Source: a virus. From it: a stretch of 29,494 bases of DNA. The notes under the pieces were generated by a model. That model ran no database searches, had not been told where the DNA came from, and saw nothing but the letters and a program-made list of their open reading frames with translations. The DNA is taken from IMG/VR virus record IMGVR_UViG_3300042197_004413, positions 1 to 29,494 of that record. One strand, 5' to 3'. Shown here in pieces: positions 1 to 29,494 of the stretch. The translations under genes were made by a program, and so were the position numbers. How positions within the stretch are numbered: the stretch's first letter is position 1; each line of letters opens with the position of its first letter.

Positions 1-409
1 AGGTTTCCGGGTCCAAATCGGCTGTCTGATCATAGACCATGTTCTGAAGGTGGTCGGGGTCACGGCTCTTCTTCGACAGGCACAGCAGGATGACTGCCTT
101 GCTGATGAAGATGCGGCCCTTGGCCTGTTTCGGCGGGATGCCCTCATTGATGACCAGATAGCTGTCGTGCAGGGCTTTGACCTCCTGAGTGAGGATGCCC
201 CAGCAATCTTCCGCGCTGATGGTCAGTAGCCGCTTCCACACGTATTTGCCGAACCCGCTGGACCAGAGTTCAAGCGCCCAGTAGCCAGCGAGTTTGGCCT
301 CGCCGCGGCGGATGGCCTTCTGCATGGCAGAGGAGACTTCGGAAAAGTTATAGCCGCGAATGGTGCGCAGTTGCATGGGGTTGGCGGGGAAAAGATCTGG
401 CAGGTCCAT
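1..409 (-). CDS. Partial RarA/MgsA C-terminal-like phage protein
   Basis: This reading frame is open from an ATG at 409 to the window edge, so the C-terminus is missing and 136 residues are visible. It contains RGYNFSEVSSAMQKAIRRGE, then YWALELWSSGF and WKRLLTISAEDCWG. The pattern of a helix with paired R/G residues, a small YWA helix and an 'RLL-I-AED' block recalls the C-terminal oligomerisation region of RarA/MgsA-type clamp-loader ATPases. No Walker motifs are present, so it would be a stand-alone version of that region, a type seen in phage genomes. It is the most downstream visible gene of the leftward run with the TAGT and ParB genes. The family assignment is from memory of the motif pattern and is tentative; that it is a real gene is much surer. 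Confidence 0.55.
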   Translation of the reverse strand, partial: MDLPDLFPANPMQLRTIRGYNFSEVSSAMQKAIRRGEAKLAGYWALELWSSGFGKYVWKRLLTISAEDCWGILTQEVKALHDSYLVINEGIPPKQAKGRIFISKAVILLCLSKKSRDPDHLQNMVYDQTADLDPET

Positions 410-518
410 GGAAGGTTGCCTCGTCACCGTGGGGCTTGAGGTCCATCCGTTTGCATCGCCAAATGATGGCTTGAGAGAGAAGGGGAGTCGCGAGGTTTTG
501 GGGGTGCCAGAGGGTGCG

Positions 519-1211
519 TTACGACAGGGCCACGGACTGCCGGCGGGGCACGTGCATGGCGACCTTGTCCTGGCTCTTGTAGTTCTCAAAAGTGATGTGG
601 GCCTTCCACTTGCGTTTGAGATGCCGCTTCTCGGTGGCGATGCGGTCGGCGCTGCGGAACAGGGAATTGCCGCCGAGGTTCTTATCACGCTCCTGCACGA
701 AGCAGAATCGCGCCTCATTCCAGACCAGGCGGTTGTCCATGAGTTCCTGGAGCGTGGCGTCGATGTCGCACTTGCACTTGAGCAACTCGTCCCAAACGGG
801 CACACCACCCTGGGCATCGCGCACTACCCCCACAGCGCCACCCACCCAGTGATTGATGCCAAAAGGATCGTTGCGCTGAAGCAGGCGTGGATCGCTGCGT
901 TGGTGCCAGCCGAACAGCCGGGCAGCAGCTCCCCGTGCGTTGAAGGCTGAGTTAGTCAGCATGACGAGAGTTTCTTCGACCGAGAGCTTGCGGCAGCGAA
1001 GGGACACCATGCAGACACAGGCGCTGATGTCGTCATCGAGCATGATAATGGCGTCTTCCGTAAAATGCTTCAGCACCCAGTTGCGCAACGAGGAGATGCC
1101 CATAACTGAATCGGGCACAGTGGCCTTTTGCAGCGGGATGGCGGCATACTGCTCAAGCTCGCTTTCCGGAACGAGGAGCGTGGCGCTCGGGAACAGCCGG
1201 TGGCTGGTCAT
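519..1211 (-). CDS. TET-associated-type glycosyltransferase (TAGT-like)
   Basis: The 230-residue product from ATG 1211 begins MTSHRLFPSATLLVPESE and carries a GT-A type acidic motif IIMLDDDI (D59-D61), which would bind the metal and nucleotide sugar. Downstream are a GINHWVGGAVGVVRDA stretch, KCKCDIDATLQEL and RFCFVQERDKNLGGNS. This order matches the TAGT family, which in phages is known to occur with TET/JBP oxygenases and other enzymes that build hypermodified DNA bases. The start is chosen because residues before it in the longer frame are the antisense of the ParB C-terminus and look non-coding. It still overlaps ParB by 59 nt, so the two are probably translationally coupled. Inference: it adds sugar to a modified base in phage DNA. 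No TET-type oxygenase is visible here; it may lie left of the window. Confidence 0.75.
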   Translation of the reverse strand: MTSHRLFPSATLLVPESELEQYAAIPLQKATVPDSVMGISSLRNWVLKHFTEDAIIMLDDDISACVCMVSLRCRKLSVEETLVMLTNSAFNARGAAARLFGWHQRSDPRLLQRNDPFGINHWVGGAVGVVRDAQGGVPVWDELLKCKCDIDATLQELMDNRLVWNEARFCFVQERDKNLGGNSLFRSADRIATEKRHLKRKWKAHITFENYKSQDKVAMHVPRRQSVALS

Positions 1212-1929
1212 CGTTCGGGCTCGGCTGCGGCTCAGGATGATCAGGCGCAGGCTCAGAGGCTGGAGTTCCGGCCAGAGCGGCCCGTTTGCAGAGTTCGATG
1301 AGGCGTTTTCCATGGAGGACGCGGCCGATGCCGAGTTTTTTGGTGGTTCGTGTGATGGAGTAATCGACTTCGCGCACGCCCATGAACTGGAGCACCTGCA
1401 TCCAGTCGCGCAGGTCATGGAACATGAAGACGAGGTAATCGTGGTGCTCGAAGGCCTGGCACTCCATCTTGGGAATGACTTCGAGGTCGTCGGCAGCCTC
1501 GTCTTCGTCGAACAGCTTGCGGATCTCGTCGTCCATGAAGCCGGTCAGTTCGAGGTCAAAGGTAGGGTCGCTCTCTTGGATCGATTTGAGCAGACGCTTC
1601 AATTCGCCTTCATCGAGTTCGGCAAGTTCCGCGAGTCGGTTGTCGGCGAGCAGGTCGGCGAGTTCTTCCGCCTCGGTGGCGTAGTCCTGCTCATCCACAG
1701 GCACCGCCTCACAGCCAATCAAGAGAGCGGCTTCCAATCGGCCATGACCTCGCACGATCTGGCCGCTGCGTTTGGAAAGCGTGATGGGATTGCGCCAGCC
1801 TTGCTCCTGAATGATGGACGCCAGCAGTTGGATTTGGTGGGCGCTGTGACGGTTGGGGTTGGCCGGGTTCGGCTGGAGCGAGTTGGGATCGGCCAGCCGG
1901 GTGTGGGCGCAATAGATGGGGATGCTCAC
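1153..1929 (-). CDS. ParB-like nuclease-domain protein
   Basis: The 258-aa protein has a ParB/Srx-fold N-terminus: DPNSLQPNPANPNRHS (residues about 14-29), then GWRNPITLSKRSGQIVRGHG, where the GHGRLEAA motif (about 61-68) is the family signature, followed by GCEAVPV. A charged acidic middle region follows, then a C-terminal part with EHHDYLVFMFHDLRDWMQ and a proline-rich tail. Phage ParB-like proteins of this kind commonly sit next to DNA methyltransferases or base-modification genes, and here it directly precedes and overlaps the TAGT-like gene. It starts with GTG at 1929, exactly 19 nt after the beginning of a TTGAC box, and the start lies inside a short hairpin. A plasmid-type partition role is unlikely because no ParA is visible. 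Confidence 0.75.
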   Translation of the reverse strand: MSIPIYCAHTRLADPNSLQPNPANPNRHSAHQIQLLASIIQEQGWRNPITLSKRSGQIVRGHGRLEAALLIGCEAVPVDEQDYATEAEELADLLADNRLAELAELDEGELKRLLKSIQESDPTFDLELTGFMDDEIRKLFDEDEAADDLEVIPKMECQAFEHHDYLVFMFHDLRDWMQVLQFMGVREVDYSITRTTKKLGIGRVLHGKRLIELCKRAALAGTPASEPAPDHPEPQPSPNDDQPPAVPERHAPRSGKRA

Positions 1930-1948
1930 ACCCTCGACAGGGTGTCAA
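1928..1948 (-). promoter_or_regulatory. Start-associated TTGAC box with hairpin, ParB gene
   Basis: On the minus strand TTGACACCCTGTCGAGGGT is followed directly by the GTG start. It also holds a perfect 7-bp inverted repeat (ACACCCT, 4-nt loop, AGGGTGT; 1928-1945) that takes in two bases of the start codon. Confidence 0.6.
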
Positions 1949-1973
1949 AACAGAGGCAAAAAGCGGGTGATAA

Positions 1974-2399
1974 ATGCCTGAGTTGTGGCAACACTTGAAG
2001 ATGAAAATACCTGCGATTCACCGGCCATCAGATACCGTCGATTTTGTCCTGTTTCCGTATGAAGAATATGGCTGCATTGTCTATGACGATCCCCTGGTTG
2101 GCCTTGAGGCTGAGGAGCTCTGCGAGGGAGCTGATGAGGTAGTGAGATACTTCATGCGCGAGTTGGGAACAGATGCCGTGGCGCTGTTGAGTTCGGGCCA
2201 ATCTAGAGAAGGTTGGTCATCCTTCGAGCATCAAGGAATAACCGATACTGGCTGGCAGATTTATGTCGGCACGCTTGGCGGCAAAGAGCAGACGATGAAA
2301 CTCTGTCCGAACTTCCTTCTGTATTATCCTGAGAAGCCCAAGACTTTGCAGTTTACCGCCATTTTAGCAAGTGATGCGCTGGCGCGGTATGCCGCGTGA
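1974..2399 (+). CDS. Small unknown protein (DUF6717-like)
   Basis: 141 residues from ATG 1974, or 132 from ATG 2001, which is preceded by a GAAG that could serve as ribosome site. The segment LFPYEEYGCIVYDDPLVGLE followed by AEELCEGADEVVRYF recalls a small bacterial family (DUF6717 as I remember it) with the pattern FPY-x-G-W-V-F-DD-x-VGL. No function is known. It is divergent from the ParB gene, with only 44 nt between them. Nothing suggests a membrane segment or signal peptide. That it is coding is supported by the absence of any plausible competing frame. Confidence 0.6.
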   Translation: MPELWQHLKMKIPAIHRPSDTVDFVLFPYEEYGCIVYDDPLVGLEAEELCEGADEVVRYFMRELGTDAVALLSSGQSREGWSSFEHQGITDTGWQIYVGTLGGKEQTMKLCPNFLLYYPEKPKTLQFTAILASDALARYAA

Positions 2400-2403
2400 G
2401 CGG

Positions 2404-2422
2404 TTGACGATGACAGGGGGCT
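2404..2422 (+). promoter_or_regulatory. Start-associated TTGAC box, XRE gene
   Basis: TTGACGATGACAGGGGGCT ends immediately before ATG 2423, a 19-nt distance. The second half contains CAGGGGGC. Confidence 0.6.
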
Positions 2423-2647
2423 ATGCGTGACTTGCGTATGGCTGCCATGAAACTTCCCAAGGGGGTGACGCCCCGTAAATTCGCCCGTGCGCTCAAGGCG
2501 TGGCGCGGGGTGCAGGGATTCAGCCAGCGGGATGCGGCGGACTTCCTGGGGATCAGCAAGCGGACACTGGAGAATTGGGAGCAGGAGCGGGCCACGCCGC
2601 GTGGGTATGCGGTGGTGGCCTTGATGAAGCTGCTTTCGATGGGCTAA
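2423..2647 (+). CDS. XRE-family helix-turn-helix regulator
   Basis: The 74-residue protein is little more than a DNA-binding domain. FARALKAWRGVQGFSQRDAA starts the helix-turn-helix, continued by DFLGISKRTLENWEQERATP, the usual five-helix Xre/Cro fold with recognition helix around SKRTLENWE. It stands alone upstream of the terminase, where a small packaging or regulatory protein is expected, so it could regulate the late operon or serve as a small-terminase-like DNA-recognition subunit. No separate small terminase is seen in this window. The TTGAC box fixes the start at ATG 2423 rather than the in-frame ATGs at 2441 or 2450. Confidence 0.8.
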   Translation: MRDLRMAAMKLPKGVTPRKFARALKAWRGVQGFSQRDAADFLGISKRTLENWEQERATPRGYAVVALMKLLSMG

Positions 2648-2667
2648 CGCCAACGACAGGGCTGTGG

Positions 2668-2686
2668 TTGACTCGTCCGCCGTGGC
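2668..2686 (+). promoter_or_regulatory. Start-associated TTGAC box, terminase gene
   Basis: TTGACTCGTCCGCCGTGGC lies directly before the GTG start at 2687 (19 nt). It occupies half of the 39-nt gap after the XRE gene. Confidence 0.55.
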
Positions 2687-4507
2687 GTGAGTCAACTTGA
2701 AGCGATCTGGCTGGAAGCCTGGCGCCCTCCGGACCGGCGCCCGCCCTGGGCCTGGGCGGAGGAGCATGTTCACGCTATCCCTTACTCGCCCGTGCCAGGT
2801 CGGTTCCGTGCCGACAACTCACCCTGGCTCAAGGAACCGCTTGAAGCGCTGGTTGATCCAAAGGTTCGCATCGTCTCGATCTTGGCTTCGATTCAGTCCT
2901 CCAAGACCACCATTGGTGAGGTGGGGCTTTGCTACATAATCGCCAACCTGCCCGGCCCCACCCTGTGGCTTGACCAGACCGATGACGATGCTCGCGACCA
3001 GGCTGAGAGTCGCCTTGGCCACATCTTCGATGAGTGTCCCCCAGTCAAGGCGCTCTACCCGCGGGACCGCCATAAGCTCAAGACGGCGACCAAGCACTTC
3101 GCCAACGGCATGACGCTTTGGGTGCTGGGCGCTCACAACAAGACCAACCTGCAGCGCCGCTCCATTCGATGGCTTATTGGGGACGAGACCTGGCGCTGGC
3201 CGACAGGGCACATGGCTGAGGCGGAGGCGCGCGTCACCGCCTTCGGTTGGCTGGGCAAGTGCCTGTTCATGTCCCAGGGCGGGGAGGAGAGCGACGATAC
3301 CCATCGAAAGTTCGAAACCACCGATCAACGCGAGTGGACCTTTGAGTGCCCGGATTGCCGTGTGCGGCAACCTTTCAAATGGGACAACGTCGAATGGAGC
3401 AAAGACGCACGAGATGGTGAGGAATGGAACTTCACGCGGGTGAGGGAAACGGCCAGCCTCACCTGCGAAGGCTGTGGTCACGCCTTCGACGATAGCGACC
3501 GAACCCGTCGCGTGCTCAATGGGACGGGCCGTTACCTGCCTACCAACCCGAACGCCTCCCCGGAAAACGTGGGGTTCCATTGGAACGCCCTGTGCGCGAT
3601 GAGCTGGGGCCGCCTTGCTGAGCTCTACCTGCGTGCCAAAGCGGTCGCCAAGCGGGGCGATCTGGAACCGCTGCGCCAGTTCTACCAGAAGCGGCTGGCC
3701 ATGCCCTGGCGTGACTACCAGGAGGACTTCAAGATGGACATCGCCCCGAGCGGCTACCGTCTGGGCGAAACCTGGGACGAGGAAGCAGCGGTCAATCGGC
3801 AAGGTAGGTTTCTGGTGCCACCGCTGGATCTGGAACAGGTCGCCGCCCCACTTCGCTTCCTCACGGTGGACTGCCAGATGGACCACTTCTTTGCCGTGGT
3901 GCGCGGTTGGTCGCTGGAGGGTTCGTCACGCTTGCTCTGGCACGAACGCATTCCCACCTGGGACGAAGTGCTGGCCTTGCAGGAGCGCTTTGCCATCCAT
4001 CCCAACCTGGTCTTCGTCGATGCCGGTCACGCCACCTATGACGTCTATCGGGAGTGCGCCAAACACGGCTGGGTTGCGCTCATGGGCGACCGTCGCCCCA
4101 CCTATGTCCATCGCTCCAAGGAGGGAAAATCGATTCATCGATTTTACTCACCCCGGCGCAAGGTGGTGCTGAACCGGTCGCAGAGCTGCTCGGTGTTCTA
4201 TTGGTCCAACCTCAACATCAAAGACATGCTGGCGCGGTTGCGGCGCAACCAGGACCCGGAGCGGGGCCCCACCTGGGAAATCGCGGAAGATGCCGGGGAG
4301 GACTACCTTTCGCAGATGGAGAGCGAGCACCGGATCCGCAAGGGCGGCAAGTGGTTGTGGGAACAAATCGGAAAGCGTCCCAACCACTACTGGGATTGCG
4401 AGGCGATGCAGGTGGCTGCGGCAGTGATGCTCAAGCTGGTGGGACGTGAGTCGGTCAGTGAAGACGATGCAGGGGATGAGGTAGTTGACGCGGATGTCGG
4501 TGCATGA
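2687..4507 (+). CDS. terL: Terminase large subunit, GpA family
   Basis: The 606-aa protein packages DNA into the prohead. The N-terminal ATPase has a deviant Walker A ASIQSSKTT (residues 67-75) and a Walker B-like RWLIGDE (D166, E167). A zinc ribbon follows, CPDC at 221-224 and CEGC at 260-263, typical of the lambda gpA group (GpA/PF05876). The C-terminal RNase H-like nuclease has FLTVDCQMDHFF (D395) and LVFVDAGHATYDVY (D445). Length is close to lambda gpA. Start is GTG at 2687, and the stop overlaps the next start by 4 nt (ATGA). The GpA type suggests cohesive-end packaging, but no cos site was identified. Confidence 0.95.
   Translation: MSQLEAIWLEAWRPPDRRPPWAWAEEHVHAIPYSPVPGRFRADNSPWLKEPLEALVDPKVRIVSILASIQSSKTTIGEVGLCYIIANLPGPTLWLDQTDDDARDQAESRLGHIFDECPPVKALYPRDRHKLKTATKHFANGMTLWVLGAHNKTNLQRRSIRWLIGDETWRWPTGHMAEAEARVTAFGWLGKCLFMSQGGEESDDTHRKFETTDQREWTFECPDCRVRQPFKWDNVEWSKDARDGEEWNFTRVRETASLTCEGCGHAFDDSDRTRRVLNGTGRYLPTNPNASPENVGFHWNALCAMSWGRLAELYLRAKAVAKRGDLEPLRQFYQKRLAMPWRDYQEDFKMDIAPSGYRLGETWDEEAAVNRQGRFLVPPLDLEQVAAPLRFLTVDCQMDHFFAVVRGWSLEGSSRLLWHERIPTWDEVLALQERFAIHPNLVFVDAGHATYDVYRECAKHGWVALMGDRRPTYVHRSKEGKSIHRFYSPRRKVVLNRSQSCSVFYWSNLNIKDMLARLRRNQDPERGPTWEIAEDAGEDYLSQMESEHRIRKGGKWLWEQIGKRPNHYWDCEAMQVAAAVMLKLVGRESVSEDDAGDEVVDADVGA
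4485..4503 (+). promoter_or_regulatory. Start-associated TTGAC box inside terL 3' end
   Basis: TTGACGCGGATGTCGGTGC precedes ATG 4504 by 19 nt while also encoding the last residues of the terminase (VDADVGA). Confidence 0.5.
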
Positions 4508-4731
4508 CCCCAGACCCTACCCACCATGCCCTGCCAACAGGGATTGATCTGGCACTTCAGCATCCCGTCACGCTGCCACCTGATATCGAGCCTTCAGAAC
4601 AAGCTCCATCCGCCGGTCTATCGATGTCCCTGTTGTTTTCCGCTGATGGCGTCGAGTTCGAGGGAGCCAAGCCGGTTCGATTCGATCTTCAGCGGACGAT
4701 TCGGGGCGTGAAGTTCACGCTGCGGTTCTGA
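4504..4731 (+). CDS. Small unknown phage protein
   Basis: 75 residues, overlapping the terminase stop by four bases. The first 40 residues are proline-rich and probably disordered. The last 35 (SMSLLFSADGVEFEGAKPVR onward, ending KFTLRF) look like a small beta structure. No family is recognised. Its position between terminase and lysis genes does not settle its role. A minor head or connector protein is possible. Confidence 0.5.
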   Translation: MTPDPTHHALPTGIDLALQHPVTLPPDIEPSEQAPSAGLSMSLLFSADGVEFEGAKPVRFDLQRTIRGVKFTLRF

Positions 4732-4743
4732 CCGGTCCGGCAA

Positions 4744-4763
4744 TTGACACGGGAACCAGGGGC
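4744..4763 (+). promoter_or_regulatory. TTGACAC box upstream of holin-like gene
   Basis: TTGACACGGGAACCAGGGGC has both halves of the element, but the annotated ATG (4778) is 34 nt from its first base, not 19-20. Confidence 0.4.
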
Positions 4764-4777
4764 GAACCTCCCGCCCC

Positions 4778-5086
4778 ATGCCGTCCAGCCTTGAAGACCT
4801 CCTTTTGCGTCGTCGTCGGCTCCGGCCCAAGCGGGCGCTTGATCCTGAAACCAACCTGCCCATCCCCATGAACAAGACCCAATCCCTGCAAGGCCGTCTC
4901 ACCTATGTCGGCATCCTCATCTCCTCCCTTGGTGCTCTCGGCAACGTCCTGGGCTGGCATGTCCCGACCGATGAGGTGCGCGGCATGGTTACCTGGGTGC
5001 AGGCTCACTGGGATGACCTGATGCAGTTCGCTGGCTTGGCCACCGCCGCTTATGGCCGCCTGCGCATCAACTGGAGGAAGGCATGA
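4778..5086 (+). CDS. Holin-like small membrane protein
   Basis: 102 residues from ATG 4778. An in-frame ATG at 4868 would give 72 residues beginning MNKTQSLQGRLTYVGILISS, closer to the usual size for this type. A hydrophobic segment (LTYVGILISSLGALGNVLGW) and a weaker one (LMQFAGLATAAYGRL) flank an amphipathic stretch. The design matches small phage holin-like proteins that sit before an endolysin and end in a basic tail. The 30-residue charged extension (LLLRRRRLRPKRA) is odd. It could be a dual-start antiholin form as in lambda S, or the shorter start may be the real one. It overlaps the endolysin start by four bases. Confidence 0.6.
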   Translation: MPSSLEDLLLRRRRLRPKRALDPETNLPIPMNKTQSLQGRLTYVGILISSLGALGNVLGWHVPTDEVRGMVTWVQAHWDDLMQFAGLATAAYGRLRINWRKA

Positions 5087-5664
5087 ACGCGGACCAACTC
5101 GCCAATGCCACCATCCGGCAAGCTAGCCGCTTCCTCGGCCTGCGCGAAATCCGGCCCAACGCGGACTGGGATCTGCCGGCCACGCCGGGGCCGGACAAGG
5201 CGCTGGCTGAGGAACTGCGCGCTCTGATGCGCCCGTCACCGTGGAAGGAAGGCTGGGCGTATTGCGCGGCCTATTGCGAAGGCGTGGTCCTCGCGGCTTT
5301 GCGGTCTATTGGCGCGTCTGCCAACCAACTCAAACGGTGGCAGGACACGATGACGCCGCATTGTGTCACCAGCGCCCGAAACTTCCGCAAGCTGGGCCTG
5401 CTGTCGGCAACACCATCGCATGGTGCGATCTGGCTGGCTCAGCACGATTCCACCACAAACGGTCATGCCGGATTGGTTACAACCGTGAGAGGGGTGAGCA
5501 TGGCGACCATTGAAGCCAATACCTCGCTCGACAAGACCACACCGGAAAAAGACCGGGAAGGGGACTGGATCACTACCCGACTCGGCTTTGTGAAGGGCCG
5601 GGGCGCACTCCAAACTCTCGGGTTCGTTAGCCCGGAAGCCATTCTCAAAGTGATCGGCCCATGA
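5083..5664 (+). CDS. CHAP-type peptidoglycan hydrolase (endolysin)
   Basis: 193 residues, probable murein amidase or endopeptidase of the NlpC/P60-CHAP fold. WAYCAAYCEGVV supplies the likely nucleophile C61, NGHAGLVTTVRG the histidine H128, and TIEANTS a polar third position (E144 or N146). No separate cell-wall binding domain and no signal peptide are visible, so export would depend on the holin. This start has one of the clearest Shine-Dalgarno sites in the window (GGAGGAAGGC before ATG) and no TTGAC box. It sits in a three-gene lysis cassette with four-base overlaps on both sides. Confidence 0.8.
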   Translation: MNADQLANATIRQASRFLGLREIRPNADWDLPATPGPDKALAEELRALMRPSPWKEGWAYCAAYCEGVVLAALRSIGASANQLKRWQDTMTPHCVTSARNFRKLGLLSATPSHGAIWLAQHDSTTNGHAGLVTTVRGVSMATIEANTSLDKTTPEKDREGDWITTRLGFVKGRGALQTLGFVSPEAILKVIGP

Positions 5665-5936
5665 CCCAACCGCGTTTTGATTCCACCATCAGCCTTGGGC
5701 ACATCGTTCAGATTTTGTCCCTGGTCATAGCCGGCGCCACCGCCTGGGGTGTCCACACCAGCACGCTGCGTCACCTGGAGTTGTTGCGCAACGAGGACCG
5801 CCAGCGCCTGGAGTCTCACGACGTCAAGATTCAGGTCCTGGAACGCACCTCCGACGTGGTCAAAACCGATGTGAACTACATCCGCATGACGGTGGACGAG
5901 ATCAAACGCGACATCAAAGAGCCGCGCCCGCGTTGA
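5661..5936 (+). CDS. Lysis-cassette TM/coiled-coil protein
   Basis: 91 residues: an N-terminal membrane helix (IVQILSLVIAGATAWGVHT, about 14-32) followed by a charged coiled coil running to the C-terminus. This topology fits an inner-membrane spanin-like protein or an XhlA-type holin partner. No outer-membrane spanin lipoprotein was found nearby. The stop codon TGA is itself part of the TTGAC box of the following gene. Function is inferred from topology and position only. Confidence 0.6.
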   Translation: MTQPRFDSTISLGHIVQILSLVIAGATAWGVHTSTLRHLELLRNEDRQRLESHDVKIQVLERTSDVVKTDVNYIRMTVDEIKRDIKEPRPR

Positions 5937-5951
5937 CAGCACCCGCCAGGC
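5933..5951 (+). promoter_or_regulatory. Start-associated TTGAC box, connector gene
   Basis: TTGACAGCACCCGCCAGGC ends at the base before ATG 5952 (19 nt). CCAGGC abuts the start. Confidence 0.6.
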
Positions 5952-6212
5952 ATGGCTCAAGGCTTGTTCACTATCGGCTTCACGGTTGCCGAAATCCTCC
6001 AAATCCAGACGAAAGCCAAGCAGATGCTGCTGGAGGGAAAGACGCTCATGACTTGGAGTGAAAGCGGTTCCAGTGCCGGCAAGCAGTTCACCATGCCGGT
6101 GAAGGAGACGCTCGACGAGTGCGCCTTCGCCCTGCGCAAATTGGATCCCGAAACCTACGGCGGTCGTCGGCGCACGATTGGCCGTTCATCCATTTCACAC
6201 CTCCCGCTATGA
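5952..6212 (+). CDS. gpW-like head-tail connector candidate
   Basis: 86 residues. The body, FTVAEILQIQTKAKQMLLEG followed by KTLMTWSESGSSAGKQFTMP and a helix ending in LRKLDPETYGGRRR, has the helix, beta-hairpin, helix order of lambda gpW, and it sits immediately upstream of the portal just as W precedes B. Sequence identity to gpW itself is not obvious, so the call rests on length, fold pattern and synteny. It overlaps the portal start by four bases. Confidence 0.55.
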   Translation: MAQGLFTIGFTVAEILQIQTKAKQMLLEGKTLMTWSESGSSAGKQFTMPVKETLDECAFALRKLDPETYGGRRRTIGRSSISHLPL

Positions 6213-7636
6213 GCCCACTTCTGCAATGGGCGGTGTCCTGGCTGCCCCGTCCGCTACTCCCCAAGGCTTTCTCTTCGATTTACGAGTCCGCCAACGCTTC
6301 TCCGCGAAGAGGTTCTGTGCCTGGCGCGAGTCCGCGTGATGCGAAGCAGGATCTGACGCCGCATGTGCATCGGGAATTGATCCGCCGCTCTCGTTACCTC
6401 GCGAAAAATTCGGGTTTCGTTCGAGAAATGGTCAGCAACATGACCATCTACTCGACGGGTGACGGCATCCGCCCGCAGGCGCAATCGGAAGACGGCGAGT
6501 GGAACCGGCGGGCCGAGGCCTACTTCCGGGCGTGGTCAGCCCGTTGTGAAATCACCGGGAGGTTCAGCTTCGAGGAGGTTCAGTCGCTGGTCTGCCGAGG
6601 CATGGATGTGGACGGCGAATACTTCATCCATCTGACACGCAGCAGGATCGGCATCGCCGCCCTGCAATTGATCGAGGCCCACCGAATCGGAGACGCTGCC
6701 GGATTTGGCGACTCGCACAATGGCATTCGCTTGGATGCCTGGGGTGCTCCCTTGGCGTATCGTGTGCTTGAGGATCAAGGAGGTCAGCGTGAACTCCCTG
6801 CCGCGAGTGTGCTGCATGTGTTTGAACCGGAGCAGGTAACAGCGGTGCGCAATGCACCAACGATTCAGCACTCCATCAATCACATCCTCGACGAGATGGA
6901 ACTCATCGCCCTGGAGAAACACGCGGTGAAGGACAACTGTGATGTGACCCGCGTGCTGAAGACCGAGTCCGGGGACCTGGATGACGACTCCGACTTTGCC
7001 ATCACCGGCGAAGCGCAGGCTGAACCCGGTCAGAGCGATCCAAACTCCCTGCAACGCATCACTGGCGGCAAGTTGGTGGCGCTCAAACCGAACGAGTCAC
7101 TCGATTCCTTTGAGCCGAAACGTCCGAGCCCGACCTTTACCGGGTTCTTGGAGCATTTGCGGCGAGACTCGGCTCTGGGCATCCTTCCATACGAATTCGC
7201 TGCGGATTCGTCGAAGATCGGCGGGGCTGGGGTGCGCATGGTGGTGGCCAAGGCAGATCGCCGGTTCTCCTATCGGCAGATGATCCTCATCCAGCGGTTC
7301 ATCAAGCCGGTGTGGTTCTACGTGATCGGGGACGCGATTGATCGAGGAGAACTGGAAGCGGTGCCGGGATGGTGGAAAATCTCCTGTGTCACGCCACGGC
7401 GCATCACGGTCGATGCGGGACGGGAAGCGCAGCAGAACCGGGCAGATGTGGAGATGGGCCTCAAGACGATCAGTGACCACTACGAGGAACTGGGCGCGGA
7501 CTTCGGCGAGGAGCTGGAACGGCGGGCGCGGGATGCGAAGATGATCCTGGAGGTCGCCGCCAAACACGGCGTGCCGGTGGAAATGCTTTGGAAGCCCAGC
7601 GGCGGGACGGCTACTCCCCAGCCTGAGCCAGGATAA
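6209..7636 (+). CDS. Portal protein, lambda gpB family
   Basis: 475 residues from ATG 6209, chosen because it overlaps the gpW-like stop (ATGA) and because the 30 residues of the longer frame are the other frame of that gene. Portal signatures include YLAKNSGFVREMVSNMTIYS, GTGDGIRPQ-type sequence written STGDGIRPQAQ, CRGMDVDGEYFIHL, and QLIEAHRIGD. A C-terminal half follows with LEHLRRDSALGILPYEFAAD, the family's usual block for the stem and crown. It forms the dodecameric DNA entry ring in the capsid vertex (family knowledge, PF05136). The 3' end overlaps the opposing toxin gene by 26 nt. Confidence 0.92.
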   Translation: MSPLLQWAVSWLPRPLLPKAFSSIYESANASPRRGSVPGASPRDAKQDLTPHVHRELIRRSRYLAKNSGFVREMVSNMTIYSTGDGIRPQAQSEDGEWNRRAEAYFRAWSARCEITGRFSFEEVQSLVCRGMDVDGEYFIHLTRSRIGIAALQLIEAHRIGDAAGFGDSHNGIRLDAWGAPLAYRVLEDQGGQRELPAASVLHVFEPEQVTAVRNAPTIQHSINHILDEMELIALEKHAVKDNCDVTRVLKTESGDLDDDSDFAITGEAQAEPGQSDPNSLQRITGGKLVALKPNESLDSFEPKRPSPTFTGFLEHLRRDSALGILPYEFAADSSKIGGAGVRMVVAKADRRFSYRQMILIQRFIKPVWFYVIGDAIDRGELEAVPGWWKISCVTPRRITVDAGREAQQNRADVEMGLKTISDHYEELGADFGEELERRARDAKMILEVAAKHGVPVEMLWKPSGGTATPQPEPG

Positions 7637-8102
7637 ACGCTTTGATGTCGTCTCGAATGAAAAATCGCGCCTCTGTCTGCAACCTTGTCATTTCTGAGCG
7701 GACGGAAGGCAAACGACCTTTTAGTTTAGCGTGCACCAGTTCACTCAGAAGGCCTGCGACTTTAATTCCTCGTTCACGAGCCAATTCGCGTCCCTTCCGA
7801 TCATCCACCAGGAGTTTGTCTGCTTTGATTGACTCGGCGAGGCAGATGGCAGCGGCTTCGCCTGGGTCAACGCGCGCTTCCAATCCGCTCAGAGAGGTTT
7901 GATCCACCAGGGGTTCAATTGCCAGCCATCCCTCCGATAGGGCATCTGCAATTCCTTTGGCTCCGCCAGAATGAGATAGGCGATCGAGTTCCTCACGAAC
8001 CTTTGGAGGTATGAGGACGCGTCGGTATCTCGATTTAAGCAAGTCGAGACGACCAATCACCGCGAGATTGGAAATCGGCGAGGTGTCACTCACCACGAGC
8101 AT
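7611..8102 (-). CDS. PIN-domain toxin (VapC/DUF3368-like)
   Basis: 163 residues with the PIN acidic set: VVSDTSPISNL (D6), KVREELDRL (E37/E38), DPGEAAAICLAE (E82) and KLLVDDRKGRELA (D100/D101). These would bind Mg2+ for RNA cleavage. The DTSPLxNL opening and the DDRKGRELA motif point to the DUF3368 branch of PIN proteins, usually paired with UPF0175 proteins, as here. It is encoded opposite to the structural operon, just after the portal and overlapping it tail to tail. It overlaps its partner by 17 nt. Inference: a moron toxin that stabilises the prophage or acts in phage exclusion. Confidence 0.82.
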   Translation of the reverse strand: MLVVSDTSPISNLAVIGRLDLLKSRYRRVLIPPKVREELDRLSHSGGAKGIADALSEGWLAIEPLVDQTSLSGLEARVDPGEAAAICLAESIKADKLLVDDRKGRELARERGIKVAGLLSELVHAKLKGRLPSVRSEMTRLQTEARFFIRDDIKAFILAQAGE

Positions 8103-8340
8103 CCGCCAAATCCTCCAGGGCCTCTGTCAGACCATAGTCTCGGGGTATGCCTCTCTCGGCGAGTTCACAAGCGAAAGCATATTGATCAAGACCAGCCATG
8201 AGTGCCGCACGGCCGAAAGTAAGCCAACCCTTGGCGTAGTAGCGCGATGCTAGCTCGATTTGCATATGACGCTCGCGCTCGCCTGCCGCGAGTGGCAATG
8301 CGTCCAGCACTGAATCTTCAACTTCTAGGGTAATACTCAC
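8086..8340 (-). CDS. UPF0175-family antitoxin
   Basis: 84 residues from GTG 8340. EVEDSVLDALPL, then RHMQIELASRYYAKGWLTFG and RAALMAGLDQYAFACELAER, then GIPRDYG, is the typical UPF0175 ribbon/helix plus degenerate helix-turn-helix pattern. It is the upstream gene of the pair, as usual for antitoxins that autoregulate. Its start lies about 60 nt from the divergent S49 protease gene, whose TTGAC box is between them, so expression of the two units may interact. Confidence 0.8.
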   Translation of the reverse strand: MSITLEVEDSVLDALPLAAGERERHMQIELASRYYAKGWLTFGRAALMAGLDQYAFACELAERGIPRDYGLTEALEDLADARGE

Positions 8341-8383
8341 GGCGAGCAGGATATGTCCATTTCCTGCGTGCGCAACAACGCCG

Positions 8384-8402
8384 TTGACACTGCAATCAGG
8401 GC
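8384..8402 (+). promoter_or_regulatory. Start-associated TTGAC box, protease gene
   Basis: TTGACACTGCAATCAGGGC lies directly before the GTG start at 8403 (19 nt). It is intergenic and so not constrained by coding. Confidence 0.65.
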
Positions 8403-9668
8403 GTGACCGCTCTCGATTCCCTATTTGCCCGTCAACCTTGGCTCATCACCACCGAAGCCATGCAGGCCATGGCTACTCAAGCCGTGGCGTTCTTTGATGC
8501 CCGGCTGAACCTCCCGGAAAGGGAGTCGAACCCACTGCTCTCGGTCGAAAACGGCATTGCGTCGGTTCGAGTCCACGGCCCGCTGATGCGCCAGCCGGAC
8601 TTGTTTTCCGTCCTGCTTTTTGGCGCCACGGATATGAACCAAGTGTCGGCTGCCATTGGCGAGGCGGTCGAACGGGAGGACGTGGACGCCCTGCTCTTGG
8701 ACATTGATTCGCCTGGCGGCACCGTGAACGGCACGCCTGAGTTGGGGCAGGCTGTGGCTGATGCGTCGAAACGCAAGACCGTCTATGCGTTCAGCGCAGG
8801 GCAGATGAGCAGTGCCGCCTACTGGATCGCCTCCCAGGCCGATGCCATTTACGCCACACCCAGTGCCCGAGTCGGGTCCATCGGGGTCCTCCTGCCGTTT
8901 GTCGATAGCACCGAGAAGCTTCGCAACCAGGGGCTCAAAGTGGAGGTGTTTGCTGCTGGCAAGTTCAAGGCTATGGGCACGCCCGGTGTCGCGCTCAGCG
9001 AAGAGCAACGTGACCTGATCCAGTCCGACATCGAGGAGATCGCTGCAGATTTCAGGGCGGCCGTCCTCGCGCGGGGGCGACGCATTCCCGACGAGGCGAT
9101 GGAAGGCCAAACATTCAGCGCCCGCAAAGCCCAGCGCTTCAATCTGGCCGGCATGGTCAAAAATCGCGACGAGGTGCTTGCCCGCCTGCGCTCTCTCCAT
9201 GGTGGCCGAGTTGACACGGGTTCCAGGGCAACCATGAAAACCGTCGAGGAACAACTCACTGAGGCGCTCGCGCGCATTCAATCCCTGGAAGCCGATGCCA
9301 AAGCCCATCAAGGGCTCATGAGCGAGGCTTCTTCCCAAGTCGAATCCTTCAAGGCCTCGCTGGCTCAGCGGGAGCAAGAACACCAAGCCGCCCTCCAGAA
9401 AGCCCATAGCGAGCGCGACACGCTCAACGGCCAACTCATTGCTGCCCAGTCTGAGGTGGAGCGCTTCACCAAACGAGCGACCGAATTGGAAACTCAGGTT
9501 CGCGACCTGCAATCCCGCGAGCAGGACCTCGATAAACGTGCCGCCACCAAGGCTGCCCAGATCGCCGCTGAAATGGGCACCCAGGTTCCGGCCAAAGTCA
9601 CTCCCAACGGAGACACCCAGCCCGCCACGGCTGCCGAGGTCTGGAACCGCCAGTTCACCAAGGCCTGA
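8403..9668 (+). CDS. S49 capsid maturation protease with C-terminal scaffold
   Basis: 421 residues. The N-terminal ~270 form an SppA/lambda gpC-like serine protease: LLLDIDSPGGTVNG (98-110), FSAGQMSSAAYWIASQAD with likely nucleophile S137, ARVGSIGVLLPFVD, and AGKFKAMGTPG with likely general base K189. From M278 the sequence becomes a long coiled coil (KTVEEQLTEALARIQSLEAD onward) ending in a helix EVWNRQFTKA, typical of a scaffold and capsid-binding tail. The protein would guide prohead assembly and then cleave scaffold and itself. The arrangement equals lambda C with Nu3 in the same frame. Start GTG 8403 is fixed by the TTGAC box. Confidence 0.93.
   Translation: MTALDSLFARQPWLITTEAMQAMATQAVAFFDARLNLPERESNPLLSVENGIASVRVHGPLMRQPDLFSVLLFGATDMNQVSAAIGEAVEREDVDALLLDIDSPGGTVNGTPELGQAVADASKRKTVYAFSAGQMSSAAYWIASQADAIYATPSARVGSIGVLLPFVDSTEKLRNQGLKVEVFAAGKFKAMGTPGVALSEEQRDLIQSDIEEIAADFRAAVLARGRRIPDEAMEGQTFSARKAQRFNLAGMVKNRDEVLARLRSLHGGRVDTGSRATMKTVEEQLTEALARIQSLEADAKAHQGLMSEASSQVESFKASLAQREQEHQAALQKAHSERDTLNGQLIAAQSEVERFTKRATELETQVRDLQSREQDLDKRAATKAAQIAAEMGTQVPAKVTPNGDTQPATAAEVWNRQFTKA
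9211..9229 (+). promoter_or_regulatory. Internal TTGACAC box before scaffold start
   Basis: TTGACACGGGTTCCAGGGC sits inside the protease gene, with its first base 23 nt before an in-frame ATG at 9234. Both halves match the element well. Confidence 0.55.
9234..9668 (+). CDS. Nested scaffold protein (internal start, Nu3-like)
   Basis: An in-frame ATG at 9234 would give a 144-residue protein made only of the coiled-coil scaffold part of the S49 protein, starting MKTVEEQLTEALARIQ and ending AEVWNRQFTKA. In lambda the equivalent Nu3 is made from an internal start in C. Here the ATG is preceded by a TTGACAC box of the kind that marks gene starts elsewhere in the window, which is independent support for internal initiation. 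It is rich in E, Q and A, with heptad-like spacing to about residue 105. It would be the main scaffold copy in the prohead. Confidence 0.7.
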   Translation: MKTVEEQLTEALARIQSLEADAKAHQGLMSEASSQVESFKASLAQREQEHQAALQKAHSERDTLNGQLIAAQSEVERFTKRATELETQVRDLQSREQDLDKRAATKAAQIAAEMGTQVPAKVTPNGDTQPATAAEVWNRQFTKA

Positions 9669-9714
9669 GCCCTTCACCAAACCATCAACCTTCACGCTCT
9701 AACCCCCTCTGATC

Positions 9715-10623
9715 ATGTCTGTCCCAACTCTTCTCGACATCGCCAAACTGGACGCCGGTATCGGCTACCCGCTCATTGAAGAAGCCGTCAAGCTGGCTCC
9801 CGAATTGATGGTCGTCCCCGCCGACACCATCCTCGGTACGACCATGGAACTCACCGTTCGTAGCGGTTTGCCTTCCGTCCGATTCCGCAATGCCAACGAA
9901 GGCGTGCCACGCTCCAAGTCCACCTACGAAACCCGCACCTTCCAAACGCACATCCTCGACCACCAGGTGGCCGTGGACGAGCAGATCGTCAATGGTGCCC
10001 GGGACAAGGGCCGCCTCTTGGAGAACCATGCCTCTGGAGCGATGGAAGCCGCGATGCAATACATCGGCTCGCAGTTCTACTACGGGACCGGCAACGACAC
10101 CAAGGGCTTCCCAGGTCTGCTGGCGCAATGCAAGTCCGATGCAGCCCACACGGTGGACGCGGCTGGTGCGGCCTCCAAAACTTCGGTCTGGTTCCTGCGC
10201 CTGGGCCGTGAGTGCGTCGAGTTCCTCTTTGGTAACGGCCAGACCATTCGCCTCAACGATACCTGGGACCTGGAAACCGTGTATGACGACAATGGCAACC
10301 CTTACAAAGCCTACACCAACTGGATGAAGGGCCGCGTTGGGATGCGCTTGGCCAACAAGAACTGCGCGGTGCGCATCAAGAACCTGGAAGAGGCGGGCAC
10401 CAACAAGAAGACTCTCAACGATTCGCTGCTCTACTCGGCCTACGAGAAGTTCACGGAGTTCGGCTTCGAGCCCACCCACATCTTCATGAATGGCCGTTCG
10501 CGCGAGCAGTTGCGCAACAGCCGCACGGCGACCAATGCCACCGGCACTCCCGCCCCCTTGCCCACCGAATGGGAAGGCATCCCCATCATCCGCACGGCCT
10601 CGATCGCCAACGACGAAGCCTGA
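9715..10623 (+). CDS. Major capsid protein, GP7-like family
   Basis: 302 residues, the main shell protein. Diagnostic stretches are LIEEAVKLAPELMVVPADTI, TVRSGLPSVRFRNANEGVP, then KSTYETRTF, VAVDEQIVNGA, and SGAMEAAMQYIGSQFYYGTG followed by KGFPGLL. These match the GP7-type HK97-fold capsid family (PF20911 as I recall), not lambda gpE. The N-terminus is not long enough for a large delta domain, so scaffolding is probably supplied by the nested protein upstream. There is no TTGAC box and only a weak ribosome site (CCCCCTCTGATC before ATG). Confidence 0.88.
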   Translation: MSVPTLLDIAKLDAGIGYPLIEEAVKLAPELMVVPADTILGTTMELTVRSGLPSVRFRNANEGVPRSKSTYETRTFQTHILDHQVAVDEQIVNGARDKGRLLENHASGAMEAAMQYIGSQFYYGTGNDTKGFPGLLAQCKSDAAHTVDAAGAASKTSVWFLRLGRECVEFLFGNGQTIRLNDTWDLETVYDDNGNPYKAYTNWMKGRVGMRLANKNCAVRIKNLEEAGTNKKTLNDSLLYSAYEKFTEFGFEPTHIFMNGRSREQLRNSRTATNATGTPAPLPTEWEGIPIIRTASIANDEA

Positions 10624-10662
10624 TTTTCTCCAACCCACCAACCCTTCACCTTTGATTTGATC

Positions 10663-11055
10663 ATGCACGCTTTGAAAGATGCTCTACTCATCCGCACCCT
10701 GGCTCTACCAGCCGCCGGGGCCAATGCCACCACCGACTCGATTGACCTCGGGCAAGTGCCGCCCAACGAGTTCCGCTTCGAGGTAGAAATGGAACTGCCG
10801 GCACTGCCATCACTAGCGGACACCAAGAAGGCCACCATCACGCTGGAGGATTCGGCGGACGGAACAACGTTCACCACCATTTCGGGGCTTGCCGCCTTGG
10901 AGGTGACGGGCGCGGGCGGGGCGGGCGCGGTTGCCGCCAATCGCCGAGTTCGCCTCCCCGCCGACGTGCGGCGTTACCTGCGAGCCAAAGCCGCGGTAGA
11001 AGCTGCGGGCGGAAACAACACGGCCAAGAGCCTAACCCTGGCCTTGGTCTTCTGA
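10663..11055 (+). CDS. Small capsid-associated protein candidate
   Basis: 130 residues from ATG 10663. A beta-rich sequence begins MHALKDALLIRTLALPAAGA, continues with PNEFRFEVEMELPALP, KATITLEDSADGTTFTTISG, and ends in a hydrophobic strand SLTLALVF. Position right after the major capsid gene and the compact beta character suggest a decoration or head-fibre base protein. No named family is recognised. The stretch TGATCATG before its start is shared with the major capsid gene start (TGATCATGTC), hinting at a common translation context. Confidence 0.6.
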   Translation: MHALKDALLIRTLALPAAGANATTDSIDLGQVPPNEFRFEVEMELPALPSLADTKKATITLEDSADGTTFTTISGLAALEVTGAGGAGAVAANRRVRLPADVRRYLRAKAAVEAAGGNNTAKSLTLALVF

Positions 11056-11134
11056 AGAATTCCTGGGGCGTGGGCTCCGGGTTCGGGTGGCGGCCTCCTT
11101 TGCTTTCGAGCAGGGGAGGTCGCTTTTTTGAGCA

Positions 11135-11572
11135 CTATCGCATCTTCCTCATGATTTCTGGCAATACTTCAATCGAAGCACTCAGTTCAGGGCAGTCAGC
11201 GATTACGGCAAAGAAGGCTGGGCAGCAATTTAGGAGTGTCGATGAAGGGCGAGGGAAATCCATGGGCGAATTCAAGAACTCAGGCTTGACCGGTAAATCG
11301 AATTGATTGAGGTCTAATTCCGTCATCAAACGATTAGCGAAGTGACGAAGGTATTGCTGGAGTGCTATCGGGTCGATGGTGCTCAATTCAACGAAAAATT
11401 GGGCCGCAGTTTTGGCGGTATCCAACGAATTGCAGATTACTCCCAAAAGAGTCTCAAAAGGCATCCCAAATCCAACTTTCACAATACGAGAATCAAGTGC
11501 CTCATTATGAAATGCTGGAAGCGAGATCGATCGCTTTCGGAGATTTAGCTGTGTTCCATAAAGCCCACCCAT
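11135..11572 (-). CDS. Unknown antisense moron gene
   Basis: 145 residues, MGGLYGTQLNLRKRSISLPA to IEVLPEIMRKMR. The sequence looks like a real soluble alpha/beta protein (FGMPFETLLGVICNSLDTAK; ALQQYLRHFANRLMTELDL). The plus-strand frames here are short and unconvincing. Base composition is clearly more AT-rich than the flanking head genes and its strand is opposite, both signs of separate acquisition. No family was recognised. The C-terminal part, LLNCCPAFFAVIADCPELSA, has paired cysteines. It lies exactly at the head/neck gene junction. Confidence 0.65.
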   Translation of the reverse strand: MGGLYGTQLNLRKRSISLPAFHNEALDSRIVKVGFGMPFETLLGVICNSLDTAKTAAQFFVELSTIDPIALQQYLRHFANRLMTELDLNQFDLPVKPEFLNSPMDFPRPSSTLLNCCPAFFAVIADCPELSASIEVLPEIMRKMR

Positions 11573-11581
11573 AAAAACCCA

Positions 11582-11609
11582 AGTCTATCTTTCTCGGGTT
11601 TGCGGTCAA
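11582..11609 (-). promoter_or_regulatory. Candidate promoter of the antisense moron
   Basis: Minus strand TTGACC (11609-11604), a 16-nt spacer and TAGACT (11587-11582) resemble a sigma-70 promoter. The predicted start of transcription falls only about 3 nt before ATG 11572, so the message may be nearly leaderless. Confidence 0.35.
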
Positions 11610-11621
11610 TTTCTTTGTCCA

Positions 11622-11641
11622 TTGACACCCCAACCAGATTG
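11622..11641 (+). promoter_or_regulatory. Start-associated TTGAC box, neck gene
   Basis: TTGACACCCCAACCAGATTG ends directly before ATG 11642 (20 nt). The CCAG half is kept, but GGGC is not. Confidence 0.55.
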
Positions 11642-11944
11642 ATGAATCGCTACGATGGAATCGCCGCCGACTTGGTCGAAGTGTTTGATGACCTTGCCCA
11701 ACCTATCATCTGGAATGGGGCGACCTACCAAGCCCTAGTTGCCGACCCCGCAGTGAGCTTGGACCTGCAAACTGGCGGCTTCCTGCCGCAGGCTGATTTC
11801 GTGGTAAAGCTCCGTCGTGACGACCTTTCGACTCTGCCTGCCTTGGGGCAACTCATCACGATCCAAGCAACCAAATACCAAATCAGCGGCATCACCAACA
11901 AGCCCACCAGCCCTCTGATCGTCCTTCAAGTATCACGCTCATGA
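11642..11944 (+). CDS. Head-tail joining protein candidate
   Basis: 100 residues from ATG 11642. The frame is open further upstream, but the TTGAC box and the protein pattern favour this start. Key features are DDLAQPIIWNGATYQALVAD, then GGFLPQADFVVKLRRDD, LPALGQLITIQATKYQISGI and a final strand IVLQVSRS. This beta-barrel plan, with an 'I-W-G-x-Y-x-AL' opening, is common for small head-tail stopper proteins (gpFII-like) of siphoviruses. Placement between capsid and tail terminator agrees. It overlaps the next start by four bases. Confidence 0.6.
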   Translation: MNRYDGIAADLVEVFDDLAQPIIWNGATYQALVADPAVSLDLQTGGFLPQADFVVKLRRDDLSTLPALGQLITIQATKYQISGITNKPTSPLIVLQVSRS

Positions 11945-12339
11945 ACAATAGTGCGATGGAACAAGCTCTGGTGAACGGGTTGATTGCTACTGGCGTTTCT
12001 GCGCCGGTCCAAGCTGGCAGTTCCGCCGAACAGATTACCAACGACGGCCCAACCGTGATTGTCAGCGTGCCAGAAATCCAGCATGTGGTGGGACCCCTTC
12101 ATCGAGCCATGGTGCATTGGATCGTCTCGGCCCCAGCTTATCAAACCACAGAGACTCTTTATCGCGCCACCGTCGAGGCGGTGCGAACAGCGATTGCTGG
12201 ATTTGCAGCCAACGGACTGGCCTCATCACTGGCAGATTCCGGATTTGGTCTGGCCGGTCTGCACGTGGGGGATAGCAGCGAGCAGATTGAGGATGGTCGC
12301 TGGGTCAATAGCCTCAGCATGACTCTAGGGTTGAGCTGA
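11941..12339 (+). CDS. Tail terminator / completion protein candidate
   Basis: 132 residues. The helix MEQALVNGLIATGVSAPVQA is followed by strands (GPTVIVSVPEIQHVVGPLHR and MVHWIVSAPAY), a long helix TLYRATVEAVRTAIAGFA and a C-terminal strand WVNSLSMTLGLS. This alpha-beta order is that of gpU-type tail terminators, and it is immediately followed by tube-type genes. Family assignment is by pattern and synteny. Confidence 0.6.
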   Translation: MNNSAMEQALVNGLIATGVSAPVQAGSSAEQITNDGPTVIVSVPEIQHVVGPLHRAMVHWIVSAPAYQTTETLYRATVEAVRTAIAGFAANGLASSLADSGFGLAGLHVGDSSEQIEDGRWVNSLSMTLGLS

Positions 12340-12351
12340 TCGGGATCAAAG

Positions 12352-12373
12352 TTGACACCCGATTCCTGGTGTT
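12352..12373 (+). promoter_or_regulatory. Start-associated TTGACAC box, first tube-type gene
   Basis: The element begins TTGACACCCGATTCCTGGTG, and its first base is 22 nt before ATG 12374. It has an inverted repeat ACACC / GGTGT. Confidence 0.5.
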
Positions 12374-12694
12374 ATGCCTGCCACTTTTGGAGTTGAGAAC
12401 CTCTTCGGTCTGACCGCCCCCGCTGGCGGCCACGTCCAGGAGTCTTCCTCTGAATCCAGCATCGAGGTGGCCACCATTCGCAATGCCTCCGGTGTGACCG
12501 TGAAGGCCGTGCCCAAACCGCTGGTGACCAAGACCGTCACCATGAAAGGCAAGGGCGATGCCTCGCTCGCCTCCGTCGTGGCTGGAGCCTTCACCGCAGA
12601 CACCCTGCGTGTCACGGCCGCCAAGCAGAGCGAGTCCAATGACGACTTTCCGGACTTCGAGGTCACCGGCACCGCCTACTCCAACCTTTCCTGA
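12374..12694 (+). CDS. Tube-type small tail protein, paralog 1
   Basis: 106 residues, beta-rich. Segments KTVTMKGKGDAS (about residues 54-65) and SNDDFPDFEVTG near the C-terminus recur in modified form in the next gene (GDFSIKGRGDLP and KNDDWNTWECSG), so the two proteins are paralogs from a tandem duplication. The position just before the tail chaperone gene is where siphoviruses keep their tail tube gene. At ~106 residues it is shorter than most tube proteins, so one of the pair could instead be a minor tube or spike-adaptor component. Confidence 0.55.
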   Translation: MPATFGVENLFGLTAPAGGHVQESSSESSIEVATIRNASGVTVKAVPKPLVTKTVTMKGKGDASLASVVAGAFTADTLRVTAAKQSESNDDFPDFEVTGTAYSNLS

Positions 12695-12697
12695 TCC

Positions 12698-13027
12698 ATG
12701 CCAGTTACCCTTAACGCCATCGGCATCCAGTCCGTTGACCTTACGCTTGCCGAAAGCGTGGAAGTATCGCGCAAGGTCGAGACCAAGCCGCTTCTGGACA
12801 AGGACGGACGTTTTGCAGACGCCAAAGCGTTTGATCCCACCGGGGACTTCAGCATCAAGGGCCGTGGTGACTTGCCTGCAGGCGTCGCAGTCGGCACCGA
12901 TGGCGATCTGGCCATTGCTGGCATCTCCGGGGGTGTCACCATCATCACCTCGGTCAAGGAGGGTCAAAAGAACGACGACTGGAACACCTGGGAATGCAGC
13001 GGTCAGCACTGGCCGGGAGCCTCGTAA
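12698..13027 (+). CDS. Tube-type small tail protein, paralog 2
   Basis: 109 residues, starting four bases after the stop of its paralog. MPVTLNAIGIQSVDLTLAES opens the protein. GDFSIKGRGDLPAGVAVGTD and IITSVKEGQKNDDWNTWECS align with the core of the upstream copy. The N-terminal third differs, with more acidic residues, suggesting division of labour rather than a recent copy. No named family was recognised. Confidence 0.55.
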   Translation: MPVTLNAIGIQSVDLTLAESVEVSRKVETKPLLDKDGRFADAKAFDPTGDFSIKGRGDLPAGVAVGTDGDLAIAGISGGVTIITSVKEGQKNDDWNTWECSGQHWPGAS

Positions 13028-13033
13028 CACCTC

Positions 13034-13489
13034 ATGAAAGAAGGACAACAAGTGCTGTTTCTGCGGGACGATCAGCCCCCGCTCAAAAGTGATCTCACAC
13101 ACCTCGTGGCCGCTGCCCTGATTTGCGGTTTCGAGTTCGCCAACAACAAACCCTTGCTCGACACTTTGGAGGAAGTGGACGGTCAGCCCAAGCGCTCGGT
13201 CACTTGGAGTCTGGACGGGGCGAGCAAAGCCACTTTCCGACCGCAGTTCACCGAAGCCACCTTCGACCTGGCTGAGTTTCGCAAGTGCTTTGAAGACCTC
13301 GAATGGTGTCGCGCCAACCCCGATCACCCCATTGCCTACTTGAGAGCCTTCAGCGATGCCCTGTCTTCGTTGCGCAACGAGCTGCGTACGCAGAAACCGC
13401 TGTTCCTGGTCCGCCGGGGCAAACGCTTTGCCCTGATCCCCCAGGACGCCGACCCGGCCAAGAAAGCCGAACTCCTCGCCATGCTTTGA
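13034..13489 (+). CDS. Unknown tail-module protein
   Basis: 151 residues from ATG 13034, just after the tube-type pair. It begins MKEGQQVLFLRDDQPPLKSD, contains KRSVTWSLDGASKATFRPQF and a helical second half with EFRKCFEDLEWCRANPDHPI. It ends in RRGKRFALIPQDAD and a short helix. The 'RRGKRFALI' strand next to a helix bundle does not match a family I know. A role in tail assembly is inferred from position only. Confidence 0.55.
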   Translation: MKEGQQVLFLRDDQPPLKSDLTHLVAAALICGFEFANNKPLLDTLEEVDGQPKRSVTWSLDGASKATFRPQFTEATFDLAEFRKCFEDLEWCRANPDHPIAYLRAFSDALSSLRNELRTQKPLFLVRRGKRFALIPQDADPAKKAELLAML

Positions 13490-13494
13490 TTTCC

Positions 13495-13908
13495 ATGAAA
13501 ACCGATCCCCGAACTACCCAACTCGAAGCTGCCTTTGCTGAAGGTCCCGCTCAACTCGGCGAACTGCGCCTGCGCTCACTGTCCTTCGGCACCATCAATC
13601 TCTGCCGCCAACTCAACCTGTCACTCTTCTTGGATGAGCAGGTGGAACTTCCCGACGAGGAAAAGCAGCGGCAACTCATCGCCTTTGCCTGGATCCAATC
13701 GGCCCCGCTGGCTGAGGTGCTTGAGGCGGTGCGCACCCACAAGGTGCAAGAGCGTCTCGATGAGTTCGCCTTCTCGCTGTCCATCGACATGCTGCCGGCG
13801 TTGATGGCGGAAGTGTCCCGTATCTCCAAACTGGCGGCAGCGGCAGCCGTCGAGGTCATGCCGAAGCCCGGCGATCGGGATGAGGAGGGTGCGCCCCCAA
13901 ACTGCTAG
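13495..13908 (+). CDS. Tail assembly chaperone G
   Basis: 137 residues from ATG 13495 (the longer open frame starts out of context in the previous gene). A helical protein, ELRLRSLSFGTINLCRQLNL then DEEKQRQLIAFAWIQSAPLA, ending DRDEEGAPPNC. Position before the tape measure gene, helical content and size match gpG-type chaperones that coat the tape measure protein during tail assembly. A slippery heptamer lies ten bases before the end of its stop codon, which allows a longer product. Confidence 0.75.
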   Translation: MKTDPRTTQLEAAFAEGPAQLGELRLRSLSFGTINLCRQLNLSLFLDEQVELPDEEKQRQLIAFAWIQSAPLAEVLEAVRTHKVQERLDEFAFSLSIDMLPALMAEVSRISKLAAAAAVEVMPKPGDRDEEGAPPNC

Positions 13909-14132
13909 AGCCAGGGTGGACGGCATCGATCGTCTTCACCCTGGCGCGCGAAACTGGCTGGCCTGAGGCCTTCATCCTGTGGGAACTGCCCCTGCCGCGG
14001 GCGCTGCAGTATTACCACTGTGCCTTGCGGGCTTCTCTGGCCTGGACGGTGCCACCCAGCGAGCCAGTGCTGGATCAACTCAAACGGCTTGAGGCTCTGG
14101 CAGTTGCCGTTGACGCGGAGGACGAGGCATGA
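13495..14132 (+). CDS. Tail chaperone GT, -1 frameshift fusion
   Basis: Reading G to the AAC codon at 13900-13902 and then slipping one base back gives a fusion of about 212 residues (join 13495-13902 with 13902-14132). The T part reads LLEPGWTASIVFTLARETGW and includes FILWELPLPRALQYYHCALR, the usual 'leucine/proline, then Y-H' helix of gpT. The T frame opens only at 13884, right after a TGA, and has no ATG or GTG start, so it cannot be expressed alone in the usual way. This is the conserved siphovirus scheme in which a minor GT product joins the tape measure to the tube subunits. Confidence 0.75.
13896..13945 (+). promoter_or_regulatory. Programmed -1 frameshift signal
   Basis: The heptamer CCCAAAC (13896-13902) is in the X-XXY-YYZ phase relative to the G frame (C CCA AAC). 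After a 7-nt spacer an 11-bp stem forms between GCCAGGGTGGA (13910-13920) and TTCACCCTGGC (13935-13945), with one G-U pair and a 14-nt loop. Slippery site, spacer and stem are all present at standard distances. Confidence 0.8.
14110..14128 (+). promoter_or_regulatory. Start-associated TTGAC box inside the T frame
   Basis: TTGACGCGGAGGACGAGGC ends directly before ATG 14129 (19 nt) while encoding the last residues of T. A GGAGGA ribosome site is embedded in the box. Confidence 0.5.
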
Positions 14133-14779
14133 GCCAAGAGTTCAAGCTCAACACCCAATCGTTCATGGAAGCCGCAGCGCGTTTCATGGCCACCTCCAAG
14201 CGTGATGCGGTCACGGTGATGAAGCAGCAGGCCAAAGGCTTCATCAAAGAAGTGATCGCCATCACTCCGCCTGGTGGTCCTAACGTGGCGGCTGTGAAAG
14301 CGCGTAAACGCGGCACCGCCAACGTCAAAGCGGACATCCTGAAGGTGGTGCGCGGGGTGAAGCCCGAGCGTGCTCAGCAGCACGACATCGTATCCCTCGT
14401 TGAGTCGAAACGCATCCGGGGCAGGGTGGTTCACCGCTCAGATACCCGCATCACTGTGCCCGCTGACAAATTGAAAACCTACATCAAGGCCAAACAGCAG
14501 CGGGTCGGGTTTCTGGCCTCAGGGTGGAACGTTGCGGCAGCTAAGCTGGGACTCAAGCCGCCAGCGTGGATCTGGCGCCATTCGGGTCCAGGCCAGATGG
14601 AAGTGAACGTGACCGACAAGGACATTCGCATCCGAGCCACCAATGCAGTGCCCTTTGCCTCGGAAATGTCGAAGCTACGTCGTCGTCTGCAGCAGGCCCT
14701 GCATATGCAACGCAACAAGATCAATCGGCAGCTTCGCCACTTCATGGCCAAGGGGGCGAAGAAGGCCGGATTCAAGTAA
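14129..14779 (+). CDS. Unknown basic tail protein (gp10-like candidate)
   Basis: 216 residues, strongly basic. It contains TVMKQQAKGFIKEVIAITPP followed by a GG turn, and later KQQRVGFLASGWNVAAAKLG, then RIRATNAVPFASEMSKLRRR. Phage neck and tail completion proteins of the HK97-gp10/lambda-Z type have the same 'KGFIKEVIxxTPPG' and 'VGxLAAGW' elements. In lambda-like genomes such proteins lie before the tube gene, so a place between T and the tape measure is unusual. Function is inferred. Confidence 0.5.
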   Translation: MSQEFKLNTQSFMEAAARFMATSKRDAVTVMKQQAKGFIKEVIAITPPGGPNVAAVKARKRGTANVKADILKVVRGVKPERAQQHDIVSLVESKRIRGRVVHRSDTRITVPADKLKTYIKAKQQRVGFLASGWNVAAAKLGLKPPAWIWRHSGPGQMEVNVTDKDIRIRATNAVPFASEMSKLRRRLQQALHMQRNKINRQLRHFMAKGAKKAGFK

Positions 14780-14785
14780 CCCACC

Positions 14786-16549
14786 ATGGCTTCCATCACT
14801 GCCGAACTCGCCCTGGAAATCTCCAAGTTCCAGTCTGCTCTCAAGCAGGCTCAGAACTCGTTGAAGGGCTTTCGTGGTCAGGCTCAGCAACAGGGCAATG
14901 GCCTGGGTCAGACCCTCTTTGCGGGGGTGGGTAAGGCGGCGGCCGGGGTGGGCGCGATGGTCGCAGGTGCCCTGGCCGCTGCCGGTCTGGGCAAGGTGAT
15001 GTCGGGGGCGATTGAACGGGCGGTCAGCGATGAGCAACTGCAGGTGAGCTTCGACGTGTTGGTGGGCGATTCGACAAAGGCCAAGGAAACCATTGAGTCA
15101 TTGCGCCGCCTGGGTGCCGAAACGCCTTTTGAGTTCCCTGAATTGGCTGAGGCTGGCAAGAAGCTGATCGCCTTTGGGGAGGGCGCGGATTCTGTTACTG
15201 AAACTCTGCGTCGCATCGGGGACGTCTCCAGCGGCATCCAGGCACCGATTGGCGAGATTACCGAGATCTACGGTAAGGCGCGCGTGCAGGGGCGGTTGTT
15301 CGCGGAAGACATCAATCAACTTACTGGCCGCGGTATCCCAGTCATCCAGGAGTTCGCCCGCCAACTCGGGGTGACGGATGCCGAGGTCAAGCAGATGGCA
15401 AGCGATGGACGCATAAGCTTCGCCAATCTCGAACAGGCGTTTATCAGTCTGACCTCGGAGGGTGGCAAGTTTGGCGGCATGATGGCCCGGCAGAGCCGCA
15501 CCGTGGGTGGGTTATGGTCCACACTGAAGGACAATGTGGGCGAGGTGTTGCTCTCCTTTGGTCAGCCCATCAATGACGCCCTGAGACCCATGCTGGATGC
15601 GGCCATTGAAAAGGTGGGCCTGCTCAAGGAGGCAGCAGCGAGGGTTGGCGCGGCGGTGTCGGCAGGCATGAAGGCGGTGGTCGCCATCTTCCAGGAGTTC
15701 AGCGGGGCGGAAATGGGCAAGCTTGCTCTCGACTCACTCACCCTGGCATTCAAGGAAGCGGTGAACCTGCTCTATAAAAGTTTGGTGGGATCGTTCTTCG
15801 CCGCTGTGCAGATGCTGGTCGAGCAGGTGAAGAGCGTCATCTTACTGTTCTCCATCCTGACAACGGCGGAGTTTTGGAAGGGACTCGGTAATGTCCTGCT
15901 CGGACTGGCACGGAGCTTTGGGGCGGCGATGCTGGAGTTCATCGCTCAAGCGGTAGAGAACCTCAAAACCATTCCAGGGGTGTCGGCGTTGCTGGGCGAT
16001 GCCGACCAGTTTTTCCGTGACGTGGCCCAGGAGGCGCGCAGCCAGGCGGAATCCAACTATGCAACAGGTTCGGACGCCTTTGCGCCCTTAATTGATAGGG
16101 TTCAGCAGCGGATCGCTGAAACCTTTGAGAACGTGGCCGGAGCGTTCCAAGATAACTTCAGTCGGGCTGCCACGATCTTCGACACCTCCGAGGAACAGGG
16201 GCGTTTAGAGGAGGCGGCCCGTCGCGTTCGCGACCGAGTGCAAGCCAACCAAGCGCAGGCAGCGGCGAAACCGAAGGCGACTGCTGTTCCTGGAGTGAAT
16301 GGCATGGGGAATGCGGAAGTCGGCAAGACGCGCATGGCGCCGGGGCTGTTTGCCTCAGCGGTCAATCTGATCATGGGCAGGTCAGCCAATGAACTGATCT
16401 TGGATGAGAGCAAAAAGCAGACGGCCAAGCTCGAAGCCATTGATCGCAAGTTGGGCGAGATGAACCGTAACCTGGAAAAGCCGCCTCCCCAGCGGGCAGT
16501 GGTCGCCGCTCCAGTAATGCCATTCGACACCGTGGCCCGGTTTGCATGA
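14786..16549 (+). CDS. Tape measure protein
   Basis: 587 residues. A tape-measure N-terminal domain is clear: LQVSFDVLVGDSTKAKETIE, RRLGAETPFEFPELAEAGKK, IAFGEGADSVTETLRRIGDV, and GKARVQGRLFAEDINQLTGR followed by GIPVIQEFA. A long helical region with hydrophobic segments (for example LTLAFKEAVNLLYKSLVGSF and VILLFSILTTAEFWKGLGNV) follows, then an Ala/Lys-rich linker and a C-terminal helix LEAIDRKLGEMNRNLE. From the usual 1.5 angstrom per residue rule, the tail would be short, somewhat under 90 nm. It confirms a non-contractile or contractile long tail rather than a podovirus. No sheath gene is seen, so siphovirus type is favoured. Confidence 0.92.
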   Translation: MASITAELALEISKFQSALKQAQNSLKGFRGQAQQQGNGLGQTLFAGVGKAAAGVGAMVAGALAAAGLGKVMSGAIERAVSDEQLQVSFDVLVGDSTKAKETIESLRRLGAETPFEFPELAEAGKKLIAFGEGADSVTETLRRIGDVSSGIQAPIGEITEIYGKARVQGRLFAEDINQLTGRGIPVIQEFARQLGVTDAEVKQMASDGRISFANLEQAFISLTSEGGKFGGMMARQSRTVGGLWSTLKDNVGEVLLSFGQPINDALRPMLDAAIEKVGLLKEAAARVGAAVSAGMKAVVAIFQEFSGAEMGKLALDSLTLAFKEAVNLLYKSLVGSFFAAVQMLVEQVKSVILLFSILTTAEFWKGLGNVLLGLARSFGAAMLEFIAQAVENLKTIPGVSALLGDADQFFRDVAQEARSQAESNYATGSDAFAPLIDRVQQRIAETFENVAGAFQDNFSRAATIFDTSEEQGRLEEAARRVRDRVQANQAQAAAKPKATAVPGVNGMGNAEVGKTRMAPGLFASAVNLIMGRSANELILDESKKQTAKLEAIDRKLGEMNRNLEKPPPQRAVVAAPVMPFDTVARFA

Positions 16550-17238
16550 GCAACCCTTTCCAAATGCTGGGACTGTCCGGCAGCCGCGATGAGCGTGGGC
16601 TGATCTCTTTGGCTATCCCGTGGAATTGCGCCACGCTGGCTGAAACGCTGTCGGTGGGCGGCGCCTTCCCGTTTGGTCTTCCTGAGGTGGGGCGAGCTAT
16701 CAGCCAACTCGACGATGGTTCCTACCAAGTCACGATCAACTTTCAGGGCATCGAGGACGCAGAAGGCCAGGCCGACAGCTTCGAGTTCGACTCCAGCTTT
16801 CGAGAGGAGCCCATCGAAAGCCATCCATCCATTGACCAAATCAAGCGCCAGTATGGCGGTAACCTCAACAGCGACGGTCGCATCACTTTTCCCGAACGGC
16901 TTCCCGGTGGTTCCTCTGGCAGTGGCGGCTTGAACGGCAGACGAACGGGGACTGGGGATAAGAACCCGATGTTCGGCGTTACCACTTACTTGGTGCTCAA
17001 CGCAGTCTTTCGCCACACTTACCTGAGGCGGACCATTCCCAATGACCTGCTCAATCGGGTGGGCACCACGCGCAGCAATTTGCCCGAAGGATTTCCGACG
17101 CCTCCCGGCCGCAACTGGCTCGTCATGCCACCCAAAGTGGGCAAGCGCGGCAACGTCTATGAAATCGCCGAGGAATGGATGCTCAGCAAGCCGGGGCAAC
17201 TATGGCCAGAAGCCATCTATGGACTGATCGACCGATGA
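16546..17238 (+). CDS. Unknown tail-tip protein 1
   Basis: 230 residues. It starts with four-base overlap of the tape measure stop (ATGA). Sections include ISLAIPWNCATLAETLSVGG, DDGSYQVTINFQGIEDAEGQ and a C-terminal EIAEEWMLSKPGQLWPEAIY. No family recognised. A position just after the tape measure is that of distal tail or tail-hub proteins, but the usual Dit signatures are not apparent. It forms an overlapping run with the next two genes, probably translated together and assembled together. Confidence 0.55.
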   Translation: MSNPFQMLGLSGSRDERGLISLAIPWNCATLAETLSVGGAFPFGLPEVGRAISQLDDGSYQVTINFQGIEDAEGQADSFEFDSSFREEPIESHPSIDQIKRQYGGNLNSDGRITFPERLPGGSSGSGGLNGRRTGTGDKNPMFGVTTYLVLNAVFRHTYLRRTIPNDLLNRVGTTRSNLPEGFPTPPGRNWLVMPPKVGKRGNVYEIAEEWMLSKPGQLWPEAIYGLIDR

Positions 17239-17813
17239 ACCTGCGCGATCTCCATGTTCGAAAAGGCGATCCAGTGCTGCCTGCCTGGAACAAGCTGCTG
17301 GAATGGGCGAAGCAATTTCGCCTGTTCGCCGGGCGAGGCGTGCGGCTGACTCGAACCCCCAACGGCACGTTCATCGTGGCCGAGCAACACGGCACGCCCT
17401 GGGACCACCCATTCAAGGTCATGGCCAGCACGACCGAGGCGACAGTGTTGCTCGGCACACTCAACAACCAGGTGCCGACGATCTCGGGGAAACGGCTCGA
17501 CGAGGAGCCGACGCCAACGCTCAAATTGCTTGGAGGTCCAAATCGTGACCTGCGTTCCTGGATCTGCCTTGATGTACAGGTGGATGCCAAGACCGGTGCG
17601 ATTGACCCCGAAAACCCAAAGGCCGTGATCATCACTCATTCCAGAGAGCCCGAGTCGCGTGAATTGGGCAGACACGCGCTGGCGATGCTCATCTGGAATC
17701 CTGATCGAACCACGATCCGACGTGCCCACCAGATCACCCACTTCAACCTTCAGCACCGCTTCATCAAAGCGCAGGTTGGCAAACCGTCACGTCACTTGTT
17801 ATGGCCCGCATGA
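17235..17813 (+). CDS. Unknown tail-tip protein 2
   Basis: 192 residues from ATG 17235, which overlaps the previous stop by four bases; the longer open frame upstream is rejected for that reason. It opens MNLRDLHVRKGDPVLPAWNK and LLEWAKQFRLFAGRGVRLTR, then NGTFIVAE, a 'helix then long-strand' start seen in several phage structural proteins that bind to repeats along the tail. The middle has AVIITHSREPESRELGRHAL. No family recognised. Its start and that of the next protein are alike in pattern (helix, then NGT or G-rich strand). Confidence 0.5.
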   Translation: MNLRDLHVRKGDPVLPAWNKLLEWAKQFRLFAGRGVRLTRTPNGTFIVAEQHGTPWDHPFKVMASTTEATVLLGTLNNQVPTISGKRLDEEPTPTLKLLGGPNRDLRSWICLDVQVDAKTGAIDPENPKAVIITHSREPESRELGRHALAMLIWNPDRTTIRRAHQITHFNLQHRFIKAQVGKPSRHLLWPA

Positions 17814-18853
17814 ACGCTATCCCCGCCACCGCCTGGAATCGGCTTGTTGATTTTCTGGCCCGCAACCAAATCCTGGGCAGCACGGTGATGCGTTCCGGGA
17901 CTTGGCGGCATCCGTGGGAATTGACTCCGACTTGGGATGGGGATCGGCAGCAGTGGACGACGCGCATTGAACCTGGCTTTGTGAACGGCCTGGATGCAAC
18001 GATCAGCCTGCCTTACCGCGATGCTCCTGACGCAACCAGGCAGCGCTTGATTGCCCAGAAGCGCGATGCCGATGTCGCAGTGGATTGCTGGCTGACGGAG
18101 GAACCGCGGCTGCCGCTGACAGCTTGGCGAGCCATTGGAATCGATGCGGAGCCTGGGGCCACTTCGACGGGTGATGATGGCACATTGACGGTCAGCTTTG
18201 AAGCGGTGCCTGAGTTCTTCAAATCGCTAGGCGTGGGAGAACCCCCGAACCTCAGTTCGCAGATCACCGACCTGGGAGTTGTGCAACGAATTGGTGGCGA
18301 ACTGGAGGCGCTTGCAGAAGCCCGACTGCTGCGTGCCACAGAGTTGGTGCTCTACCAGGATCGTTTCGCAACAAGCACGCAGTGGGAGATGGGGGCTGGG
18401 TTTGATGGAACCAACGCCCAGTTCAGCGTCATCTACAAGATGCCTCCCAACATGAGGGATCGGGCCTACATCCGTGCGATGCCTCGATGGCAGGAGGTCG
18501 GTTCGACTCCGACTCAAGATCGACTGCGTGGAGACTGGACGGATAACCCTTTCGACGCGCGCCATTTGGCCACGGTGTATTTGGTTTCGCCACCTGGAAT
18601 GTCCTCCGAAAGTCAGCCGGATGGCACTTGGACGGCCTACGTGCGCAATCGTCTGTTCTGGAATCTCAACCATGCGAGCAGCGTGTTGGAACCGGCGCTC
18701 AAGCGCGAGAACCTGGTGCTCAACACCGGTTTGGCGGCGGGCTTGCTGGATAGCGTCGGCAACCGGATCCTGGCGGTCATCAACGACCAGAACGCGGCCA
18801 TCGCTGAGTTTCTCAATCGCAACACACTGGAAGGGAGGTTCTGGAGCACATGA
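17801..18853 (+). CDS. Unknown tail-tip protein 3
   Basis: 350 residues. It begins MARMNAIPATAWNRLVDFLA and contains GSTVMRSGTWRHPWELTPTW, a central SSQITDLGVVQRIGGELEAL and the conserved-looking VYLVSPPGMSSESQPDGTWT. It ends in a helix AVINDQNAAIAEFLNRNTLE. The N-terminal 'ATAWNRLVDFL' followed by a beta region parallels the start of the preceding protein (PAWNKLLEWAKQF), suggesting distant homology between the two. Overlap with the upstream gene is 13 nt. Function unknown; a virion tail protein is likely. Confidence 0.55.
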   Translation: MARMNAIPATAWNRLVDFLARNQILGSTVMRSGTWRHPWELTPTWDGDRQQWTTRIEPGFVNGLDATISLPYRDAPDATRQRLIAQKRDADVAVDCWLTEEPRLPLTAWRAIGIDAEPGATSTGDDGTLTVSFEAVPEFFKSLGVGEPPNLSSQITDLGVVQRIGGELEALAEARLLRATELVLYQDRFATSTQWEMGAGFDGTNAQFSVIYKMPPNMRDRAYIRAMPRWQEVGSTPTQDRLRGDWTDNPFDARHLATVYLVSPPGMSSESQPDGTWTAYVRNRLFWNLNHASSVLEPALKRENLVLNTGLAAGLLDSVGNRILAVINDQNAAIAEFLNRNTLEGRFWST

Positions 18854-18993
18854 GCGAGGACGCCTATGGATTGGACAAGGCGGCCCGACTGGAGGCAAAG
18901 GAGGCGGAAGAGATTGAGCCGCCCATGCGCTTGGAACCGGAGTTTCCTTTTGAGGTGGTGGCTTTTGATCTGGAGTTTTGGACCGATGGATGA
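18850..18993 (+). CDS. Small acidic protein (47 aa)
   Basis: ATG 18850 overlaps the preceding stop by four bases (ATGA) and gives 47 residues, opening MSEDAYGLDKAARLEAKEAE and ending FDLEFWTDG. It is acidic. The coupling to the upstream gene and the good sequence complexity support translation. No family recognised. Confidence 0.5.
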   Translation: MSEDAYGLDKAARLEAKEAEEIEPPMRLEPEFPFEVVAFDLEFWTDG

Positions 18994-19096
18994 GATTTCA
19001 TTTTCCACCCGCTCGGGATGCAAGCAGGGGTTGACCTGTGACATTGGCTGGCTGAAAATGGGGCATGCCTCTGTTGAGCATCCCAGGCCACTTTGA
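18986..19096 (+). CDS. Possible 36-aa ORF or truncated gene
   Basis: ATG 18986 overlaps the previous stop, and the frame MDEISFSTRSGCKQGLTCDI runs to a TGA at 19096. It overlaps the start of the toxin-antitoxin pair. It may be the remaining 5' end of an ancestral tail gene cut off when accessory DNA entered. Weak evidence. Confidence 0.2.
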   Translation: MDEISFSTRSGCKQGLTCDIGWLKMGHASVEHPRPL

Positions 19097-19277
19097 TGGG
19101 TCACATGTTTTGTTGGACGAAAATGTCGTCCTTCAACCAAACGCTCGTGTGATCGTTACCGTCCTTGACGACTCGGACAAGGATCGTCAAGATTTTCTTC
19201 GTTTAGCAGCAAGTGGCCTCGCCTTGGCTTATAGTCCCGATGAAGTTGAGTATTCCGTCGATGACATTAAGCGATGA
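19065..19277 (+). CDS. Antitoxin of PemK/MazF-like pair
   Basis: 70 residues. MPLLSIPGHFDGSHVLLDEN followed by VVLQPNARVIVTVLDD is the usual opening of small antitoxins that begin with an AbrB-like or swapped-hairpin DNA-binding strand set ('IPGxYDGKxIxLDE-x-LPxNxxVxVTVL'). The C-terminal third, FLRLAASGLALAYSPDEVEY, is the likely toxin-binding part. It overlaps the toxin start by four bases (ATGA), which couples their translation. It is on the structural-gene strand and so may be read through by late transcription. Confidence 0.7.
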   Translation: MPLLSIPGHFDGSHVLLDENVVLQPNARVIVTVLDDSDKDRQDFLRLAASGLALAYSPDEVEYSVDDIKR

Positions 19278-19618
19278 AGGCTGGTCAGATTGTTTTGGCG
19301 CGGATTCAGCAGGCTGATGGACAATTGAAAACGCGTCCCGTGCTGGTGCTATGCCGGATGCCACCTTTTTCTGATTGCTTGGTGTGCGCGCTCAGTTCGA
19401 TTCTTCATCACGAGTGCGTTGGATTTGACGAAATCATTGATGTCACAGACCATGATTTTTCAGGGAGTGGATTAAAGGTTCCCTCACTGATTCGGTTGGG
19501 ACTTGTGGCAACGATTCCCGCTGCGGCTGTCCTTGGTGAGCTTGGGATTATTTCCGAAGAACGACTGATTAGGTTGAGAGCGAGACTCGCAAGACACATC
19601 GAATCGGGACGCCGGTGA
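19274..19618 (+). CDS. PemK/MazF-like endoribonuclease toxin
   Basis: 114 residues. MKAGQIVLARIQQADGQLKT followed by RPVLVLCRMP is the first two strands of the PemK/MazF SH3-like barrel, where the family normally has 'G-D-I-V-x-x-F-x-x-x-D-x-x-KxRPxLVL'. Later parts are LVCALSSILHHECVGFDEII and SGLKVPSLIRLGLVATIPAA, then a C-terminal helix. The arginine and serine positions expected for RNA cleavage (RP at 22-23, S-rich strand after CAL) are roughly in place. Together with the preceding gene it is a second toxin-antitoxin system of this prophage. Confidence 0.7.
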   Translation: MKAGQIVLARIQQADGQLKTRPVLVLCRMPPFSDCLVCALSSILHHECVGFDEIIDVTDHDFSGSGLKVPSLIRLGLVATIPAAAVLGELGIISEERLIRLRARLARHIESGRR

Positions 19619-19696
19619 CCCGTATGCCGGAGCATCTGCTGTATGCAGGCGCTCCCTATTGAAACCGCTCCTCCCGCATCGTCTCCGAGCAACTTA
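19616..19696 (+). pseudogene. Decayed duplicate of 5' end of the 21264 tail gene
   Basis: Blocks GAGCATC (19630-19636), ATGCAGGC (19643-19650), CTATTG (19656-19661) and TCCGAGCAACTTA (19684-19696) occur in the same order and nearly the same spacing at 21252-21318, around the start of the large tail gene. The distance from ATG to the last block is 54 nt here and 55 nt there, so the copy is frame-shifted. It stops soon after at a TAG. The upstream TTGAC box is not preserved (GGTGACCC instead). Confidence 0.6.
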
Positions 19697-19931
19697 TGTC
19701 GACACCAAGCCGGCTGGGCACCCCGCCTATAGTCGCATCCAAAAGCGTTCGGATTCGAGGGTATCCTGATATCGTTAGCGATCATTGCAGTGTGCTGGTG
19801 GAAACGCGAACCACCCCGGTAGCACTGGGGTGAAAGTAAAGGTAAGGTTCAAGAAGACTCAGTGTCCGGATCAACTGCGATTTAGGGCGTAGGTGCTTAC
19901 GAAGGCATGTTTTCAATCAGATGATTCCTCT
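19697..19931. other. Intergenic region between decayed repeat and Fic gene
   Basis: Together with the decayed repeat this is a stretch of about 310 nt with no convincing gene. It contains a hairpin, CACCCC / GGGGTG with a 9-nt loop (19812-19832), without a T-run in either direction. One short open stretch near 19745-19805 could encode a hydrophobic segment with a basic end (ISLAIIAVCWWKREPPR), but it has no start codon. Confidence 0.4.
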
Positions 19932-21059
19932 TTAGCTCACTTGCTCGGCACTCGGCAACTCGATCGCTAGCGAGTAGCTGGTGCTGCGGCCACCCGCATC
20001 GTTTTTGATCAACACACCACGCTCTACCAGAGTGCTAATATCCCGAAGCGCAGTGTCCTCGGAACACTTCACGATTTTGGCATATTTTGAGGAAGTCATT
20101 TTCCCCTCAAAACCATCCATCAGCTTATTGATGATTTTGCGTTGCCGGTCATTCACTGGCTGCTGATTCACTTTTTCCCAAACACGGGCCTTTTGCAAAA
20201 CACCCGATAGAGTTTGATCCGCATTGGCTATCGCACGTCCCAAACAGGCGAGGAACCATTCCAGCCAGAGCGTCACGTCTAGTCCGTTATGCTGTCCGCG
20301 TTCGAGTTGGAGGTAGTATTCCTTCCTCTCTGCCTCGATTTGTGACGTCATGCTGTAGAACCTTTCCGCTGTGCCGTCGGCTCTGGCCATTTCCAGGTCC
20401 ACAATGGCTCGGCCAATGCGACCGTTGCCATCCTCGAATGGATGGATAGTCACAAACCAGAAATGGGCGATGGCCGCTTTGACTACCGGATCGACGCCAT
20501 TCTGAGCCTCAAACCAATGAAGCAGTGCGGTCATTTCCTGGTCCAGTTTTTCGGCCGAAGGCGCTTCAAAGTGGACTTTTTCGCGGCCAATCGGTCCCGA
20601 GACCACTTGCATTGGGCCGGCCTCGGCCGGGCGCCATGCGCCCACCGTGATTTTATGCATTCCACTTCTTCCTGTTGGGAACAAAGCGGCGTGCCAACCA
20701 AACAGTCTTTCAGTCGTGAGCGGTTTCGCGTAGTTTTGAGTGGCATCGAGCATCATCTCAACGATGCCCTCCACGTCGCGGCTCGCCACAGCCGCACCTG
20801 CGTATTCCAATCCCAGGCGGCGGGCGATGGACGAACGCACTTGCTCCACATCCAGTTTCTCCCCTTCGATCGCACTGGATTTCACGACGTCTGCCGTTAA
20901 AGTTGAAAGCTTCGCCTCAGAACGGAGCCGGAACCCCAAACCCTCCATTCTGCCAAGCAAACGCCCTTGTCGATGACGAACATCCGCCAACGCTGCTGAC
21001 AGTTTTGCATCATCCCAGGTGAGTTTCGGCCAATCGGCGAGTTTGTGTATGTACGGCAT
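19932..21059 (-). CDS. Fic-domain AMP-transferase with N-terminal inhibitory motif
   Basis: 375 residues from ATG 21059, which has a GGAG ribosome site; the open frame continues upstream to 21122. MPYIHKLADWPKLTWDDAKL begins a DUF4172-like N-terminal domain. SSAIEGE (61-67) fits the class II inhibitory motif (S/T)xxxE(G/N) that keeps Fic proteins inactive. The Fic core HPFEDGNGRIGR (206-217) is complete, so it should transfer AMP or another nucleotide group to a target. The last ~60 residues form a winged-helix-like domain (SKYAKIVKCSEDTALRDIST), likely DNA-binding. It is opposite to the tail operon and has its own operator cluster. Inference: a moron used in host or phage-competitor control. 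Confidence 0.9.
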   Translation of the reverse strand: MPYIHKLADWPKLTWDDAKLSAALADVRHRQGRLLGRMEGLGFRLRSEAKLSTLTADVVKSSAIEGEKLDVEQVRSSIARRLGLEYAGAAVASRDVEGIVEMMLDATQNYAKPLTTERLFGWHAALFPTGRSGMHKITVGAWRPAEAGPMQVVSGPIGREKVHFEAPSAEKLDQEMTALLHWFEAQNGVDPVVKAAIAHFWFVTIHPFEDGNGRIGRAIVDLEMARADGTAERFYSMTSQIEAERKEYYLQLERGQHNGLDVTLWLEWFLACLGRAIANADQTLSGVLQKARVWEKVNQQPVNDRQRKIINKLMDGFEGKMTSSKYAKIVKCSEDTALRDISTLVERGVLIKNDAGGRSTSYSLAIELPSAEQVS

Positions 21060-21092
21060 AATCTCCGCTTCGTTTGCGGGGATTAAAGCAGC

Positions 21093-21156
21093 TTTTCGCC
21101 GCAAATGCAACATTTGCCGCATATTGTGCGGTGAATGGAGTGTGTTTTCACCGCAA
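21093..21156 (-). promoter_or_regulatory. Operator cluster upstream of fic
   Basis: Three copies of TTCNCCGCA-type half sites: TTTTCGCCGCAA (21093-21104), its inverted form TTGTGCGGTGAA (21124-21135) and TTTTCACCGCAA (21145-21156). The last two form a perfect 9-bp inverted repeat (TGCGGTGAA / TTCACCGCA, 11-nt spacer). A further perfect repeat GCAAATG-CAA-CATTTGC is at 21101-21117. It lies 34-97 nt before the Fic start. Binding by the winged-helix end of the Fic protein itself is a plausible inference. Confidence 0.65.
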
Positions 21157-21235
21157 CGACCTCTGAATGTGGGCTTACCCAGCCATGATTAACCCCGCAC
21201 GGAGGAATGTGTCCAAGCATTAGCTTGCCGGTTTC

Positions 21236-21254
21236 TTGACACGCCCGCCAGAGC
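21236..21254 (+). promoter_or_regulatory. TTGACAC box upstream of large tail gene
   Basis: TTGACACGCCCGCCAGAGC shows both halves. The ATG (21264) is 28 nt from the first T, but an in-frame ATC lies exactly 19 nt away. Confidence 0.45.
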
Positions 21255-21263
21255 ATCCGGCTC

Positions 21264-23735
21264 ATGCAGGCTCTTCTCTATTGCAATCTCTCCACACGCA
21301 CGGTTTCCGAGCAACTTACCGGTTCGGCCTTCAATTGGCCGAGGGTGGTGGCGGGGGACCATCTGACGCTTAGCTTGCGATTCGCTGAGAAGATCGATGG
21401 TCAAGCCATTGAAGTTTCGCGTGTGGTGCGGCGACTGCGAGCCTCGGTTGGTCGCCTTGACACTAGGCCGGAGCAGGGGAGTTATCGGCTCCGACTGGGT
21501 AATGCGGCGGCCCAAGAAGGAGTCAACCTGACCACGCCCATTCCTTGGAATGCCACCGCCGCACAAATGGCATCGGCATTCAATACGGTTCCTGCGTTGG
21601 TCGCAGCCTATGGAGCCGCCACCGTGGAGTTGGTGGATGGCAGCTACTTGGTCCGTTTTGCCTCGGCCCCTTCCGCGGTGCCTATGACCGTGGCGGAAAA
21701 CTCCCTGCTGCCCATCAGCTTTGCCCGGGTCATCCCCATCCTGTTCGACGGCAAGTGGGTGCATGAGCTGAGGCTCATCCAGGCTGGAGCCGCCTTCACC
21801 ACGGCCTTTGACCGTATCGTTCCACCTGCGCCGACGATCACCGCTCTGCAAAACGGAGGAGCCGATGGCGACATTGAGTGGAACGAGATTCAAAGGCTCT
21901 ACGTGCCTCCGGATTTCCGAGGCACCTATCAGCTTCGCCGCGGGTTCAAGAAGAGCGGGCTGCTCTCGCGTGAGGACGGTGCGGAGCAAATCACCGCTGC
22001 CATCGAAGCCCTCGCCGACGAGGACGGAACCTTTGTGGTCACGAACCCAACTGGGAACACCGCCCACATCGAATTCACGGGCAGCATGGAGGGCACCAAT
22101 CAGGCTTTGCTCGATGTGACCGTGTTCGATGCCCCGGAGGGAGACGTCACCTTCACGCTCAGCCTCAACACTCCTGAACTACGGTCCTTGATGCGGGAGG
22201 CCGATCCCAAGACGGGCGAACTCAAACTGCCCTTCGAGGTGGAGGTGACCTTTGAGGACGAGCACGATGAGGACATCCTGCATCCGGTGGCGGTGATTCG
22301 CACCGAGCTGACCTTGGCCAACGAACTTATCTGGGAGGAACTCGCCACAGCTCAGAACATCGACTGGTTGCGTCCGCCGCTTCCCAAGGACTATGTGCCG
22401 TTCACACCCGACCAGATTGCGACGGGCATCCCCTACTACCACACCACCCTGGGAAATGGTTCGGCTGTGGCGTTCGTGATCGATCACAACCTTAACACGG
22501 AAGCGATCCATGTCACGCTGCGCCAAAACGCTCCTGGAGGTCGGCTGCTCTCCATTCCGGAGGACTACTCGATCACCATCGAGGGGCCCAGCAGTATTAC
22601 CGTCTCTCTTGCAGCCGGGGCATCTGCACCCGCAGTGGGTGGACTTGCCATTGCCGTCCTGGGCGGATCTCCGGTGGCCGCCTTCAACGTCCATGGCCAC
22701 ACGATCGCTCAAATCCAGAACCTCCAACTCATCCTCGATCAACTGGGGGCGGCGGTGAGCGAGTTGCAGTCCCTCGTGCCTCAAGGCGGCCTGACTGCGG
22801 AAGCGGCCAATCAAACAGGCCCCATCGCCCAGTGGACGTTGCCTGTGTTTCTTGATCTGTATCCGACGAGGCAGACGGTGACTGAGGAAATCGAGTCCCT
22901 GGCCGACCTGACGCCTGCTTTACTTGCCTCGCTCGACATTCGTGACGGCGGCCTGCTTCCCGCGATCCATCAGGCCACTTTCCTGGCGCTGCCTGGAGTG
23001 GTGGATTACAGCGCCAGCTTCAAGGGCAAGGTCTATCAGAACCAGACCACTGCGGCCATCCGCATCCCGGGTGGCAAAGGGCGACGGTCCATGGATGTGC
23101 AGCCCGGTGAGTTTGCTTCCTTTGATGGGCGGGTCTGGTATAAGGTCCAGCGCTTCGGTTCCGAAACCAGCTTCTACCCGGCCGACTTCAATCGCGAACT
23201 CTTCACCCTGGCGCTCAACGACAAGCAACTGCGCCTGAAGAAAACCTTTGAGCTGAAGTTCGGCTTCGAGTGCGCCATCCTGACCAATCGACTCGCTTCC
23301 CAAGCCGAGTTCGCCAACTCGATCTTCAATACCGAGGCTCAGTGGCAGGTTGTGCTTGATTGGGGCGAGTTCGCCCAGGAAAGCAGTCCCGCCACCACGG
23401 GTGCCAACTTCAAGAACATCACCTGGAACCCAACGCCCATCCTGGCGCACCGGTTCTTCGTCACTCATACCGCCGTGGCTCACACCTTTGGCTGCCGCAT
23501 CAGTCGCAGTGCCAGCAACGTTCTGGCATGCAGCCGCTTGCTCTATGGCGGGGAGGAGGGCGGTGCGTCCTGTCCCACAACGGCCAACTTCGCCATCCGC
23601 GCCCGACTGCTGCGATTCGACACGCGCGACACTGTGAGCGACCCGCGCGGATTGGTCGCTTTGCTGGGTCTGGATCGGCAAATCGTCTCCGAGGAAACCG
23701 GCAGCAGTGAAACAGGCCGCGCCATCATTCGCTGA
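21264..23735 (+). CDS. Large tail fibre or tail-tip protein
   Basis: 823 residues. The N-terminal part, MQALLYCNLSTRTVSEQLTG then WPRVVAGDHLTLSLRF, resembles the beginning of virion adhesion proteins of related prophages. The central part contains repeated beta domains (FRGTYQLRRGFKKSGLLSRE; PEGDVTFTLSLNTPELRSLM) and a helix LQLILDQLGAAVSELQSLVP likely to trimerise. The C-terminal part has CAILTNRLASQAEFANSIFN and LGCRIS-type beta strands with several cysteines. Large size, beta content and a central trimerisation helix favour a fibre or receptor-binding protein. No lambda gpJ-type signature was found. The 5' end has a decayed duplicate 1.6 kb upstream. Confidence 0.7.
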   Translation: MQALLYCNLSTRTVSEQLTGSAFNWPRVVAGDHLTLSLRFAEKIDGQAIEVSRVVRRLRASVGRLDTRPEQGSYRLRLGNAAAQEGVNLTTPIPWNATAAQMASAFNTVPALVAAYGAATVELVDGSYLVRFASAPSAVPMTVAENSLLPISFARVIPILFDGKWVHELRLIQAGAAFTTAFDRIVPPAPTITALQNGGADGDIEWNEIQRLYVPPDFRGTYQLRRGFKKSGLLSREDGAEQITAAIEALADEDGTFVVTNPTGNTAHIEFTGSMEGTNQALLDVTVFDAPEGDVTFTLSLNTPELRSLMREADPKTGELKLPFEVEVTFEDEHDEDILHPVAVIRTELTLANELIWEELATAQNIDWLRPPLPKDYVPFTPDQIATGIPYYHTTLGNGSAVAFVIDHNLNTEAIHVTLRQNAPGGRLLSIPEDYSITIEGPSSITVSLAAGASAPAVGGLAIAVLGGSPVAAFNVHGHTIAQIQNLQLILDQLGAAVSELQSLVPQGGLTAEAANQTGPIAQWTLPVFLDLYPTRQTVTEEIESLADLTPALLASLDIRDGGLLPAIHQATFLALPGVVDYSASFKGKVYQNQTTAAIRIPGGKGRRSMDVQPGEFASFDGRVWYKVQRFGSETSFYPADFNRELFTLALNDKQLRLKKTFELKFGFECAILTNRLASQAEFANSIFNTEAQWQVVLDWGEFAQESSPATTGANFKNITWNPTPILAHRFFVTHTAVAHTFGCRISRSASNVLACSRLLYGGEEGGASCPTTANFAIRARLLRFDTRDTVSDPRGLVALLGLDRQIVSEETGSSETGRAIIR

Positions 23736-23743
23736 TTATCGCT

Positions 23744-24478
23744 ATGCCTGCTCCAATCCTCAGTCAGATCACTTCCATTCACTCAATCCCGATTGGCTCA
23801 GCCTGGTATTTTCAGCCCGCCTTGGCGTCGGCATCCTCGGGCGCATCAAGCTGGACTGCCACAGGGCTGCCTCCCGGTCTTTCCATCAACACCTCAACCG
23901 GGCTCATTTCAGGTGTGCCCAGTGCTGAAGGGGTCTATGACGTGCGACTGCGTGCGGTCAACGCCAGCGGGGGTTCGCCATGGCTTGTCTTTCCCATGGG
24001 AGTGCGCGCCACGGGGCAGGAGTCTGGAACAGCCAAGCGGGTGAATATCAATTTGCAGACAGGCGCGGTGTATTCACCCGACAACAATGTGATGTTCCAA
24101 GTGAAGTCGGGCGACCTGATGCCGGTGGCGGTGGGCTTCGAGGACGAAGGAAAGCTGCTGGACATTCCGATGCTATCGCTGATCAACTTTGCCATCAAAG
24201 AGACCGATGACGAGCCGGTCATCCCCCTTAACGATGGATTGTTCAGGAAGATTGGGGCTGGCGTCTACACTCGCTACGTCACGTTTCTGGATTTGAGGAG
24301 CCAGGCTTTGAGAAACGCCCTGTCGAACTGGGAGCATCCCAAAGGCACCAACTTTGTCGGTCTCGCCGAGATCGAGTGGGTCTGGATTGAAAGCCGACCA
24401 GGTTTCCCCACGCCGCAGATCGCCGCCAGAACGTCTGGCACGTTCTCCCTGGCTGCCTTTCGTGAATTGAAGCCATGA
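23744..24478 (+). CDS. Virion protein with putative Ig (He_PIG) domain
   Basis: 244 residues. TGLPPGLSINTSTGLISGVP followed by SAEGVYDVRLRAVNASGG (about residues 47-85) is the diagnostic core of the putative-Ig (He_PIG) fold common in phage tail and bacterial surface proteins. The second half (KRVNINLQTGAVYSPDNNVM; IPMLSLINFAIKETDDEPVI; ending RTSGTFSLAAFRELKP) is a separate beta domain of unknown family. The start lies 8 nt after the fibre gene stop, and the next gene overlaps by four bases. Role: probable adhesion or fibre-decoration protein. Confidence 0.75.
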   Translation: MPAPILSQITSIHSIPIGSAWYFQPALASASSGASSWTATGLPPGLSINTSTGLISGVPSAEGVYDVRLRAVNASGGSPWLVFPMGVRATGQESGTAKRVNINLQTGAVYSPDNNVMFQVKSGDLMPVAVGFEDEGKLLDIPMLSLINFAIKETDDEPVIPLNDGLFRKIGAGVYTRYVTFLDLRSQALRNALSNWEHPKGTNFVGLAEIEWVWIESRPGFPTPQIAARTSGTFSLAAFRELKP

Positions 24479-25716
24479 GTACCAGCGGACCAACTGGGCC
24501 GGCGCTGATGCACTTTCCGCTGGCTGAAACTTATGCGTTCTATGGACGCCGAATTCGCCGTGCTTCCTGGAAACAGATGCCGCCTGATGCGGTGACAGCC
24601 AGCACGCCTCAGCCGACCAAGCCGGTGCGCTGGTTCAGTTATCTGGGTGGGCTGTGGTTTGTGGCGAGCTGGCGCATTACCAGCGGCAAGGTGGAATCCT
24701 TTGAACGGGTGGTCGAGGCCGCAGACTTTACCAGGGAGGACATGCTCGCCTGGGACTGGACCACTCTGGGTCCCGAATGCGACATAGGCAGCGGGGATTG
24801 CTCCTGCTCGGGCAATTCGGCCTTACTGGCGGTGCAGCCATTCAGCGAAGAGGCGGTCAATGTGGAGATTGGTGTGAGTTTCGACCTTCGGTTCGGTAAC
24901 ACGCGCCAGGGTGACTTTGGTTGCGCCCTGCCACCAGCTGATCCTCGAGACTTCGGCGGTGGGAGCTGCGAATGCTCTGGAAGCGGTGGAACGGGAGGGA
25001 ATGGCACGGGTAACTGCCCGCCCGGCTTCAAACGGGTTAACGGCATGTGCATCCCGGATGGCGATCCGCCCGACCCAGAATGCCCTGACTGCAATGGAGG
25101 CAACGGATCAGGAGGTAATGGAGGAGGTGGCGGCGGCGATGGCGGCAGCGGAGGAGGGGGTGGTAGTGGTGACGATGGCGGCGGGGGAGGTGATGATGGC
25201 AATGGTGGAGGTGGCGGCGGAGGTGGTGGGGGAGGTGGTGGCGGTGGACGCCCGCCTCGTCCGCCGAGGCCGCCCGAGCCCACCTGCACTTGCTCGCTGG
25301 AAATGACTCGTGGTAGCGACGATTGCTATGATAAGACCGAGTATACCGCGACATCCGGTGGTCAAACGCTCGTCGAGAATTCCTGGTCAGGACATTTGAG
25401 CCTCAATGCGCCGGATGACGGACAGTTATGGTTCTATCGGGTCACGTTTCGTGGCAAAATCTTGGAGAGCGGGACCATGATCCCTGGCGACAACATTGGC
25501 ATCTTTACTGACACCGTGAGAGGCGAGCCAGGTCAGTCTTTTGGCATGAGCGCGTCGGTCAATAAGCCTCTCAGCACCGAGTCTTGCGACGACTCCTACT
25601 CCTGCACTTTCCCTGACTGGTGTCCGCCACCCCGCAGCGGCTCCAGTGGTCCCCGAACGCCTCCCGGCAGCGGTGGGACCCGGCGCTCCGGCGGCAACTA
25701 CGTCCCACCCCCTTAA
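24475..25716 (+). CDS. Gly/Cys-rich tail protein with Tad2-like N-terminal domain
   Basis: 413 residues in three parts. Residues about 10-95 resemble the DUF2829/Tad2 domain: LAETYAFYGRRIRRASWKQM at the front (the G-x-x-(I/V)-x-R-x-x-W motif) and FTREDMLAWDWTTL at the end (family 'DLLAxDWE'). Tad2 proteins of phages are known to bind the signal molecule of Thoeris defence. The middle has Cys pairs, including CPPGFKRVNGMCIPDG (EGF-like spacing), then a run of more than 60 mostly Gly/Asp residues encoded at about 25095-25250, then PRPP repeats. The C-terminal domain (TCSLEMTRGSDDCYDKTEYT) is beta-rich with four or more cysteines. The Gly hinge suggests a virion surface protein with mobile ends. 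Confidence 0.65.
   Translation: MSTSGPTGPALMHFPLAETYAFYGRRIRRASWKQMPPDAVTASTPQPTKPVRWFSYLGGLWFVASWRITSGKVESFERVVEAADFTREDMLAWDWTTLGPECDIGSGDCSCSGNSALLAVQPFSEEAVNVEIGVSFDLRFGNTRQGDFGCALPPADPRDFGGGSCECSGSGGTGGNGTGNCPPGFKRVNGMCIPDGDPPDPECPDCNGGNGSGGNGGGGGGDGGSGGGGGSGDDGGGGGDDGNGGGGGGGGGGGGGGGRPPRPPRPPEPTCTCSLEMTRGSDDCYDKTEYTATSGGQTLVENSWSGHLSLNAPDDGQLWFYRVTFRGKILESGTMIPGDNIGIFTDTVRGEPGQSFGMSASVNKPLSTESCDDSYSCTFPDWCPPPRSGSSGPRTPPGSGGTRRSGGNYVPPP
25095..25250 (+). repeat. Glycine-codon low-complexity tract
   Basis: About 50 consecutive GGN/GAY-type codons with mixed third bases, encoding a Gly-Asp-Ser hinge. Codon variation shows it is not a simple microsatellite. The C-rich opposite strand creates long proline-rich antisense frames that are not genes. 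Confidence 0.8.
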
Positions 25717-25728
25717 CACGTTTTCACC

Positions 25729-28017
25729 ATGCACCACGCCTACTGCTTTTTCTCCTTTAAGGGCGACTACGAATCGCTTCTGCAATCCATCCGCTCCATC
25801 CGGGCCTGCCATCCTACAGCCAAGATCGCGGTCTTCGATGATGGTCGCCACCCGCTGCCCAAGCCCCCACCGGCTGACTACTACGAGCGCACTTGGTTTC
25901 AGCGCGGCGGCAACCTCAATGGCCGTGAGTGCATCATGGGCGAACTACTCGCCTTTCAGAAGGCTGCACGGTTGTTCGGAGCGCAATGGGTCGCCAAGAT
26001 CGACTGTGACACGGTGGTCGTTGATGGGGCGAGAGCGTTCTCATTGCCTGCTTCAGTCCACTCAGACATTTACGGGGCTAGCTGGCACGAACATGGAGTC
26101 TGGGGGCCGTTTTACATTGTTTCGGTGCCCTTCATTTACCGAATGCTTGAGGCGATCAATGGCTTTGGTGGGTTGCCTGACGAGGAAGATTTTGGTATGA
26201 CGGCATTGGCCCGCCAAGCCCGGGGGCGCGTGACGATCGTCCCATGGGCTGAGCACTTCCTCAATGGGTTCGACTACCGCTTGAAGCAGTTTGATTTTGA
26301 GCGATTCCGCACAACCTGCGCCATCACCTGCGGCAATCGCATGCAACTGGGCGGGCCGGATCCTCGCGCGGTTCAGGCTCGGGCGATGCGCGGACTGGTC
26401 GACTACCTCCTAGAGGGCCGATCTTTCGACTGGGGGCAAGTATTGGAAGCTCACGAGGTGTTCAATGCCGTGGAGGATCCCAGGGCTGAGGACTCAAAAA
26501 AAAACGAGGCAGTTGCCGTCATTGCCCCGGTTGCAGCTCGAAAGCCTGAGCGTGTTGCCAAACTTGCGCCAAAGCCGCTAGTTCGTTGCGCAACGAACTA
26601 CTTAGTCGAATCCGGTGAACGGCCGTCGCTTTCGGTCGTGGTGATTGGGCGCAACAGCGCAGCGTTCCTCGGGGAGTGTCTGGCCTCCATCCAGGCGCAG
26701 ACGGTTCGACCCGATGAATGGGTCTATGTGGACGATGCGAGCGAGGACGACAGCGTCAACATCGCCCGGAGATTCGATGGCCTGCAGGTTCGTTCGTTGC
26801 GCAACCGAGTCGGGATGTGTGCTGCCCGCATGGTTGGGGTGGAGATGACAACTGGGGCGCTGATGCTGTTCGTGGACAGTGACAACATCTTGCCGCCCGA
26901 CTACCTGGCCACCATGATCGAGGACCTGGGAAGGAACCACGCCTTCGCCTACCCCTCCAAGACGTTCTTTGGCACCGAGGAGGCTTTGTATCGCCACAGG
27001 GAAGTCTATCCCAATGACCAGTGGCAACCGCCTGCTGCCGACCGCGCCAAGCTCTGGTCCCGCAACTACGCCGACACCTGCAGTTTGCTCCGTCGCGATG
27101 CGTTCCTGGCCGCCGGCGGCTGGCGCTCCAACCCGGCGGACACGATGTTCGACTGGGATTTGTTCCTGCGCATGAGCGGCAGAGGGTCGCATGTTCGCTC
27201 CCGAGCCCGGCTGGATTATCGGATCCACGAGAGTAATTGGAGCGCCAAGGAGCGCGACATGAGCCGTCGGAAGATGAACGGTCTGGTGCGGCGCCACGCG
27301 GCCACGATCACCGTGGGCTGCGTCTGGAGCGGTCGGATGGGGCAGCGCTTTGCCCGGATTTGGCTCAAGGCGCTCGCGGAGTCGCTTCAGGCCGCCGGCA
27401 AGACCGCAGAATTACTGATCCTCGATGACAGCAGCACGGGTTTCCCTGTGCGCGAGATCGGCCGGCACAAGGGGGTGTTCCCGGCGTTCTCAATCCAGCG
27501 CATCCACCGTGGAATGAAGGCCACCAAGCGGCGTCCTGATCGCCGAGCCACCGCCGAGTTCCTTGCACCAGCCTGTAACCGGATCCTCGACACATCTGCA
27601 GGGGATGTGGTCTGGTTCATCGAGGACGACATCGTCGTGCCGGTTCACGCGGCCGATGTGTTGTTGCGAGAACTGCTCCAGGCCGAGAAGACGCCGCGAG
27701 CCGCGGTGGGCGGTTGCTACCGTTCCCGACACGAGCCTGATCATTGGATTGCGGCCAACCTGGGCAGGAAGGTGAGTCACCTGATAGAGTTGCCTGAGGC
27801 CCCGACGCCCGTCCAGTTCACGGGCACCGGCTGCCTAATGGTCGCAAAGGACTTGGCTGCGGAGGTGAGGTTCGGCACTGAATGGATTTATCAAAGCCGC
27901 AGGGCAGCGGCTCATGATTGGGTGTTCGTCTGGCAATTGGATCAGCGGGGAACGTCGGTCATCCTGGTTCCGGAGGTGATTTGCCGTCACCACAGCAGCC
28001 TATTCACATGGGTCTAA
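25729..28017 (+). CDS. Triple glycosyltransferase-domain protein
   Basis: 762 residues with three GT-A-like units. Unit 1 (about 1-245): HHAYCFFSFKGDYESLLQSI, VFDDGR and metal motif KIDCDT (D92, D94). Unit 2 (about 299-525): a family-2-type enzyme, SLSVVVIGRNSAAFLGECLA, YVDDASEDDS and LFVDSDN (D383, D385), with FDWDLFLRMSG as the catalytic-base region. Unit 3 (about 525-762): ITVGCVWSGRMGQRF, LLILDDSST and WFIEDDIVVP (E632-D634). A linker (250-298) contains a nine-A run. It closes the tail operon and overlaps the integrase tail to tail by four bases. Possible acceptors are virion proteins, host surface polysaccharide or the modified phage DNA; the sequence does not decide. Confidence 0.85.
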   Translation: MHHAYCFFSFKGDYESLLQSIRSIRACHPTAKIAVFDDGRHPLPKPPPADYYERTWFQRGGNLNGRECIMGELLAFQKAARLFGAQWVAKIDCDTVVVDGARAFSLPASVHSDIYGASWHEHGVWGPFYIVSVPFIYRMLEAINGFGGLPDEEDFGMTALARQARGRVTIVPWAEHFLNGFDYRLKQFDFERFRTTCAITCGNRMQLGGPDPRAVQARAMRGLVDYLLEGRSFDWGQVLEAHEVFNAVEDPRAEDSKKNEAVAVIAPVAARKPERVAKLAPKPLVRCATNYLVESGERPSLSVVVIGRNSAAFLGECLASIQAQTVRPDEWVYVDDASEDDSVNIARRFDGLQVRSLRNRVGMCAARMVGVEMTTGALMLFVDSDNILPPDYLATMIEDLGRNHAFAYPSKTFFGTEEALYRHREVYPNDQWQPPAADRAKLWSRNYADTCSLLRRDAFLAAGGWRSNPADTMFDWDLFLRMSGRGSHVRSRARLDYRIHESNWSAKERDMSRRKMNGLVRRHAATITVGCVWSGRMGQRFARIWLKALAESLQAAGKTAELLILDDSSTGFPVREIGRHKGVFPAFSIQRIHRGMKATKRRPDRRATAEFLAPACNRILDTSAGDVVWFIEDDIVVPVHAADVLLRELLQAEKTPRAAVGGCYRSRHEPDHWIAANLGRKVSHLIELPEAPTPVQFTGTGCLMVAKDLAAEVRFGTEWIYQSRRAAAHDWVFVWQLDQRGTSVILVPEVICRHHSSLFTWV
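26496..26504 (+). repeat. A9 homopolymer in the GT interdomain linker
   Basis: Nine consecutive A bases encode KK within SKKN between glycosyltransferase units 1 and 2. A gain or loss of one base leads to stop codons within about 40 codons, so slippage would yield a unit-1-only protein. Confidence 0.6.
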
Positions 28018-29306
28018 TCCGACAGGAAAACCCGCTTCTGGCGGCACCAATTGGGTCGCGATGGTTTCCAGTCTACTGGCGGCTTGATGGCAAACCATTG
28101 TTCTGCGGATTCAAGACTGACGAGTTCCCGATAGTGTTTGAAGATGATGGTTGGCGAGTTTCCGGCCTCCAGAGCCACCTGATTGGCATTTTGAATGTGA
28201 GCCAGCCTATAGCTAATGTAAGAGTGGCGAAGGACATTGTGGGGCCATGCGAGGTCCAGTTTCTTTGCGAATGCCGTTGCTTGTCTGAATCGATCCTCAT
28301 CAGGCACAATCATCCCTTCTCTGGGCAACTGATCGAGCCAAGATGCCAGGTTATCTGAGATCGGCACGATTCGACGGGATGCTGTTTTAGCCTGTCCGGC
28401 CCGTAACTCGATGATACGGCGATCCAAGTTGACCGACGTCCATGAGAGCCGTCCAATTTCCGCCGTGCGCAGTCCAGCAAACCCTCCAATCGCATAGATC
28501 GGGATCAAGTGAGCGGGGGCGTTGCTCAAAAGGCGCTCCATTTGCTCAGGCGTGAAGATCTCGGTTTTGGTTTCACCCTCTTTCACTTTGGAAAGCAGTT
28601 CCACTGCGGTGGCCTCGGACTTGGGCAGGTAAGCGCGGGATTTGGCGAACGAAAAGAAGACCTTGATCATTCGTAGCATCCCATTGCGGGTGACAGGGGA
28701 GACCTTCATTCCTCGGAGCCACTTGTCGATGTCATTGGTCTGAATCGCCAGAATCTCGCCAGGGAAGGCTTCGGCAAACCGATTGAGGGCGTGTTTGAGT
28801 TGGTCGAGATACCGTTTACTTGCCTGATCCTGTGTTTTGGCTTGGAAGAATTCGGGGATGATCTCAGGAACGGTTCGCCCCATTTTGACCCCATTGGTGC
28901 GACGAAGAAACTCTTCCACAGCCGAGAGCAAGGGGACGTCACCAAGGCGTTGGCGACATTGCAGATACTCCTCAATGACCGGTAGCAGGGGAAGATCGCG
29001 TTGCGAGAGCATACTTCGGGCAGTCAAGAAAGCTTCTCTTTCCTGAGGGCGCAGATCATTGGTAGCAGATAAACCTTCCTGGATCTTACGAGCAATGAGT
29101 TGGGCCTCGGTCTTGGCTTTTTCGAGTGACCCGAAGGTGCGTCGGACCCGCTTGCCATTCATGTGAAATGCCACGGTGTAACGGACCCACTTGTGCACCT
29201 TACCCTTGTAGATTGGGACCACGGCACTGCCGTGCTTCACACGTGCGAAGGGCTGACCCTTTTTTTGGGGTGTCATCCCCAATTCTGTCATGCTTTTGTC
29301 ATGCAT
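28014..29306 (-). CDS. int: Tyrosine-recombinase integrase
   Basis: 430 residues. The N-terminus (GQPFARVKHGSAVVPIYKGK then WVRYTVAFHMNGKRVRRTFG) is an arm-site-binding domain. A SAM-like core-binding domain spans about 145-225 (FAEAFPGEILAIQTNDIDKW). The catalytic domain has GGFAGLRTAEIGRLSW (R280), QAKTASRRIVPIS (K307), PHNVLRHSYISYRL (H356, R360) and AGNSPTIIFKHYREL, with nucleophile Y392. The histidine usually in 'GH' is asparagine (N383), a variant common in this integrase group. It faces leftward, away from the tRNA-Tyr 3' end. Start ATG 29306 is 20 nt from the TTGAC box. It should catalyse integration and excision at that tRNA. Confidence 0.93.
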   Translation of the reverse strand: MHDKSMTELGMTPQKKGQPFARVKHGSAVVPIYKGKVHKWVRYTVAFHMNGKRVRRTFGSLEKAKTEAQLIARKIQEGLSATNDLRPQEREAFLTARSMLSQRDLPLLPVIEEYLQCRQRLGDVPLLSAVEEFLRRTNGVKMGRTVPEIIPEFFQAKTQDQASKRYLDQLKHALNRFAEAFPGEILAIQTNDIDKWLRGMKVSPVTRNGMLRMIKVFFSFAKSRAYLPKSEATAVELLSKVKEGETKTEIFTPEQMERLLSNAPAHLIPIYAIGGFAGLRTAEIGRLSWTSVNLDRRIIELRAGQAKTASRRIVPISDNLASWLDQLPREGMIVPDEDRFRQATAFAKKLDLAWPHNVLRHSYISYRLAHIQNANQVALEAGNSPTIIFKHYRELVSLESAEQWFAIKPPVDWKPSRPNWCRQKRVFLSD

Positions 29307-29326
29307 GCCCCTGGTAGGGGTGTCAA
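29307..29326 (-). promoter_or_regulatory. Start-associated TTGACAC box, integrase gene
   Basis: Minus strand TTGACACCCCTACCAGGGGC is followed directly by the integrase ATG. It contains CCCCT-ACC-AGGGG, a perfect 5-bp inverted repeat (29308-29320). Confidence 0.65.
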
Positions 29327-29335
29327 CTTGAGTGG

Positions 29336-29354
29336 GGGATTCTCTCTGAATCCC
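29336..29354. repeat. Inverted repeat between int and tRNA
   Basis: GGGATTC-TCTCT-GAATCCC, perfect 7-bp arms. On the plus strand it is followed by TTGTTTT, but no plus-strand gene precedes it. On the minus strand it lies 18 nt downstream of the tRNA and could help 3' processing, or be an integrase arm or excisionase site. Confidence 0.5.
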
Positions 29355-29371
29355 TTGTTTTACGAAGGTGG

Positions 29372-29453
29372 TGGGCAGAGCTGGATTCGAACCAGCGTAG
29401 GCAAAGCCAGCAGATTTACAGTCTGCCCCCGTTGGCCGCTTGGGTATCTGCCC
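29372..29453 (-). tRNA. tRNA-Tyr (GTA)
   Basis: Read on the minus strand, the 82-nt gene has acceptor stem GGGCAGA/TCTGCCC with discriminator A, a D-arm with AGCGGCCAACGGGG, and an anticodon arm GCAGA-CTGTAAA-TCTGC (anticodon GTA, tyrosine). It has a class II long variable arm and a T-arm GCTGG-TTCGAAT-CCAGC. CCA is only partly encoded (ACC follows). All stems pair perfectly, so it looks functional. The 3' end points at the integrase gene and probably contains the attachment core. Confidence 0.95.
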
Positions 29454-29494
29454 GATTCCTCAGAGAGGAGTGGGGAGTAAAGGCGGGGCGGGGG

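Follow-up and report, generated by a model that had tools for sequence, protein, structure and literature searches.

A gene of IMG/VR virus record IMGVR_UViG_3300042197_004413 raises the question of whether the Tad2 (DUF2829) domain, so far known solely from small, free-standing sponges for immune evasion, also occurs in a phage tail protein, and what such a domain would do there. The analysis covered the whole stretch of 29,494 bases, hereafter the window, together with related loci from viral and bacterial sequence collections.

The fusion gene and its place in the tail module

The window contains terminase, portal, S49 protease, major capsid and tape measure genes, and an integrase is encoded on the minus strand at its right end. 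It represents a temperate, siphovirus-like phage or prophage, whose host is most probably a member of the Verrucomicrobiota. The tail module starts with the tape measure gene and three conserved genes (14786-18853, plus strand), identified through TMP_3 (E 5e-24), the PHROG tape measure profile (6.6e-66) and synteny. Further along, an 823-aa tail-type protein (21264-23735, plus strand) has weak PHROG matches to tail and head-decoration proteins and is a conserved upstream partner by synteny and phmmer (E down to 1e-241). It is followed by an Ig-domain (He_PIG) protein (23744-24478, plus strand; PF05345, E 3e-11), conserved in 15 of 15 loci compared. The gene under study, an open reading frame of 413 aa (24475-25716, plus strand), appears translationally coupled to this partner, its ATG overlapping the stop of the Ig-domain gene in the ATGA at 24475-24478. 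The order of tape measure, three conserved genes, tail protein of about 800 aa, Ig protein and Tad2-like protein was kept in all 15 loci as far as each locus reaches, and in every one of them the Tad2-like fusion gene is the last of the tail module.

Two further genes lie inside the tail module of the window, one for a MazF-like protein (19274-19618, plus strand; PF02452, 3.9e-9) and one for a Fic protein with DUF4172 (19932-21122, minus strand; PF13776, 5e-33; PF02661, 6e-18). They are flanked by the conserved gene at 17801 and the gene of the 823-aa tail protein, an arrangement that resembles a cargo (moron) slot. On the 3' side the fusion gene is adjoined by a possibly linked gene for a 762-aa family 2 glycosyltransferase (25729-28017, plus strand; PF00535, 9e-31), a large enzyme that may modify the host surface or the tail protein. 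The same slot is filled in some relatives; GT2 look-alike genes occur there in one subgroup (L132, L150, L154, L156, L157 and L158), of which only the L132 copy was matched by phmmer to the window gene (E 2e-4).

Within the 413-aa protein, the Tad2-like domain comprises residues 12-96 (24508-24762, plus strand) and includes the motifs GRRIRRASW (residues 24-32) and FTREDMLAWDW (residues 85-95). A segment containing six cysteines (residues 113-205; 24811-25089, plus strand) leads to a glycine-rich hinge (residues 207-267; 25093-25275, plus strand) that ends in RPPRPPRPP; glycine makes up 63% of residues 206-268. The C-terminal domain (25276-25650, plus strand) has no Pfam match and is homologous across the family described below. 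The original prediction of a fusion to a glycine-hinged protein is supported, the protein being encoded in a tail module.

Relationship of the N-terminal domain to Tad2

Taken by itself, the window sequence is only suggestive of Tad2. At E ≤ 1, neither Pfam nor PHROGs returned anything for the full-length protein. Residues 1-112 aligned with positions 1-71 of the 73 positions of PF11195 (E 0.58), and the trimmed domain reached E 0.34 and 11.9 bits, under the curated Pfam cut-off of 25 bits for this profile. Since PF11195 had been named before the search of 24,736 models, this E-value corresponds to about 1.4e-5 for a single test. Scored as a single sequence against the Tad2 profile, the window member obtained 7.0 bits, within the range of the top shuffles (best of 3,300 shuffled sequences, 7.6 bits). 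Searching IMG/VR and GTDB contigs directly with this domain yielded no relatives, and its matches among annotated phages were at chance level; the best of these, to Streptococcus phage Javan37, was rejected because it obtained no score with either profile. A phmmer match to 6v04 (SRPBCC; E 0.006) was absent from later profile searches and was likewise discarded. Structure prediction for the window domain gave a poor model (pLDDT 60.7), with which PDB fold searches produced no clear match.

Relatives were found via phages that share a neighbouring tail gene or the terminase with the window. The Tad2-like fusion protein was present in 9 of 50 fetched phage records (weakest E 5.9e-4), and two profile searches added further loci, giving a family set of 33 members with the window included. 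The genome collection contributed 13 loci, all of them titled as Verrucomicrobiota, and outside the genomes of this phylum the family was encountered here solely in related viral contigs. A sample of 388 Verrucomicrobiota genomes yielded two clear family members and one weak match, which sits in a long membrane-like open reading frame and is probably false.

With the family in hand, PF11195 matched 23 of the 33 members, albeit weakly (best E 5.7e-4), and all eight PF11195 record matches among viral relatives fell below the cut-off. Single-sequence scores with the Tad2 profile equalled or exceeded the best of the 3,300 shuffled sequences in 29 of the 33 members. When the family profile was searched against 177,635 PDB sequences, seven matches were returned at E up to 10, six of which, including the top four, were Tad2 or AcrIIA7. 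Weak family matches were also obtained to PHROGs 643, 1048 and 872, which are matched by phage Tad2 proteins too. The family was then compared by hhalign with 21 Tad2 sequences, using 200 column shuffles as the control. The local score was 40.6 against a shuffle maximum of 17.4, the global score 39.6 against 10.6, and the C-terminal half alone still scored 24.0 against 16.3. PF07221, a candidate with matches in six members (best E 0.02), fits no structural result and was set aside. Separately, the Verrucomicrobiota loci L170 and L179 encode canonical Tad2-like proteins with an extra N-terminal region (MKYIRxHxVEAExMTRGxY...SWCPKxxFE) that is common to PHROG 872.

The fold was modelled by AlphaFold2 on a shorter family member, L158 (77 aa), with a 33-row alignment that included the window, giving a pLDDT of 86.9 and a pTM of 0.74. 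In a Foldseek search of the PDB with this model, ranks 1-8 were all Tad2 (E 0.004-0.04, probability 1.00), with rank 9 at E 0.73. VIA-align placed ten Tad2, SptTad2, ModTad2 and AcrIIA7 entries at Z 8.6-9.6 (rmsd 1.8-2.0 over 61-64 residues), the next entry scoring 3.4. Several of the top matches among predicted viral structures were annotated as DUF2829 or Thoeris anti-defense 2-like. As firmly as prediction allows, the family has the Tad2 fold; for the window, this assignment follows from homology with L158, the two domains being 39% identical in the alignment.

The profile comparison proposed in the original prediction remained sub-threshold for the window at 11.9 bits but was clear at the alignment level, and the proposed structural comparison succeeded with the L158 model, the window's own model being poor. 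Neither of the refuting outcomes named there, a structure lacking the Tad2 fold or the want of any significant profile match, arose. We accept the Tad2-like domain, predicted at 24475-24780, because the profiles and structure of its relatives remove the doubt left by the window alone; the observation that the N-terminal domain is a distant relative of Tad2 holds.

Pocket loops and the likely role of the domain

The core residues A10, G17, R22, W25, D84 and W85 (SPO1 numbering) are the same in all 33 members, that of the window among them. Two loop marks were then compared with the 21 reference Tad2 sequences, namely WNG after strand 1 and W-x-x-S before the last helix. W73 is found in all 21 Tad2 sequences and in none of the 33 family members, S76 in 20 of 21 versus 1 of 33, and N26 in 18 of 21 versus 1 of 33; G27 is kept in nine family members. 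Conversely, R17, T67 and W32 (L158 numbering) are invariant in the family, and P4 occurs in 32 of 33 members; none of these residues was seen in Tad2. In SPO1 Tad2 the messenger pocket is made up of loops beta1-beta2, beta3-beta4 and beta4-alpha3 together with strand beta4 and helix alpha3 (PMC12043709), and WNG and W-x-x-S mark two of these loops. The family domain thus appears to be a Tad2 fold without the loop marks typical of messenger sponges. Judged by its sequence, it does not resemble a functional Tad2 sponge. Since it lies below the Pfam cut-off, lacks this signature and is not free-standing, we file it as a separate branch of the Tad2 fold and not as a Tad2 protein.

The layout of the protein is shared by its relatives. 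In every complete fusion read, the Tad2-like domain comes first, a low-complexity hinge follows and the C-terminal domain is last, with a cysteine-containing stretch between the Tad2-like domain and the hinge in most of them. This stretch is expanded in one subgroup to CxDPPxCPPG...GCPxYxC repeats. The hinge, encoded by mixed synonymous codons, is poly-Gly, poly-Pro or (PPE)n, with tracts of about 10 to 46 residues in close relatives; slippage and recombination are candidate causes of the switching. Because its composition varies even among near relatives, its length and extension seem to matter rather than its sequence. Between the window and five relatives the N-terminal domain is 30-43% identical, about as conserved as the Ig protein (35-39%), whereas the C-terminal domain (20-45%) falls below the N-terminal domain in four of the five comparisons. 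Such a pattern fits an N-terminal head for anchoring or oligomerisation, a spacer and a distal domain that faces the host. Searched against Pfam, the C-terminal domains of the family gave no match better than E 0.059 and no recognised receptor-binding fold.

We consider it probable that the gene encodes a tail-tip or tail-fibre protein in which a reused Tad2 fold serves as an anchoring or oligomerisation head. The product would be a late structural protein of the phage tail, present in the virion. Its conserved N-terminal domain would dock on the distal tail or oligomerise there, as might be expected from Tad2 being a tetramer, while the cysteine-containing stretch and the Gly/Pro hinge would hold out the faster-changing C-terminal domain to meet the host surface, presumably in contact with a receptor. 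In one subgroup (L118, L119, L124, L128, L131, L148, L151 and L155) a short Tad2-like gene, encoding the domain plus about 50 aa, lies directly upstream of the fusion gene. This tandem is probably an old duplication, and the short paralogue and the fusion may form a mixed assembly.

The original prediction had also raised binding of a sugar or nucleotide on the virion surface, which is no more likely than a role in structure or anchoring. The domain could be a ligand module whose pocket has been reshaped for a host surface sugar, a nucleotide-sugar or another small molecule and which aids adsorption, a proposal that we regard as rather unlikely. Tad2 folds bind varied nucleotide ligands, as solved complexes with gcADPR, hisADPR and cGG demonstrate, the family has its own set of near-invariant residues (R17, T67, W32 and P4), and in the window, as in some relatives, the next gene downstream codes for a glycosyltransferase. 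The conservation pattern is, however, equally explained as structural, and the N-terminal part of a fibre is usually the anchor and not the binder. More broadly, there is a minor chance that the tail-displayed domain keeps a ligand pocket for use in infection, whether for a nucleotide immune signal or for a nucleotide or sugar of the host surface; if true, such a pocket on the tail would make one fold the common element of receptor binding and of anti-immune sponges.

A third reading, that of an anti-Thoeris or anti-CBASS sponge which is part of the tail or made with it, and which acts in the cytoplasm late in infection or is delivered with the particle, strikes us as improbable. It is consistent with the fold being that of Tad2 and with free Tad2 genes scoring above the Pfam cut-off in 9 of the 388 Verrucomicrobiota genomes. 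Against it, the WNG and W..S motifs, which adjoin the pocket described in PMC12043709, have been lost, and the gene is locked in the tail module. The domain is also fused to a cysteine-containing, hinged sequence of extracellular type, a tail context that suggests a location outside the cell. The small number of copies on a particle would hardly suffice to titrate a messenger, and the reading requires cytoplasmic accumulation or delivery together with a pocket for which the sequence gives no evidence. Sequestering of an immune messenger by the domain is possible but unlikely, and the predicted Thoeris-signal sponge delivered with the particle finds no support. Finally, a chance resemblance, with a short pair of motifs in an unrelated small alpha/beta domain, would account for a window protein that falls under every threshold and a window model that matches nothing, but it can hardly be maintained when profile-profile scores at either end of the domain surpass every shuffle, the family model is matched by Tad2 structures alone and the PDB profile search returns almost nothing but Tad2.

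Comparison with known tail and Tad2 proteins

As a tail-tip or tail-fibre protein, the fusion resembles those of siphoviruses, whose genes follow the tape measure and hub genes; the genes of the family likewise close the tail module. The resemblance extends to the layout of N-terminal domain, spacer and C-terminal domain, to the variable length of the hinge and to a C-terminal domain that is usually less conserved than the N-terminal one. We know of no tail-fibre N-terminal domain with a Tad2 fold, and our literature search, which left most subscription journals outside its reach, found no earlier report of a tail protein with a Tad2 or DUF2829 domain.

With Tad2/DUF2829 proteins (PF11195; SPO1 gp34.65, HgmTad2/AcrIIA7, SptTad2 and ModTad2) the family has in common the predicted fold (Z 8.6-9.6), the invariant core residues, the start M-x-F-x-x-A...G...R-x-x-W and the end D/E-x-x-A-x-D-W. 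It differs from them in lying below the PF11195 cut-off, in the loss of the WNG and W..S loop motifs and in its own near-invariant P, R, W and T. Whereas known Tad2 proteins are small and free, the domain is fused to a cysteine-containing segment, a hinge and a C-terminal domain in all full-length relatives, and its gene sits in the tail module. A large, syntenic branch of the Tad2 fold that is fixed in phage tails suggests a structural life for this fold as well, and raises the testable question of which came first, virion parts later recruited as sponges or sponges later built into virions. A further lesson is that a Tad2-like match in a phage genome should not automatically be taken as anti-Thoeris.
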